Of a DNA stretch of 64,000 nt, positions 1 through 64,000 are shown piece after piece. How positions within the stretch are numbered: position 1 is the stretch's first letter; the number at the start of each line of letters is the position of its first letter. Both the position numbers and the translations under genes were made by a program. Below the pieces are notes generated by a model. The model saw only the letters and a program-made list of their open reading frames with translations, did not search any database and was not told the DNA's origin. Location of the stretch: the NCBI GenBank assembly GCA_000517565.1, contig CP007051.1, positions 310,001-374,000 on the forward strand. Direction: 5' to 3'. The stretch is from Desulfurella acetivorans A63. GTDB lineage: Bacteria; Campylobacterota_A; Desulfurellia; Desulfurellales; Desulfurellaceae.

Positions 1-1160
1 AAAGATAGGTGTGTTTGAACTATAGCTGGAGCTATAATGTTATTACCGAAAGCTTCTCCATTTGGCACAGGGCTTTTTCCATAGTTAAAGCCAGCCATAA
101 GTGTTAATGGAGGTGTTGGTGTGTATTCAACACCAAGCATGTATACCCACTGGTTTTTCCAGTTAAAATCCCAAGAACTCATGCCTGCTACGCCAGTTAC
201 CGGCACTTTATCCATTACATTTGACCAGTTTATCCATTTTGCATCTGCTTCAATACGTAAATTATTTACTGGTCTAAAGTTTACACCGAATTGTATGGTT
301 TGTGGCATATCAAGTCTCATACGCACTTTGTAGCCATCAAACATACCACCCAACATTCCTTGCCCTGTTGCAGGATTGAAAGCGTTAGGTATGGTATTCC
401 ACTGTAGGGTTTGCATCCAGCGCTTTGACTGATAAGCCAAGCCAAACTGCCACATGTCGTTTAGCTTATACACAAGGCCTAAGTTAAATCCTGCTCCATA
501 GGCATTTTGAGCATTAAGAGAGTTTACAGCTGTACCTGTAGCAAAAGGAGCAGACCCGGCATACTGCCCATAACCATAAGCATTCGCTATCGCGGCATTA
601 TTCATATCCATTTCAAGTGACATAGCCTGATACACAAACACAGGCGCAAAACCTATGGATAAGTGGCCATCTATTCTATAAGCACCTGCTATATCCATCT
701 CCATCATCTGCATGTTTGAATAAACTTTTTGTAGGGGTGCTGCCATACCAAAACCATTTGGATTGTTCCAATCAACGCCCATACCAGATACGCCATACAT
801 GCCAATGCCCCAGGTAAAGTTCGACTCTTGGCAGTTACATCCTTTTGGATTTATCGCAACACCAGCTGCAGGTACAACATACACATTTGATTGACTACCC
901 TGGCCGTTTAGGTATCTAAGTGGTACAAAAATATCACCGCCAACAGATGCGCTTGATGTTGGAAGCCATGCAATACCTGCTGGGTTTGTAAGGATTGTTG
1001 ATGCATCCTGTGGGTTAGCCACCACTGCGCCACCAAGTGCGAGCTGTTTTGCGCCAAGGCCAGTCATAAAATAACCATTTGTAGCAAACGATTTAGTTGC
1101 CACACCAAAACTCAAACCAACCGCCAATGCAACGGCTAAAGATACATGTTTTTTCAACAT
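1..1160 (-). CDS. FadL/OMPP1-family outer membrane protein, 3' end cut by window edge
   Basis: Long-chain fatty acid/hydrophobic compound porin family (OMPP1/FadL/TodX), a beta-barrel of the outer membrane. The frame runs open to the left edge, so about 386 residues are visible and the C-terminus is missing. The N-terminus is a signal peptide (basic MLKKH, hydrophobic stretch, likely cleavage after SFA near residue 31). It is followed by the family-typical mature start TNGYF and a segment LALGGAVVANPQDAS. Alternating aromatic and polar strands with repeated GxxY/W patterns follow, as in porin barrels. It has its own sigma70-like promoter and is separated by about 136 bases from the upstream ModE-type gene. 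The transported substrate cannot be told from sequence. Family assignment is fairly secure, substrate unknown. Confidence 0.85.
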   Translation of the reverse strand, partial: MLKKHVSLAVALAVGLSFGVATKSFATNGYFMTGLGAKQLALGGAVVANPQDASTILTNPAGIAWLPTSSASVGGDIFVPLRYLNGQGSQSNVYVVPAAGVAINPKGCNCQESNFTWGIGMYGVSGMGVDWNNPNGFGMAAPLQKVYSNMQMMEMDIAGAYRIDGHLSIGFAPVFVYQAMSLEMDMNNAAIANAYGYGQYAGSAPFATGTAVNSLNAQNAYGAGFNLGLVYKLNDMWQFGLAYQSKRWMQTLQWNTIPNAFNPATGQGMLGGMFDGYKVRMRLDMPQTIQFGVNFRPVNNLRIEADAKWINWSNVMDKVPVTGVAGMSSWDFNWKNQWVYMLGVEYTPTPPLTLMAGFNYGKSPVPNGEAFGNNIIAPAIVQTHLS

Positions 1161-1188
1161 AAGACCCCCAAAATTGTAATTTTGTCAC

Positions 1189-1218
1189 AGTATAATAAAA
1201 TCATTTTATGCTTGTCAA
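1189..1218 (-). promoter_or_regulatory. Promoter of the FadL-type porin gene
   Basis: Read on the minus strand: TTGACA, 18-base spacer, TATACT, lying about 30 bases upstream of the porin start codon. Confidence 0.7.
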
Positions 1219-1247
1219 GAAAAAAATGATAAATTTGAAATTTTTTT

Positions 1248-1273
1248 TATCACTTTTTAAAGAAATAGTGATA
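1248..1273. promoter_or_regulatory. Dyad upstream of the porin promoter, possible operator
   Basis: A perfect 7-base inverted repeat (TATCACT / AGTGATA, 12-base spacer) lies about 30 bases upstream of the porin -35 box and just past the end of the ModE-type gene. It is not a terminator for the minus-strand gene, because the adjoining homopolymer is A in that transcript. An upstream binding site for a regulator is possible, but no family is recognised. Confidence 0.35.
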
Positions 1274-1296
1274 TGTAAATAATTTATATATCGTAT

Positions 1297-1647
1297 TTAG
1301 TCTTGAAGTAATTTGTTAATTTTGTTTTGAGCATTTTTTAAAAACTTATCTAAATCTTTTTCAATAGCTTCAAAAGCAGCAATAAGTTGTTTACCTTTTT
1401 GTGTTAGAACAGATCCACCACCACCTGCCCCGCCAATTTTTGTTTCAAGTATGGGGGATTTGGCTAAAGTATTTATTTCTTTTACAATATCCCATGCGGC
1501 TTTGTAGCTCATTTTCATATCTTTTGCTGCTTTTGATATAGAGCCATACTCATCAATTTTTTTTAAAAGCTCAATTTTACCTTTGCCTAAAAAATTTTTA
1601 TTGTCAATATCAATCCATATTCTACCCAATACTTTTTTTTCTTCCAA
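1297..1647 (-). CDS. ModE-type winged-helix regulator lacking a molybdate-binding domain
   Basis: A 116-residue LysR/ModE-like DNA-binding protein. Residues about 20-85 match the ModE N-terminal domain: KIELLKKIDEYGSISKAAKDM helix-turn-helix, the SYKAAWD recognition helix, and the glycine-rich wing GGAGGGGS followed by LTQKGKQLI. The Mop (molybdate-binding) domains of full ModE (about 260 residues) are absent, so metal sensing is not evident. The C-terminus is a charged helix. The start is TTG, supported by AAGGAG seven bases upstream. It is the last gene of the long leftward operon, 15 bases after the HIT gene. Whether it controls molybdenum/tungsten uptake or the adjacent porin is unknown. 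Confidence 0.75.
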   Translation of the reverse strand: MEEKKVLGRIWIDIDNKNFLGKGKIELLKKIDEYGSISKAAKDMKMSYKAAWDIVKEINTLAKSPILETKIGGAGGGGSVLTQKGKQLIAAFEAIEKDLDKFLKNAQNKINKLLQD

Positions 1648-1662
1648 TAGAAAACTCCTTTT

Positions 1663-2136
1663 TTATGATTTATAATTTGCTTTATCGTATATTACATATC
1701 TAATGCCGCCTGTTGGGTTTGGTACATCGTTAAAGTATCTTGGAATAAGATGAAAATGCAAATGACTTATGGTTTGTCCTGCGGCTTCTCCTTCATTGAG
1801 TCCAAAATTGTAGCCATCAGGTTTTTTTGAAATGTATGAGCTTTTTAGCGCATTTTCTATAAAATCAAGAGACTTTTCGTTTATAGGACTAAGGTTTTCA
1901 TATAAATCCTTTAAGTCATTTTTCTCAATGAATTCTTTTGATTTTGATATGGCTTTTTTCAAATAAAAAAAGTCATTATCGCTTAAATCTTCAATTGATT
2001 CAATGTGTTTTATTGGTATTATCAGCATATGACCTGGATTTACGGGGAATTTGTCTAAAATTACAAAAAATTTATCATTTTCAAATAACATGTCGCTTTT
2101 TTGTTCGTAAATTTTACAAAATAAGCACTCTTTCAT
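1663..2136 (-). CDS. HIT-family nucleotide hydrolase/transferase
   Basis: Histidine-triad superfamily enzyme, expected to hydrolyse nucleoside phosphoramidates or dinucleotide polyphosphates in the cytoplasm. The signature HLHFHLIPR lies at residues 125-133, with H125, H127 and H129 forming the triad. An N-terminal CLFCKI (C4, C7) is typical of zinc-bearing HIT proteins. At 157 residues it is longer than the usual 110-140. The extra length is a helical insertion at about 75-105 before the GLNEGEAAGQ segment. It overlaps mqnC by four bases (ATGA), so it is translationally coupled. Substrate unknown. Confidence 0.85.
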   Translation of the reverse strand: MKECLFCKIYEQKSDMLFENDKFFVILDKFPVNPGHMLIIPIKHIESIEDLSDNDFFYLKKAISKSKEFIEKNDLKDLYENLSPINEKSLDFIENALKSSYISKKPDGYNFGLNEGEAAGQTISHLHFHLIPRYFNDVPNPTGGIRYVIYDKANYKS

Positions 2137-3161
2137 AAATACCTCACTATTTCATAGTTTGTTGTTCTAAGTGCAGGAATAAATCCTGCTTGTTTTATAA
2201 GAGTTGCTAATTCTTCAACTGTTGAAGTTACTCTAAATCCAGCTTGAGCCATAACATTTTCTTCAAATAACAAACTGCCTAAATCATTTGCACCAAAGTA
2301 AAGCGCCACCTGACCAATTTGTTTTCCCTGCGATGCCCACGAAGCTTGAATATTTTCGATATTATCCAAATAGATACGCGTTATAGCTAGTATTTTGAGA
2401 TAATCAATACCGCTTGCCTTTTTTGTAACAAGCTTTTTTAACGCTGTGTTTTCTGGCTTAAAATCCCACGCTATAGCGGCTCTAAAACCAAATGTTTCAT
2501 CTTGCAACCTCCTTATATTTTCAAGATGTTCTATAATATCTTCTTTTGTTTCGATATGGCCAAACATCATTGTAGCTGTAGTTTTTAGCCCTGCATTGTG
2601 CGCTGCTTTCATAATTTCAAGCCATCTATCAGTACTAATCTTTTTTGGCGAGATTTTTTTTCGTACACGCTCTGATAGTATTTCTGCACCACCACCTGGC
2701 ATAGTTTGCAGTCCTGCTTTTTTTAAGTCTTCAAATACCTCTTTTGGGCTTTTGTTTGTAATTTTGCACATAAGATCAATTTCTGGTGGTGAAAATGCAT
2801 GTACATGTATGCCTATATTTGATAGTTCTTCAACCATTTTTATGTAGTAGCTATACTCAATTTCTGGGTTTAGACCACCTTGGATCAAAACTGTGCTAAG
2901 ACCAAGCTCTTTTGCTGCAATGGCTTTTTGTTTTAATTGCTCTATACTTAGAACATAAGCGTCTTTATCATTTTTATTTCTATAAAATGCGCAAAAAGAG
3001 CATTTGGTCTCGCAAATATTTGTATAGTTAATATTCGTATCTGCAATGAATGTAACAAGCTTTGTGGGATGTTTTTCAAACCTTACTTTTTGTGCTAATC
3101 TGGCAAGCTCTATAAGGTCAAGATCAAATAATTCGAGTGCCTCTTTTTTTGATATTCTCAT
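2133..3161 (-). CDS. mqnC: Cyclic dehypoxanthinyl futalosine synthase (menaquinone, futalosine pathway)
   Basis: Radical-SAM enzyme that cyclises dehypoxanthine futalosine in the futalosine route to menaquinone. The SAM/[4Fe-4S] motif CETKCSFC places ligands at C50, C54 and C57. It is preceded by NYTNIC and followed by AFYRNKNDKDAY, both typical of MqnC/MqnE. GGGAEILSERVR and a TTATMMFGH segment lie in the TIM barrel. The length of 342 residues fits. It sits directly after its paralogue mqnE with a 4-base overlap. MqnC versus MqnE was decided on the intact CSFCAF motif and on similarity to MqnC from memory; the pair assignment could be swapped, though this is less likely. Confidence 0.85.
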   Translation of the reverse strand: MRISKKEALELFDLDLIELARLAQKVRFEKHPTKLVTFIADTNINYTNICETKCSFCAFYRNKNDKDAYVLSIEQLKQKAIAAKELGLSTVLIQGGLNPEIEYSYYIKMVEELSNIGIHVHAFSPPEIDLMCKITNKSPKEVFEDLKKAGLQTMPGGGAEILSERVRKKISPKKISTDRWLEIMKAAHNAGLKTTATMMFGHIETKEDIIEHLENIRRLQDETFGFRAAIAWDFKPENTALKKLVTKKASGIDYLKILAITRIYLDNIENIQASWASQGKQIGQVALYFGANDLGSLLFEENVMAQAGFRVTSTVEELATLIKQAGFIPALRTTNYEIVRYL

Positions 3162-4225
3162 TCATACACCTTAATTTCATTATATAAAGCATCTCTTAAT
3201 ACTGGGATAAAACCTGCATTTTTAACCATTTCAATAATTTTTTCACTTAATAGTCCGCTTGCGCTTTTTGCACCAGCTGCATGAAATATATTTTCTTTTT
3301 CAATAGTCCCATCGATGTCATCTGCACCAAAATGCAAACCAACCTGAGATATGCTATCTGACATCATTACCCAATAAGCTTTTATATGGTCAAAATTGTC
3401 AAGGATAATTCTTGATATAGCAAGTACTCTTAATTGCTCAATGGCGCTTTTCTTTAGAATATGTCCTTCAAATACTGTGTTTTCCGGGTGAAACAACAAT
3501 GGAACAAAGCATAGAAAGCCTTTTGTTTTTTCTTGAAGTTGCCTTAATTTGAATAGATGGTCAATAATTTCTTCTTTTGTTTCAATATGGCCAAAAAGAA
3601 GCGTTGCGTTACTTTTTATACCCATACTGTGAGCGAGTTCATGAACATAAGCCCACTTTTCAAATCCAATTTTTTTTGGGTATAGTTTTTTCCTAACGCG
3701 CTCACTAAAAACTTCTGCGCCGCCACCTGGCATAGTTTGCAAACCTGCTTTTTTTAATTGCTCTAAAACTTCTGTGTGACTTAGAGAGCTGATTTTAGAG
3801 AAAAAATCAATTTCGGCTGCCGTAAAAGCTTTAATATTGGCTAATGGCGCAGCTTTTTTTACCGTCTCCAATAATTTTATATAGTATGAAAAATCAAGTT
3901 TTGGGTTCAAAGCGCCAACAATGTGTACTTCTTTTAAGTTTTCAATACCAGATAGTTCTTTTTCTACTTGATCAAAACTCATAGTATAGGCATCTTTGTC
4001 GCCTTCGTTTCTATAAAATGCACACATTAGACACTTTGATGAGCAGACATTTGTGTAGTTTATATGTTTGTTTATAGTAAAATAAACTTTATTGCCCGTT
4101 TTTGACAATTTTATTTTTTTGGCAATTTGAGCTAGGTCTAAAAAGTCAGCTTTCTCAAATAAATCTAAAGCTTCTTTGTAAGAAATAGGCTCATTGTGGT
4201 ATTTTTCAGTTAATGCAGTTTTCAT
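3158..4225 (-). CDS. mqnE: Aminodeoxyfutalosine synthase (menaquinone, futalosine pathway)
   Basis: Radical-SAM enzyme that couples the chorismate-derived enolpyruvyl benzoate to adenosine to give 6-amino-6-deoxyfutalosine. The cluster motif CSSKCLMC (C61, C65, C68) sits in NYTNVCSSKCLMCAFYR. GGGAEVFSERVRKKLYPKK and ATLLFGHIETKEE mark the barrel shared with MqnC. The C-terminal half, with LLFHPENT, differs from MqnC as expected for MqnE. At 355 residues it is full length. It is four bases downstream of aroA, so the shikimate and menaquinone branches, linked through chorismate, lie on one message. Confidence 0.85.
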   Translation of the reverse strand: MKTALTEKYHNEPISYKEALDLFEKADFLDLAQIAKKIKLSKTGNKVYFTINKHINYTNVCSSKCLMCAFYRNEGDKDAYTMSFDQVEKELSGIENLKEVHIVGALNPKLDFSYYIKLLETVKKAAPLANIKAFTAAEIDFFSKISSLSHTEVLEQLKKAGLQTMPGGGAEVFSERVRKKLYPKKIGFEKWAYVHELAHSMGIKSNATLLFGHIETKEEIIDHLFKLRQLQEKTKGFLCFVPLLFHPENTVFEGHILKKSAIEQLRVLAISRIILDNFDHIKAYWVMMSDSISQVGLHFGADDIDGTIEKENIFHAAGAKSASGLLSEKIIEMVKNAGFIPVLRDALYNEIKVYE

Positions 4226-4229
4226 AAAA

Positions 4230-5489
4230 TTAACTCCCTAAATATTTCAAATGTTCAAAAAAATTAGGATAAGATGTAGTAGGTGATTTTGTTTCAGATA
4301 ATTCCAGATTATACCCAAGCGCTTTTAGCACAGAAAAACTCATTGTGATGCGATGGTCAAAATAGGTTTCAATGTAGGCTTTTTGTATGTTTTTAGTAGG
4401 TTCTATTTCAAAGCCATCTTCAAATTCTTCTACTTTTACGCCCAATTTTTTTAAATTTTCAACAATTGATTTAATACGGTCGCTTTCTTTTACCCTGAGT
4501 TCTTTTGCATCTTTTAAAATACTTTTGCCATTTGCAAACAAAGCCAGTATTGATAATATTGGTATCTCATCGATTAGTGTCGGCAAAATTTTACCATCGA
4601 TGTAAAAAGGTTTTAGGTTTGGAGAATATTTAACTAAAATATCTGCAACTTCTTCGCCGCACATGGTTTTTTTGTTAATTATTTCATAGTTTACGCCCAT
4701 ATCGCTAAAAACTTTCAATATACCAGTTCTAGTAGGGTTAATTAAACAATCGGCAAACACCGCCTCGCAATTTGGCTTTAATGCACACATTACCATAAAA
4801 AATGCACAGGATGAAATATCAGCTGGCACGTTTAGTTCAAAGCCGCCAGTTAATTTTCTATGTTTACCAAGAAAAACTTTGTTGTTTTCAGAAATTATAT
4901 CTACACCAAATTGCTTTAACATAATTTCTGTGTGATTTCTGGATACTTGAGGCTCACTAAATTCTACATTTTCGTCTGTATAGAGCCCTGCAATTAAGAC
5001 TGCCGATTTAACTTGAGCTGATGCTATTTTGGAAGCATAATTAATACCTTTTAGTTTGTCTTTACCAAATATTGCAAGTGGTGCCAAAAAATTTTTTCTT
5101 GACAGAATAGTTGCACCCATTTGTGTTAAAGGCTCAATAATGCGTTTCATTGGTCTATTTCTTAGTGAATTATCACCGGTTAAAATACTTAAAAAACTCT
5201 GACCAGCACACACCGCACTTATTAATCTGATGCCTGTGCCGGAATTGCCTAAATCAATGATATCAAAAGACTCTTTTAAGTATTTACCCGTACCTTTAAT
5301 TGTTACTTTAGTTTTATCTATATCAATATCTACACCCAGTTTTTTAAATGCTTCAAGCGTGTTTAAGGTATCCTGTGCAAATAGATAGTTTTTTATTGTA
5401 GTTTTTCCTGATGCAATACTGGAAAAAATTGCACTTCTGTGAGAAATTGATTTATCCGAAGCGCATCTTAGGGTTTTTATTTGATCCAT
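4230..5489 (-). CDS. aroA: 3-phosphoshikimate 1-carboxyvinyltransferase (EPSP synthase)
   Basis: Shikimate-pathway enzyme joining shikimate 3-phosphate and phosphoenolpyruvate to give EPSP, the precursor of chorismate. Visible motifs: SDKSISHRS at the N-terminus (substrate-binding Lys13), LGNSGTGIRLI, RNRPMKRII, and the C-terminal KESDRIK and DHRITMSF. Its 419 residues fit the family. The start is ATG and its 5' end overlaps lptC by 13 bases. Its product feeds chorismate to the mqn genes that follow immediately. Cytoplasmic. Confidence 0.95.
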   Translation of the reverse strand: MDQIKTLRCASDKSISHRSAIFSSIASGKTTIKNYLFAQDTLNTLEAFKKLGVDIDIDKTKVTIKGTGKYLKESFDIIDLGNSGTGIRLISAVCAGQSFLSILTGDNSLRNRPMKRIIEPLTQMGATILSRKNFLAPLAIFGKDKLKGINYASKIASAQVKSAVLIAGLYTDENVEFSEPQVSRNHTEIMLKQFGVDIISENNKVFLGKHRKLTGGFELNVPADISSCAFFMVMCALKPNCEAVFADCLINPTRTGILKVFSDMGVNYEIINKKTMCGEEVADILVKYSPNLKPFYIDGKILPTLIDEIPILSILALFANGKSILKDAKELRVKESDRIKSIVENLKKLGVKVEEFEDGFEIEPTKNIQKAYIETYFDHRITMSFSVLKALGYNLELSETKSPTTSYPNFFEHLKYLGS

Positions 5490-5986
5490 AAATCTACCTT
5501 GTATACCACCAATGTATTTGTGTTTTTGTTGTAAACAAAACCATTTGATTTTTTTATATCAATTTTTTCTGATTCTAAGCGGGTATTTGTGTTTGAAGAT
5601 AGAGTTTCGTTTGCATTATCCCAGTAAGCTTTTTGAGTTTTTACTAAAAAGTTTTTACCTTTAGCTGTGCAATTGCCTATAAGTGAAGCGTTATTATTTT
5701 GGTAAATATACAATTTGCTTGCTGATATTTGAAACTCTGATTTGCCTTTGTTAAAAAAAGAGGCATTTTTAGCAAAAATAGTAGAACCAATATATTGAGC
5801 AAATGACGCATTTACTATTTGAGTTGAATTATCAGAAAGTCTTATTATATGAATATCTTCTGCATAAGAGCTAATTTGAGTTTTTTGTTTTTGTGATGCT
5901 TGAATATTAAACACGCTTTTTGATATATACATAATTAAAATAATGCTTATAATGCCAAGAACAATTTCTGTACCTCTAACCCACAT
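5477..5986 (-). CDS. lptC: LPS export ABC transporter periplasmic component LptC
   Basis: A 169-residue protein with one N-terminal membrane anchor (about residues 7-25) and a periplasmic beta-rich domain. This is the layout of LptC, the bitopic protein that accepts LPS from LptBFG and passes it to LptA. The body holds repeated short beta motifs (AKNASFFNKGKSEFQISAS, NCTAKGKNFLVKTQKAYW) typical of the beta-jellyroll LptC/OstA fold. The position directly after kdsC, as in many Gram-negatives, supports the call. The sequence is divergent, so assignment rests on topology plus context. Confidence 0.8.
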   Translation of the reverse strand: MWVRGTEIVLGIISIILIMYISKSVFNIQASQKQKTQISSYAEDIHIIRLSDNSTQIVNASFAQYIGSTIFAKNASFFNKGKSEFQISASKLYIYQNNNASLIGNCTAKGKNFLVKTQKAYWDNANETLSSNTNTRLESEKIDIKKSNGFVYNKNTNTLVVYKVDLWIK

Positions 5987-5989
5987 CTG

Positions 5990-6472
5990 TTAATCCCAAA
6001 AGTTTTTAAAACCATTAATTTTCAAAATTTCTTCCACAATTTCTCTTACTGCCCCTCTACCAGCGTTTTTTGTAGAAATATAGTTTGCTGTCATTTTAAC
6101 TTTTAGGTGAGCATCTCTAGGTGCTGCGCTAAAGCCACATTTTTTCATTGGCTTAATATCTATAATATCATCACCAATATAGGCAATTTCTGAGTAGTCT
6201 ACATTGTAATAATTTTTTATATATTCAAGAGCCTGTGTTTTATCCAATTGGTTTTGAATGCATAATTCAACGTTAAGCTCTTTTGCTCTTTGAGTTGTAA
6301 CCTTTGAGTATCTGCCAGAAATAAATGCAATTTTTAAACCGAGTTTTTGTACTATGTGAAAAATATGGCCATCTTTAACATCAAAAAATTTATATTCTGC
6401 GCCATTTTCGTCAATAATAATCCTGCCATCAGTTAAGACACCATCAACATCCATTATAATAACTTTTATCAC
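5990..6472 (-). CDS. kdsC: KDO-8-phosphate phosphatase
   Basis: HAD-superfamily phosphatase releasing phosphate from 3-deoxy-D-manno-octulosonate 8-phosphate in the KDO branch of LPS synthesis. HAD motif I is MDVDGVLTDG (nucleophile D8, acid D10), motif II is ISGR, and motif III is AYIGDDIID with its metal-binding aspartates. At 160 residues it is the short tetrameric KdsC type without a cap domain. Its start codon overlaps the kdsD stop by one base, and lptC follows after three bases, giving a compact kdsD-kdsC-lptC unit. Confidence 0.93.
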   Translation of the reverse strand: MIKVIIMDVDGVLTDGRIIIDENGAEYKFFDVKDGHIFHIVQKLGLKIAFISGRYSKVTTQRAKELNVELCIQNQLDKTQALEYIKNYYNVDYSEIAYIGDDIIDIKPMKKCGFSAAPRDAHLKVKMTANYISTKNAGRGAVREIVEEILKINGFKNFWD

Positions 6473-7437
6473 TATATGACACCTGCTTTCATTATATCGT
6501 GAATATGTATAACACCAATGATTTTGTTATTTTCACACACAGCAAGACTCGTAATTGAGTAATTTTGCATCATATTGGCAGCTTTAATTGCAAGTGCCTT
6601 TTTTTCAATTATTTTTGGATTTTTTGTCATCATATCTTTGGCTTTAAGGCTAAAAACTTCGCTTTTATATTTTTCCAAAATCCTTCTTAAGTCTCCATCG
6701 GTAATAACTCCAAAAAGCGTAAAAGAATTATCCACTACAAAAGCTACACCCAGACGTTTTGAAGAAATTTCGTACAGTACCTGTTCAAAGCCATCGTCTA
6801 AATAGACAGTAGGCAATTCTTTACCTTTATGCATTAGATCTTCTACAAATGTAAGCAATTTTTTACCGATAGAACCACCTGGATGAAGCATTGCAAAATC
6901 TTCATCTTTAAAACCTCTTTTTACGATGAGACCACAAGCTATGAGATCACCAATTACAAGAGCAACTGTGGTGGAAGCCATAGGTACAAGTTTGATGGGA
7001 GAAGCTTCTTCTTCAATACTTGCATCTAAAATAAAATCGCTTAAATGTGCAAGCTCAGAATTTGTATTTCCAATAATTGAAATAATTTTTAATCCCATTC
7101 TTTTAATAGGGCTAACCAAACCAAGTATTTCAGTAGTATTTCCTGAATTTGATATAAAAACAACTAAATCATTAGGCTTTAACATACCAAGGTCGCCATG
7201 GTATGCATCCGTTGGGTGAATAAATATCGAAGCAACACCGATACTTGATAAAGTTGAAGCAATTTTTCTTGCAATAAGGCCTGATTTGCCAACTCCAAGA
7301 AAAATTATTCTACCGCCGCATTTGTCTATTTGGTCGATAACTTCCACAAATGAACCATTTAATATGTTTTCTATTTTTTTTACTGCTTTTAATTGCTGGT
7401 TCAGGGATTTTTTTAAAGAATCAAGCAAGTCGTTCAT
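6472..7437 (-). CDS. kdsD: Arabinose-5-phosphate isomerase
   Basis: KpsF/GutQ family enzyme converting ribulose 5-phosphate to arabinose 5-phosphate, the first committed KDO precursor. An N-terminal SIS domain (about 30-170) contains the sugar-phosphate loop LGVGKSGLIARK and the SNSGNTTE motif. HPTDAYHGDLGML and MLHPGGSIGKKLL are family hallmarks. Two CBS domains occupy about 205-321 (ITDGDLRR in the first, IGVIHIHDI in the second). At 321 residues it is full length. It overlaps the upstream TPR gene by four bases. Confidence 0.93.
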   Translation of the reverse strand: MNDLLDSLKKSLNQQLKAVKKIENILNGSFVEVIDQIDKCGGRIIFLGVGKSGLIARKIASTLSSIGVASIFIHPTDAYHGDLGMLKPNDLVVFISNSGNTTEILGLVSPIKRMGLKIISIIGNTNSELAHLSDFILDASIEEEASPIKLVPMASTTVALVIGDLIACGLIVKRGFKDEDFAMLHPGGSIGKKLLTFVEDLMHKGKELPTVYLDDGFEQVLYEISSKRLGVAFVVDNSFTLFGVITDGDLRRILEKYKSEVFSLKAKDMMTKNPKIIEKKALAIKAANMMQNYSITSLAVCENNKIIGVIHIHDIMKAGVI

Positions 7438-7919
7438 TGTTTTAAATTTTTACCTAAATTGCTGACTTTTTTATGAAGTAGGCTATCAAAAGGTCTTTTT
7501 TGTAGGGCTTTAGTAAGATAGTCAAGTGCTTTTTGAGTATCACCCATCTTTTCAAATATCTCTCCAAGCATTATATCACTGTATGTACTATCTGCTTCTA
7601 TTGACTCTAACATTACAGTTTGATTATTATAATCAATTTCATCTATACTGAATTCTTCGTAAGAAATTTCATGATCAAAAAAATACTCTATCATGTTTTT
7701 TTGAGAATTATAATCTGATAATAAAAAATATTTAAATAAATCTTTAGCTTCAACATACCCGCTGTTTATAGAATCGACGCAAACAATACCAAAATAAGCT
7801 ATATGGGCAAATTTCGAGCTGCTACTTAAAAGCGCAAAGTAATTTTTTGCAAGTTGATATTTATCGGAAAAAAAAGACTCAATAGCTTTTTCTAGTATTG
7901 TTTCATATTCTATAGCCAT
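7434..7919 (-). CDS. Small TPR-containing protein of unknown function
   Basis: A 161-residue, acidic, soluble protein with no signal peptide. A tetratricopeptide-like repeat is visible at about 118-151 (LGEIFEKMGDTQKALDYLTKALQKRP), and the N-terminal half is also helical (YQLAKNYFALLSSSSKFAHIAYFGI), probably a second degenerate repeat. It is probably a protein-protein interaction module. It is sandwiched between acylphosphatase (10-base overlap) and kdsD (4-base overlap). Co-translation suggests a housekeeping role linked to envelope assembly, but function is not recognisable. Confidence 0.6.
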   Translation of the reverse strand: MAIEYETILEKAIESFFSDKYQLAKNYFALLSSSSKFAHIAYFGIVCVDSINSGYVEAKDLFKYFLLSDYNSQKNMIEYFFDHEISYEEFSIDEIDYNNQTVMLESIEADSTYSDIMLGEIFEKMGDTQKALDYLTKALQKRPFDSLLHKKVSNLGKNLKQ

Positions 7920-8209
7920 ATGCTAAACCCCTCATAATTATCATTTTTTGCGTCTTTAACTTGAACGCTTTCTACAATTGCACGCTTTGGACCAATTTTG
8001 CAAGCACTTATGTATTGTGCAACGAGTTCTTTTTCACCGCATACAACACTTTCTACTGTATTTGTGCCTATATTTTTTACATACCCACTAAGTCCTAATT
8101 CTTTAGCTATATTTTCCAAGTATGCTCTAAAACCCACGTTTTGTACTTTGCCTGTTATTATAATAAGTTTACATACACTCACATTTATTATTTTACTCAA
8201 AGAATTCAA
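7910..8209 (-). CDS. acyP: Acylphosphatase
   Basis: Small alpha/beta enzyme that hydrolyses carboxyl-phosphate bonds such as acetyl-phosphate. It shows the signature GKVQNVGFRAYL with the phosphate-binding loop and catalytic Arg, then GLSGYVKNIGTNTVESVVCG (catalytic Asn in KNIGTNTV). The first-gene start is uncertain. The 99-residue version begins with TTG and has no clear Shine-Dalgarno; an in-frame GTG nine codons later gives the more usual 90 residues. It heads the leftward ten-gene run and is divergent from rplM. Confidence 0.85.
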   Translation of the reverse strand: MNSLSKIINVSVCKLIIITGKVQNVGFRAYLENIAKELGLSGYVKNIGTNTVESVVCGEKELVAQYISACKIGPKRAIVESVQVKDAKNDNYEGFSIWL

Positions 8210-8242
8210 TTAATCAAGATCAATTCTAAATTTAAAAAGTAA

Positions 8243-8271
8243 TTGACAAAATAGCTTCAATTGTTTAATAT
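8243..8271 (+). promoter_or_regulatory. Promoter of the rplM-rpsI-argC-argJ operon
   Basis: TTGACA, 17-base spacer, TAATAT: a near-consensus sigma70-type promoter in the 96-base gap between acyP and rplM. Confidence 0.8.
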
Positions 8272-8305
8272 ATGAGTCGTCTTATTTTAATGGGAGGAAT
8301 TGGTA

Positions 8306-8740
8306 ATGAAAAGCTTTGTGGCAAAAAGTGAGCCAACAGATAAAAAATGGTACTTGATAGATGCCAAAGGGGTTGTGCTTGGTGATTTATGTGTAAAAAT
8401 CGCAAATATCATAAGAGGCAAAAATAAACCAACTTTTACACCAAATGTTGATTGTGGAGATTTTGTTGTAGTTATTAACGCTAAAGATATTGTCCTAACA
8501 GGGAAAAAGCTCGATCAAAAAAAATACTTTACTCATAGCGGTTACATAGGTGGTATAAAGGAAATTACAGCAAGAAAGTTGTTAGCTAAAGATCCAGAGC
8601 GTATGATTAAACACGGTGTTTGGGGTATGTTACCAAAAAATAGGTTATCAAAAAGACTCATTAATAAATTAAAAGTATATATAGACGAAAACCATCCACA
8701 CAAAGCTCAAAAACCTCAAGAGATAAAAGTAGGAGAATAA
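8306..8740 (+). CDS. rplM: Ribosomal protein L13
   Basis: 50S subunit protein, 144 residues with the chosen start. The ATG was preferred over a TTG two codons upstream because GGGAGG lies eight bases before the ATG but only two before the TTG. Family motifs: WYLIDAKGVVLGDL, ARIIRGK-like NIIRGKNKPTFTPNVDCGD, and GMLPKNRLSKRLINKLKVY near the C-terminus. It is followed one base later by rpsI, the conserved L13-S9 pair. Confidence 0.95.
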   Translation: MKSFVAKSEPTDKKWYLIDAKGVVLGDLCVKIANIIRGKNKPTFTPNVDCGDFVVVINAKDIVLTGKKLDQKKYFTHSGYIGGIKEITARKLLAKDPERMIKHGVWGMLPKNRLSKRLINKLKVYIDENHPHKAQKPQEIKVGE

Positions 8741-8741
8741 A

Positions 8742-9131
8742 ATGGATAGGTATTACGCTACAGGCAAAAGAAAAACTGCAGTTAGTAAGGTTTGGCTTAA
8801 AGAAGGTAGTGGAATTATTCGCATTAATGGAAAATCGCTAGATGAGTATTTTGGTGGACTTAATAGTTTAAAACTTATAATTGAACAGCCATTTAAAGTA
8901 ACAGGTTATGAATCGAAGCTTGATTGTGATTGTCAGGTTTTAGGTGGTGGCCTTTCCGCACAAGCGCAAGCAATAAGGCATGGCATAAGTAGGGCTCTTG
9001 TTATGTTTGATCCTCAAGCCCGCAATATTTTAAAGCCTCTAGGTTTTTTAACAAGAGATCAACGCAGTGTAGAAAGAAAAAAGTATGGCTTGAAAAAGGC
9101 ACGCAAATCTTTCCAATGGTCAAAGCGATAA
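8742..9131 (+). CDS. rpsI: Ribosomal protein S9
   Basis: 30S subunit protein of 129 residues. It has YATGKRKTAVSKVWLKEGSG at the N-terminus, GGLSAQAQAIRHGISRALV in the middle, and the basic C-terminal tail GLKKARKSFQWSKR that reaches the P-site tRNA. It pairs with rplM and is followed after nine bases by argC. Confidence 0.96.
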   Translation: MDRYYATGKRKTAVSKVWLKEGSGIIRINGKSLDEYFGGLNSLKLIIEQPFKVTGYESKLDCDCQVLGGGLSAQAQAIRHGISRALVMFDPQARNILKPLGFLTRDQRSVERKKYGLKKARKSFQWSKR

Positions 9132-9140
9132 AATTTATTT

Positions 9141-10148
9141 ATGCTACGTGTTGGCATAGTAGGTGTAAGTGGCTTTACAGGTTTGGAGCTTGTCAAGTTA
9201 CTTTTACACCATCCTTTGGTTGAAATAGACTATCTTTCAGCAAGAAGCCATGTAGGGCAACCGTTAAGTGATATTTTTCCTTCTTTAAAAAATATTTGCG
9301 ATAAAATAATAGAACCCATAGATGAAAACAGACTTAGCAAATTGGATGTAGTTTTTTTGGCTTTACCACATGGTATATCAATGGAATTTGTTTGTAAGCT
9401 ATTTGGAAAGGTTCGCATTATTGATTTAAGTGCAGATTTTAGGTTACCTAAAGATTTGTATGAAAAGTGGTATAAACCACATTTGTGCCCTAATCTAATA
9501 AAAGAAGCAGTTTATGGTTTGCCTGAATTAAATAGAGAAAAAATTAAAAAAGCTAAACTTATTGCAAACCCTGGTTGCTATGCAACAGCTAGTATTTTGG
9601 CTATACTGCCTTTTTTAGATATTATTGAAAGTGATGTTATTATTGATGCAAAAAGCGGTGTAAGCGGAGCTGGTAAATCGCTTAGAGAAGATTTACTTTT
9701 TAGCGAAGTAGAGTCTTCTTTTAAGGCATATTCGGTTGCAAAACACCGTCATCAACCAGAAATAGAATATACACTTAGTTTAGTAGAGCCTGTAAAAGTT
9801 ACATTTGTTCCGCATTTGCTTCCAATAAATAGGGGAATTTTGGCTACAGTATACGCGAAGCTTAAAGGTTTTTTTGATGAATCTTATCTATTTGAAAAAC
9901 TCGAAAAGTTTTATAGAAATGAATTCTTTATAAGGGTTTCTAAAAGTTTGCCTCAAATTAACAATATTAGCGGGACGAATTTTTGTGATATATCTTTTGC
10001 ACTTGATAAAGAAAATAATCGGCTTATTATATTAAGTGTTGTTGACAATTTACTAAAAGGTGCAAGCTCACAAGCTCTACAGAATATGAATATTATGTTT
10101 GGTTTAAAGGAGGAGGAAGGCTTAAAATTAAAGCCGTATTACCCATGA
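9141..10148 (+). CDS. argC: N-acetyl-gamma-glutamyl-phosphate reductase
   Basis: NADPH-dependent reductase of arginine biosynthesis converting N-acetylglutamyl phosphate to the semialdehyde. The N-terminal Rossmann loop is GIVGVSGFTGLEL. The active-site cysteine is C146 in IANPGCYATAS, and VSGAGKSLRED and HRHQPEI match the family (type 1). The 335 residues are complete. It overlaps argJ by four bases. A weak Shine-Dalgarno and tight spacing after rpsI suggest read-through from the ribosomal promoter. Confidence 0.95.
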   Translation: MLRVGIVGVSGFTGLELVKLLLHHPLVEIDYLSARSHVGQPLSDIFPSLKNICDKIIEPIDENRLSKLDVVFLALPHGISMEFVCKLFGKVRIIDLSADFRLPKDLYEKWYKPHLCPNLIKEAVYGLPELNREKIKKAKLIANPGCYATASILAILPFLDIIESDVIIDAKSGVSGAGKSLREDLLFSEVESSFKAYSVAKHRHQPEIEYTLSLVEPVKVTFVPHLLPINRGILATVYAKLKGFFDESYLFEKLEKFYRNEFFIRVSKSLPQINNISGTNFCDISFALDKENNRLIILSVVDNLLKGASSQALQNMNIMFGLKEEEGLKLKPYYP

Positions 10149-11347
10149 ATTGCAAAATTACAAATGATGGATTTGATATATTTAAATCAGTAAAAACTTC
10201 TGCCATTAGGTCTGGCATTAAAAAAAAAGGCGAGGATTTAGCTCTAATTTATTTTGAAAGGCAGGCAACTTTTGCTGCTGTATTTACTACAAATAAAGTA
10301 AAAGCACACTGCGTAATTTACGATGAAGAACTTTTAAAAACTCAGCAAAATATAAGAGCAGTTTTAATAAATAGTGGCAATGCCAATGCATGTAATATAA
10401 ATGGCGCTCAAGCTATACAAGACGTAACAAAAGCACTTTCAACTGTGCTAAATATTAAACAAAACGAGATTTTTATAGCTCAAACCGGTATAATTGGCGA
10501 AGAGTTTCCAACAAAGAAAGTAACAAATGCTCTAGCTAAGCTTAAAAATAATTTAGGTAAAAATTCACAAAATTTAGCAAGAGCTATTTTAACTACAGAT
10601 AAAATTCCAAAAATTATATCAATTGAGTGCGAATATGCTGGTGTGATATTTCATATAGGTGCTGTTGCAAAAGGTGCCGGCATGATTCATCCCAATATGG
10701 CAACAATGCTTTCTTTTATTGTTACTGATTTAAAAATTACCCAGAATATTTTAAAAGTAGCCCTCAAAGAGGCTGTTGATAAATCTTTTAATAGAATTAG
10801 CGTAGATGGTGATATGTCTACAAACGATACAGTTTTTATTGCCAGTCTAAATAAAGTAGGAGATTTAATAAACGAAGAAAACGAATTTTATAGATACTTT
10901 GTTGATAAGCTTACAGAGTGTTGTGTGTATCTTGCAAAAGAAATAGTAAAAGATGCGGAAGGTGCAACAAAGTTTTGTGAAGTACTTGTTTTTGGTGCAG
11001 ATAAAGATGAAGATGCGCAAAAAGTAGCACGTAGTATAGCTAATTCCTTACTAGTAAAAACTGCAATATTTGGCAAAGATCCAAACTGGGGTAGAATTAT
11101 TGCAGCTGTTGGATATTCTGGTGCAAATATTGATGTAGAAAAACTCGAGATTAAAATTGGTGATTTTTTGGTTTATTCTTGGGGTAGACCGCAAGAATTT
11201 GATAAAATTGCCCTTCTTGAATACATGAGACAAAATGATTCAATAAAAATATATATAAACTTAAATATTGGCGCATCAAACTTTAATTTATACTTCAGTG
11301 ATTTGACATACGAATATATAAAAATTAATGCACAGTATCATACTTGA
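10145..11347 (+). CDS. argJ: Glutamate N-acetyltransferase / amino-acid acetyltransferase
   Basis: ArgJ transfers acetyl from N-acetylornithine to glutamate, closing the cyclic arginine pathway. It is made as a precursor that cleaves itself before a threonine. The motif KGAGMIHPNMATMLSF is present, with T187 as the expected nucleophile after A186. SGNANACN, AQTGIIGE and the C-terminal DPNWGRI segment are also present. At 400 residues it is full length. Whether it also makes acetylglutamate from acetyl-CoA (bifunctional type) cannot be told. Confidence 0.95.
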   Translation: MNCKITNDGFDIFKSVKTSAIRSGIKKKGEDLALIYFERQATFAAVFTTNKVKAHCVIYDEELLKTQQNIRAVLINSGNANACNINGAQAIQDVTKALSTVLNIKQNEIFIAQTGIIGEEFPTKKVTNALAKLKNNLGKNSQNLARAILTTDKIPKIISIECEYAGVIFHIGAVAKGAGMIHPNMATMLSFIVTDLKITQNILKVALKEAVDKSFNRISVDGDMSTNDTVFIASLNKVGDLINEENEFYRYFVDKLTECCVYLAKEIVKDAEGATKFCEVLVFGADKDEDAQKVARSIANSLLVKTAIFGKDPNWGRIIAAVGYSGANIDVEKLEIKIGDFLVYSWGRPQEFDKIALLEYMRQNDSIKIYINLNIGASNFNLYFSDLTYEYIKINAQYHT

Positions 11348-11350
11348 GCC

Positions 11351-11378
11351 TTGACATTTTGATAATTATTATTAAAAT
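11351..11378 (+). promoter_or_regulatory. Promoter of the oxygen-defence operon
   Basis: TTGACA, 16-base spacer, TAAAAT, immediately after argJ. The spacer contains the PerR-like palindrome listed separately. A leader of about 30 bases follows to an AAGGAGG ribosome-binding site. Confidence 0.6.
11360..11374. promoter_or_regulatory. PerR-box-like operator
   Basis: A 7-1-7 inverted repeat, TGATAAT-T-ATTATTA, with one mismatched arm position. It resembles the PerR box consensus TTATAAT-N-ATTATAA and lies between the -35 and -10 boxes, where a bound repressor would block RNA polymerase. The regulator gene is not in the window. Confidence 0.5.
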
Positions 11379-11413
11379 TATATTAGAATAGTCAAGGTTA
11401 AAGGAGGCGTAAA

Positions 11414-11524
11414 ATGGCAGTTTACAAATGTGAAAAATGCGGTTACGAGAAAGAGTCTAAGTGTAAGCCCAGAAAATGCCCACAATGCGGTAGTAAAGAT
11501 TCATTTAAGAAAAAGGAGGTATAA
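11414..11524 (+). CDS. RCKP-type rubredoxin-like microprotein
   Basis: A 36-residue protein with two zinc/iron-knuckle pairs, CEKCGYEKESKCKPRKCPQC. C6 and C9 plus C22 and C25 can form a rubredoxin-like Cys4 site, with an extra C17 in the SKCKP motif that names this family. AAGGAGG lies upstream, and the last codons contain the GGAGGT that serves the rubrerythrin gene. It is probably a metal-binding electron-transfer or chaperone partner of the rubrerythrin system. Function is not established. Confidence 0.8.
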   Translation: MAVYKCEKCGYEKESKCKPRKCPQCGSKDSFKKKEV

Positions 11525-11526
11525 GT

Positions 11527-12030
11527 ATGGCAAAGATGACGGAAAGATTTTTATGGGAAGCCTTTGCAGGTGAATCTCAGGCACACATGAAATATTTAAA
11601 TTATGCAAAAGCAGCGGAAAAAGAAGGAAAGACAAACATTGCAAGACTATTTAAAGCAATTAGCCAGGCAGAAGTAATACATGCATCGGGACATCTAAAA
11701 TTATTAAACGGTATTGGAAGTACACTAGATAATGTTAAAAGTGCCTGGGAAGGCGAAAATTTTGAAAGCGAAGAAATGTATCCTGCTTACGAAGCTGTAG
11801 CAAAAGAGCAAAATCAAGATAAGGCAGCCAAGTGGATTAACCAGGTTTTGCAGGTAGAAAAAGATCACAGAAGCTTGTATGAAAAAGCCAAAGAAGCTCT
11901 AGAGCAAAATAAAGACGCAGATTTCAAAGATATATTTTTATGTAGCGTATGTGGTTATGTAGCATTAGATAAAGCACCAGATAAATGTCCAGTATGCGGC
12001 GCACCAGCTAGCGCTTTTGAAAAATTTTAA
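11527..12030 (+). CDS. rbr: Rubrerythrin (NADH-linked peroxidase)
   Basis: Diiron protein that reduces hydrogen peroxide in the anaerobe cytoplasm, receiving electrons from rubredoxin or Hrb. The N-terminal ferritin-like bundle holds ligands in GESQAHMKY and [10 protein letters not shown] plus a second E..H pair near residues 95-115 ([11 protein letters not shown]). A C-terminal rubredoxin-like Cys4 site follows at about 139-160 ([19 protein letters not shown]). The 167 residues fit the classical form. Confidence 0.93.
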
Positions 12031-12041
12031 AGAAGTTTACT

Positions 12042-12713
12042 ATGAATGAAAAAGCACTTTTTTTAATTAATTATGGATTGTATATAGTAGGTTCCAAAAA
12101 GGATAACTTAATTAATGCACAAATTTCAAATACTGCATTTCAAATTACAGATAATCCCAATACTATAGCCATATCTATTAATAAATCCAACTATACTCAT
12201 GAATTTATTGAAGCAAGCAAATTATTCACTATTTCTATAATAGCTAAAACGGCACCATTATCGCTTATTGGCAATTTCGGTTTTAAAAGTGGCAGGAACA
12301 TTGATAAGTTTGAAAAAATAAGTCACTTGTTAACGCCAAACGGATTACCTGTTGTGCTTGAGCATACGCTTGGCTATATAGAATGCCGTGTTATAAATAG
12401 TTTAGATGTATTTACGCACACACTCTATATTGGCCAAGTAATTGATGCTGATATATTTAAAAAAGAGGAACCAATGACGTATGCTTATTATCATGAGATT
12501 AAAAATGCTCAGGCGCCAAAATCTACACCAATTCATGAAGAATCAAAAATTAGAAAAAAGTATGTTTGCAAAGTATGTGGTTGGGTTTATGATCCGGAAG
12601 TTGGCGATCCAGATGGTGGCATAAAACCAGGTACCGAATTTGAAGATATACCAGATACCTGGGTATGTCCAGTTTGCGGAGCAGCAAAAAGAGATTTTGA
12701 ATTATTAAAATAA
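12042..12713 (+). CDS. hrb: Flavin reductase-rubredoxin fusion (high-molecular-weight rubredoxin, Hrb)
   Basis: Two-domain electron carrier. Residues about 1-160 form an FMN-binding flavin-reductase-like domain ([27 protein letters not shown]). Residues 170-223 form a complete rubredoxin with [18 protein letters not shown] and [13 protein letters not shown]. In Moorella, Hrb passes NADH electrons to flavodiiron protein, and both genes lie in this block. It is the likely donor for rubrerythrin, Sor and FprA here. Start ATG is 11 bases after rbr, with a weak AAGAAG upstream. Confidence 0.88.
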
Positions 12714-12725
12714 AAGGAGGTTTTT

Positions 12726-13085
12726 ATGTCAAAGTTAGCAGATTTTGTAAAATATGAGGCAGATGAAAAAAAGGAAAAACACGTGCCAGTTATTGATGCA
12801 CCAGATACTGTTAAAAAAGGTGAGTTTTTTAGCGTAACCGTAACTGTAGGAAAAGACATACCACATCCAAATACAAAAGAGCACTATATTGGATGGATCG
12901 AAGGTTTTGTTGTACCAAAAAGTGGTGTAGCAAAATCAATAGGAAAGTTTATTTTTGAACCAGAAGTAACAGATTCTACGGCAACTTTCAGGATTAGGCT
13001 CGAAGAAGATGCAACGCTTTTTGCCTGGGGTTACTGTAATATTCACGGTGTATGGGAAAATTCAAAAGCAATTAAAGTAGAATAA
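12726..13085 (+). CDS. sor: Superoxide reductase (class II desulfoferrodoxin/neelaredoxin)
   Basis: Reduces superoxide to peroxide without releasing oxygen. The center II iron ligands are all visible: H19, H47, H53, H107 and C104 (motifs EKHVPVI, HPNTKEHYIGW, GYCNIHG). The catalytic lysine just before H19 (K18) is also present. The N-terminal desulforedoxin Cys4 domain of class I is absent, so at 119 residues this is the one-iron class. It has a strong AAAGGAGG ribosome-binding site. A terminator closes the operon just downstream. Confidence 0.94.
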   Translation: MSKLADFVKYEADEKKEKHVPVIDAPDTVKKGEFFSVTVTVGKDIPHPNTKEHYIGWIEGFVVPKSGVAKSIGKFIFEPEVTDSTATFRIRLEEDATLFAWGYCNIHGVWENSKAIKVE

Positions 13086-13094
13086 AATGTTTTT

Positions 13095-13120
13095 GGCGCG
13101 CTAATTTGCGCGCCTTTTTT
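13095..13120 (+). terminator. Intrinsic terminator after sor
   Basis: GC-only 7-base stem (GGCGCGC / GCGCGCC, 6-base loop) followed directly by six T. It separates sor from fprA, so fprA is reached by partial read-through or an unseen promoter. Confidence 0.9.
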
Positions 13121-13135
13121 ATAAGGGGGTAAAAA

Positions 13136-14341
13136 TTGAAAGCAGGAAGAGATCCATTTGAGGTAAAAGATGGTATATATTGGGTTGCGACACTTGATCC
13201 TGAATTAAAGATATTTGATATCATAATGCGCACAGCACATGGCTCAACGTATAATTCTTATTTGGTCAAAGGCACAAATAAAAAGGCTATAATTGATGCC
13301 GTTAAGGAGCCCTTTTTTGAAGGTTTTCTTGAAAATTTAGAAAAATTAAATGTTAAACCAGAAGAAATTGATTATTTGGTTGTAAATCACAACGAGCCAG
13401 ATCACTCAGGTGCTTTGCCCGAATTACTAAAGTATATGCCTAATGTTAAATTGGTTGTTAGCAAACAAGGTAAAGTTTTTTTGGATAATATTATCAATAA
13501 AAGCTATGATTGTATAGAAGCAGATGATAATTTAGAAATTGATCTAGGTGACAAGACGTTGAAGTTTATTATAGCCCCATTTGTCCATTGGCCAGATACA
13601 ATGTTTACATATGTGCCAGAAAGTAAGGTACTTTTTACATGCGATTTTTTAGGTAGCCATTTTTGCGATGAGAGGATGATTGATACACAAGTAGAAGATT
13701 TTTCTGAAGATTTTAGGTTTTACTTTGATGGTATAATGAGGCCGTTTAAAGAGTATGTATTGCAACACATAGAAAAAATTGAAAAGCTCGATATAGATAT
13801 TATAGCACCAAGTCATGGTCCAATTCTTACCCAGCCAAAGCACTATATTGAGCTATATAAACAATGGTCTCAACCTATGCAGGAAAAATTAGCTGCTGTA
13901 CTTTATGTTTCTGCATATGGCTATACGAAGAAATTGGCTCAAGAAATAGCACGTGGTATACAATCAGAAGGTGTAAAAGTAATAACAAAAGATATTGTTG
14001 ATGTTATTGAAAAAGAAAAACCGTACCTTTTGGATACAGTGCAAAGAGCATCTTTAGTTGCTGTCGGCTCTCCAACAATAAATGGAGATGCGGTAGAGCC
14101 AATCTGGGAATTTCTATCAAGCCTTGCTACAATTAAAATTAGAGGCAAGATGGGATTTGCTTTTGGATCCTACGGCTGGAGCGGTGAAGCTTCAAAGCTT
14201 ATTGCTCAAAGAATGAAAGATATAAAGTTTGCTATGCCACTTGAGCCATTCAGAGTAAGATTTAGACCAACTGACGAAGATTTACAAAAAGCATTTGAAA
14301 TTGGCAAGCAATTAGCTCAAAAAGTTAAGGAGATGCCATGA
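13136..14341 (+). CDS. fprA: Flavodiiron protein (A-type, oxygen reductase)
   Basis: Reduces oxygen to water (or NO) in anaerobes. The N-terminal metallo-beta-lactamase-like domain carries the diiron site HNEPDHSG (H85, E87, D89, H90), then VHWPDTMF, TCDFLGSHF and APSHGP with the remaining His/Asp ligands. The C-terminal flavodoxin domain is at about 255-400 (VSAYGYTKKLAQ, SPTINGDAVEP, GSYGWSGEA). The 401 residues match type A without a fused rubredoxin; a separate rubredoxin follows in the same unit. Start is TTG with GGGGGT five bases upstream. It overlaps the next gene by four bases. Confidence 0.93.
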   Translation: MKAGRDPFEVKDGIYWVATLDPELKIFDIIMRTAHGSTYNSYLVKGTNKKAIIDAVKEPFFEGFLENLEKLNVKPEEIDYLVVNHNEPDHSGALPELLKYMPNVKLVVSKQGKVFLDNIINKSYDCIEADDNLEIDLGDKTLKFIIAPFVHWPDTMFTYVPESKVLFTCDFLGSHFCDERMIDTQVEDFSEDFRFYFDGIMRPFKEYVLQHIEKIEKLDIDIIAPSHGPILTQPKHYIELYKQWSQPMQEKLAAVLYVSAYGYTKKLAQEIARGIQSEGVKVITKDIVDVIEKEKPYLLDTVQRASLVAVGSPTINGDAVEPIWEFLSSLATIKIRGKMGFAFGSYGWSGEASKLIAQRMKDIKFAMPLEPFRVRFRPTDEDLQKAFEIGKQLAQKVKEMP

Positions 14342-14775
14342 GCCAAAAAATTATTGATATTTTAAACGAAGCTATTCAATCAGAAATTGGTGCAATTATG
14401 CAGTATATGGCTGGTCACTATAGAATGCCAAAGGATAAGCACCCGGTTATTAGGGAAATGCTTGAGCGTATTTCTGTTGAAGAAATGAAACATGCAGAAA
14501 GTTTTTCCAAACGTGTAGTAGCGCTTGGAGGAAGGGAAGCCATAACGCCAGACATAGTCCATTTTTCTAACGATTTAGTTGAAATAATGGACTTAAACGA
14601 AAAAGCAGAAGATGGTGCCATAGAAATGTATCAAAAACACATAAAAATATGTGAACAGGAAAACGATCCTGAAACAAAAGCTATTTATGAAGATGTTTTA
14701 AAAGACGAACTAAGGCATAAAAAAATATTTGCAACATTTAAGAAACTTTTAGAATCAAACCAGGAGGGTATATGA
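14338..14775 (+). CDS. Ferritin-like diiron protein (bacterioferritin/rubrerythrin-like)
   Basis: A 145-residue four-helix bundle with paired carboxylate-histidine motifs. E16 lies in [12 protein letters not shown], with EEMKHAESF (about 48-56) in the first half. [11 protein letters not shown] and DELRHKKIF (about 121-129) lie in the second half. This is the ExxH pattern of ferritin-like diiron sites. It is shorter than bacterioferritin and lacks a rubredoxin domain. The fprA overlap and rubredoxin downstream indicate iron storage or peroxide removal. Exact subfamily is uncertain. Confidence 0.75.
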
Positions 14776-14939
14776 AAAAATACAAATGTAAAGTATGTGG
14801 CTACATTTATGATCCAGAAAAAGGCGATCCCGATGCTGATGTTCCACCCGGTACACCTTTTGAAACACTTCCTGACGACTGGGAATGCCCAGTATGTGGA
14901 GCTGCTAAAGTAGACTTTGAACCTTACGAAGAAGGTTAA
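14772..14939 (+). CDS. rub: Rubredoxin
   Basis: A 55-residue single-iron electron carrier. [19 protein letters not shown] and the second knuckle [14 protein letters not shown] give the Cys4 iron site; the spacing and [15 protein letters not shown] are standard. The start overlaps the ferritin-like stop by four bases and has GGAGGG six bases upstream. It is the likely electron donor to FprA and rubrerythrin. Confidence 0.95.
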
Positions 14940-14945
14940 TTTTTT

Positions 14946-14989
14946 GCCGACAAAACAATATCTATAATGTTTTGTCGGCTTGTTTTTTT
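14946..14989 (+). terminator. Intrinsic terminator after rubredoxin
   Basis: Perfect 12-base stem (GCCGACAAAACA and its complement, 10-base loop) followed by a run of seven T. The tail overlaps the stop codon of the convergent lipoprotein gene by two bases. On the minus strand there is no T tract, so it acts on the plus-strand operon only. Confidence 0.92.
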
Positions 14990-15431
14990 ACTGAGCGGGG
15001 CAAACCTCTTTAACGATATTACTTATTAACTGTCCATTCTGCCAAGTTTTGATTCTAACTTTTTTACAACCTGTTTGTGGGTTATAACCAATTGGTTCTG
15101 CTTGGACAACACCTTGTGTTCCATCATTAGTTGTTGTTTCATATCGAACAGGCTGGTTATATTGGGCTGCTTGCTGGGCTGATTGGGCTTGTATCTGCGA
15201 TAGTGTATAACCTGCAACTGCACCGATCGCTGCACCTATTGCTCCACCTTTCCATCTATTATCTGGACTTAGTAAAGCACCAGCAACAGCACCCAGTAAA
15301 GCACCGGCACCAGCACCCTGGTATCCTTGTTGTGTGGGTTGTTGTAGGGTTTGGCAGCTTGTTAAGTTTAGACTTGTAGTTAAAAGAGTCGCTGCTAAAC
15401 CTAAACTTACGATTTTACCTTTAATGTTCAT
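14988..15431 (-). CDS. Glycine-zipper outer-membrane lipoprotein
   Basis: A 147-residue lipoprotein. The signal peptide ends in a lipobox LTSC at about residues 23-26. A glycine zipper follows (GAGAGALLGAVAGALL, GGAIGAAIGAVAGYTL), the pattern of the 17-kDa antigen/YMGG family thought to insert in membranes. The C-terminal domain has two cysteines (GCKKV, EVCPAQ) and resembles the surface-antigen end that follows such zippers. It has its own promoter and AGGAGG ribosome site. Likely structural in the envelope; partner unknown. Confidence 0.8.
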   Translation of the reverse strand: MNIKGKIVSLGLAATLLTTSLNLTSCQTLQQPTQQGYQGAGAGALLGAVAGALLSPDNRWKGGAIGAAIGAVAGYTLSQIQAQSAQQAAQYNQPVRYETTTNDGTQGVVQAEPIGYNPQTGCKKVRIKTWQNGQLISNIVKEVCPAQ

Positions 15432-15459
15432 AGTTTCCTCCTTTGTATTTTTATTTATT

Positions 15460-15488
15460 ATTATACACTAAGGTCAAATTAAGGTAAA
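15460..15488 (-). promoter_or_regulatory. Promoter of the glycine-zipper lipoprotein
   Basis: Minus-strand TTTACC, 17-base spacer, TATAAT, about 30 bases before the start codon. Confidence 0.75.
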
Positions 15489-15496
15489 GAGAAAAA

Positions 15497-17059
15497 CTAC
15501 ATTTCCGATATAATAATTTTTTGCATTTTTTGTGTTTTAGTTTTAATAAAAGGCAAAAAAATTAAAAATACAAGTATAATATACGTCATTAAATGAAAAT
15601 CATCCTGGAAAGCCATTATAGTGCTTTGTGCATTGATTGTATTGTTTATTAAGCCTATTGCTTTGTTATAGCAAATTGTAGGATTAAAACCACCATAAGT
15701 AAATAGATAACTAGAAAGTATATGAAGATAATTTTGAAAAATAGGATTTGAAGCAGTTATGTTGCTAACAAGGACACCTCTATGGAAAGCTTCACGATGA
15801 GCTAGCATAGTAGAAGCCATAAGTGATATACCAAAACTTCCACCAATACTTCTTGCAAAGTTTAACACGCCACTTGCTTCTCCCATATCTTCATTTTTTA
15901 AAAAAATAAACGCTATTACATTGATAGGAATGAATATAAGTGGCAAACCTAAACCAATAAGTACTCGTCCAAGAAGCAAAAAATAGGGTGAAGCGGTTAA
16001 GTTAATTTGTTCCATTAAGTATAATGCATAAAGTCCAATTATCACGCAAAATATTATAAGGATTTTAAAACCTAATTTTTTTGATACTCTACCAATAAAT
16101 ATAACTGTAATAAGACTGGCAATACCGCCTGGCATCATAATAAGACCACTTTTATAAGCATCGTAGTTCATTAATGTTTGCATAAGCTCTGGTAAAAGAG
16201 TTAACGTAACAAAAAACAAAAATCCCAAAAAAAACATAGCAATTGTTGCTATAGCGTAGTTTCTATCTTTAAGTAAACTCATTCTGATAATTGGTTTGTC
16301 TGAAAAATAATTTTTTATCAAAAACATTGATATAAAAAAGAAACTCAAAAGAGCCAAAATTACAATAAAATTTGAATTAAACCAATCATCTTCTTGTCCT
16401 CTATCTAACATTACCTGGAGCGCGCCAATGCCTATTGCAATAAAGCTTAAAGCCACATAATCTAATTTTAAGGTTTTATTTGCTTTTGCATATGGTGGAT
16501 CAAATATAAACAGTAGTGTCATTATTGTTGCTAATATACCAAATGGTACGTTAATCAAAAACATCCATCTCCATGAGTAACTATCTACAATCCATCCACC
16601 TATTACAGGTCCCAAAATAGGTGCAAATATAACGCCAATCGAAAAAATACTCATGGCTTGGGCTCTTTTTTCTAAAGGAAAACTCTCCATTAGTATTGCT
16701 TGGGATATGGGTTGCAAACCACCGCCTGCAAAACCCTGTATAGCTCTAAATAGCAATAATAAATCAAGAGTTGGAGCAATACCACACAAAAAAGAACTCA
16801 CAGTAAAACCAATTATGCTTATAAGAAAGTAATTTTTTCTGCCAAATTTATTTCCCAAAAAACCTGTTATGGGCAAAATTATACCACTTGCAGCTAAGTA
16901 AACAGTAAGTGTCCATGTAGCATCATCTGTTGTTACAGATAATGGACCTGCCATGTAAGAAAGTGCCACAGTAACAATAGAAGTATCCATAAGCACCATA
17001 AAAGTAGGTAGCATAACAGTTAAAGCAATAATATATGGATTAACTTTTCTATCTTGCAT
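15497..17059 (-). CDS. DHA2-family multidrug exporter (EmrB/QacA type)
   Basis: A 520-residue inner-membrane MFS protein with about 14 transmembrane segments, the DHA2 layout. Motif A is GNKFGRKNYF after TM2. The motif C-like antiporter region is APILGPVIGGWIVDSYSWRW, and the family segment MDTSIVTVALSYM is in TM1. It exports drugs or metabolites by proton antiport. No EmrA-type adaptor lies next to it. It follows the cupin gene after about 100 bases that contain a promoter. Substrate unknown. Confidence 0.88.
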   Translation of the reverse strand: MQDRKVNPYIIALTVMLPTFMVLMDTSIVTVALSYMAGPLSVTTDDATWTLTVYLAASGIILPITGFLGNKFGRKNYFLISIIGFTVSSFLCGIAPTLDLLLLFRAIQGFAGGGLQPISQAILMESFPLEKRAQAMSIFSIGVIFAPILGPVIGGWIVDSYSWRWMFLINVPFGILATIMTLLFIFDPPYAKANKTLKLDYVALSFIAIGIGALQVMLDRGQEDDWFNSNFIVILALLSFFFISMFLIKNYFSDKPIIRMSLLKDRNYAIATIAMFFLGFLFFVTLTLLPELMQTLMNYDAYKSGLIMMPGGIASLITVIFIGRVSKKLGFKILIIFCVIIGLYALYLMEQINLTASPYFLLLGRVLIGLGLPLIFIPINVIAFIFLKNEDMGEASGVLNFARSIGGSFGISLMASTMLAHREAFHRGVLVSNITASNPIFQNYLHILSSYLFTYGGFNPTICYNKAIGLINNTINAQSTIMAFQDDFHLMTYIILVFLIFLPFIKTKTQKMQKIIISEM

Positions 17060-17106
17060 TTCTATCCTTTATAAACAAAATAATAAAAAAATCATAACAG
17101 ATTTTA

Positions 17107-17134
17107 AATATATAAGCCTTTAAGTAAAAATCAA
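17107..17134 (-). promoter_or_regulatory. Candidate promoter of the MFS exporter
   Basis: Minus-strand TTGATT, 16-base spacer, TATATT, in the gap between the cupin gene and the exporter. Confidence 0.5.
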
Positions 17135-17155
17135 GGAAAAAGGTATTTTAGTTGC

Positions 17156-17500
17156 TTACGTATGGGGTATAATACATAGAAATTTTAATAATTTGTCACT
17201 ATTATTCTTGTATGAATGTTCTATATTAGGTTCAATAAAGACTGCTGAGTTTTTAGAAACATGTTTAGTAATATTTCCAACAGTGATTTCACACTCGCCG
17301 TCTAATATAAAAATTTCATGTTCCCATGGGTGTGAGTGTGGTGGAATTTCTGTGTGCGGTTGCATTTCAAAATAGCGCATGGCAAAGTTTGGTGCACCGT
17401 CTTCTTTTTTTATAAGCCATCTTATACTAACACCAGATACATTTTTACCATTAAATTCTACTGGTTGGTTTTGCAAGCTATCCAAATTTATAACTTTCAT
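17156..17500 (-). CDS. Small cupin-domain protein
   Basis: A 114-residue single-domain cupin. Motif 1 is PPHSHPWEHEIFILDGE, carrying two His and a Glu for metal binding. Motif 2 is PNIEHSYKN with the last His. Such proteins are small dioxygenases, isomerases or sensory cupins. The ATG start was chosen over a GTG two codons upstream because the GGAG site is correctly spaced only for the ATG. It lies upstream of the MFS exporter on the same strand. Activity unknown. Confidence 0.85.
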   Translation of the reverse strand: MKVINLDSLQNQPVEFNGKNVSGVSIRWLIKKEDGAPNFAMRYFEMQPHTEIPPHSHPWEHEIFILDGECEITVGNITKHVSKNSAVFIEPNIEHSYKNNSDKLLKFLCIIPHT

Positions 17501-17813
17501 ACACACTCCAAATTTTAGAAGTATTTAATTTTAAGTAACTAACTTTTTTTACAATATTTATTAATTTTTGTCAAAAAAAACTTTTAAAGCTCTTAAATAG
17601 TTATTTTTCTTACATATTTTATAGAATCTTTTTTAAATCTAAGTCTAAAAATTATTTAAGCTTTGAATTCATCCATTAGATTAAATTGATTAGAAACTTT
17701 CTATAACAAAATTATTTTGTTCAAATAAAATATAAATAATTATTTTTTTTGTTTTTTTGTTTTTTTTGTGATATACTATTTATGAAGGATTTTTGGATTT
17801 TTAGGTGTAAAAA
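17501..17813. other. AT-rich divergent intergenic region before the polysaccharide operon
   Basis: About 310 bases with no credible gene, between the leftward cupin and the rightward polysaccharide operon. It contains T-rich runs near 17740-17768 and a possible -10 TATACT at 17772-17777, about 36 bases before the operon start, without a good -35. On the minus strand a TTGACA (17569-17574) with a weak -10 faces the cupin. The lack of a -35 for the operon would fit activator-dependent expression (inference). Confidence 0.5.
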
Positions 17814-19169
17814 TTGGTTTTACAAAAAAAATTAATAATTTTTAGCAATAGATTTTTTGAAAAACGTGAACCATATGAAGTGTTTAATTCTTGGGAAAGT
17901 TTCTTAGATTCGGCAATTGAACCTATAGGGTTTTGGATTGCAAAAGATTTTAATGATAACTATTTAAGTATTATAAATAATATTAGACGTTCAAATTGGT
18001 GGTATAAATATTGTTTTAGTGAAGACAATTTAAATAATGAGCTTCTAGATGGTAGTTTAGATATAGATAAAGCCATAGATAAGTGTAATTTATCTGAGAA
18101 AAAAATTACCAAACTAAAGTTTAGCTTAGAAGGTCTTGCTGCCAGTGAAAAATTACTAGTTTATTTGTATTTACGTGAAGGTTTAGAAATTGTTCCTCAA
18201 TTTAACCCAAATGCGCCAAAACTTTATACTTACCCTATTATTGAGATTTTAAGCGATAATCAAAACGATTTAGATTGGTACCAAGAATTGATTAGAAAAA
18301 ATCTTCTTGCTTATAAAAAACTTATTGATAGGGTTAGACTTTGTAATAATTGTTCCAGTGCTCACATATATTTTGTTGATGTTTGCCCAAATTGCAAAAA
18401 TATAGACATAAAACGCTCACGCTTTCTTCATTGTTTTGCATGTGGATATGTTGGCAGGCAGGAAGAATTTAGCAAAGGTTATGATTTAATATGCCCAAAA
18501 TGTAATGCCCATCTAAAACATATTGGGGTAGATTATGATTTGCCTACTGCACAATATATTTGCAACAATTGTGGTTATGTGTTTGAAGAACCTGAAACAA
18601 TATACCGCTGTATTGCGTGTGGAGAAGAAGGTAGTCCGGATAAGTTAAATATACAAGAATTTTACAGTATTGAAATGACTTTGTATGGCAGAGAATGGCT
18701 TTTACTTGAGCAAAAGAAAATGATATTTTCAGTGTTAAACGAAAGCTTAAAATATGTTTCTTTAGAATATTTTCAACTCTTATTAGATTGGTTTATAAAA
18801 CTTTACAAAAGAGATAGTAATTTTTCATTTGCTTTGGCGCTAATTAAGTTTCAGAATATCGAAGAAATAATTCAATTCTATGGAATCAGTCAATCTATAG
18901 AAATTTATAGAGCATTAGCGCAACGCATAAGCGAGATGCTACGCAATACAGATATTGTGTGCAGAGATGACGAATACAAATTATGGATTTTTTTACCTGC
19001 TACGAAAAAAAAGGGTATTTGTAATAGAATTAATAAACTGGTAAATAGCATACAACCAGAAAGTGGTGTAAAAATTAAAGTTTACATTAATATACAATAC
19101 TCTTCTGAAATAGACTCAGAAATTAATGCTGAATTTTTAATGAATAAATTGGATTCAAAAAATGATTGA
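17814..19169 (+). CDS. Zinc-ribbon protein with degenerate GGDEF domain, putative c-di-GMP receptor of the polysaccharide operon
   Basis: A 451-residue soluble protein not recognised as a named family. Three parts are visible. Residues about 1-170 are helical with no motif known to me. Residues 177-269 carry six CxxC knuckles (C177/180, C191/194, C207/210, C227/230, C250/253, C266/269), enough for about three zinc ribbons. Residues about 330-451 look like a GGDEF domain whose catalytic loop is RDDEY (384-388) instead of GGDEF, so cyclase activity is unlikely. An RxxD I-site-like motif (R377-D380) is kept just before it. This resembles PelD logic, in which an inactive GGDEF binds c-di-GMP to switch on synthesis. 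Bacterial proteins annotated TackOD1 may be related (from memory, unchecked). Start is TTG with AGGTG upstream. It overlaps the synthase gene by eight bases. Confidence 0.55.
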   Translation: MVLQKKLIIFSNRFFEKREPYEVFNSWESFLDSAIEPIGFWIAKDFNDNYLSIINNIRRSNWWYKYCFSEDNLNNELLDGSLDIDKAIDKCNLSEKKITKLKFSLEGLAASEKLLVYLYLREGLEIVPQFNPNAPKLYTYPIIEILSDNQNDLDWYQELIRKNLLAYKKLIDRVRLCNNCSSAHIYFVDVCPNCKNIDIKRSRFLHCFACGYVGRQEEFSKGYDLICPKCNAHLKHIGVDYDLPTAQYICNNCGYVFEEPETIYRCIACGEEGSPDKLNIQEFYSIEMTLYGREWLLLEQKKMIFSVLNESLKYVSLEYFQLLLDWFIKLYKRDSNFSFALALIKFQNIEEIIQFYGISQSIEIYRALAQRISEMLRNTDIVCRDDEYKLWIFLPATKKKGICNRINKLVNSIQPESGVKIKVYINIQYSSEIDSEINAEFLMNKLDSKND

Positions 19170-20481
19170 TTCAATTTATTTAGCTTTTATTAACATAATA
19201 ACATCTCACAATTCATTTTTGACATTTATACTTATGTTTACGCCTTTTATAGTATTTTTTGAGGGCCCTTTGCAACTAATAACAATGATAGGCATATTTA
19301 GATTTGCCAAACAACAACTAGCACAAAGCGATTTATTAACTCAATTACCACATGTTAGTTGTTGTATTACTTGTTATTCTGAAGGAAAAAGCGTTATAAA
19401 TACAATCAAATCTTTAACCTTTCAAACATATCCTGGTTTAATTGAAATCATAGCTGTTGTCGATGGTGCGCTACAAAATAAAGATACTTTGCTAGCCGTA
19501 CAAAGTTGTAAAGAATTTGTCGAAAACACTACTAATAGAAAATTACTTATAATACCTAAATGGCAGCGAGGTGGTAGGGTTTCTTCTTTAAATGCAGCAC
19601 TAAAAATAGCTTGTGGGGAGATCTTTATGGCTTTAGATGGAGATACTTCTTTTGATAATAACATGGTAGTAAATGCTGTTAAACAATTTAACAATGACAA
19701 TATAATTGCAGTTGCTGGCAATTTGCGCGTAAGAAATGCTAGCAAATCATTAGCTACAAGACTTCAAGCCTTAGAATATATTTTGAGTATATCTGCTGGC
19801 AAAACAGGTTTGTCTGCTTTTGGTATTGTAAATAATATATCTGGGGCTTTTGGGGTTTTTAGAAAGAAAATTTTGGACTTAATAGGTGGGTGGGATACTG
19901 GTACAGCAGAAGATCTTGATATTACAACAAGAATCAAGCAATACTTTGGAAGAAATAAAAACTGGAAAATTGTTTTTGACCCTTATGTAATAGGGCATAC
20001 AGATGTGCCAGAAACATTTTTGGGTTATTTTAAACAAAGGCTTCGTTGGGAAGGAGATTTATTTTATCTTATAGGTCGTAAATATTTGGATAATATAAGA
20101 CCAAGATTGTTAAATTGGGCTAATTATATATCAACAATAATTATAACCTATTTTATGCAAATTATTTTACCATTTGTTATAACTTTTTATACCATCTATT
20201 TGTTTTACACCCTACCAAGCGCATATGTTTTAGCTTTATATTTTATGGTTTACTTATTTTATGTATTTGTTTTGTTTACATATTTTTTATTATACTGGCT
20301 TTTGGTATCTGATAGATTAAACGAAGACATTATTTACTTTTTGTATATACCTTTATTTCCTTTTTTTGCATTTTTTTCCAGAATCAATGCTGCATTGGCA
20401 ATCACGCACTCTGTAATAAACAAATCGCATTTGGATTCGAGTATGGCGCCTTGGTGGGTTTTAAAAAAGGGTAAATTTTGA
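19162..20481 (+). CDS. Processive family 2 glycosyltransferase (exopolysaccharide synthase)
   Basis: A 439-residue inner-membrane synthase of the cellulose/PNAG/hyaluronan type. Catalytic signatures are complete: D101 (VVDGA), D159 and D161 (ALDGDTS), the base D251 (GTAEDLDITTR), and QRLRW (Q292-W296), which binds the growing chain. One or two membrane helices lie at about 18-45. Three or more lie after residue 315, forming the translocation channel. No PilZ domain is fused, so c-di-GMP control would have to come from a partner. It overlaps the regulator upstream and is one base from the channel gene downstream. Polymer identity cannot be read from sequence. Confidence 0.88.
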   Translation: MIDSIYLAFINIITSHNSFLTFILMFTPFIVFFEGPLQLITMIGIFRFAKQQLAQSDLLTQLPHVSCCITCYSEGKSVINTIKSLTFQTYPGLIEIIAVVDGALQNKDTLLAVQSCKEFVENTTNRKLLIIPKWQRGGRVSSLNAALKIACGEIFMALDGDTSFDNNMVVNAVKQFNNDNIIAVAGNLRVRNASKSLATRLQALEYILSISAGKTGLSAFGIVNNISGAFGVFRKKILDLIGGWDTGTAEDLDITTRIKQYFGRNKNWKIVFDPYVIGHTDVPETFLGYFKQRLRWEGDLFYLIGRKYLDNIRPRLLNWANYISTIIITYFMQIILPFVITFYTIYLFYTLPSAYVLALYFMVYLFYVFVLFTYFLLYWLLVSDRLNEDIIYFLYIPLFPFFAFFSRINAALAITHSVINKSHLDSSMAPWWVLKKGKF

Positions 20482-20482
20482 T

Positions 20483-22669
20483 ATGAGTCTAAACTATAAA
20501 ATGAAAGTGTCAATTTTTACTTGTTTAGTTTTATTTTTAATTCCGTATGCTTGCAAAGCACAAACAATCACTTTGGAACAATTGCAACAATTAATACAAA
20601 AAGATCCCAATATTGAAATAGCGCAAAAAGAATATAATATTGCAAAATCACAGGTTGATATAAATGAATCTGCTCTTTCTCCAACGCTATTTGGCAGTGT
20701 AACCTATACAAACTATTCAAATCCTGTCCAAACTTCTACTTACAATGTTTCTACTACAAACCAAAACGGCTTAACAAATAATTATAGCGAAACACTAACT
20801 CCGCAACAACAAAGATACAATAATGTTTCTGCAAATATTGGTTTGAGTATACCTTTGTTTGGCAGCCATCAAAACCTAAAGCGAGACTTAATTGTAAGTA
20901 AATCTATATTAAACCAAAACTCTGCAAACATAGAACTACAGAAATGGCAAGCAATTAAATCCTTAATTTATGCTTATTCAGAGTATTACATAAGATCAAT
21001 CCAAATAGCTTTAGCTAAAGGTTTTTTACATGACGAAAGCTTAGTAAAAGATATTTTATTAAAAAGACAAAAAGCTGGGCTAATACTGGAGTCAGATAGG
21101 CTAGAATTAAATACAGAATTTGGCGCAGTAAAACGCAATGAGTTTGTTTATTGGAAACAATCTCAAGATGCATTAAATACGCTACAATTGCTAACCGGAA
21201 AAACATTAAACAATATAGAGTTGGCCTATCCTTATTTGAATACAGATTTTATAACAAAACAAGTTCTAATTGAATCTATGTATAAAAATCCTCAAATTAA
21301 GCTATACACAGAAAAATTAGAAGGTTATAAAAAAGCATTGAGTGAAACCGGCTCAATATTTTCATCTGGTAGCTTAAGTGTTTCGACGGGTGTTCAAAAT
21401 AGTTTTCAGGGAGGAATTGGGTGGAATGTGTCTGCTACTTTAAACATAGGTATGCCTCTGCTCGAAAAAAAATGGTATGATGCTACATATTCCAAGGCAT
21501 TTTTGGAAATGCAAAAAGCCGAATTAGAGTTAGAAAACCAAAAGAAAGCCTTTAAAAACGCATGTAGCAGTTATTATTTGCAGTTTTACTCAAGAAAAGA
21601 AAATTTAGAGTTCGCCAAAGAAAGACTCAATGCTGCTCTTGTAAGTTATAATACTGCAAAACTAAGAAAGCCAATAAATCCTGGGGATTACTTTTATAAT
21701 GTAGTCAAGTCTAAATACTATTTATATCAAACTGCAAATGATTATCTTGAAGCTTTACTTGAGTATTTTAAAGCGCAGGCAGACTTACTTGGGTTAATTG
21801 GCTATGATGATATTATGTACAAAAAAGACGCTATTAATGACAAAAATGAAAATGAAATTTCGAATATAAAAGGTATTTTTAATACACCTAAAATAAATTA
21901 TCGAAATGGTTCATATTTGAGTTGGTATTTATGGAATGGTTTATATTGGTATAAAAAATTAGGCGAAAATTTCTGGGATAAAATTCCTAAGTCAACAAAA
22001 AGAATTTTTTTGTCTTTAAATAGCCAAGAAATACAGCTTGTAAGGTCTAATCAAAAAGATGCAGATGTATTAACAAAATTTATAAGACAAGCAAAACAAA
22101 GAGATATAAAAGTAGAATTGCTATTAGGTGATCCTTATTGGGCATTAAGCAAATATAGAACTAATCTAATAAATATAATTAAAAATCTTCAAAGATTTCC
22201 TTTTGATGGTATACAGCTTGATATAGAAAAAAGTCAGCTTCCTCTTAAAGATAGGCATCTTTGGGAAAATGGTATAGTTAAAACAATATCGGAAGTTAAA
22301 AAAAATACTTCTTTGCCTATAGGATTATCTATGAATTATAAGGAAGCTGAAAACAAGATTTTATTAAATGAACTTAAAAAAGCTGGTTTAAACGAAGTTA
22401 TTCTTATGGTATACACTACAAATACTAAAAGAATTATAGAAATTTCAGATAATATTATAAAGCAAAACCCTAACTTGTATTTTAGCATTGCATTATCTTG
22501 CGAGCCAACATCTGTTTTGCCACAATACAATACCTTTGCGCGGTTTGGTGCAAATAACTCACTATTAAAATGGGAAGATTTGTATAAGCATTTTTCTACA
22601 ATAGATAATTTTTTAGGTATCACTATACAATCACTTGAAGATTTTTGGAGTTTAAAAAATGAAAATTAA
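20483..22669 (+). CDS. TolC-type outer membrane channel fused to a glycoside-hydrolase-like domain
   Basis: A 728-residue two-domain protein. A signal peptide (hydrophobic core, cleavage probably after CKA near residue 32) leads into a TolC/OEP domain at about 35-440. That domain has two duplicated helical halves (ITLEQLQQLIQKDPNIEIAQ, and later LYTEKLEGYKKAL with LEMQKAELELENQKKAF) around porin strands. Residues 467-728 form a TIM-barrel-like domain. It has an opening ISLN/FLSLN strand, FDGIQLDIE (574-582, candidate acids D580 and E582), LPIGLSMNY and EVILMVYT strands, as in GH18-like and PgaB-type hydrolase barrels. TolC C-termini face the periplasm, so the hydrolase would trim polymer at the channel entrance. 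I do not know this fusion as a described architecture. Overlaps the adaptor gene by 11 bases. Confidence 0.75.
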   Translation: MSLNYKMKVSIFTCLVLFLIPYACKAQTITLEQLQQLIQKDPNIEIAQKEYNIAKSQVDINESALSPTLFGSVTYTNYSNPVQTSTYNVSTTNQNGLTNNYSETLTPQQQRYNNVSANIGLSIPLFGSHQNLKRDLIVSKSILNQNSANIELQKWQAIKSLIYAYSEYYIRSIQIALAKGFLHDESLVKDILLKRQKAGLILESDRLELNTEFGAVKRNEFVYWKQSQDALNTLQLLTGKTLNNIELAYPYLNTDFITKQVLIESMYKNPQIKLYTEKLEGYKKALSETGSIFSSGSLSVSTGVQNSFQGGIGWNVSATLNIGMPLLEKKWYDATYSKAFLEMQKAELELENQKKAFKNACSSYYLQFYSRKENLEFAKERLNAALVSYNTAKLRKPINPGDYFYNVVKSKYYLYQTANDYLEALLEYFKAQADLLGLIGYDDIMYKKDAINDKNENEISNIKGIFNTPKINYRNGSYLSWYLWNGLYWYKKLGENFWDKIPKSTKRIFLSLNSQEIQLVRSNQKDADVLTKFIRQAKQRDIKVELLLGDPYWALSKYRTNLINIIKNLQRFPFDGIQLDIEKSQLPLKDRHLWENGIVKTISEVKKNTSLPIGLSMNYKEAENKILLNELKKAGLNEVILMVYTTNTKRIIEISDNIIKQNPNLYFSIALSCEPTSVLPQYNTFARFGANNSLLKWEDLYKHFSTIDNFLGITIQSLEDFWSLKNEN

Positions 22670-23654
22670 ATTTAGCAGACCCCCTTCATCTCCAAATGAA
22701 GTTAGCGGTTTAAAAGTTAATTATGAACCTCCAAAAAGACCAATTTCAAAATGGCGTTTTAGGGCTGTGCTTATATTATTTTTACTGCCATTTTTAGTTT
22801 TTGGTGTATATTTGATTTATAAAATTACTTACAATCTATTGTTTATTAATGCACCCGGATACTTAATTTTTAACCAAATAACAATCAAAGCTCCTTATGA
22901 TGGAAAAGTAGTATACATAAGAAAACCTGGTGATAATGTCAAAAAAAATGAGATTATACTCAAAATAAAAAATCCATTAGTAGAAAATCAGTATAGAGAA
23001 TTATTTAAGAGTTTAAAACAAATAAAATCATCAGCTAGCATAAAGGTTAACCCTGAAGTGTTAAAAATTTACAAAGAAGTTTACGAAAGTCGTTTAAAAA
23101 CATACAAAGAAATACTCAACCTACAACAAAAAAACGCAGCAACATCATATGAAGTGGCAAATGCACAAGATGCTCTGCACTCTGCAGAGATTGCTTATTT
23201 GCAAGCAAAGCAAAGTTTAGAAAGCAACAAAAATGTACCTGTTGCCGAGGATATGAAATTAAATGAATTGGAATCTATATTGCAAAGTTTAACTATAAAA
23301 GCGCCAGAAAACGCAACAATTGCTTTAGATCTTGTTAAAGAAGGAGAATTGGTTAATAAAAATGAAGATCTAATGGTGTTGCAAAACAATAACAATGTTA
23401 TAATAGAAGCGTTTTTAGAGCCGAATAAGGTGAAACATGCTTTTTTGGGTAAAAAAACTAAAGTTGTGTTTCCAAATGGTAAATCGATAAAAGCTGAAAT
23501 TATTGGCCTAAAATTACAAACCCAAAAAACTCCTCCAATTTTAGTATCTCCATTTGCAAAGGAAAATCTATCTGTGGTAGTTGAACTAAGGCCAATTAAT
23601 GCAATCCCAAAAAACTTAATGATTAATTATATGCCAATAAAGGTTGTTTTTTAA
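22659..23654 (+). CDS. HlyD-type periplasmic adaptor of the polysaccharide operon
   Basis: A 331-residue membrane-fusion protein. A proline-rich cytoplasmic tail of about 30 residues precedes one membrane helix (about 36-60). A lipoyl-like half motif follows (ITIKAPYDGKVVYIRKPGDNVKKNE). A long helical hairpin spans about 108-205 and the second lipoyl half is LTIKAPENATIALDLVKEGELV. The C-terminal beta-barrel reads VIIEAFLEPNKVKHAFLGKKTKVVF. The order and topology match HlyD/EmrA adaptors and the periplasmic part of Alg44, but no PilZ domain is present. It would bridge the GT2 synthase in the inner membrane to the TolC-type channel. The stop is followed seven bases later by convergent tRNA-Leu. 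Confidence 0.85.
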   Translation: MKIKFSRPPSSPNEVSGLKVNYEPPKRPISKWRFRAVLILFLLPFLVFGVYLIYKITYNLLFINAPGYLIFNQITIKAPYDGKVVYIRKPGDNVKKNEIILKIKNPLVENQYRELFKSLKQIKSSASIKVNPEVLKIYKEVYESRLKTYKEILNLQQKNAATSYEVANAQDALHSAEIAYLQAKQSLESNKNVPVAEDMKLNELESILQSLTIKAPENATIALDLVKEGELVNKNEDLMVLQNNNNVIIEAFLEPNKVKHAFLGKKTKVVFPNGKSIKAEIIGLKLQTQKTPPILVSPFAKENLSVVVELRPINAIPKNLMINYMPIKVVF

Positions 23655-23661
23655 AAAACAA

Positions 23662-23749
23662 TGGTGCCGAGGGTGGGAATCGAACCCACACGGGAGAAAC
23701 TCCCAAGGGATTTTAAGTCCCTTGCGTCTACCAATTCCGCCACCCCGGC
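23662..23749 (-). tRNA. trnL: tRNA-Leu (UAA anticodon)
   Basis: An 88-base class II cloverleaf including an encoded CCA. The acceptor GCCGGGG pairs with CCTCGGC, the anticodon loop is CTTAAAA with anticodon TAA, and a long variable arm and GGTTCGATTCC T-arm are present. It is the last of three co-directional tRNAs (Gly-Cys-Leu). Confidence 0.95.
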
Positions 23750-23763
23750 AACTAGGTAGCTTC

Positions 23764-23838
23764 TGGAGGCGGCACCCGGATTCGAACCGGGGATCTGGGT
23801 TTTGCAGACCCGTGCCTTAGCCACTTGGCTATGCCGCC
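23764..23838 (-). tRNA. trnC: tRNA-Cys (GCA anticodon)
   Basis: A 75-base cloverleaf with encoded CCA. The acceptor GGCGGCA pairs with TGCCGCC, and the anticodon loop CTGCAAA contains GCA. T-arm GGTTCGAATCC. Middle of the Gly-Cys-Leu cluster. Confidence 0.95.
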
Positions 23839-23862
23839 AATTTGGGTCTGTTTATAAAAAAA

Positions 23863-23938
23863 TGGAGCGGGAAACGGGACTTGAACCCGCGACCCCAACC
23901 TTGGCAAGGTTGTGCTCTACCAACTGAGCTATTCCCGC
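23863..23938 (-). tRNA. trnG: tRNA-Gly (GCC anticodon)
   Basis: A 76-base cloverleaf with encoded CCA. The acceptor GCGGGAA pairs with TTCCCGC, and the anticodon loop contains GCC (TTGCCAA). First gene of the minus-strand tRNA cluster. Its body closely resembles the tRNA-Gly(UCC) in the plus-strand cluster. Confidence 0.95.
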
Positions 23939-23952
23939 TCGATACATTACTA

Positions 23953-23980
23953 TTTATATAAAAAATTTCTCAGTTGTCAA
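23953..23980 (-). promoter_or_regulatory. Promoter of the tRNA-Gly-Cys-Leu cluster
   Basis: Minus-strand TTGACA, 16-base spacer, TATAAA, about 15 bases upstream of tRNA-Gly. Confidence 0.75.
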
Positions 23981-23993
23981 TAGAAAAAATTCA

Positions 23994-25670
23994 CTATATA
24001 TTCTCCACAGCAAGCCCAACTCTTACACCACCAAAGTGTTTGCCTTCAATAAATACAGGAACGCCAATATCGCTTATAACTTCGCCAGTGTCCCTTGGAT
24101 AAGTTTGTATAATTAGGCTATCTGTATTTCTTGCTACATTTAAACCAACTGTATCGTTAAATATTCTCATAGAACGATTCCCTACAAGGTCTTTTTCGTA
24201 ATTGCCAGTTAGGGGTTTATCATAGATTGAGTTGTGTGCTGCTATGTAGCCATTATTGTCTGTAAGCAATACATATCTAAAGTTTTGATTCATATTCAAG
24301 TATTTATCTTCTATGGGCTGGATGTATTGTTTAAAAAAGTCAGTAAATCTTGTGCGGTATTTTTGCGGATTGGTATTTGGTATTGGCACATAGTTTCTAT
24401 CCCATATGTCACTGGATGAAATTATACCTTTTTTGATTGCGTTTTCTATTGTATCTGTCATTTCTTTAGCGCATTTGTTAGCAAGATCTACAACTTCTTC
24501 TAATGGGTTTCCTACTCTTACTTTCTTTAAAATATTTGCGGATTGTTCTGCGATTTTGCTTAAATCAAGACTTTTTGAGCTTACATTATCAAGACTTGTT
24601 GATATTTCTTTAACAGAACCTGCAAGGTATTCTACCGTTTGGGCTACTTCTTCAATTGAACTTGACTGTTCTTCTGTGGCTGCTGTTATTGTATTTATCA
24701 TGTTGTTTGCCTGATTAATTTTATCTGCAAGGTTGTCAAAAGAAACAAGCATTTCTTCTACAGATTTTGTGTTTTGTTCAATTGTATCTCTTACTGTTTT
24801 ATTTCGCTCAACAAGAATGTTGAAATTTTCTGCAACAGAATTAATTGTATTTTCTATCTCTTTTGATTGCTTTTGTGTTTGCTCTGCAAGCTTTCTAATC
24901 TCATCTGCTACCACTGCAAAGCCTCTGCCATGCTCACCTGCCCTGGCAGCTTCAATGGCAGCATTTAAGGCAAGAAGGTTTGTTTGGTTTGAGATATCAT
25001 TTATAACATTTACAATGGATAGTATATCGTCTATTTGAGAATGCAGGCTTTCCATAGATTGTTTATTTTCATTTAATACTTCAATTGAGTTTTGAGAGGC
25101 TTTACTTATGTTTTGCGTTGTTTTTATCGTTTGCTCGCTTATAGCGTTTACTTCTTCCATAAACCTCACAAAGTTTTCCATATTGTGAGATATATCACCT
25201 ATGGCTTTTGTAGAATCATTCATTGTTTTATTTATTGCTTCTAAATTGTCTTTAGTTTCATTCATGTGATGTGTAATATTTTTTAGCTCAAAGTTAAATT
25301 TGGCGTTAAAAACAGAAGTTTTTGTAGCATTTGTGATAAGCTCGCTAAAGATAGATCTAGAAAAGCTAACAAGTGTGTTAATAAACTCTCCAAGTGAAGC
25401 ACAAAAGCCTGGTACAGAATAGTCTTTTGTTAAATCATACCTGTCTTGTTTTGTAATTTTACAAAACTCATCGGCTGTTTGTTTTGTTGGTTTTATTATA
25501 ACAAGATAGTAATACCAGAAGTTAATAATTGCAAAAATAAAAGTTGCTGCAGTAAATGTGTAGATGAAGTACTTTTGCACAAAACTATTCAAAAAGATAT
25601 AAGCTAAAATACCACCGATAAAGTATAATGCAAATGTAAAAATAGTAAAAGTTATCAATTTTTTAACCAT
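23994..25670 (-). CDS. Methyl-accepting chemotaxis protein with C-terminal sensor-like domain
   Basis: A 558-residue chemoreceptor. Two membrane helices lie close together at the N-terminus (about 5-27 and 33-58), so there is almost no periplasmic sensor. A cytoplasmic methylation and signalling bundle follows with the conserved tip [20 protein letters not shown] and [11 protein letters not shown]. After the bundle, residues about 405-558 form an extra domain ([39 protein letters not shown]) with a Cache/PAS-like pattern, so sensing appears cytoplasmic. The start was moved 21 bases inward from an upstream ATG, because AAGGAGGT lies just before the internal ATG and the upstream ATG overlaps the -10 box. 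Confidence 0.88.
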
Positions 25671-25689
25671 AACTTTACCTCCTTGTGTC

Positions 25690-25718
25690 ATAATAATTAA
25701 GCAAAGCTATTTTGTCAA
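25690..25718 (-). promoter_or_regulatory. Candidate promoter of the chemoreceptor
   Basis: Minus-strand TTGACA, 17-base spacer, TATTAT. It would start the message almost at the Shine-Dalgarno AAGGAGGT, giving a very short leader. Confidence 0.5.
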
Positions 25719-25726
25719 ATTTTGAG

Positions 25727-25755
25727 TTTACAAAATTGTAGTTTTATTTTATATT
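25727..25755 (+). promoter_or_regulatory. Promoter of rfbA-rfbB
   Basis: TTTACA, 17-base spacer, TATATT, about 30 bases before rfbA. It is back-to-back with the chemoreceptor promoter. Confidence 0.6.
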
Positions 25756-25785
25756 GTGTTTTAGTAAATATTTGGAGAACAATGC

Positions 25786-26676
25786 ATGAAAGGTATAATC
25801 TTAGCAGGTGGTTCTGGCACAAGGCTTTATCCTGCAACAAGCACAATTTGCAAACAGCTTTTGCCAGTTTATGACAAACCAATGATATATTACCCTTTAT
25901 CAATTTTGATGCTTGCCGGAATAAGGGATATTTTAATAATATCAACCCCGAAAGATACACCTAGATTTAGTGAACTGTTTAAAGATGGTACTCATTTAGG
26001 TTTAAATATTTCATATGCTGTACAAGAAACACCAAAAGGTTTGGCAGATGCATTTTTGGTAGGTGAAAGCTTTATTGGAAGCGATAATGTGTGTTTGGTT
26101 TTAGGTGACAATATTTTTTATGGTCAAGGTTTGTCTTATTTATTAAGAAAAGCCAAGACAATTGCAGAAGAAGAACACAATGCAGTAGTGTTTGGCTATT
26201 ATGTTAAAAACCCACAGGATTATGGCGTGTTTGAGTTTGATGAAAATTTTAATGTATTAAGTATTGAAGAAAAACCGCAAAAACCAAAATCAAATTATGC
26301 AGTGGTTGGTTTGTATTTTTATGATAATACAGTAGTTGATATTACTAAAAACGTAAAACCTTCGTGGAGGGGTGAATTAGAAATTACAAGTGTAAACCAA
26401 ACTTACCTATCTGAATCAAGGCTTAAAGCTATAACATTAGGTAGAGGTTTTGCTTGGCTTGATACGGGAACATTTGATAGTTTACTTGAAGCCAGTCAAT
26501 TTATACAGACAATAGAAAAACGCCAGGGTTTAAAAGTAGGCTGCATAGAAGAGATTGCATACAAAATGGGCTATATTGACAAAGATAAACTCTTAGAATT
26601 AGCTCAACCGCTTAAAAAATCAGGTTATGGAAATTACCTAATAAACATATTGCAAGGAGATAGCAGTAATGAATAA
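25786..26676 (+). CDS. rfbA: Glucose-1-phosphate thymidylyltransferase
   Basis: Makes dTDP-glucose from dTTP and glucose 1-phosphate, the first step toward dTDP-rhamnose and related deoxysugars. The nucleotide-binding start is [18 protein letters not shown], followed by [24 protein letters not shown] and [16 protein letters not shown]. At 296 residues it is standard. It overlaps rfbB by eight bases. RfbC and RfbD, needed for rhamnose, are not adjacent. Confidence 0.95.
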
Positions 26677-27661
26677 AATGTTAATAAGTGGTGGTGCAGG
26701 TTTTATTGGTAGCGAGTTTGCTCGTCAAGCATTGCTTAATGATTTTAATATTGCAATTGTTGATAGTTTAACATATGCTGGCGATCTAAAACGTATTGAT
26801 CATATTAAAAATAGATTAAAATTTTTTAACTGTGACATAAGCGATTTTGAATCTTTAAAAAAAGTATTTATAAACTTTAAACCAGAAATCGTAGTACACT
26901 TTGCAGCAGAAACACATGTAGATAGAAGTATATTAAATCCACATATTTTTATAAAAACAAACATAATTGGTACACAAAATATGCTTGAGTTATCCAAGGA
27001 TGCGTTGTTTGTAAACATTTCAACAGACGAGGTTTATGGAGATTTATCGGAAAATGATGCAAGCTTTATGGAAAATTCTTGTTTAAAACCCAGTTCTCCA
27101 TATTCCACAAGTAAAGCATCTCAAGATATGCTTGGACGAGCTTACGCTAGAACTTATAATGCAAATGTTATAACGATTCGTCCTTCAAATAATTATGGAC
27201 CATGGCAATATCCAGAAAAACTAATACCTGTTGTAATATATAAGGCACTTCAAAATGAGCCAATACCAGTGTATGCACAAGGAAAAAATATTAGAGAGTG
27301 GACGTTTGTAGAAGACTGTGCAAAAGCAATCTTGCAATTAATTAAAAAAAGATGCGCAAATGAAATTTTTAATCTTGGAAGCGGTATTGAAAAACAGAAT
27401 ATTGAAGTTGTGAAATCTATATTGGCTTTATTAAATAAATCAGAAAGTTTAATAAATTATGTTAAAGACAGGCCTGGTCATGACTTTAGGTATTCATTGG
27501 ATTCAACAAAACTCAAAAAAACAATTAGTATAAGCTTTACAAACTTTGAACAAGGCATAGAAAAGACAGTTAAATGGTATCTTGACAACAAAGATTGGCT
27601 ATTTGAAAAAGCAAAAGAGTTAAAAGATTACTGGCATACAGTTTACAAATCTAAAAATTAA
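26669..27661 (+). CDS. rfbB: dTDP-glucose 4,6-dehydratase
   Basis: Short-chain dehydrogenase-type enzyme converting dTDP-glucose to dTDP-4-keto-6-deoxyglucose, using bound [13 protein letters not shown] is the Rossmann loop, and [21 protein letters not shown] and YSTSKASQD (YxxxK catalytic pair) are present. [17 protein letters not shown] and the C-terminal [14 protein letters not shown] complete the family pattern. Its 330 residues are complete. The following tRNA cluster has its own promoter. Confidence 0.94.
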
Positions 27662-27685
27662 ATAAAATGTTTTTTAAAAAGTTGT

Positions 27686-27713
27686 TTGACAATTTTTAAA
27701 ATATATGTATAAT
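27686..27713 (+). promoter_or_regulatory. Promoter of the tRNA-tuf operon
   Basis: TTGACA, 16-base spacer, TATAAT (consensus boxes), 12 bases upstream of tRNA-Thr. It probably drives the tRNAs, tuf, rpmG and downstream secE-nusG-rpl genes. Confidence 0.88.
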
Positions 27714-27725
27714 CGTTTTTTGCTT

Positions 27726-27800
27726 GCTGGCGTAGCTCAATGGTAGAGCAGCTGACTTGTAATCAGCAGGTTGGGGGTTCAAGTCCCTTCGCCAGCTCCA
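27726..27800 (+). tRNA. trnT: tRNA-Thr (UGU anticodon)
   Basis: A 75-base cloverleaf with encoded CCA. The acceptor GCTGGCG pairs with CGCCAGC, the anticodon loop CTTGTAA holds TGT. T-arm GGTTCAAGTCC. Confidence 0.95.
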
Positions 27801-27810
27801 TAGTTATAAT

Positions 27811-27896
27811 GGAGAGGTTCCCGAGCGGCCAAAGGGAACAGACTGTAAATCTGTCGGCTATTGCCTTCGGAGGTTCGAATCCTCCCCTCTCCACCA
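27811..27896 (+). tRNA. trnY: tRNA-Tyr (GUA anticodon)
   Basis: An 86-base class II tRNA with encoded CCA. The acceptor GGAGAGG pairs with CCTCTCC, the anticodon GTA sits in an ACTGTAAAT loop, and the long variable arm is typical of bacterial tRNA-Tyr. Confidence 0.95.
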
Positions 27897-27911
27897 TTTA
27901 ACAAAAAATAG

Positions 27912-27987
27912 GCGGGAATAGCTCAGTTGGTAGAGCGCAAGCCTTCCAAGCTTGGGGTCGCGGGTTCGAGTCCCGTTTCCCGCTCCA
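27912..27987 (+). tRNA. trnG: tRNA-Gly (UCC anticodon)
   Basis: A 76-base cloverleaf with encoded CCA. The acceptor GCGGGAA pairs with TTCCCGC, and the anticodon loop CTTCCAA holds TCC. Confidence 0.95.
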
Positions 27988-28005
27988 AATAAAAAAGTAA
28001 TGATT

Positions 28006-28081
<76 letters not shown>

Positions 28082-28084
28082 TTG

Positions 28085-29296
28085 AGTTTAGGAGGTTTCC
28101 ATTATGGCAAAGGAAAAATATGTTCGTACCAAACCTCACGTAAATATTGGTACAATTGGACACGTTGACCATGGTAAGACTACTTTAACTGCTGCTATAA
28201 CAAAGGTTTTATCAAAAAAAGGTTTTGCGGAATTTAAAGATTACTCTCAAATAGATAACGCTCCAGAAGAAAGAGAAAGGGGTGTTACTATAAATACTTC
28301 TCATGTTGAGTATGAAACAGCCAAAAGACATTATGCACACGTAGATTGTCCAGGGCATGCTGACTATATCAAAAACATGATTACAGGCGCAGCTCAAATG
28401 GACGGAGCAATACTTGTTGTTTCAGCAGCAGATGGTCCAATGCCTCAAACAAGAGAGCATATTCTGCTTGCCCGCCAGGTAGGTGTTCCATACATAGTAG
28501 TATTTTTAAATAAAGTAGATATGGTTGATGATCCAGAACTAATTGATCTTGTAGAAATGGAAGTAAGGGAACTTTTATCCAAATACAACTTCCCAGGCGA
28601 TGATGTACCAGTTATAAGAGGCAGTGCTCTAAAAGCCCTGGAATCTGACTCGGATAACGAATGGACTAAAGCCATAGAAGACTTAATGAATGCAGTAGAT
28701 GAGTATATCCCAACACCAGAGCGTGATGCAGATAAACCATTCTTAATGCCAATTGAAGATATATTTACAATCTCAGGTCGTGGTACTGTTGTAACAGGTA
28801 GAGTAGAGCGCGGTATAATCAGGACAGGTGACGAAGTAGAAATAGTAGGTCTAAAGCCTACACAAAAAACTGTTGCAACTTCTCTTGAGATGTTTAGAAA
28901 GATACTTGATGAAGCTTTACCTGGCGACAATGTAGGTGTACTTTTGAGAGGTACAAAAAAAGAAGAAGTAGAGCGCGGTATGGTTCTTGCAAAACCAGGA
29001 TCCATTACACCACATACAAAATTTAAAGCACAGGTATACGTCCTAACCAAAGAAGAAGGTGGTAGGCACACACCATTCTTTAACGGCTACAGACCACAAT
29101 TCTACGTAAGAACTACAGATGTTACAGGTACAGTTCACTTAAAAGAAGGCGTAGAAATGGTTATGCCAGGTGATAATGTGGAAATGGAAGTAGAACTTAT
29201 TGCTCCAATAGCACTTGAAAAAGAAACAAGATTTGCTATAAGAGAAGGTGGTAAAACTGTTGGTGCTGGTGTAGTTACTGAGATTATTAAGTGAGG
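28085..29296 (+). repeat. tuf duplicate unit, copy 1
   Basis: This 1212-base segment matches 44153-45364 with only about five single-base differences, all synonymous. It covers tuf, its ribosome-binding site and 19 upstream bases. Identity ends two bases after the stop codon. Confidence 0.93.
28104..29294 (+). CDS. tuf: Elongation factor Tu, copy next to the tRNA cluster
   Basis: GTPase that delivers aminoacyl-tRNA to the ribosome. The 396 residues carry G1 [10 protein letters not shown], the switch region [16 protein letters not shown]3 [13 protein letters not shown]4 NKVDMVDD and the SALKALE segment. Two C-terminal beta-barrels follow (domain 2 [10 protein letters not shown], domain 3 [13 protein letters not shown]). 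The protein is identical to the copy beyond fusA. A TAGGAGGT ribosome site precedes the ATG. Confidence 0.97.
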
Positions 29297-29301
29297 CAAA
29301 A

Positions 29302-29451
29302 ATGAGAGAAATAGTTTATCTTGCTTGCAGTCAGTGCAAAAATAAAAACTATACAAGCACAAGAGACAAAAAGAAATCAAAGGATAAGTTAGAATTGAGG
29401 AAGTATTGCCCTCATTGCAATACACATACTATACATAAAGAGGTAAAATAG
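29302..29451 (+). CDS. rpmG: Ribosomal protein L33 (zinc-binding form)
   Basis: A 49-residue 50S protein. REIVYLACSQCKNKNYTS and the second knuckle YCPHCNTHTIHKE give two CxxC pairs, the zinc-bearing C+ form. It starts seven bases after tuf with a GAGG site. Its TAG stop overlaps the first two bases of tRNA-Trp. Confidence 0.95.
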   Translation: MREIVYLACSQCKNKNYTSTRDKKKSKDKLELRKYCPHCNTHTIHKEVK

Positions 29452-29526
29452 GCCAGTAGCTCCAATTGGTAGAGCGGCGGTCTCCAAAACCGCATGTTGG
29501 GGGTTCGAGTCCCTCCTGGCCTGCCA
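29450..29526 (+). tRNA. trnW: tRNA-Trp (CCA anticodon)
   Basis: A 77-base cloverleaf with encoded 3' CCA. The acceptor AGGCCAG pairs with CTGGCCT, the anticodon loop CTCCAAA holds CCA, and the T-arm is GGTTCGAGTCC. The 5' A and G are also the last two bases of the rpmG stop codon. Ten bases separate its 3' end from secE. Confidence 0.95.
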
Positions 29527-29536
29527 TAAATATTAT

Positions 29537-29722
29537 ATGTTTGAGAAAGTAAAAAGTTTTTTAGAAGAAGTTAAAGCTGAAATAAAAAAGGTTGTATGGC
29601 CAAAGAAAAGGGAGATTGTAACGGCTACTATTGCTGTTATAGTTTTCTCTTTTGTTGTGTCAGTGTTGCTTGGATTGTTGGATTTTATATTTTCATATGG
29701 TTTAGAAAAATTATTTAAATAG
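29537..29722 (+). CDS. secE: Preprotein translocase subunit SecE
   Basis: A 61-residue single-span clamp of the SecYEG channel. The amphipathic helix FEKVKSFLEEVKAEIKKVVWPKKREI precedes one membrane helix (about 28-52), the short form. No Shine-Dalgarno is visible in the ten bases after tRNA-Trp, so initiation is unusual. Conserved placement ahead of nusG supports the call. Confidence 0.95.
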   Translation: MFEKVKSFLEEVKAEIKKVVWPKKREIVTATIAVIVFSFVVSVLLGLLDFIFSYGLEKLFK

Positions 29723-29733
29723 TTTGGTGACAA

Positions 29734-30276
29734 ATGCTAGAAGATCAAGATTTTAAATGGTATGCTGTACATACGCAGGTAGGCCAAGAAGAAAAAGTGA
29801 AAAATATGATACTAAGTAAGGCAAAAGAAGTTGGCTTAGAAAGTGACATAGCAGAAATTTTAGTTCCTCAAGAAGAAGTTATAGAGGTAAGAAAAGGTAA
29901 AAAAGAGCTTGTAAAAAAATGCATGTATCCAAGTTATGTTTTTATAAAATCTAAAATGAATGTTGCTCTTTACAATACCTTAAAAAGGCTTCCACTTGTA
30001 ACTGGTTTTGTTGGTTCCAAAAATGAGCCAATACCAATAGATGAAAGTGAAGTTAAAAAAGTGGTCGATAAAATTAATAAAGCAAAAGAAGCACCACGTT
30101 TGTCTATCTCGTTTGAACATGGTGAAAAAGTTAGAGTTATAGAAGGGCCATTTTCAAATTTTGTTGGCACAATTGAAGAAGTGGATATTACAAAAGGTAG
30201 GCTTAAGATATTAATTAGTATTTTTGGAAGACCTACACCTGTAGAATTAGACTACAATGAAGTTGAGAAAGCATAA
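29734..30276 (+). CDS. nusG: Transcription elongation/termination factor NusG
   Basis: Binds the RNA polymerase clamp and links to Rho or the ribosome. The NGN domain has WYAVHTQVGQEEKVKNMI and MYPSYVFIKSKM. The KOW domain is at about 127-160 (HGEKVRVIEGPFSNFVGTIEEVD). The 180 residues are typical. It sits between secE and rplK, the conserved order. Confidence 0.96.
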   Translation: MLEDQDFKWYAVHTQVGQEEKVKNMILSKAKEVGLESDIAEILVPQEEVIEVRKGKKELVKKCMYPSYVFIKSKMNVALYNTLKRLPLVTGFVGSKNEPIPIDESEVKKVVDKINKAKEAPRLSISFEHGEKVRVIEGPFSNFVGTIEEVDITKGRLKILISIFGRPTPVELDYNEVEKA

Positions 30277-30288
30277 AAGGAGATTGGT

Positions 30289-30720
30289 ATGGCAAAAAAA
30301 GAGTTAGTTACTCAAGTAAAATTACAATTGCCAGCGGGCAAAGCTACACCAGCACCACCTGTTGGTCCGGCACTTGGACAGCATGGGCTTAATATAATGG
30401 ATTTTGTTAAAAAATTTAACGATGCAACAGCAGACAAAGGTGACACAATAATTCCTGTACTAATAAATGTTTATAAAGACAGGAGTTTTGATTTTATATT
30501 AAAAACGCCTCCAGCCAGTGTTTTAATTAAAAAAGCTTTAGGTATACAAAAAGGTTCAAGTAGTTCATTAAAAGTGAAAGTAGGAAAATTGAGCAAAGAA
30601 AAATTAGAAGAGATTGCAAAAATAAAAATGCCTGATTTAAATACAAAAGATTTACACAAAGCAATGAAAATAATTGCAGGTACTGCTGTAAATATGGGCG
30701 TTGAAGTACAAGATTTTTAA
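30289..30720 (+). CDS. rplK: Ribosomal protein L11
   Basis: A 143-residue 50S GTPase-centre protein. [21 protein letters not shown] is the N-terminal methylated, thiostrepton-region segment, followed by [14 protein letters not shown] and the RNA-binding C-terminal domain with [18 protein letters not shown] site upstream. Confidence 0.97.
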
Positions 30721-30738
30721 TAGTAGAGAGGTTAAGAA

Positions 30739-31428
30739 ATGGCAAAGCATGGTAAAAAATACAGACAAGCACTAAAAAAATACGATTTAACTAAAGAATA
30801 CGATTTAGAAAATGCAATAAGTATACTAAAAGATATAGCATATGCAAATTATGATGAAACAGTTGAAGTGCATACAAATTTAGGAATAGATCCAAGGCAT
30901 GCAGAACAACAGTTAAGGGGCACTGTGTTATTACCAAAAGGAACTGGTAAAACAGTTAAGGTTTTAGTATTTGCAAAAGGTGAAAAAATAAAAGAAGCAC
31001 AAGAGGCTGGTGCTGATTATGTTGGCTCAGAAGATCTTATAGAAAAGATTCAATCTGGTTGGATGGATTTTGATAAAGTTATTGCTACCCCTGATATGAT
31101 GGGAGCGGTTGGTAAAATTGGTAAAATTCTCGGACCAAGAGGATTGATGCCAAATCCGAAAGTGGGGACGGTTACATTTGATGTGGCAGCTGCAGTTAAA
31201 AGATTTAAGGCTGGAGAAATAGAATTTAGAAGCGATAAAACTGGAAATGTCCACTTAATAGCTGGCAAAAAGTCTTTTGATCAAACAGATTTACTTGAAA
31301 ATATAAAAACGATATATGAAACGATTTTAAAAGCAAAACCATCGGCTGCTAAAGGTAAATATATAAAGTCATTTTATTTATCAACTACACATTCACCAAG
31401 TGTCAAGGTTAAGCTACAAGCGATTTAA
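30739..31428 (+). CDS. rplA: Ribosomal protein L1
   Basis: A 229-residue L1-stalk protein. [39 protein letters not shown] and [15 protein letters not shown] match the family. It often represses its own operon by binding mRNA; no clear L1 site was identified here. Confidence 0.97.
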
Positions 31429-31440
31429 ATATAAAATCAA

Positions 31441-31500
31441 GAGGTCAAAGATAGCGGGTAGCTTATGCTTTAAAATTGCCTGCTTGAGACTTGGCCCGTC
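31441..31500 (+). ncRNA. L10 leader (autoregulatory mRNA element)
   Basis: Foldable element between rplA and rplJ. An outer helix GGTCAA (31443-31448) pairs with TTGGCC (31491-31496). An asymmetric internal loop separates it from an inner helix AGCGGGTA (31453-31460) with TGCCTGCT (31477-31484), including two G-U pairs. Helix, internal loop, helix is the kink-turn layout bound by the L10-L7/L12 complex in other bacteria. The rplJ ribosome site follows 10 bases on. Confidence 0.75.
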
Positions 31501-31518
31501 TTTAAAAGGAGGGAAGTT

Positions 31519-32037
31519 TTGAAAAAAGAAAAGAAAATCGAGATTGTTGAAACAATTAGAAAAAATCTCGAGAATGCTCAAGCTGTGTTTTTAGTCGATT
31601 ATTCCGGTGTTGACGTTAAAACACTCGAGTCAGTTAGAGAACAAGTAAAAGAATTGGGCGATTCTTTCAATGTTATTAAAAACACGCTTGTAGCAAAAGC
31701 AACTCAAGACACAAAATGGTCTAATATCTTGGGTTTGCTTGAGGGGCCCAATGCATTTGCTGTTAGCTATAATGACCCTGTGGCACTTGCAAAAGTCCTT
31801 TTGAAAGCAGAAAAAAACATTGAAAAACTACAACTAAAGTCTGCTGTGATGTATGGTAGTGTATTTAATCATGATCAAATTGAAGCTATCTCAAAATTGC
31901 CATCGAGGGAAATATTATTATCGATGTTGCTTGGTGTATTAAATGCCCCAGCAAGAGGTTTTGTAAGTGCTCTAGCGGGTATTTTAAGAAAACCTTTATA
32001 TGCATTGAATGCTATAAAAGAACAAAAAACAAATTAA
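31519..32037 (+). CDS. rplJ: Ribosomal protein L10
   Basis: A 172-residue base of the L7/L12 stalk. VFLVDYSGVDVKTLESVREQVKE, NVIKNTLVAKA, LEGPNAFAVSYNDP and the C-terminal L12-binding helix after LNAPARGFVSALAGI are visible. Start is TTG with AGGAGGGA at ideal distance. Probably regulated through the leader directly upstream. Confidence 0.96.
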   Translation: MKKEKKIEIVETIRKNLENAQAVFLVDYSGVDVKTLESVREQVKELGDSFNVIKNTLVAKATQDTKWSNILGLLEGPNAFAVSYNDPVALAKVLLKAEKNIEKLQLKSAVMYGSVFNHDQIEAISKLPSREILLSMLLGVLNAPARGFVSALAGILRKPLYALNAIKEQKTN

Positions 32038-32055
32038 TTTTATGGAGGAGTATAA

Positions 32056-32442
32056 ATGGCTGATATTACAAGACAAGATGTTATAAAGTTCATAGAAAAC
32101 ATGACTGTACTGGAACTTTCTGAGTTTGTAAAAGAATTAGAGGAAAAATTTGGCGTAAGTGCAGCAGCTCCACAGGTTGCAGTTGCCAGTGCTCAGCCTG
32201 CTGCAGCTAGTGAAGAAAAAGCTGAAGAAAAAACAGAATTTAATGTTATTTTAAAGTCTGCTGGGGATAAAAAAATCCAGGTTATAAAAGTTATAAGAGA
32301 ATTAACACAGTTAGGTTTAAAGGAAGCAAAAGATCTAGTAGATGGTGCTCCAAGTAAAGTTAAAGAAAATGTGAGCAAAGAAGAAGCTGAAAGTATTAAG
32401 GCAAAATTAGAAGAAGCTGGCGCAGTGGTAGAAATCAATTAA
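32056..32442 (+). CDS. rplL: Ribosomal protein L7/L12
   Basis: A 128-residue stalk protein recruiting translation factors. The N-terminal dimerisation helix is [20 protein letters not shown], then an Ala-rich hinge of about 20 residues ([20 protein letters not shown]), then the C-terminal factor-binding domain with [21 protein letters not shown] and [13 protein letters not shown]. Confidence 0.97.
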
Positions 32443-32460
32443 CATAAGTTTTTTTCAAAA

Positions 32461-32489
32461 GAAGAGGCAATCAAGCCTCTTCTTTTTTT
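32461..32489 (+). terminator. Intrinsic attenuator between rplL and rpoB
   Basis: An 8-base stem GAAGAGGC / GCCTCTTC with a 6-base loop, followed by seven T. At this position partial termination lowers rpoBC relative to rplJL in other bacteria. Confidence 0.88.
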
Positions 32490-32537
32490 GTTTATTATAC
32501 CAACAATAAATATAAAAAAGTATTGATGAGGTGAATT

Positions 32538-35500
32538 ATGGTGCAGCCTCTTTGCTTAGATTATAGGTTAAGAGTCAATTTTGCTCAAACTCAAGAAGTG
32601 TTATCTGTGCCAGATATTTTAAACATGGCTATAGAATCATACAATAGATTTTTACAAAAAGGAAGTGATTTTGAAAAAACATTAGAAAATGCATTTAAAG
32701 AAATTTTTCCAATTGAAGATGTTCACGGAAAAATCAAATTAGAATACGTTGATTATTACCTACGAGAAGCTAAATATAACCCTATGATTTGTAAACTTAA
32801 AGGTATAACATATGGTGCTTCTTTAATGCTCAAAGTAAAACTAACGCTTTGGGATATTGATGCTTCTGGTAATAAAATTGGGGTTAAAGATATAAAAGAA
32901 CAAGAAATTTATGTATGTGAACTTCCATTAATGAGTGAATCAGGAAGTTTTATTATAAATGGTGTTGAAAGAGTTATAGTAAATCAACTACATAGGTCTC
33001 CAGGTGTAATTTTTAAAAATTTAACCCAACAAAAGGAAAATAATTATTACGCTCAAGTAATACCTGAAAAAGGTAGTTGGATTGAATTTGAAACTGATAA
33101 TAAGAATCTTCTACATATAAGAATAGATAGAAAAAAGAAATTTCCAGCAACTGTTATACTAAAAGCTCTTGGTTTTAGCGATTTGGATATTTTAAATAGA
33201 ATTTACAAAGTGCTAAATATACATGTAAAAGATGGGAATTTTTATACAAAGCCCGATAAAAAATTACAGGGCTTTAAAGTTAAAGAAGATATTGTTGTAG
33301 AAAACGAAGTGATTGTTCAAAAGCAAAAAAAACTTACACCGAAAATTATTTCACGTTTAATAGATTTAGATATAAACGAAATTGTAATTGATGAAAACGA
33401 GTTTTTAGATAAATATATAGCTGAAAAAATTGACAATAATGGCTCTGTAATAGAAGGGCTTTCTTTAATAGATTCTAAGGTTTTACAAGAATTAAAATTA
33501 ATGGGAAACTTTAACTTTAAGCTTGTATATAGTGAATATGATGATTACATGATTATTAATACGCTTAAAGCAGATCATGAAGTTTTGCAAAAAAGAAGGA
33601 TTGGTCTAAAAGAAGATCTACCTATTGAAGACATTGCAAAAATTTATCTTCATAAATCTTTAAGACCTGGTGAGCATTCTTCTGTTGAAGAGGCTAATAA
33701 ATTTTTTGCTGGTTTGTTTTTTGATCCTTTGAAGTATGATTTGTCAATAGAAGGTAGGGCTAAGATTAATGAAACACTAAATATAGATATACCAAAAGAT
33801 ATTAGAGTATTAACGGTTGATGATTTTTTTGGGATAATTAATCATATAATCTTGTTTAAAAATGGTAAAGTTTCAGCGGATGATATGGATAGCCTTTCAA
33901 ATAGAAGAGTTCATTTAGTAGGTGAGCTTTTATATTCAGAAGTTAGAAAAGGTTTATATAGAATGCAAAGGCTAATAAAAGATAGACTTTTAATGCCAAA
34001 AGAAACAGAAGATTTAACACCATATGATGTAATTAATACAAAACCTGTTGCAACCGCAATTAAAGACTTTTTTGCAACAGGACAGTTGTCTCAATTTTTA
34101 GATCAAACAAATATACTATCTGAGATTTCTCACAAGAGAAGACTGTCGGCTTTAGGACCAGGCGGTTTAACACGTGAGAGAGCAGGTTTTGAAGTCCGCG
34201 ATGTTCACCCATCCCATTATGGAAGACTTTGTCCAATAGAAACACCAGAAGGGCCAAATATAGGCTTAATTGTTTCGTTTTCAATATACGCTAGGGTAAA
34301 CGAGTTTGGGTTTATAGAAACACCATATAGAATAGTAGAAAATGGGAAGGTTACAGATAAAATTGTTTATATGACAGCAGGCAAAGAAAAAGACCACATA
34401 ATTGCACAAGCCAGTGTTGATTTAAATCCTGATGGCACATTTGCCCAAGATTATGTACCGTCAATGAAAAACGGTGAATTTATTATGGCATACAAAATGG
34501 ATGTTAACCTGATGGATGTATCTCCAAGACAGATTGTTTCCGTTGCGGCGAGCTTGATACCATTTTTGGAACACGATGATGCAAATAGAGCACTTATGGG
34601 TTCAAACATGCAGCGTCAAGCTGTCCCACTTATTGCTCCTGAAGCTCCACTTGTGGGTACAGGCATGGAAAAAGAAGTAGGAACATACTCAAGGCATGCA
34701 GTGCTTGCTAAAAGAGATGGTAAATTTATAAGAATAGAAAGCAACAAAATTTATATAGCAGTGCAATCACAAGAAGGAGCTTATGAAATAGATAAATATG
34801 ATTTAAATAATTTTGTCAGATCAAACCAGGATACATGTTTTTCGCAAAAACCAATTGTAAAAATTGGTGATTATGTTAAAAAAGGTCAGGTTATTGCAGA
34901 TGGTCCCACCATGGACAAAGGAGAGCTTGCGCTTGGAAGAAATATGGTTGTAGCTTTTGTACCATGGCGTGGATACAACTATGAAGATGGTATAACAATT
35001 TCAAGACGTGTTGTCGAAGAAGATTTGTTCACATCTATACATATAAAAGAGTTTGAAGTTTATGCGCGCGATACTAAACTTGGACCAGAAGAAATAACTG
35101 CTGATATTCCAAGTGCATCTGCTGAGTTAATTAAAAATTTAGACAAAAATGGCATAGTAAGAATTGGTGCCTATGTAAAACCCGGAGATATCCTTGTTGG
35201 AAAAGTTACACCAAAAGCGGAAACCCACTATTCCCCAGAAGAGAGGCTTTTAAGGGCAATTTTTGGTGAAAAAGCCTCTAATGTGTCAGATTCGTCCCTT
35301 AGAGTTCCATCAGATACAGAAGGCACTGTGATTGATGTTAGAATTTTTAGGCGAAAAGGCACCGAAAAACTAGCACGTGAAGAGTATATACAAAAAGAGG
35401 ATATAAAAAAGATAAATGAAGAACTAAAAACTCAACTGCACCTTTTAGAGAACTTAAAACTAGAATCATACAAAAAATTGTTGGAAGAAGAAACATTAGA

Positions 35501-36614
35501 AAAAGATTTGTCTTTGCAGGATATTGTTTACAAGAAAGGCAGCAAATTGGATAAATGTGCGCTTGATGCTTTGGATGAAAATCAAATTAAAGAATTGCTA
35601 TCCCCAAAAAACAAGTTGAAAGCAAAAGAAATAGAAAAACACTATAAAAAGATATCTAAAGCTTTAAAAGATGAGTATGCTAAAAAAATAAAAGAAATTG
35701 ATAAAGAAGATGAATTGCCGCCAAGTGTAATAATGAGCGTAAAAGTTTTTATTGCAACAAAAAGAAAATTATCCGTTGGCGATAAAATGAGTGGTAGACA
35801 CGGTAACAAAGGTGTGGTTTCACGAATATTGCCGGTATGTGATATGCCTTTTATGGAAGATGGTAGGCCGGTTGATGTTGTATTAAATCCATTAGGCGTA
35901 CCTTCGAGGATGAATTTAGGGCAAATTCTTGAGACTCATTTGGGTTGGATATCTAAAGGTTTGGGTAAAAAAATTAATGAGCTAATAAAAGAAGAAAAAA
36001 AAGATGTACTAAAGCAATATTTAAAACAAATATTTCTTGGCAATGCTGATAAATTTATTGATAGTCTAAGCGATGAGATGCTTGATAGGTATGTTAAAGA
36101 ATGGAAAAACGGTGTGTATTTTGCAGCTCCTGTATTTGAAGGTCCAAAAGAAAAAGATTTTGATTATTATAAAAAGCTTTTAGGCATTGATACCTTTAAA
36201 TCAACACTCTATGACGGCTTAACTGGTGAAAAATTTATAGAACCTGTTACTGTTGGTGTTATGTATATATTAAAACTACACCATTTAGTAGATGATAAAG
36301 TTCATGCAAGGAGCGTGGGGCCATACTCGCTTGTTACACAACAGCCTCTTGGAGGTAAGGCACATTTTGGCGGACAAAGATTTGGAGAGATGGAAGTATG
36401 GGCTTTAGAAGGCTATGGAGCTGCATATACTTTGCAGGAAATGCTTACTGTAAAATCCGATGATGTAAGTGGTAGGAGTAAAATGTACGAAGCAATAGTA
36501 AAAGGTAAACCTGTATTGCTTGGTGGTATTCCTGAATCGTTTAATGTACTTGTTAAAGAATTGCAGTCTTTGGGTTTGGATATAGAACTTTTAAAAGATG
36601 TTAGAAGAAGATAG
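32538..36614 (+). CDS. rpoB: RNA polymerase beta subunit
   Basis: A 1358-residue catalytic-core subunit. Recognisable parts: the lobe segment [15 protein letters not shown] and the rifampicin-region [27 protein letters not shown] (Q, D, H, R, S positions of drug-sensitive type). [22 protein letters not shown], the catalytic-face lysines in [15 protein letters not shown] and the C-terminal [26 protein letters not shown] follow. A charged insertion at about 955-1060 ([16 protein letters not shown]) matches the proteobacterial-type lineage insert. It is separate from rpoC, unlike the fused gene of Helicobacter. Confidence 0.97.
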   Translation: [1358 protein letters not shown]

Positions 36615-36622
36615 GGGGTATA

Positions 36623-39600
36623 ATGTTTACTGTATTAAAAAGTAAGCCAAAATCATCTAGAGATTTTGATAGCATAAGGATTAAGTTAGCTTCCCCTGAA
36701 CGTATAAGAGAATGGAGTTATGGAGAAGTAAAAAAAGCTGAAACAATTAACTATAGAACTTTTAAACCAGAAAGAGATGGTCTGTTTTGCGCTAAAATTT
36801 TTGGCCCAATGAAAGATTATGAATGTTTATGCGGTAAATACAAGCGTATTAAATACAAAGGTATTGTTTGTGAAAAGTGTGGTGTTGAAGTTACAGAATC
36901 TCGAGTAAGAAGAGAACGAATGGGTCATATTGAGCTTGCAGTTCCTGTTGTTCATATATGGTATTTAAAAAGCGTTCCAAGCATGCTTTCTATTGTGCTT
37001 GATATGAAATTAAAGGATTTAGAAAGGATCGTTTACTATGAAGCGTATGTTGTTGTCCATTCAGAAGTTGATGAAATACCAGTAAAAACTGTTTTAACTG
37101 AAACGGCCTATAAAGAAGCAATAGAAACATATGGTATAAGAGTAAATGCTGAAATAGGAGCTCAAGCTATCTACACTTTACTCAAAAACATGGATCTTGA
37201 TAAAGTTTTAGATGAGTTAAAAGAAGAATATGATGCTACTACTTCTGATTTAAAAAAGAAAAAAATTATGAAGCGCGCAAAACTCATCGAAAAATTTAAG
37301 AGAAGTCAAAATAAACCTGAGTGGATGGTATTAAAAGTACTGCCGGTATTACCTCCAGATTTGAGACCACTTGTTTCTTTAGAAGGGGGTAGGTTTGCAT
37401 CATCTGACTTAAACGATTTATATAGAAGAATTATAAATAGAAATAATAGATTAAAGAGATTGTTGGAACTTGGTGCTCCTTCAATAATTGTAAGAAACGA
37501 AATGAGAATGCTTCAAGAAGCTGTAGATGCTTTAATTGACAATGGCAGAAGGAAACAAGTGGTAAGGGCATCAAACAATAGACCACTAAAATCGCTAAGC
37601 GATACAATAAAAGGCAAAGAAGGACGATTTAGAAGAAATCTTCTTGGTAAAAGGGTTGATTATTCTGGAAGGTCTGTAATTGTAGCAGGACCGGATTTAA
37701 GAATTGATCAATGTGGTTTGCCAAAAATTATGGCTTATGAGCTATTTAAACCATTTATTTATAATAAACTAATAGAAGAAGGTCACGCATTAACTGTAAA
37801 AAATGCTAAAAAGATAGTAGAAGATAAAGAACCTATAGTTTGGGATTTATTGGAAGATATTGTAAAAGAATACCCTGTTATGTTAAATAGGGCACCTACA
37901 TTACATAGAATTTCCATACAATCATTTTACCCAGTTCTAACAGATGAAAAGGCAATAAGACTCCATCCTTTGGTATGCGCTGCTTTTAACGCAGATTTTG
38001 ATGGAGACCAGATGGCTGTGCATGTTCCAATTAGCGTTGAAGCACAATTGGAATCAAAGGTGATAATGTTATCTTCTCATAATATTATTTCTCCTGCTCA
38101 TGGTAATCCAATAGCTGTACCATCACAAGATATGGTTTTAGGGATTTATTATATGACAAAAGCAAGAGAAAACGCCAAGGGTGAGTCAGCAATATTTGCA
38201 AATGCCTGGAGTGTAAGATTAGCATATGAGAATGGCGTAGTAGATTTGAATGCTAAAATAAAATATAAAGTTGAAAATACAGTTATTAATACTACAGTAG
38301 GTAGGGTTTTATTTAGTGAAATTGTACCAAAAGTAGTACCATTTTCACTAATAAATAAGACAATCGGAAAAAAAGACCTTAATAACCTTATTTCATATAT
38401 ATATAAAAATACTGATTTACCAACAACAGTTGCTTTTTTAGATGATGTTAAAAAAATGGGTTTTGAGATGGCAACAAAATCTGGTATATCAATTTCTGTT
38501 GATGATATACTGGTACCTGAAGATAAATCAAGTATTATCGAACATGCAGAAGAAGAAGCAAGAAAAATTCAAAATCAGTATGAGCAAGGTCTTCTAACAG
38601 ATTCAGAGCGATATAATAAAATTGTTGATCTTTGGAATAATGTTACAGAAGAAATATCAAAAGTTATGATGTTAAAATTGGGCGGTGCCTATAATGAAAG
38701 TTTTAACCCAATTTTTATTATGGCAGATTCTGGAGCAAGAGGCAGTTTACAGCAAATGAGACAACTTGCTGGAATTAGAGGTTTAATGACTAAACCTTCA
38801 GGTGATATTATTGAAACACCAATAAAATCAAATTTCAAAGAAGGTCTTAATGTTATTGAATACTTTGTTTCAACTCATGGAGCAAGAAAAGGTCTGGCAG
38901 ACACAGCGTTAAAAACAGCTAATGCAGGTTATTTAACAAGAAAACTTATTGATGTAGCACAAGATGTTTTTATTACAATAGAAGACTGTGGAACAACAGA
39001 AGGCCTGGAGGTTAGCGCTTTAATTGTAAATGGTGAAGAAATTGAATCTTTACAAGAAAGAATTGTAGGTAGAATAGCTGCTGAAGATATAATTAGCCCA
39101 TTAACTCAAGAATTAATTGTAAAAGAAAATCAGGAAATTACAGAAGAATTAGCAGAAAAAATTGTTGAAGCCGGCATAAGAAGTGTAAAAATATTTTCTG
39201 TTCTAACCTGCAAAGCAAAATATGGTGTTTGTGCTAAATGTTATGGAAGGGATTTAGCTAGAGGTAGAAAAGTAGAAATTGGCGAAGCTGTAGGCATTAT
39301 TGCTGCACAATCAATTGGCGAGCCAGGAACTCAGCTTACGCTTAGAACATTCCATGTGGGTGGTACTGCTTTAAGGGCAGGCGAAAAAGTGAGTGCAGAA
39401 ACGAAAAAAGGTGGTATAGTAAAATATTTTAACTTAAGAACCTCTGTTAATTCTGAAAACAACAATGTTATATTAAGTAGAAGAGACGCAGCAGTACTAA
39501 TTATAGAACCTCAGATTGTTTCAGAAAGTACTGGCTTGGTAAATATTGAACAGACGAAAACAGATTTTGTATTAAAAATAGATGATAAAGAAAGTTATAA

Positions 39601-41179
39601 TATTAGAAAAATTGATTTTATTAATGAAAAAGACATCATTCAAAATGATGCTAATGTAGTTGGAAAGTTGATTTTTAATGTTGAAAACGGCCAATTAGTA
39701 AAAGAAGGTGATCTTTTGGTGGGTAGAATACTTGAAGTTTACACAGTACCAAAAAATCTACCTTATGGCGCAAGAATATACTTAAAAGATAATGATACCA
39801 TAAGGCGATTTATTAGAACAAGTGATGCTGGTATTGTCAAATTTGTTGTATTAAAAGGACAAACATTTGTAGAAGTTGATAGTTTCGAAAACGATATTGT
39901 AGATAAGCATGGTGCCCATATAATAATTGAAGATGAAAATGGTACATTAAAAAAGAGATACTATCTATCTATAGGCAGTAAAGTTTTTGTTAAAAGTAAG
40001 AGCAAAGTAAAAGCGGGTGACATAATAGCAGGTTTTGACGATGTCATTAAAAAACGCATCATGGAATCTGATCCATCAATTTATTTATCAAGCACTATTA
40101 TAGCAGATTGGGATTCATATACAGACTTTTTGCTTGTAGATACAGATGGTTATGTAAGGTTTGTTGATGTAGTTAACAATGTAACTTTAAGGGTAGATAT
40201 AGATAAAATAACTGGATTAAAGAGCAATATTATTATTGAAAGTAAAAATATTAATCTTAAACCTCGAATTGAGATTGTCGATGAAAATGGCAATGTAAAA
40301 ATATCAGAAAATACTCATGAAAAAGCAGAATATTATCTTCCACCTGGTATAATTTTGCAAAAAGAAAATGGAGACTATGTAAGACCTGGTGATGCTATTG
40401 GTAAAATACCAAGAGAAGCTACAAAAACCACAGACATTACAGGTGGTTTGCCAAGATTAAATGACATATTTGAAGCAAAAAAACCAAAAGACTCTGCTGT
40501 ATTAAGTGAAATAAGCGGTGTTGTATCTTATGAGGGAGAAATTAAAGGAAAACGAAAGGTCGTTATAACATCAACAATAGGTAAAGGTGAAGCAAAAAAA
40601 GAATACTTAATTCCTCGAAATAAGCGCATATTAGTTTACCCAGGTGATAGGGTTCAAGCTGGTGATCCCTTAACAGATGGTATTATAAACCCACATGATA
40701 TTCTAAGAATCTTAGGTGAAAAAGTTTTAAGGTGGCATTTGGTAAACGAAATACAACAGGTTTATAAAATGCAAGGTGTTTCTATAAATGACAAACATAT
40801 AGAAATAATTGTAAAACAGATGTTATCTAAGATTATTGTTGAAGATTCAGGGGACACAGATTTTATAGAAGGTGATTTAGTTGATAAATTTGTATTTGAA
40901 AGAAAAAATCAGCAGGCTATAGAAAATGGTAAAAAACCTGCAATAGGAAAGATCAGTTTACTTGGAATAACAAAAGCTTCTTTAAATACAGATAGTTTTA
41001 TTTCTGCTGCTTCATTTCAAGAAACAGTTAAAGTTTTAACAGATGCAGCTATAAGTGGCTCAATTGATTCACTTAGGGGATTAAAGGAAAATGTTATTGT
41101 GGGGAGGTTAATTCCAGTAGGAACTGGTCAAAAAAGATTTGATGATATGAATATTGAGATGAAAATTCTTGACAAATAA
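36623..41179 (+). CDS. rpoC: RNA polymerase beta-prime subunit
   Basis: A 1518-residue catalytic subunit. The N-terminal zinc site is C68, C70, C83, C86. The active-site magnesium triad is D458, D460, D462 in [12 protein letters not shown]. The bridge helix/trigger loop region includes [23 protein letters not shown]. The second zinc site is at CGTTEG plus [28 protein letters not shown] is in the trigger loop. A long C-terminal insertion rich in beta hammerhead repeats (SBHM) explains the length. It follows rpoB after eight bases. Confidence 0.97.
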
Positions 41180-41227
41180 AAGTTTTATTGGTAATTTAGT
41201 CAAGCTAATATTTCAAGGAGGTAATGG

Positions 41228-41629
41228 GTGCCAACTATTAACCAGTTAGTAAGGATAGGTAGAAAGAAAGTTAAAGAAAAAACGAAGACTTTGGCGTTAC
41301 AGGGTTGTCCACAAAGAAGAGGCGTTTGTACAAGGGTATACACAACTACTCCAAAAAAACCTAACTCAGCTTTAAGAAAAGTTGCTAGAGTTAAATTGAC
41401 AACGGGATATGAAGTAACGGCTTATATACCAGGTGAAGGTCATAATTTACAGGAACACTCTATTGTTCTTGTAAGAGGTGGTAGGGTAAAAGATTTACCT
41501 GGTGTTAGGTATCATATAATAAGAGGTACACTTGATACTGCCGGTGTTAACGATAGAAAACAAGGTAGATCAAAGTACGGAGCTAAAAAACCCAAGGAAG
41601 GTGCTGTAAATGAGAAGAAGAAGGGCTGA
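41228..41629 (+). CDS. rpsL: Ribosomal protein S12
   Basis: A 133-residue decoding-centre protein. [32 protein letters not shown] (streptomycin-region lysine K43-type) and [13 protein letters not shown] are intact. Start is GTG, matching the universal MPTINQL N-terminus. An ATG four bases upstream is out of frame and dies within six codons. It overlaps rpsG by 20 bases. Confidence 0.96.
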
Positions 41630-42077
41630 GAAAAGACAAACACAAAGTGATTTAGTTTATAATAGTGTTTTGGTTCAAAAGGCTATAAACAAGATTATGT
41701 ACGATGGAAAAAAGTCACTTGCTCAAAATATATTTTATAAAAGTCTTGATTTAGTAAAAGAAAAAACTGGTCAAAATCCTTTAGAAATATTTGAACAAGC
41801 TTTAAACAATATTATGCCAAAACTAGAAGTTCGCCCAAGAAGAGTTGGTGGTGCTACCTATCAGGTACCTGTCGAAGTTAGAAAAGAAAGGCAGGTAAGT
41901 CTTGCTATTCGCTGGCTTGTAAATTATGCAAGACAAAGAAATGAAAAAAGAATGTTTGAAAAACTAGCAGGAGAAATTTTAGACGCTTTCAATAATAGAG
42001 GCGGCGCAATAAAGAAAAAAGAAGATACGCATAAAATGGCTGAAGCAAATAGGGCTTTTGCACACTATAAGTGGTGA
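41610..42077 (+). CDS. rpsG: Ribosomal protein S7
   Basis: A 155-residue 30S head protein. [19 protein letters not shown], the central [17 protein letters not shown] and [21 protein letters not shown] at the C-terminus match. It starts inside the rpsL 3' end. Confidence 0.97.
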
Positions 42078-42086
42078 GGTGGTATT

Positions 42087-44159
42087 TTGAGTAGAGCATA
42101 CCCTTTAGAAAATGTTAGAAATATAGGAATTATTGCTCATATAGATGCAGGAAAGACTACAACGTCGGAAAGAATTCTATTCTATACGGGCGTTTCACAT
42201 AAAATTGGTGAAGTCCACGAAGGCACTGCTACAATGGATTGGATGGAGCAGGAAAAAGAGCGTGGAATCACAATCACTTCAGCTTCAACTGTTTGCTTTT
42301 GGAAAAATCATAAAATTAATTTAATAGACACGCCTGGGCATGTGGATTTTACAGTTGAAGTAGAAAGATCCTTAAGAGTTTTAGATGGTGCTGTTGGTGT
42401 GTTTTGCGCAGTTAGTGGAGTTGAGCCACAATCAGAAACTGTTTGGCGCCAGGCTAATAAATATAATGTACCAAGAATAGCTTTTGTTAACAAAATGGAT
42501 AGAACTGGTGCCAATTTTTTTAATGTTGTTAAAGAAATAAACACAAAATTAGGTTCTATTCCAGTAGTATTACAAATTCCAGTTGGTTCGGAATCAAATT
42601 TTGTAGGTGTTGTTGACCTTGTTAAAATGAAAGCAATTATTTGGGATTCTGATGTGCTTGGTGCTACATTTAGTGAAAAAGAAATTCCTGCTGATTTGTC
42701 TAGCTTAGCTAATGAATATAGGACAAAACTTATAGAAACAGTAGCTGATTATGACGAAGAATTAATGATGGATTACCTAGATGGTAAAGAAATCCCCGAA
42801 GATAAAATAATACAAGCTATAAGAAAAGCTACATTGTCAGGTAAATGTACACCGGTGTTGTGTGGAAGTGCTTTTAAAAATAAAGGCGTTCAGCCCCTGC
42901 TTGATGCAGTTACACTTTATTTACCTTCGCCGATCGATGTAGGTAGTATTAAAGGCAAAAATTTATCTGGCGAAGAAGAAGAAAGAATGCCTGACGATAA
43001 AGAACCATTATGTGCTTTAGCTTTCAAAATATTAAGTGATCCGTATGTAGGTAAACTTACATACTTAAGAATATATTCTGGGGTTTTAAAATCTGGCTCA
43101 TATGTATTAAATTCAGCCAAAGGTAAAAAAGAAAGAATTGGAAGGCTTCTTTTAATGCACGCAAATAAACGAGAAGATATAGAAGAAGCTCATGCAGGTG
43201 ATATTGTAGCTGCAATTGGTTTAAAATATACGGCCACAGGTGATACGTTGTGTGCAGAAGAAAAACCAATTATACTTGAAGCAATGGAGTTTCCAGAACC
43301 TGTTATATCAATTGCTGTTGAGCCTAAAACTAAAGCAGATCAAGAAAAACTATCAAATGCTTTACAAAAGCTAGCAGAAGAAGACCCTACATTTAGAATA
43401 AAATTTGATGAAGAAACAGCTCAAACGATTATATCCGGTATGGGCGAACTTCACCTTGAAATAATTGTGGATAGATTAAAAAGAGAATTTAATGTAAATG
43501 TTAATACAGGCAAACCTCAAGTAGCTTATAAGGAAAGTATTAAAGCTAAAGTTAAAAAACAAGGTAAATTTGTTAGACAAACTGGCGGCCATGGTCAATA
43601 TGGTGATGTATGGCTTGAAGTTGAACCACAAGAGAGAGGCAAAGGTATAACATTTGTAAATAAAATAGTTGGTGGTGTTATTCCAAAAGAATTTATACCA
43701 GCAGTTGAAGAAGGTGTTAAAGAGGCCGCAGAAAATGGTGTATTGGCTGGTTATGAGGTTATAGATGTTAAAGCTACACTGGTAGACGGTTCATACCACG
43801 AAGTTGATTCATCTGAAATGGCTTTCAAAATAGCTGGATCTATGGCTTTTAAAGAAGCTCTTAAAGCAGCTAAACCGTATTTATTAGAGCCTATTATGGA
43901 TGTTGAAGTTTCTACACCTGAACAGTACTTAGGAGATGTTATAGGTGATTTAAGTTCAAGAAGAGGTAAAATCAAGAGCATGGAAGATAAGTCGGGTGTT
44001 AAAGTTATAAGAGCTGACATACCCCTTGGTGAAATGTTTGGATATGCTACAACATTGAGATCTATAACACAAGGCCGTGGTACTTATGTAATGCAATTTT
44101 CAACATATGAAGAAGTCCCAAGTTCTATTGCGGAAAAAATAATAAAGAAAGAAGTTTAG
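42087..44159 (+). CDS. fusA: Elongation factor G
   Basis: A 690-residue translocase GTPase. G1 [49 protein letters not shown] and NKMDRTGA form the G domain. Domains II-V follow, including the domain IV segment [15 protein letters not shown] and the domain [11 protein letters not shown] region. Start is TTG with GAGGTGG upstream; the [16 protein letters not shown]-terminus fits. It is followed after 12 bases by the second tuf, the classic str order. Confidence 0.96.
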
Positions 44160-45364
44160 GAGGTTTCCATTATGGCAAAGGAAAAATATGTTCGTACCAA
44201 ACCTCACGTAAATATTGGTACAATTGGACACGTTGACCATGGTAAGACTACTTTAACTGCTGCTATAACAAAGGTTTTATCAAAAAAAGGTTTTGCGGAA
44301 TTTAAAGATTACTCTCAAATAGATAACGCTCCAGAAGAAAGAGAAAGGGGTGTTACTATAAATACTTCTCATGTTGAGTATGAAACAGCCAAAAGGCATT
44401 ATGCACACGTAGATTGTCCAGGGCATGCTGACTATATCAAAAACATGATTACAGGCGCAGCTCAAATGGACGGAGCGATACTTGTTGTTTCAGCAGCAGA
44501 TGGTCCAATGCCTCAAACAAGAGAGCATATTCTGCTTGCCCGCCAGGTAGGTGTTCCATACATAGTAGTATTTTTAAATAAAGTAGATATGGTTGATGAT
44601 CCAGAACTAATTGATCTTGTAGAAATGGAAGTAAGGGAACTTTTATCCAAATACAACTTCCCAGGCGATGATGTACCAGTTATAAGAGGCAGTGCTCTAA
44701 AAGCCCTGGAATCTGACTCGGATAACGAATGGACTAAAGCCATAGAAGACTTAATGAATGCAGTAGATGAGTATATCCCAACACCAGAGCGTGACGCAGA
44801 TAAACCATTCTTAATGCCAATTGAAGATATATTTACAATCTCAGGTCGTGGTACTGTGGTAACAGGTAGAGTAGAGCGCGGTATAATCAGGACAGGTGAC
44901 GAAGTAGAAATAGTAGGTCTAAAGCCTACACAAAAAACTGTTGCAACTTCTCTTGAGATGTTTAGAAAGATACTTGATGAAGCTTTACCTGGCGACAATG
45001 TAGGTGTACTTTTGAGAGGTACAAAAAAAGAAGAAGTAGAGCGCGGTATGGTTCTTGCAAAACCAGGATCTATTACACCACATACAAAATTTAAAGCACA
45101 GGTATACGTCCTAACCAAAGAAGAAGGTGGTAGGCACACACCATTCTTTAACGGCTACAGACCACAATTCTACGTAAGAACTACAGATGTTACAGGTACA
45201 GTTCACTTAAAAGAAGGCGTAGAAATGGTTATGCCAGGTGATAATGTGGAAATGGAAGTAGAACTTATTGCTCCAATAGCACTTGAAAAAGAAACAAGAT
45301 TTGCTATAAGAGAAGGTGGTAAAACTGTTGGTGCTGGTGTAGTTACTGAGATTATTAAGTGAGG
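44153..45364 (+). repeat. tuf duplicate unit, copy 2
   Basis: Partner of 28085-29296. In this copy the shared upstream bases include the last codon and stop of fusA (GTT TAG), so this is the likely ancestral context of the shared flank. Confidence 0.93.
44172..45362 (+). CDS. tuf: Elongation factor Tu, copy in the str operon
   Basis: Encodes the same 396-residue protein as the tRNA-linked copy. The five nucleotide differences seen are silent. It lies between fusA and rpsJ, as in the str/S10 junction of many bacteria. Two copies double EF-Tu dosage; sequence identity is maintained by conversion. Confidence 0.97.
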
Positions 45365-45373
45365 GTGTTTTGA

Positions 45374-45679
45374 ATGTCGCAAAAAATTAGGATTAAACTT
45401 AGAGCTTATGAAGCAAAAATATTGGATAGATCAGTAAAAGATATTATTGAAACTGTGAAAAGGACAGGTGCTACAATTAGAGGACCTATACCATTGCCAA
45501 CTGATATTACAAGGTATACTGTATTAAGATCTCCACATATTAATAAAACTTCGAGAGAACAATTTGAAATGAGAGTTCATAAAAGGCTCTTAGAAATAGA
45601 TGATGCTACTCAACAAACCGTTGATGCATTGATGAAAATAGATTTAGCTGCGGGTGTTGATGTAGAAGTAAAACTTTAA
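45374..45679 (+). CDS. rpsJ: Ribosomal protein S10
   Basis: A 101-residue 30S protein, also NusE in antitermination. [34 protein letters not shown] and [24 protein letters not shown] are standard. Confidence 0.97.
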
Positions 45680-45689
45680 AAATTAAAAA

Positions 45690-45721
45690 AGAGGTAAAAA
45701 CCTTTTGGTTTCTCTACCTCT
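45690..45721 (+). promoter_or_regulatory. Hairpin between rpsJ and rplC, possible leader element
   Basis: Stem AGAGGTA (45690-45696) with TACCTCT (45715-45721). Inside it a second short stem AAACC/GGTTT closes a TTTT loop. It is not followed by a T tract, so it is not a standard terminator. An autoregulatory or processing site within the S10 operon is possible. Confidence 0.45.
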
Positions 45722-45746
45722 TATATATAGAGTATAGGAGTAAAAA

Positions 45747-46376
45747 ATGATAGGATTAATTGCAAAAAAAATTGGAATGTCAAGGATGTTTATAAATGGT
45801 AATGCAGTTGCTGTTACTATTTTAGAATCCGAACCTGCTGTAGTTACACAGATAAAAACAAAAGAAAATGATGGGTATAATGCTATACAGGTGGGTTTTG
45901 TAGATACAAAAGAAACAAGAATTACAAAAGCACAATTAGGTCATTTAAAAAAATCTGGTTCATCACCAAAAAAATATTTAAAAGAATTTAAAGTAAGCGA
46001 TATTAGTGGTTTTAAATTAGGCGATAAGATTGAGATGGATATATTTAATGTAGGTGACGAAATTGATGTTGTAGGTACATCTAAAGGAAAAGGGTTTGCA
46101 GGTGCTATGAAAAGGCATAATTTTGCTGGTGGTCCGGATGGCCATGGGTCTATGTTTAACAGAAGGGTAGGTTCTATTGGAAACAGAGAATGGCCTGGTA
46201 GGGTTATAAAAGGGAAAAAAATGCCCGGACATTTAGGTAACGAAAGAGTAACTATTAAAAACCTAAAAATTGCCTATATTGATAAAGAAAAAAATATAAT
46301 AGCTGTAACTGGTGCAGTACCTGGCTCGAGGGGTTCTTATGTCACCTTATTAAGGAAAAAGGAGAAATTATCATGA
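45747..46376 (+). CDS. rplC: Ribosomal protein L3
   Basis: A 209-residue 50S protein. LIAKKIGMSRMF, GTSKGKGFAGAMKRHNFAGG, HGSMFNRRVGSIG and GKKMPGHLGNERVT (glutamine-to-histidine-type loop region) match. It overlaps rplD by four bases. Confidence 0.96.
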   Translation: MIGLIAKKIGMSRMFINGNAVAVTILESEPAVVTQIKTKENDGYNAIQVGFVDTKETRITKAQLGHLKKSGSSPKKYLKEFKVSDISGFKLGDKIEMDIFNVGDEIDVVGTSKGKGFAGAMKRHNFAGGPDGHGSMFNRRVGSIGNREWPGRVIKGKKMPGHLGNERVTIKNLKIAYIDKEKNIIAVTGAVPGSRGSYVTLLRKKEKLS

Positions 46377-46999
46377 AAATTGAATATTTTGATAAAGATG
46401 TTAATAGACTTGGAGAAATCGATTTTAATTTAAACTTTAAACCTTCAAGTAAGCCTGATATTATGTTAAACAGGGTAATCCGCGTATTGCTTGCAAACAA
46501 AAGACAGTGGACTGCTTCAACTAAAACTAGGTCTGAAGTTTCAGGTGGTGGTAAAAAACCATGGAAACAAAAGGGTACAGGCAGAGCCAGGGCTGGTTCA
46601 ATTAGATCACCATTATTTAGAGGTGGGGGTGTAATTTTTGGGCCAAAACCAAAACTAGATTTCGAGTTAAAAATTAACAAAAAAGAAAAAAGAAAAGCGT
46701 TTTTGGAAGCACTTATAGATCATATTGAAGCAAAAACACTTATTTTACTTAATGATTTAGATTTTGGACAGCCAAAAACAAAAGTTGCTTTCGAATTAGT
46801 AAAAAAACTTAATGCTGATAAGTCATTATTTATTTTAGATAAAAATATGACAAATGCTTATTTATCGCTTAGAAATTTAAAATCAGTTGAGATTAGAAAT
46901 GTAGACACAGTCAATGTCTACGATATAATGAGGTTTCCTAAAGTCGTTACAACAAAAGATATTTTTGAAAAATTAAGCAGGAGATTTGCAAATGGATAA
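46373..46999 (+). CDS. rplD: Ribosomal protein L4
   Basis: A 208-residue 50S protein lining the exit tunnel. The extended loop GGGKKPWKQKGTGRARAGSIRSP followed by FRGGGVIFGPKP is diagnostic. The N- and C-terminal globular halves are of normal length. In enterobacteria L4 represses the S10 operon. Confidence 0.96.
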   Translation: MKIEYFDKDVNRLGEIDFNLNFKPSSKPDIMLNRVIRVLLANKRQWTASTKTRSEVSGGGKKPWKQKGTGRARAGSIRSPLFRGGGVIFGPKPKLDFELKINKKEKRKAFLEALIDHIEAKTLILLNDLDFGQPKTKVAFELVKKLNADKSLFILDKNMTNAYLSLRNLKSVEIRNVDTVNVYDIMRFPKVVTTKDIFEKLSRRFANG

Positions 47000-47264
47000 G
47001 TGGGATATAATTAGAGGTCGTGTAGTCTCTGAAAAAGCTCTTATGATGCAAGAATTAAATAAATATGAATTTTATGTACCAGTCAAAGCTACAAAACCTG
47101 AAATTAAAAAATCAATAGAATCTATTTTTAATGTTAAGGTAAAAGATGTGAATGTTATTAATTCTAAGGGAAAAGTTAAAGTTTTTCGCGGCATTGTTGG
47201 TAAGAAGAATTCACGAAAAAAATGTGTAGTCACTTTAAAAGAAGGCTACAGTATAAATTTATAA
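46992..47264 (+). CDS. rplW: Ribosomal protein L23
   Basis: A 90-residue 50S protein at the tunnel exit, docking site for SRP and trigger factor. PVKATKPEIKKSIESIFNVKVKDVN and the RNA-binding loop after KVKVFRG are visible. The ATG was chosen over an in-frame TTG two codons earlier, because AGGAG is correctly spaced for the ATG. It overlaps rplD by eight bases. Confidence 0.94.
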   Translation: MDKWDIIRGRVVSEKALMMQELNKYEFYVPVKATKPEIKKSIESIFNVKVKDVNVINSKGKVKVFRGIVGKKNSRKKCVVTLKEGYSINL

Positions 47265-47276
47265 AAAGGGGACGAT

Positions 47277-48098
47277 ATGGGTATAAAATATTATAAGCCT
47301 ATTACAAACGGTATGAGGTTTGCAAGTGTTAGTGACTTTAGCGAAATAACAAAAACTGAACCAGAAAAATCTCTAACCATAATATTAAAAAAGAAATCGG
47401 GCAGAAATAATAAAGGTCATATTACCACTAGGTTTCGTGGTGGCGGCGCAAGAAGGTTGTACCGCATAATTGATTTTAAAAGAGACAAAAGAGATATAGA
47501 AGCCGTTGTAAAAGCAATCGAATATGACCCAAATAGAAGCGCAAGAATTGCCTTACTGAGTTATAAAGATGGTGAAAAAAGGTATATTTTGGCTCCAGTT
47601 GGTCTAAATGTTAACGATAAAGTGCAAGCAGGGGAAAATGTTGAACCAAAAGTAGGAAACGCACTTCCATTAAGAAAAATTCCAGTAGGTAGCTTTGTAC
47701 ATAATATAGAACTAAAAATCAATGGTGGTGGAAAATTAGCAAGAAGTGCCGGTACTTTTGCCCAACTTATGGCTAAAGAAGGCAAATATGTTACATTAAA
47801 ATTGCCAAGTGGTGAAATGAGGTATGTATTAGCTGATTGTTATGCAACTATTGGACAGGTTGGAAACATTGATCATAATAATATAAACTATGGTAAAGCA
47901 GGAAGAGTCAGACATATGGGCAGAAGACCACATGTTAGGGGTGTAGCTATGAACCCAATTGATCACCCACATGGTGGTGGCGAAGGAAAAACAGGGACAG
48001 GTGGAACACCAGTAACACCATGGGGTAAACCAACAAAAGGTTACAAAACCAGACATAATAAACGTACAGATAAATTTATTATTAAAAGGATTAATTAG
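47277..48098 (+). CDS. rplB: Ribosomal protein L2
   Basis: A 273-residue peptidyl-transferase-centre protein. [60 protein letters not shown] (functional histidine) and the basic C-terminus match. Confidence 0.97.
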
Positions 48099-48106
48099 GG
48101 GGTTTA

Positions 48107-48388
48107 ATGGCTAGATCACTAAAGAAAGGGCCGTTTGTTGATGAAAAATTGCTCAAAAAAGCAAATCAAGCAAAAGCGGAAGGTAAGAAAACTATCATAA
48201 AAACATGGTCAAGAAGAAGTGTGATTATCCCTGAATTTGTTGGTTTAACCTTTGGGGTTCACAATGGAAGAAAATTTGTACCTGTTTATGTAACAGAAAA
48301 TATGGTAGGTTATAAATTAGGTGAATTTTCACCAACAAGGACTTTTAAAGGTCATAAAGGTGTTGTTCAAAAGAAGATAGGTAAATAG
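48107..48388 (+). CDS. rpsS: Ribosomal protein S19
   Basis: A 93-residue 30S head protein. [39 protein letters not shown] and [13 protein letters not shown]-like [16 protein letters not shown] are intact. Confidence 0.97.
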
Positions 48389-48422
48389 TGATTTCAAATA
48401 AACTAATCATGGGGGTAAGGTA

Positions 48423-48773
48423 GTGGAACACACAGTTAAATTGTCAAGAGCAAGGATTTCGCCTATAAAAGTTAGACAGGTTTTTGGTCTGATAAAAGGC
48501 AAAAAAGCAAATGAAGCAATATCTATATTAAAACTTATGCCTAAAAAAAGCGCTTTGATACTTTCAAAATTAATAGAATCCGCTGTTGCAGGATGTTTAG
48601 AAAAAGGTGAAGATCCTAATAAATTTTATATTAAAACAGTATGCGCTGATGATGGTATAAGATTTAAAAGGTATAGACCAATGGCTATGGGTCGTGCAGG
48701 TAGAATACTTAAAAGAACCACAAACATAAAACTCGTATTGGCAAAGGAGGTGGATTTTGGGTCAAAAGGTTAA
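48423..48773 (+). CDS. rplV: Ribosomal protein L22
   Basis: A 116-residue tunnel protein. [23 protein letters not shown] and the C-terminal beta hairpin with [20 protein letters not shown] (macrolide-region loop) are present. Start is GTG with GGGGGTAAGG upstream. It overlaps rpsC by 17 bases. Confidence 0.95.
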
Positions 48774-49383
48774 TCCCATTGGATTAAGACTTGGAATAAT
48801 AAAAACGTGGTCATCAAGATGGTTTGCAAAGAATGATTTTAAAGATAAATTACTTGAAGATCAAAAAATACGAAAAGAAGTAAAAGCAAAGCTGTATTAT
48901 GCGGGTATTTCTAATATAGAGATCGAAAGGAAAATGAATAAACTAACACTAAATATATATGCAGCAAGACCGGGTATATTGATTGGAAAAAAAGGATCAG
49001 AAGTTGAAAAAATTAAGAGTTTTGTAAATGATTTAACTAAATCTGAAGTTTCAATAAATATTAGAGAAGTTAATGCACCAGAAACGGATGCCCAGTTAAT
49101 AGCAGAGAATATTGCTTTGCAGATTGAAAAAAGGACACATTTTAGAAGAGCCATGAAAAAAGCTGCATATCTGGCTTTGAGAAAAGGTGTTCAAGGTATT
49201 AAAATTCAATGCGCGGGTAAGCTTGGTGGTGTCGAAATGGCTCGCACAGAATGGATAAAAGAAGGGCGTGTGCCACTTACCACACTTAGAGCAAACATTG
49301 ATTACGGTTTTGCAGAAAGTTTGACAACTGCTGGTATAATAGGTATAAAAGTTTGGGTCTTTAAAGGCTACGTAATGGATTAA
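48757..49383 (+). CDS. rpsC: Ribosomal protein S3
   Basis: A 208-residue 30S protein near the mRNA entry. [14 protein letters not shown] is the standard N-terminus, supporting the TTG start with AAGGAGGTG upstream. The KH domain [13 protein letters not shown]-like [17 protein letters not shown] and the C-terminal [19 protein letters not shown] follow. Confidence 0.96.
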
Positions 49384-49396
49384 AGGAGAAAAACAT

Positions 49397-49819
49397 ATGT
49401 TAATGCCAAAGAAAACAAAATATAGAAAATATCAACGCAATAGAAGTGGTGTGGAAGGTTTAACAAAAAGAGGAAGTGAACTTGCATTTGGTGAGTATGG
49501 CTTGAAAGCTATTGGAAGGGGCGAAATCACAAGTAATCAGATAGAAGCCGCTAGAATTGCCATAAATAGAAGACTAAAACATCAAGGTAAAGTTTGGATA
49601 AGGATATTTCCGGATTTTCCACTTACGAAAAAGCCAGCAGAAACAAGGATGGGTAAAGGAAAAGGTTCAATTGAAAAGTGGGTTTGTATAGTTAAGCCCG
49701 GACGAATTTTATATGAAATTGGCGGTGTAACTGAAGAATTGGCAAAAAGCGCTTTTGAGTTAGCTGCTTCCAAACTAAATATCCAGACTAAATTTGTAAA
49801 GAGTGGAGAGTGGCTATGA
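49397..49819 (+). CDS. rplP: Ribosomal protein L16
   Basis: A 140-residue 50S protein near the A-site. [50 protein letters not shown] and a [11 protein letters not shown] segment match. It overlaps rpmC by four bases. Confidence 0.96.
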
Positions 49820-50010
49820 AGAAAAACGATATAGCAGCCATGGATATAAAAACTTTGAAAGAAACAGAGCAAAAAATTAGAGAAGAACTTATGCGTTTAA
49901 GATTGAAAAAAGGTTTTGAGCAGCTAGAGAATCCTAAAAGAATGAGAAATTTAAGAAAAGATTTAGCACGAGTTTTAACAAGAGTTAAACAATTGGAGAA
50001 AGCCTTATGA
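49816..50010 (+). CDS. rpmC: Ribosomal protein L29
   Basis: A 64-residue coiled-coil protein at the tunnel exit. [37 protein letters not shown] is diagnostic. The ATG overlapping the rplP stop was preferred to a GTG two codons earlier, which would lie on top of the ribosome site GGAGAG. Confidence 0.94.
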
Positions 50011-50270
50011 GTAAATTTGTTGGAGAGGGTATTGTAGTTAGTGATAAAATGAATAAAACCAGGGTGGTTCGAGTTGAAGAGTACAAATTACACCCAAAAA
50101 TTAAAAAATATGTTAAGAAAACAAAGAAGTTTAAAGTTCATGATGAGCTAAATGAGTCAAAAGTTGGTGATATTGTCCAATTTATAAGTTGCAGGCCAAT
50201 ATCAAAACAAAAAAGCTTCAGGTTGCTTAAGATTGTGCAAAAATACTCTGGATTGGGAGATGAAATATGA
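50007..50270 (+). CDS. rpsQ: Ribosomal protein S17
   Basis: An 87-residue OB-fold 30S protein. [40 protein letters not shown] and [24 protein letters not shown] match. Four-base overlaps on both sides. Confidence 0.96.
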
Positions 50271-50635
50271 TACAACCATATACAATGCTTAAATCAGCAG
50301 ATAATTCTGGAGCAAAAAAAATAATGTGCATAAAAGTTCTTGGCGGATCAAAAAGAAGGTATGCTTATGTCGGCGATATTATAGTCGCATCTGTCAAGGA
50401 AGCAATACCGAATGGTAAAGTAAAAAAAGGTGACGTGGTTAAAGCTGTGATTGTTAGGACTAAAAAAGAGTTTAGAAGAGATGACGGTTCTTATATAAGG
50501 TTTGATGAAAATGCTGCAGTTATAATTAATAACCAAAAAGAACCAATTGGAACAAGAATTTTTGGGCCTGTAGTAAGAGAGCTTAGGATGAAGGATTTTA
50601 TGAAAATTATATCTTTGGCCCCAGAGGTTCTATAA
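50267..50635 (+). CDS. rplN: Ribosomal protein L14
   Basis: A 122-residue 50S protein at the subunit bridge. [45 protein letters not shown] and [13 protein letters not shown] are standard. It is the first gene of the spc-type segment. Confidence 0.97.
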
Positions 50636-50645
50636 GGAGTAAAAA

Positions 50646-50978
50646 ATGGCGAATGTATACTCACAGATGAAAACAAAACTTAAAAAAGGTGATTTAGTAA
50701 AAGTTTTAGTTGGCAAAGACAAAGGAAAAACAGGAAAAATCATTTCTTTTGTGCCAAAGAAAAACAGAGTTATTGTTGAAGGCATTAAAATAATAAAAAA
50801 ACATGAAAAAGCCACTCAAACATCGAAAGGTGGAATAATTGAAAAAGAAGCGCCTATTGACATATCAAATGTAATGCTTGTATGCCCTCATTGCAACAAA
50901 CCTACACGGGTTGCAAGTAAGATTTTAGATGATGGCACAAAAGTAAGGGTTTGTAAAAAATGCAACGAAACAATTTAA
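50646..50978 (+). CDS. rplX: Ribosomal protein L24
   Basis: A 110-residue assembly-initiator protein. The KOW motif [20 protein letters not shown] lies near the N-terminus. [16 protein letters not shown] plus VCKKCNETI form a zinc-knuckle pair. Confidence 0.96.
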
Positions 50979-50994
50979 TAACGGAGGTTCTAAG

Positions 50995-51546
50995 TTGTAT
51001 ATACCTAGTATGAAAAAACACTATAGAGAAAATGTCATACCATATATGATGCAAAAATTTTCATATAAAAACGTTATGCAGGTTCCAAGATTGGAAAAAA
51101 TTGTTATAAATGTCGGTATGGCTGAAGGTGCAACTGACATTAAAATGTTGGATTCTGCTCTTGAAGAGCTTGCTGCCATAACAGGTCAAAAAGGCGTAAT
51201 TACAAGAGCTAAAAAATCGATTGCCAACTTCAAATTGAGAAAAGGTCAACCAATAGGTTGCAAGGTAACATTAAGAAAAGATAGAATGTATGAGTTTTTA
51301 GAAAGGTTTATCAGTTTTAGCTTACCAAGAATTAGAGATTTTAGAGGTGTTTCAAAAAAGAATTTTGATGGCCGAGGTAACTATACGCTTGGTGTTACAG
51401 AGCAATTGATTTTTCCAGAAATAAATTACGATAAAATATTAAAAATTCATGGTATGAGTATTTCTTTTGTTACTACTTCAAAGAGCGACGAAGAGGCTTT
51501 TGAGTTATTAAAAGCTTTCGGTGTGCCCTTTGCTAAAGCAAGTTAG
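50995..51546 (+). CDS. rplE: Ribosomal protein L5
   Basis: A 183-residue 5S rRNA-binding protein. [62 protein letters not shown] and EQLIFPEI match. Start is TTG with a GGAGG site; [10 protein letters not shown] is a normal N-terminus. Confidence 0.96.
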
Positions 51547-51554
51547 GAGGATTA

Positions 51555-51740
51555 ATGGCTAGAAAGGCAATGATTGAAAAAGCTAAAAAAACACCAAAAT
51601 TTAAAGTTAGGTCTAAAAATAGGTGTAATATATGTGGAAGATCAAGGGGTTATATTAGGGATTTTGGTATTTGTAGGATTTGTTTTAGAAATCTGGCATC
51701 AAAGGGAGAAATTCCTGGTATAACCAAAGCAAGCTGGTAG
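51555..51740 (+). CDS. rpsZ: Ribosomal protein S14, zinc-binding type
   Basis: A 61-residue short S14. [15 protein letters not shown] leads to a zinc ribbon with [22 protein letters not shown] (two CxxC) and ends with [11 protein letters not shown]. It is the C+ paralogue, also called rpsN type Z. Confidence 0.96.
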
Positions 51741-51749
51741 GAGTAATCA

Positions 51750-52142
51750 ATGAATAGAATTAGTGATTCATTATCAAGTTTAAAAAATGCCTTATCAACA
51801 AAAAAAACAGATGTAATAATATACGGAAATAGTGTTGTTAAAAATATCTGCGAAATATTAAAAAAAGAAGGCTACATAAAAAATTATGAGATTATTGATC
51901 CTTTAAAAACGCAAATAAAAGTTGAATTAAAATATCTTGATGAAAAACGAAAAAAACCTGCTTTAAGTGAAATAAAGATTGTAAGCAAACCATCAAGAAG
52001 AGTATATGTGAAATCTGATGAAATAAAACCAGTAGTAAGTGGCTTAGGTATTGGTATTATATCAACCAATCAAGGTGTAATGACAACTTATCAAGCAAAA
52101 AAGAAAAGACTAGGTGGAGAACTGATCTGTGAGTTGTTTTAG
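51750..52142 (+). CDS. rpsH: Ribosomal protein S8
   Basis: A 130-residue 30S protein. ILKKEGYIKNYEI, KPSRRVYVKSDEIKPVVSGLGIGIISTNQGVMT and the C-terminal ARKKRLGGELIC-like QAKKKRLGGELICELF match. In E. coli S8 is the spc operon repressor. Confidence 0.96.
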   Translation: MNRISDSLSSLKNALSTKKTDVIIYGNSVVKNICEILKKEGYIKNYEIIDPLKTQIKVELKYLDEKRKKPALSEIKIVSKPSRRVYVKSDEIKPVVSGLGIGIISTNQGVMTTYQAKKKRLGGELICELF

Positions 52143-52151
52143 GAGGAAAAA

Positions 52152-52700
52152 ATGTCTCGTATAGGTAAAAAAGTTATTGAGCTGCCTAAAAACGTTGATT
52201 TGAACATAGAAAAAGATAAAGTAATAATCAAAGGTCCCAAGGGAGTTTTAACTCAAACCATTAAACCAGAATTCGTAGAAGTAGTTAAAGAAGGTAATAC
52301 TTTGATTGTTAAAAATATAAATGAAGAACATAAAAAAGCTAATGCATTTCATGGTTTATATAGAAGTTTGATCGCAAATGCAGTTTTTGGCGTAACTAAT
52401 GGTTTTAAAAAAGAACTAATTATAGAAGGCGTTGGATATAGAGCAAGCGTAGAATCAAAAAAAGTAAAGTTAAGTCTTGGATTTTCACACGATGTTTTTT
52501 ATCCAATTCCCGATGGCATTACTGTAGAAGTCGATAAAACCGGTACAAACATAACAATATCTGGGATTGATAAATATTTAGTAGGTCAAGTCGCAGCTGA
52601 TATCAGAGCATTTAAAAAAGTTGAACCATACAAAGGTAAAGGCATTAGGTATAAAGATGAAAAAGTCAGAAGAAAAGCTGGTAAAGCTGCAGGAAAGTAG
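52152..52700 (+). CDS. rplF: Ribosomal protein L6
   Basis: A 182-residue 50S protein of two repeated domains. MSRIGKKVIELPKNV, GPKGVLTQ, GVTNGFKKELIIEGVGYRA and PYKGKGIRYKDEKVRRKAGKAAGK match. Confidence 0.96.
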   Translation: MSRIGKKVIELPKNVDLNIEKDKVIIKGPKGVLTQTIKPEFVEVVKEGNTLIVKNINEEHKKANAFHGLYRSLIANAVFGVTNGFKKELIIEGVGYRASVESKKVKLSLGFSHDVFYPIPDGITVEVDKTGTNITISGIDKYLVGQVAADIRAFKKVEPYKGKGIRYKDEKVRRKAGKAAGK

Positions 52701-52708
52701 GAGGTTGA

Positions 52709-53074
52709 ATGTTAAAAAAACGCAGTAGAAACGAATTGAGATTAAAAAGAAAAACTCGTATAAAGTATAAAATCAGAGGAACTCTGAAAAAACCAAGATT
52801 GTGCGTATTTAAAAGCTTAAATCACATATATGCTCAACTAATTGATGATACAACTGGTAATACAATTATTAGCGCTTCAAGTTTAGATAGTCAATTAAAA
52901 GGTAAGGTAAAAGGTTGTAATATTGAAACTGCAAAGCAAGTAGGTATTCTAATAGCAAAAAAGGCTTTAGAAAAAGGGATATCAAATGTTGTATTTGACA
53001 GAAATGGTTATTTGTATCATGGAAAAGTTAAAGCCTTAGCAGATGCTGCAAGAGAAGGCGGTTTGATATTTTAG
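52709..53074 (+). CDS. rplR: Ribosomal protein L18
   Basis: A 121-residue 5S rRNA protein. [37 protein letters not shown] and [26 protein letters not shown] are diagnostic. Confidence 0.96.
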
Positions 53075-53083
53075 GAGGTTCAA

Positions 53084-53554
53084 GTGGATAAAGGTTTTCA
53101 AGAATATGTTATAAAAGTTGGAAGAGTTGCTAAGGTTGTAAAGGGTGGTAGAAGATTTAGGTTCAATGCATTAGTTGTAGTAGGCGATGGAAACGGTCAG
53201 GTTGGTATAGCGTTAGGTAAATCAAAAGAAGTTTCCGAAGCAATTAAAAAAGCTGTAGAAAAAGCAAAAAAAGAAATGTTTAGAGTTCCTATTACTGAAG
53301 ATGGCAGTATACCTCATATTATTCAAACAAAGCAGGGTTCTGGAATTGTTTTATTAAAACCTGCTAAACCAGGTACTGGTATAATTGCAGGTAATACTGC
53401 AAGGTCTATTTTAGAAGCATGCGGTATTAAAAATATAGTAACCAAATCTATTGGTTCAAATAATCCGTTTAATTTGTCAAATGCTATCATTAAAGCTCTC
53501 AAACTGCTAAGAAGCAAAGAAGAAATATTGAAAGGAAGGGGATTAGCACAATGA
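53084..53554 (+). CDS. rpsE: Ribosomal protein S5
   Basis: A 156-residue 30S protein. VIKVGRVAKVVKGGRRFRFNALVVVGDGNGQVGIALGKSKEV and LLKPAKPGTGIIAGNTARSILEACGIKNIVTKSIGSNNPFN match. Start is GTG with TAGGAGG upstream. Stop overlaps rpmD by four bases. Confidence 0.96.
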   Translation: MDKGFQEYVIKVGRVAKVVKGGRRFRFNALVVVGDGNGQVGIALGKSKEVSEAIKKAVEKAKKEMFRVPITEDGSIPHIIQTKQGSGIVLLKPAKPGTGIIAGNTARSILEACGIKNIVTKSIGSNNPFNLSNAIIKALKLLRSKEEILKGRGLAQ

Positions 53555-53730
53555 CGCTTAAAATTACAATGACAAGAAGTTGCATTGGTCAAAAGGATAA
53601 AATAAAAAAAGTAGCAAGGTCTTTAGGTTTAAAAAGGCCAAACCAGTTTGTATTAAGAAAAGACACACCTCATATAAGAGGGATGATTAAAAAGCTATAT
53701 TTTATGGTTAAAGTTGAAGAAGTTGAATAA
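53551..53730 (+). CDS. rpmD: Ribosomal protein L30
   Basis: A 59-residue 50S protein. LKITMTRSCIGQKDKIKKVARSLGLKRPNQ and DTPHIRGMIKKLYFMVKVEEV match. It lies between rpsE and rplO, as in the spc operon. Confidence 0.94.
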   Translation: MTLKITMTRSCIGQKDKIKKVARSLGLKRPNQFVLRKDTPHIRGMIKKLYFMVKVEEVE

Positions 53731-53749
53731 GTTAATAAGGAGTATTAAT

Positions 53750-54184
53750 ATGCAGTTATTTGAATTGCCAAAAATAGTTGATAAACGCAAAAGAGTTGGA
53801 AGAGGTGATGCAAGCGGTTATGGTACCACAGCAGGCAAAGGCAATAAAGGCGAAAGGGCTAGAAGCGGCCATGGGCACTTGAGTGCATACTATGAAGGCG
53901 GACAAACACCTATTTATAGAAGATTACCAAAAAGGGGTTTTAAAAACCAATTCAAAATAGAATACGATATTGTAAATCTTCATACACTAGATAAAAAATT
54001 TAATGAAAATGATGAAGTTACACTTGAAACACTTATATCAAAAGGACTGGTAAGTGGTAAAAGGTTGGTAAAAATTCTAGGAAACGGTACTTTGTCAAAA
54101 AAATTAAATATTAAAGCACACGCTTTTTCAAAGCAAGCAATCAGCAAAATTGAACAATCAAATTCTACATTTGAGGTTCTTTGA
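53750..54184 (+). CDS. rplO: Ribosomal protein L15
   Basis: A 144-residue 50S assembly protein. KRVGRGDASGYGTTAGKGNKGERARSG, YEGGQTPIYRRLPKRGF and the C-terminal domain match. The ATG with TAAGGAG eight bases upstream was chosen over a longer frame starting inside rpmD. It touches secY. Confidence 0.95.
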   Translation: MQLFELPKIVDKRKRVGRGDASGYGTTAGKGNKGERARSGHGHLSAYYEGGQTPIYRRLPKRGFKNQFKIEYDIVNLHTLDKKFNENDEVTLETLISKGLVSGKRLVKILGNGTLSKKLNIKAHAFSKQAISKIEQSNSTFEVL

Positions 54185-55476
54185 TGCAAGATTATTCAAA
54201 CATGTTTAATGTGCCAGAGCTAAATAAAAGGCTTTTTTTTACATTTATAATGTTTGTTGTATTTAGATTGGCAGCTCATATACCAACTCCGGGCGTTGAT
54301 ACGCATGTTTTAGCTACTCTTGTAAATCAGAATCAGTCTACCGCACTGGGATTATTCAATCTTTTTAGTGGTGGTGCGATAAGTAACTTCAGTATAGTTT
54401 CGCTTGGTATTATGCCCTACATTTCTGCTGCTATTATTTTGGAATTGTTTACTGCTGTGAGTCCAGAGCTTGCAAAATTAAAAAAAGAAGGCGAATCAGG
54501 TAGGAGAAAGATATCCGAGTATACAAGATACCTAACTGTGATAATATCGCTTTTGCAGGGAATTGGCATTGCAATAGGTTTGCAATCTATGCATGGGCCA
54601 AATAATGCACCTGTTGTTATTTGGCATGGCATAGGTTTTATTATATTTGCAGACATAACATTGACAACAGGTACTGTATTTTTAATGTGGATTGGTGAGC
54701 AGATAACAGAACGAGGTATTGGAAATGGTATATCTCTTATTATTTTTGCAGGTATTATTGCAAGACTTCCTGCTGCTATAGGTAACACTTTTAACTTGGT
54801 AAGCTCTGGTGATATGTCGATATTGGCTTTGCTTTTGATATTTGTAGTAGTAATAGGAGTTATTGCGTTAATAATATTTGTTGAGTTAGCTCAAAGACGA
54901 GTAACAGTTCAATATCCTCGAAGAATGGTTGGAAAACGTTTATATAATGCACAAAGTAGCTATATACCATTAAAAATAAATGTATCAGGCGTTATACCAC
55001 CAATTTTTGCTTCTTCTATAATGTTGTTTCCTGCAACTATAGCAAAAGTTATAAATGTGCCTTTTATCCAAAAAATATCTAACTGGCTAAATCCTGGCGG
55101 AACTTTATATAATGTATTCTATGTTATACTGATTTTCTTTTTTGCTTATTTTTACACATCTATTGCTTTTAACCCAAAAGATGTAGCAGATAATCTTAAA
55201 AAGAATGGTGGTTTTATACCAGGCATAAGACCAGGTAAATATACTGCTGATTTCCTTGACTGGATACTTACAAGGCTTACTTTTGTAGGTGGGATATATT
55301 TATCATTTGTTTGTGTATTGCCATGGATTTTAATGCAACATTTTAGTGTACCATTTTATTTTGGTGGCACAGCTGTATTGATTGTTGTTCAAGTTGCTCT
55401 TGATACAATAATGCAAATACAGGCCCATCTTTATATGAGAAATTATGATGGTTTTTTGAAAAAAGGAGGTAAATAG
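54184..55476 (+). CDS. secY: Preprotein translocase subunit SecY
   Basis: A 430-residue ten-helix channel protein. LFFTFIMFVVFRLAAHIPTPGVD is TM1, FNLFSGGAISNFSIVSLGIMPYISAAI is the plug and TM2. EYTRYLTVIISLLQ, ITERGIGNGISLIIFAGI and RRMVGKRLYNAQSSYIPLKIN (cytoplasmic loop) follow. The ATG overlapping the rplO stop, with GAGG upstream, was preferred to a TTG one codon before. Confidence 0.96.
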   Translation: MQDYSNMFNVPELNKRLFFTFIMFVVFRLAAHIPTPGVDTHVLATLVNQNQSTALGLFNLFSGGAISNFSIVSLGIMPYISAAIILELFTAVSPELAKLKKEGESGRRKISEYTRYLTVIISLLQGIGIAIGLQSMHGPNNAPVVIWHGIGFIIFADITLTTGTVFLMWIGEQITERGIGNGISLIIFAGIIARLPAAIGNTFNLVSSGDMSILALLLIFVVVIGVIALIIFVELAQRRVTVQYPRRMVGKRLYNAQSSYIPLKINVSGVIPPIFASSIMLFPATIAKVINVPFIQKISNWLNPGGTLYNVFYVILIFFFAYFYTSIAFNPKDVADNLKKNGGFIPGIRPGKYTADFLDWILTRLTFVGGIYLSFVCVLPWILMQHFSVPFYFGGTAVLIVVQVALDTIMQIQAHLYMRNYDGFLKKGGK

Positions 55477-56124
55477 GTGATTTTAATATTACTTGGAGCT
55501 CCAGGAGTTGGAAAGGGTACTCAATCGCAAAACATTATTAAAAAATATTCAATTGTTCAAATATCTACTGGCGATATTTTAAGAAATGAAGTTAAAAACG
55601 AAACCGAACTTGGCCTTACTGCCAAGCAATATATGGAAAAAGGTGAGCTCGTCCCAGATGATACTATAATAAAAATGATAGAAAAACGCATATCGCAACC
55701 TGATTGCGCAAATGGTTTTTTACTTGATGGTTTTCCAAGAACAATTGAACAGGCAAAAAGTTTTGACAAAATGATAAAACAAAAAGGGTTAGATCTTGAT
55801 AAAGTAATATATATAGATGTTGCTGATGATGAAATCATAGATCGACTTACGTTAAGAAGAGTTTGTCCAACTTGCGGCGCAATTTACCATTTGAAAAACA
55901 AACCCCCAAAACAAGATATGATATGTGATATTTGTGGATCAAAATTGATTCAAAGAAGTGACGATACAAAAGAAACTGTTGAAAACAGACTAAAAGTCTT
56001 TAAAGAACACACAAAACCTTTGATTGAATATTATGAAAAACAAGGAAAATTAAACTCGGTAAGTGGTTTAGGTACAGTAGATGAAGTGTTTTCTAGAATA
56101 CTAACAGCATTAAGTAGCATATGA
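55477..56124 (+). CDS. adk: Adenylate kinase
   Basis: A 215-residue kinase interconverting AMP, ADP and ATP. The P-loop is LGAPGVGKGTQ, followed by QISTGDILRNE and GFLLDGFPRTIEQA. The lid is the zinc type: CPTCGAIYHL and CDICGSKL. Start is GTG directly after the secY stop, with AAAGGAGG upstream. Conserved secY-adk-map order. Confidence 0.96.
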   Translation: MILILLGAPGVGKGTQSQNIIKKYSIVQISTGDILRNEVKNETELGLTAKQYMEKGELVPDDTIIKMIEKRISQPDCANGFLLDGFPRTIEQAKSFDKMIKQKGLDLDKVIYIDVADDEIIDRLTLRRVCPTCGAIYHLKNKPPKQDMICDICGSKLIQRSDDTKETVENRLKVFKEHTKPLIEYYEKQGKLNSVSGLGTVDEVFSRILTALSSI

Positions 56125-56876
56125 TAATTTTAAAATCAAAGCAAGAAATAGAAAAAATGCGTATTGTAAACGCAATGGTAGCTAAAGTATTAAATATGTT
56201 GAAAAATGAAGTAAAACCTGGTATAACAACATATGAGCTTGATAGGCTTGCAATGGAATATTCTGCTAAATTGAATGCAAAGCCAGCTTTTTTGGGATAC
56301 GGAGGTTTTCCAAACGCTTTGTGTGTTTCTGTTAACGAAGAAGTAGTGCATGGTATTCCTTCCAAGAAAAAAATCTTGAAAGAAGGTGATATAGTAAGCT
56401 TGGATTTTGGCTTATTTTATGATGGTTTTTATGGAGATTCAGCTATTACTGTTGGCGTGGGTAGCATTTCAAAAGCAAAGCAAAAGCTTATTGATGTAAC
56501 TCACGATAGCTTATATAAAGGCATAGAGCAAGCAAGAGCGGGTAATTATTTATTTGATATTTCAAGGGCAATTCAAAATTTTGTAGAATCAAATGGTTTT
56601 AGCGTAGTAAGGGATTATGTTGGTCATGGTATAGGCAGAAATCTGCATGAAGAGCCTCAAGTTCCTAATTATGTACCTAGCAATAGTCCAAATGTCCTGT
56701 TAAAGGTGGGAATGACGCTGGCAATTGAGCCAATGGTAAACATGGGTTCTTACGAAATTGAGGTTAAAAAAGATGGTTGGAGTGTTGTTACAAAAGATAA
56801 ACTGCCTTCTGCGCATTTTGAACACACTATAGCAATTTTAGAAGAAGGGCCTTTAATATTGAGCAAGGAGAATTAA
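56121..56876 (+). CDS. map: Methionine aminopeptidase
   Basis: A 251-residue type I enzyme removing N-terminal methionine. The dimetal ligands are in [18 protein letters not shown] (two Asp), [19 protein letters not shown] (His), TLAIEPMV (Glu) and the C-terminal [10 protein letters not shown] with Glu. It overlaps adk by four bases. Confidence 0.96.
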
Positions 56877-56881
56877 CATTT

Positions 56882-57100
56882 ATGGCAAAAGAAAAGCCAG
56901 TAGTAGTTGAAGGTGAGGTTATTGAAGCACTACCTAATGCAATGTTTAGAGTAAAATTGGATAACAACCATGTAGTTTTAGCTCATGTTGCTGGTAAAAT
57001 GCGTATGCACTTTATTAAGATCTTACCTGGAGATAGAGTAAAGTTAGAAATTTCGCCATACAGTATAGAAAAAGGTAGAATAATTTATAGATATAAATAA
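56882..57100 (+). CDS. infA: Translation initiation factor IF-1
   Basis: A 72-residue OB-fold protein. [54 protein letters not shown] is diagnostic. It lies between map and rpmJ. Confidence 0.97.
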
Positions 57101-57121
57101 AAAATAATGGAGGTTAAATAA

Positions 57122-57235
57122 ATGAAAGTAAGATCTTCTGTGAAAAAAATTTGTCCAAAATGCAAAATAATAAAAAGAAAAGGTGTTGTTAGGGTTATAT
57201 GCGAAAACCCAAAACACAAACAAAGACAAGGTTAG
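57122..57235 (+). CDS. rpmJ: Ribosomal protein L36
   Basis: A 37-residue zinc protein. [36 protein letters not shown] gives the C-x2-C...C-x4-H zinc site, the C+ form. Ribosome site GGAGG upstream, and the next gene's GGAGG follows its stop. Confidence 0.97.
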
Positions 57236-57243
57236 GAGGTTAA

Positions 57244-57603
57244 ATGGCTCGTTTAGTTGGTGTAGAGTTACCAAAAAATAAGCGTATAGAGATTGCCTTA
57301 ACATACATATATGGTATAGGTAAATCTAGAGCTAAAGAAATACTTCAAAAAACCGGCGTTGATCCTAACAGAAAAACGGATGATTTAACACCAGATGAGT
57401 TGCAAAAATTAAGATCAGCGTTGTCTAACTATACAATAGAAGGTGAACTGAGAAAAATTGTTGGAATGAATATTAAACGATTAATGGATTTAGGAAATTA
57501 TAGAGGTTTAAGGCATAGGAAAGGTTTGCCTGTAAGAGGTCAAAGAACCAGAACAAATGCAAGAACAAGAAAAGGCAGGAGAAAAACAGTTGGAGGTAAA
57601 TAA
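57244..57603 (+). CDS. rpsM: Ribosomal protein S13
   Basis: A 119-residue 30S head protein. [61 protein letters not shown] match. It starts the alpha-operon segment (rpsM-rpsK-rpsD-rpoA-rplQ). Confidence 0.97.
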
Positions 57604-57624
57604 TGGTTTTTAAGGAGAAATTGA

Positions 57625-58005
57625 ATGGCTGAAGCAAAAAGAAAAAAAGTAAAGAAAGTAAGTTCAAGTGGTGTGGCTCATATTCAGTCTACATTTAACA
57701 ATACAATTGTTACTATTACAGATAAAGATGGCAATGTTGTATGCTGGTCATCATCAGGAAGTGTAGGCTTTAAAGGAACTAGAAAAGGTACTCCGTTTGC
57801 AGCCCAGATGGCAGCTGAGCAAGCTGCTAAAGTAGCATTGCAAAGAGGTATGAAAGAGGTTGATGTCCGTGTCAAAGGTCCTGGTTCGGGAAGGGAAACT
57901 GCTATTAGGGCACTGCAGGCAGCTGGTCTAAAAATTAAATCTCTAAGAGATGTAACACCTATACCACATAATGGTTGTAAACCACCAAAGAAAAGAAGAG
58001 TTTGA
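57625..58005 (+). CDS. rpsK: Ribosomal protein S11
   Basis: A 126-residue platform protein. [45 protein letters not shown] and [17 protein letters not shown] match. Confidence 0.97.
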
Positions 58006-58018
58006 GGGGTGATATAAT

Positions 58019-58645
58019 ATGGCAGTTTATCATGGTCCATCATGCAGAAAGTGCAGAGCGTTAGGCTTAAAATTATTTTTGAAAGGTGAAAGATGCGTTA
58101 CTCAAAAATGTGCATTTGAAAGAGCTCCTTACCCACCAGGAAAAGACAAAACATCAAGAAGAAAATTAAAAAGCTATACAGAGCATTTATTGGAAAAACA
58201 AAAAGCTAAAGCATATTATGGTGTACTTGAGAGACAATTTAGAAGGTATTTTAAAAACGCAAAACAAATGCCAGGTCAAACGGGCGAAAATTTAGTCAAA
58301 ATACTTGAGTGCAGATTAGACAATATTGTTTATAAAGCAGGTTTTGCATCATCAAGAAAGCAAGCAAGACAGTTAGTTAGCCATGGCAATATATTGCTTA
58401 ATGGCAGGAAAGTAACAATTCCTTCTCTAATTGTTTCTAAAAACGACATAATTAGTATTAAAGAAAAATTAAAAAGCTCTCAAGAATTAAAAGAAAAGAT
58501 TGATTATGCCTATAAATCCGGTATTGCACCCTGGTTGAGTTTGGATCCAAACAATATGTCAGTAAAGGTGCTGGATATACCATCGATTGAGGATATAAGG
58601 GTACCATTTAAAGCTGATACAATAGTTGAGCTTTATTCAAGATAA
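58019..58645 (+). CDS. rpsD: Ribosomal protein S4 (zinc-binding form)
   Basis: A 208-residue 30S assembly protein. The N-terminal zinc site is CRKC...RCVTQKC. ERQFRRYFKNAKQMPGQTGENL and the S4 RNA-binding domain DNIVYKAGFASSRKQARQLVSHGNILLNGRKVTIPS follow. In E. coli S4 represses this operon. Confidence 0.97.
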   Translation: MAVYHGPSCRKCRALGLKLFLKGERCVTQKCAFERAPYPPGKDKTSRRKLKSYTEHLLEKQKAKAYYGVLERQFRRYFKNAKQMPGQTGENLVKILECRLDNIVYKAGFASSRKQARQLVSHGNILLNGRKVTIPSLIVSKNDIISIKEKLKSSQELKEKIDYAYKSGIAPWLSLDPNNMSVKVLDIPSIEDIRVPFKADTIVELYSR

Positions 58646-58665
58646 GATTAAAGAAAGGTTGGATT

Positions 58666-59673
58666 ATGAGTAATGATATTTTTGAATATTTACAGTTGCC
58701 CCAAGAAATAAAAGTTGAACGTATAAATGAAAGGCATGAAAGATTTATATTAGAGCCTATTAATGAAGGTTTTGCTACTACTATAGGCAATGCTCTAAGA
58801 AGGGTATTGTTATCATCCATTCAGGGTATTGGTATAGTGGGTATAAAAATAGAAGGCGTAGAACATGAATTTAGCGGAGTAAATGGCGTTAAAGAAGATG
58901 TTATTACTATTATTTTAAATTTAAAAGATGTAATTTTTAAAAGTTTGTCTGAAAACTTTAAAGAATGTGTTTTAAAAATAAATAAGAAAGGGCCTGGTGT
59001 GTTGAAAGCCAGTGATATAGAATTGACTTCTGATCTTAAAATCATAAATCCAAACCATTATATTGCTCAGCTTAATGATAATGTTGATTTTCATGCTGAA
59101 ATTTACTTAAAAAAAGGCATCGGCTACAAACAATCAAATCAGGAAAGCGCTAATAGAGAAATTGGCTATATTCCTGTAGATGCTTTGTTTACTCCTATAA
59201 GACGCGTGTCTTTTAGTGCAGACAAGAGTATGGAAAGAGGCTTTTACGATTATGAAAGATTAGTATTAGAAGTGGAAACAGATGGTAGTATTACACCAAA
59301 AGAAGCTTTAGGACAGGCAAGCTATATTTTAAATTCTCATTTTAATTTATTTATAGGTAGTTTTAAAGAACCAGAGCCAGATTTAGGATATGGCAATGAT
59401 AATGAGGAAATAGATGAAAATCTTTTAAAAACTGTTGATGATCTTGAATTGAATGTAAGGGCTTCTAACTGTTTGAGAAATCATGATATAAAATATATTT
59501 GGCAACTAGTACAAAAGACAGATTTAGATTTACTTAACACAAGAAATTTTGGTAAACAATCATTGAAAGAAATTAAAGCAGCTTTAAAACAAATGGGTTT
59601 AAGTTTAGGTATGACATTCGATGAAAAATATATAAAACGAATAGAAGAAGCCATAAAAAGGAGTGAGGAATGA
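58666..59673 (+). CDS. rpoA: RNA polymerase alpha subunit
   Basis: A 335-residue assembly subunit. The N-terminal domain has RFILEPINEGFATTIGNALRRVLLSSIQG and VTIILNLK. The linker is acidic (YGNDNEEIDENLL). The C-terminal domain has ELNVRASNCLRNHDIKYIWQLVQKTDLDLLNTRNFGKQSLKEIK, the UP-element/activator surface. It overlaps rplQ by four bases. Confidence 0.97.
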   Translation: MSNDIFEYLQLPQEIKVERINERHERFILEPINEGFATTIGNALRRVLLSSIQGIGIVGIKIEGVEHEFSGVNGVKEDVITIILNLKDVIFKSLSENFKECVLKINKKGPGVLKASDIELTSDLKIINPNHYIAQLNDNVDFHAEIYLKKGIGYKQSNQESANREIGYIPVDALFTPIRRVSFSADKSMERGFYDYERLVLEVETDGSITPKEALGQASYILNSHFNLFIGSFKEPEPDLGYGNDNEEIDENLLKTVDDLELNVRASNCLRNHDIKYIWQLVQKTDLDLLNTRNFGKQSLKEIKAALKQMGLSLGMTFDEKYIKRIEEAIKRSEE

Positions 59674-60020
59674 GGCATAGAAAGGCTTATAGAACACTAA
59701 GTATAGATAGCGATAGACGAAAAGCGCTTCTTAGAAATTTAGCAATTGCATTAATTGAACATGGTCAGATAAAAACTACTGATGCTAAAGCAAAAGAATT
59801 GCAAAGATTCATAAGTAAGCTTGTAAGTATTGGCAAAAAAAATACGCTTTCTTCTAGAAGACTTTTATTATCAAGATTGCCTCATAAACCATCAGTTAAA
59901 AAATTACTTAATGACATTGTACCTAAGTATATAGACAAAAACGGTGGTTATGTTGGGATATACAAAATAGGCTACAGACAAGGTGATGCAGCTAAAATTT
60001 CTCTTATAAAATTTCAATAG
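59670..60020 (+). CDS. rplQ: Ribosomal protein L17
   Basis: A 116-residue 50S protein. MRHRKAYRTLSIDSDRRKALLRNLAIALIEHGQIKTTDAKAKELQ is diagnostic. Last ribosomal gene of the run, 10 bases before lspA. Confidence 0.96.
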   Translation: MRHRKAYRTLSIDSDRRKALLRNLAIALIEHGQIKTTDAKAKELQRFISKLVSIGKKNTLSSRRLLLSRLPHKPSVKKLLNDIVPKYIDKNGGYVGIYKIGYRQGDAAKISLIKFQ

Positions 60021-60030
60021 TTTTCAAGCA

Positions 60031-60507
60031 ATGTTTAAAAAGTACAGATACTTCCTGGGAGTGTCATTGACACTCCTTTTTTTTGCTATAGATTGGGTTA
60101 GTAAATACTATCTGGCAAAATTTACTATAAATCATACTATTACAGTTATACCTAATTTTTTTAATCTGGTTTATGTGCAAAATACTGGCATAGCGTTTGG
60201 ATTTTTAGCTCACTTAAGCGGGATATATAGATTTATTTTTTTGATAGCAATAAGTGCTATCGTTGTAATTATTGCATTTTGTTTTATGTTTAAAGAAAAC
60301 ACATCCAAAACGTTATTCATTGGCTTAACCATGCTTGCTGGCGGAGCTTTAGGTAACCTATATGATAGAATCGTGCATGGCTATGTTTTGGACTTTTTTG
60401 ATTTTTACATAAAAACCTATCACTATCCGGCTTTTAATTTTGCAGATTCATTTATTACGATAGGGATCTTGCTTATCTTATACGATAAGATAAGCAAGAA
60501 AAATTAA
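60031..60507 (+). CDS. lspA: Lipoprotein signal peptidase (signal peptidase II)
   Basis: A 158-residue, four-helix inner-membrane aspartyl protease that cleaves lipobox signal peptides. The catalytic pair lies in GGALGNLYDRI...VLDFFDF and FNFADSFITIG. The N-terminal helix has a DWVSKYYL motif. It follows rplQ closely and probably shares its transcript. Its last ten codons form a perfect hairpin. The glycine-zipper lipoprotein in this window is one likely substrate. Confidence 0.93.
   Translation: MFKKYRYFLGVSLTLLFFAIDWVSKYYLAKFTINHTITVIPNFFNLVYVQNTGIAFGFLAHLSGIYRFIFLIAISAIVVIIAFCFMFKENTSKTLFIGLTMLAGGALGNLYDRIVHGYVLDFFDFYIKTYHYPAFNFADSFITIGILLILYDKISKKN
60468..60498. terminator. Perfect 13-base hairpin inside the lspA 3' end
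   Basis: CTTGCTTATCTTA and its exact complement flank a 5-base loop. It is followed by an A-rich then mixed sequence, not a clean T tract, and ends nine bases before the lspA stop codon end. It lies in the convergent junction with purC, so it may stop or stabilise the long ribosomal transcript. Terminator activity is inferred, not clear. Confidence 0.5.
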
Positions 60508-60509
60508 TT

Positions 60510-61388
60510 TTATCGTGTAAGCATTTCTAATATTTCTTTGTATCTTTTAGCAGTTTTTTCAACAATATTATCAGGTAGGACTGGTCCTGGATATGTTTTA
60601 TTCCAATCAAGCGTTAAAAGGTAATCTCTTACAATTTGTTTATCAAAACTATCTTGAGGTTGACCTTCTTTGTAAGTTTCTACAAGCCAAAATCTGGATG
60701 AGTCGGGTGTTAGCAACTCATCAATTAACATAAGCTTACCATTATAAAAACCAAACTCCATTTTTGTATCGGCTATTATGATACCTTTTTCTAATGCGTA
60801 TTGACTTGCTTTATCGTATATTTTTAAGCTAATATCTTTTATTTGAGATGCAATATCATTTCCAATCATATTGGACATTTGCTCGAAAGTTATATTTTGA
60901 TCATGGCCGCTTTCTGCTTTAGTGCTAGGTGTAAAGATAGGTTCGGGTAACTTTTGAGATTCTTTTAAATTTTTTGGTAATTCTATTCCACATATTTTAC
61001 CTGTTTGTTTATACTCTAGCCAGCCAGAACCAGAAATATAGCCTCTTACAATACATTCTATTAGAATTGGCTCTGTTTTTTTTACAAGCATGCTGCGTTT
61101 CTGGAGTAACTTAATGTATTGTTTTAATTGGGATGGATACTCATTTATATCAGCAGTTATTATGTGGTTTTGTATGATGTTTTTTGTTTTGTCAAACCAA
61201 AACAAAGAAATCTGCGTCAAAACTTCCCCTTTACCAGGTATTCCATTTGGCAAAATTACATCGAATGCCGATATTCTATCTGTTGCAACAATAAGTAATT
61301 TTTCATCAATTTCATAAACATCCCTAACTTTGCCTCTTTTTAAAAGATTTACCCCCCCTAAATTAGTTTCCAAAACAACTTCACTCAT
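60510..61388 (-). CDS. purC: SAICAR synthase
   Basis: Purine-pathway ligase joining aspartate to carboxyaminoimidazole ribotide with [57 protein letters not shown] and [14 protein letters not shown] are family motifs. At 292 residues it is the longer form. It has its own promoter and runs toward lspA, leaving a two-base gap. Confidence 0.95.
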
Positions 61389-61425
61389 TAAAACCCTCTT
61401 TATAATAAATTTTTTTCACATATTT

Positions 61426-61453
61426 ATTATACAATTATTTAAATATTTTTCAA
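61426..61453 (-). promoter_or_regulatory. Promoter of purC
   Basis: Minus-strand TTGAAA, 16-base spacer, TATAAT, about 38 bases before the purC start. Confidence 0.7.
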
Positions 61454-61459
61454 CAACTT

Positions 61460-64000
61460 TTATATAAAGCCCTCCAACCTATCATAAAGCAACAACACAG
61501 GGTGTAGGTTATTTGCAGATAGTGTAGAAATAGAGTTTAGCTGGCTTATATAGCTATCAAAAAAAGTCTTTTTAGCATTTAGCAGTGCTTGAATACTACT
61601 GTCATATTCGTTTAGAATTTTCATGGATATTTTTACCATAGCCATAGTGTATTTTCTTATCATAGAAAATTGAGCAAACCTGTCCCACTCGTTTACAATT
61701 CTTATTGAGTTTACGTAGTCTATGACTTTTTGGAAACCAAAGACTTCGTTTGTTTTTTCTATTGTTTGAACCACCTGGATAAAGTTTTTGTCGGTTTTTC
61801 TTGTTATGTAGTATGCTAAGATAAAGTCGTCTATAAAGTAGAATTGAGCGATTTTTTCTGCTAGTTCTTTTGAAAAGTATTTAGATAGCTCTTTTGTTTT
61901 TTCTTCGTACTTTGATTTAAATACACCTTCTTTTATGGTATTTTCAACATAGTAATCCATGTAGCCTAATATCTCTTGTTTGTACACATACTCTATAATT
62001 GAATCACCAAATAGGTATAGCTGGTTTGTAGCAAATTTTTCTACTGCGTAAAACATATCTATTATGGTGTTATAGATTACTGATTGATCAATCTTATCTT
62101 CAAAAGAAAATATTTCGTTTCTTATATTTTGCACATCAAGAAGATCGTATATGAAAATAAGCGTTTTTATTATAGATGTGTAAGGCTGGTTTGTAAGCAT
62201 GTTTAGCTTTATCAGACAACCCACACCATTGCTGTTCACAATAAGGTTTGTAATGTAGGTTGAGCCTATTTCTTTTTTCAATAGGTGCTTTTGTATGTGT
62301 TCTTTGTAGACCTCTCTTGCAGAAGGTGGAAAGTAAAGCAAAGCGTATTTATCTATCAGGTATTTGTCAAAGTTTGTTTCTTTTAGTATGTTTGTATACA
62401 TAAATATCTTTAGAAAAGAAAGCATAATAGAAAGCTCAGGTTTGGTATAGCCAATACCTGAGTCAATGCGAGCTGCAAGTGTTAGCTTGTTTGGAAAGTA
62501 ATATTCAGATTCGCTAAATAGCTTTTTTTGCTTGAAAAACTCAACTAGCTCATAGAATATCTCTGGTTCTTTGATAGACCTTATCTCGTCAAGAGACACA
62601 GCCAGGCTTTGCATGTAGTTATGGTCAAGCACCCTTTGTATGACTTCAGGTGTAAGTTTTTTTAAAATAGCATTGCGCTCATCTAGGTCTTTAATTACTT
62701 TAGATTCCATTAGATCATTTAAGAGAATTTTGAGGTTTACTTCCTGATCTGATAGATCAACACCTGCTGAGTTATCCAGAGAGTCTGTATTTATTTTACC
62801 TTTAAGCAGTGCATACTCAATGCGAGCTTTCTGTGTGAAACCTAAATTTGCACCCTCTCCTACAACCTTTGCCCTTACCTGGTTTGCATTTATACGTACA
62901 TTGTCATTTGTTTTATCGCCTGCTTCTTCGTTTGTTTCATCGCTTGCTTTAACGTATGTTCCAACACCACCCATCCATAGCAGATCGACATCTGCTTTGA
63001 GTATCAGTTTGATTAGATCTTCTGAAGAGACTCTATCTTCGTTTGTTTTTAAAAACTCTTTGGCTTGAGGTGATAGCAAAATGGATCTTTCATCTCTTTT
63101 GCATATAAAGCCACCTTTTGATAGTACCTCTTTGTTGTAAAAACTCCAGCTTAGGGCATTGTCAAATAACCTTTTTCTTTCTTTGTATGAAGCTTCTATA
63201 TCTGGGTTTGGGTCGATAAATATTTCTTTATCGTTAAAAGCTGCTTTTAGCTGTATATTTTTTAGTTCAATCATAGCATTTCCAAACACATCTCCACTCA
63301 TATCCCCAATGCCAACGACGCTTATTGGCGTTGAGTCAAGTTTTATGCCAAGCTCTCTAAAGTGTCTTCTTGTGCACACAAGGGCGCCTTTTGAAGTAAT
63401 ACCAAGTTCTTTGTGGTCATAACCGAACTTACCACCGGAAGCAAAAGCATCTTTTAACCAGAAGTTGTATTCATTTTGGGCTATATCATTTGCAATGTCC
63501 GAAAACTTTGCTGTGCCTTTGTCTGCTGCTACAACAAGGTAAGGGTCAAAATCATCGTAGCATACTACTTCATCTGGCCTGATACGCTCTTTTGAGCTTG
63601 AATAGTTATCTGTGATATCAAGCATGCCTCTAATTAGTGTTTTGTATGATTCAATGGCTTTTTCTTGTAAGTCACCCCCACTTGTGTGCTTTATTATAAA
63701 ACCGCCTTTTGAGCCCACAGGGACAATGACAGCATTCTTTACCATCTGTGTTTTCATTAGTTCTAAGATCTCTAATCTGAAGTCATCTTTTCTATCGCTC
63801 CATCTTATACCACCTCGCGCTACCTTACCGCCTCTTAAATGACAGCCTTCCATTAAAAAAGAGTGTACATATATCTCATACATAGGTCTTGGAAGGGGCA
63901 TTTTTGATACCTTAGAAGAGTCTATTTTTAAAGATATGTAGTGGTAAGGTTTTTGTTTGTAAAAGTTTGTTCTGATTGTAGAGTCTATTATGTTAAATAT
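61460..64000 (-). CDS. gdhB: Large NAD-dependent glutamate dehydrogenase, 5' end cut by window edge
   Basis: COG2902-type large GDH, which deaminates glutamate to 2-oxoglutarate with NAD. The frame stays open to the right edge through 33 codons beyond the first internal Met, so about 846 residues of the C-terminal part are visible and the start is missing. The catalytic core shows HLRGGKVARGGIRWSDRKDDFRLEILELMKTQMVKNA, then VPVGSKGGFI and the Rossmann region VVGIGDMSGDVFGNAMI. A long helical C-terminus follows. No terminator is obvious; purC lies 71 bases downstream with its own promoter. Confidence 0.88.
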   Translation of the reverse strand: MFNIIDSTIRTNFYKQKPYHYISLKIDSSKVSKMPLPRPMYEIYVHSFLMEGCHLRGGKVARGGIRWSDRKDDFRLEILELMKTQMVKNAVIVPVGSKGGFIIKHTSGGDLQEKAIESYKTLIRGMLDITDNYSSSKERIRPDEVVCYDDFDPYLVVAADKGTAKFSDIANDIAQNEYNFWLKDAFASGGKFGYDHKELGITSKGALVCTRRHFRELGIKLDSTPISVVGIGDMSGDVFGNAMIELKNIQLKAAFNDKEIFIDPNPDIEASYKERKRLFDNALSWSFYNKEVLSKGGFICKRDERSILLSPQAKEFLKTNEDRVSSEDLIKLILKADVDLLWMGGVGTYVKASDETNEEAGDKTNDNVRINANQVRAKVVGEGANLGFTQKARIEYALLKGKINTDSLDNSAGVDLSDQEVNLKILLNDLMESKVIKDLDERNAILKKLTPEVIQRVLDHNYMQSLAVSLDEIRSIKEPEIFYELVEFFKQKKLFSESEYYFPNKLTLAARIDSGIGYTKPELSIMLSFLKIFMYTNILKETNFDKYLIDKYALLYFPPSAREVYKEHIQKHLLKKEIGSTYITNLIVNSNGVGCLIKLNMLTNQPYTSIIKTLIFIYDLLDVQNIRNEIFSFEDKIDQSVIYNTIIDMFYAVEKFATNQLYLFGDSIIEYVYKQEILGYMDYYVENTIKEGVFKSKYEEKTKELSKYFSKELAEKIAQFYFIDDFILAYYITRKTDKNFIQVVQTIEKTNEVFGFQKVIDYVNSIRIVNEWDRFAQFSMIRKYTMAMVKISMKILNEYDSSIQALLNAKKTFFDSYISQLNSISTLSANNLHPVLLLYDRLEGFI

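Follow-up and report, generated by a model that had tools for sequence, protein, structure and literature searches.

Organization of the operon

A four-gene operon at positions 17814-23654 of the window, that is, the whole 64,000-nt stretch of Desulfurella acetivorans A63 DNA analysed here, is probably best explained as encoding a c-di-GMP-gated polysaccharide synthase that secretes its product through a HlyD-TolC conduit. The operon is real and not a chance assembly. All four open reading frames listed in a preliminary description of the window were found, all on the + strand and, the barrel apart, with Pfam matches to the domains it had named. The first gene (17814-19169) encodes a 451-aa protein without TM segment, made up of a TackOD1 domain (PF18551, E = 3.9e-57) and a degenerate GGDEF domain (PF00990, 1.2e-7). 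It is followed by the gene for a GT2 processive-type polysaccharide synthase (19162-20481, + strand), a protein of 439 aa with TM helices at both ends and matches to GT2 families down to 7.4e-15. The third gene (20483-22669, + strand) encodes a TolC-family outer membrane channel of 728 aa with a signal peptide and a C-terminal barrel (OEP/TolC, 1.7e-15), and the fourth (22659-23654, + strand) a HlyD-type periplasmic adaptor of 331 aa (HlyD_3, 3.3e-7) with a single N-terminal TM helix (residues 36-54) and a cytosolic tail. The four genes had been described as overlapping, which holds for two of the three junctions (8 bases between TackOD1-GGDEF and GT2, 11 bases between TolC and HlyD), whereas the GT2 and TolC genes lie 1 base apart. 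Promoter and terminator scans gave site counts no higher than in shuffled sequences.

We infer the following mechanism. The inner-membrane GT2 would polymerise a sugar, perhaps an N-acetylhexosamine, and thread the growing chain across the inner membrane. HlyD, anchored beside GT2, would connect the synthase to the TolC trimer, so that the chain would leave through the adaptor-TolC conduit and not through a porin of the BcsC/PgaA/AlgE type. The periplasmic barrel fused to TolC would sit around the channel and trim or clear misplaced chain by a putative hydrolase activity, a role comparable to that of PgaB, PelA or BcsZ elsewhere. Finally, the cytosolic TackOD1-GGDEF protein would bind c-di-GMP at its I-site and thereby activate the synthase, in the manner of PelD in the Pel system, such switching being expected only in species having c-di-GMP.

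Distribution and conservation of the cluster

A TackOD1-GGDEF profile, run once against 84,980 genomes, returned 48 loci, with the protein family present in 47. Among the 47 loci further to that of the window, which cover at least nine phyla, the GT2 gene adjoins the TackOD1-GGDEF gene in 46, HlyD is present beside these two in 43, and TolC with barrel sequence is found in 28 (the barrel alone in one cut contig); several of the missing neighbours correspond to contig ends. In a separate survey of 386 genomes, sampled by kinship and family independently of the presence of the system, 13 clear TackOD1-GGDEF genes were identified, and a GT2 gene was adjacent to 11 of them and absent beside the other two. 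The synthase, the HlyD adaptor, the TolC-barrel fusion and the inactive GGDEF protein, which had been read as one combination, are thus kept together in at least nine phyla, and the system is not confined to the present genome. Moreover, the four proteins diverge in step: in 25 complete loci their pairwise distances are correlated (r = 0.71-0.92, with none of 2000 permutations as high), a correlation to which common descent of the hosts contributes.

Three arrangements dominate among the cluster loci. The order TolC-barrel, HlyD, TackOD1-GGDEF, GT2 occurs in Alteromonadaceae, Chromatiales, Desulfobacterales, Balneolota, Bacteroidota, Synergistota and Aquificota. The order of the window, TackOD1-GGDEF, GT2, TolC-barrel, HlyD, is shared by G155, L057, L148 and an Aeromonas plasmid, and Vibrionaceae, Psychromonas and Plesiomonas have TackOD1-GGDEF, GT2 and HlyD without TolC or barrel. 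In two Hippea-like relatives (L072 and L077) a separate secreted barrel is encoded 3′ of GT2. The genes flanking the cluster share no common sugar-nucleotide pathway, and the sugar can therefore not be read from the neighbourhood. A search of the open-access literature for the four-gene neighbourhood found no published description, nor any experiment on a member of the cluster, and the cluster is apparently widespread in bacteria and undescribed.

In three Photobacterium species the cluster adjoins genes for LapD, a LapG-type protease, an ABC transporter, HlyD and TolC, a set typical of adhesin systems under c-di-GMP control. This setting fits a role in biofilms.

The GT2 synthase

The preliminary description had the GT2 down as processive, and all motifs of processive synthases are indeed present. 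That is, the window protein combines the D, DxD, D and QxxRW residues with TM helices, as inner-membrane processive glycosyltransferases do, with DxD at residues 159-161, AEDLD at 250-254 and QRLRW at 292-296. No aligned GT2 has lost any of the D, DxD, D(x)D and QRxRW motifs, except for one that is cut short by a contig end. The closest family is PgaC/IcaA (5.8e-46), although the score of 157 bits falls far short of the NCBIfam equivalog cut-off of 422 bits. The phylogenetic tree groups the GT2s of the system in a single clade (support 98/84), itself split into two well-supported halves, and places E. coli PgaC, BcsA and NfrB outside it along with ten other GT2s; BcsA and NfrB have long branches, which makes their exact placement unsure. 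An N-acetylhexosamine polymer, a guess that we would not put at even chances, comes to mind because of the similarity to PgaC/NodC together with the GH18-like barrel.

GT2 folds are widely used, and some of the loci adjoin adhesin secretion genes, so one could imagine that the GT2 makes a lipid- or protein-linked glycan and that the cargo of HlyD-TolC is a glycosylated protein or lipid instead of a free chain. We consider this very improbable, given that the QxxRW motif and the TM layout are those of processive synthases, that the highest-ranking NCBIfam models are those for poly-GlcNAc and chitooligosaccharide synthases, and that the 47 loci have no flippase, ligase or substrate protein as a constant member of the cluster.

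The proposed HlyD-TolC conduit

An adaptor and a TolC-family channel, as in tripartite efflux and type I secretion, are both encoded in the operon. This raises the question of whether they belong to a pump beside which the GT2 lies incidentally, all the more so as HlyD weakly matches EmrA models (1.3e-6) and a gene for an EmrB-like MFS protein lies 2 kb from the operon (15497-17059). Such a pump is improbable. The MFS gene is rejected as the partner of HlyD: one relative of the same genus (G001) keeps it without having the operon, and in a second relative (G002) the operon is located elsewhere. Furthermore, no energised third part of the ABC, RND or MFS type is constant in the 47 loci, in which one heterogeneous ABC family occurs 10 times and every other transporter at most six times, while HlyD accompanies TackOD1-GGDEF and GT2 in nearly all of them. 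The possibility, left open in the preliminary description, that adaptor and channel act only in drug efflux thus finds no constant pump gene in the cluster to rest on.

Two Caldisericaceae genomes without any TolC-family gene encode a cluster HlyD of 221-227 aa, with no room for the TolC-docking hairpin, as would be expected if docking to a TolC exit were the role of the hairpin. The TolC and barrel parts are missing from the Vibrionaceae clusters and hence not obligatory, which counts against the proposed mechanism; these genomes carry several TolC-family genes outside the cluster, which could serve the three-gene clusters.

The barrel fused to TolC

In the window protein, an extra 270 residues follow the channel, and the same fusion is found in most relatives. 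Pfam recognised no domain after TolC in a search with the whole protein. The region (21854-22666, + strand), initially described as a hydrolase-like barrel, was modelled with AlphaFold from 28 relatives as a complete (beta/alpha)8 barrel with eight strands (pLDDT 91.7). Six residues (D, E, M, Y, Y and W) are invariant in the 28 barrels; of these, D and E stand in the motif HLD(I/V/L)EP where strand 4 ends, and M and Y where strand 6 ends. In the window, D580 and E582 (22220-22228) are the candidate catalytic residues. In GH18, a family of TIM barrels, strand 4 ends in an acidic DxE and strand 6 in M-x-Y, and both features are present here. GH18 is also the Pfam family most matched by the barrels, yet by only 5 of the 28 (E up to 1, best 1.8e-6), and the window barrel, a weak match of 15.8 bits, falls below the GH18 cut-off of 29.6 bits. 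This barrel has lost the H and P that flank the motif and is 14-27% identical to the others.

A fold search returned general TIM barrels (TM about 0.5-0.57), including GH18, GH20, GH84 and GH10 with MTHFR leading, so the fold alone cannot name the enzyme. Sequence comparison with the PDB gave one strong match, 10yv_A (1.6e-7), itself no more than a 'putative GH97'. A PgaB-type hydrolase was considered and rejected, as E. coli PgaB gives no match to the barrel profile. The barrel family was found only within the cluster: nine genomes have a single copy each, and G001 and the tested Vibrionaceae have none. The C-terminus of TolC lies in the periplasm, and hence the barrel should surround the periplasmic part of the channel.

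The TackOD1-GGDEF protein and c-di-GMP

In the protein first described as a zinc-ribbon/inactive-GGDEF protein, the zinc ribbon corresponds to the named domain TackOD1, and the GG(D/E)EF signature is absent in 48 of 48 sequences. Across 39 sequences, 10 cysteines and one histidine of TackOD1 are invariant. The structure model of the protein has a pLDDT of 89.3, and the Foldseek matches of its GGDEF part are diguanylate cyclases. The plasmid copies are annotated as 'diguanylate cyclase' by NCBI, which the sequence contradicts. What has been retained is the I-site: R377 in 39, D380 in 47 and R405 in 33 of the 48 sequences. In the window, the RxxD motif is RNTD (residues 377-380, 18942-18953, + strand), with the third residue, R405, encoded at 19026-19028. 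A degenerate GGDEF domain with an intact RxxD I-site is a feature of PelD-type receptors, in which, however, TM segments and a GAF domain precede the GGDEF domain; these are not present here, TackOD1 standing in their place. In PelD, RxxD and a later Arg bind c-di-GMP (PMC7112168).

The I-site follows the presence of c-di-GMP genes. All three residues are kept in nine of nine genomes with GGDEF genes (eight others and that of the window). Ten system-bearing genomes of Bacteroidota and Balneolota lack EAL genes and yield a single, borderline GGDEF match between them; none of the ten keeps the triad, although three keep R377 and D380. The contrast of 9/9 with 0/10 (Fisher 1e-5) is not corrected for shared ancestry, a real limitation, as the ten genomes belong to one supergroup and may reflect few events.

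We therefore propose, from these sequence features, that TackOD1-GGDEF may be a cytosolic c-di-GMP receptor. Alternatively, within the same synthase system, it could be a scaffold or a zinc-dependent assembly factor whose GGDEF part is a fossil that senses no c-di-GMP. The TackOD1 cysteines are better conserved than the GGDEF part, and the system persists in the ten genomes without c-di-GMP genes, both of which speak for a scaffold. Retention of the I-site R and D across very divergent sequences after the active site has gone, and loss of the triad exactly where c-di-GMP genes are missing, make it rather unlikely, though less so than a pump. A receptor, our preferred reading, also has a parallel in the streptococcal PelD, which has lost its GGDEF features in like circumstances, where c-di-GMP is absent (PMC7112168).

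Comparison with known systems

The combination had been thought to lack precedent, which cannot be maintained. For cellulose of Thermosynechococcus, a GT2-HlyD-TolC route was proposed by Maeda et al. in 2018, as summarised in a review (PMC12430437): XcsA-XcsB-TolC likewise joins a GT2 synthase, a HlyD-like and a TolC-like protein in a proposed tripartite route, with a separate endoglucanase, XcsC. It differs in having a PilZ domain in the synthase for c-di-GMP control, genes scattered in T. vulcanus, a hydrolase unfused to the channel and no TackOD1-GGDEF, and the route is unproven. In rhizobia, BgsA and BgsB pair a GT2 with a HlyD-like protein in one operon for a c-di-GMP-activated polymer, a mixed-linkage beta-glucan shown to be the product of BgsB-BgsA; in contrast to the present system, c-di-GMP is bound by the synthase's own C-terminus, and the operon has no TolC, barrel or TackOD1-GGDEF (PMC9495663). 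The C-terminus of BgsA, together with BcsE, also shows that c-di-GMP input to known systems is not limited to PilZ and PelD, as had been stated. A TolC exit for a GT2 product is thus already published as an idea (for cyanobacterial cellulose), and the system is not categorically new.

Pel resembles it in reading c-di-GMP by RxxD and a later Arg of a degenerate GGDEF domain, in containing a hydrolase domain, and in the loss of GGDEF where c-di-GMP is absent (PMC7112168). PelD differs in being membrane-bound with a GAF domain. In Pel, the glycosyltransferase PelF is cytosolic and of another family, and the export proteins are different. E. coli PgaABCD shares the type of synthase, PgaC/IcaA being the closest, and a periplasmic barrel hydrolase, but its exit is the TPR-porin PgaA, PgaC falls outside the clade of the system, and PgaB gives no match to the profile of the barrel. 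The TPR scaffold with beta-barrel porin by which Bcs, Pga, Alg and Pel products exit is replaced by a TolC-family channel, and no TPR-porin gene recurs beside the cluster in the 47 loci. TackOD1 has been described from archaea as an output domain of response regulators, its function being obscure; it is cysteine-rich with CxxC motifs and occurs with signalling proteins, also in some bacteria, and the passages of that description consulted here draw no tie to polysaccharide synthases (PMC5847659).

On balance, we lean towards seeing in these clusters phylum-spanning, horizontally moving exopolysaccharide machines in which a synthase replaces the energised pump under HlyD-TolC, a trimming enzyme is built into the channel and TackOD1-GGDEF serves a synthase as a c-di-GMP receptor of a new type. 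If so, numerous bacteria, including marine Vibrionaceae and Alteromonas, heat-loving Desulfurellales and Aquificota, and Bacteroidota, would possess an unrecognised surface polysaccharide system, masked by annotations such as 'diguanylate cyclase', 'TolC family protein' and 'efflux adaptor'. HlyD-TolC conduits would be able to carry a growing sugar chain, the cyanobacterial proposal would become testable as a single operon, and TackOD1 would have its first proposed job.

Mobility of the operon

Within the genus of the window, the operon behaves as an exchangeable cassette that moves as a unit. G002 carries it at 95% identity over 5.8 kb, but the match stops just past the last gene and the surroundings differ. 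In G001, both flanks are syntenic, on the left up to a cupin gene and on the right from a tRNA-Leu gene at 23662, and the operon is absent. The variable slot between them (17507-23661, no strand), which holds the operon in the window, is filled in G001 by a patatin-like gene and 2-methylcitrate-type genes. The GT2s of the window and of G155, a genome outside the window's class, are sisters in the tree. The four genes are also found in the order of the window, barrel included, on a mobilizable plasmid of 29 kb from Aeromonas caviae.

Genomic context and mobility of the operon

The slot between a cupin gene and a tRNA-Leu gene holds the operon in the genome of D. acetivorans A63, whereas patatin-like and 2-methylcitrate-type genes are found there in a congeneric relative (G001). 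This slot, which lies beside three tRNA genes, is an exchange hotspot. It spans 17507-23661 in the window, versus 2400-9062 of locus L167 in G001.

The four-gene system is also carried by a mobilizable 29-kb plasmid of Aeromonas caviae, pKAM329_3 (L157, 6596-12418). The TackOD1-GGDEF gene of that plasmid is annotated as 'diguanylate cyclase', although the active site has been lost. On an Alisedimentitalea plasmid (L159, 5602-10286), TackOD1 and a degenerate GGDEF are encoded by two distinct genes, which are followed by the GT2 and HlyD genes and then by galE. The latter could possibly hint at the sugar of the system.

Variant architectures and neighbourhoods

Among the copies from other classes, the GT2 closest to that of the window is encoded in genome G155 (L146, 4459-9413), where the TackOD1-GGDEF and TolC genes are each split across two reading frames, which could reflect either decay of this copy or an error in sequencing. 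In Hippea-like relatives (L042/L077 and L041/L072), a distinct gene for a secreted barrel follows GT2, and TolC retains a C-terminal extension, apparently what is left of a barrel, that lacks the catalytic motif. One Aquificota-type copy carries an additional gene, with an OmpA domain, between HlyD and TackOD1-GGDEF (L145, 9077-9808). The form with three genes adjoins a LapD/LapG/ABC/HlyD/TolC adhesin secretion locus in three species of Photobacterium (L060, 263-8665; also L061 and L099).

TackOD1-GGDEF genes also occur without adjoining GT2, HlyD or TolC genes (L149, 7790-8980, in genome G177; L151, 7900-9180, in G171), and therefore the protein may serve other outputs as well. Elsewhere in the D. 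acetivorans A63 genome, outside the window, the EAL part of a GGDEF-EAL gene (G000:C1:1518878-1519593) contains three in-frame TAA stops.
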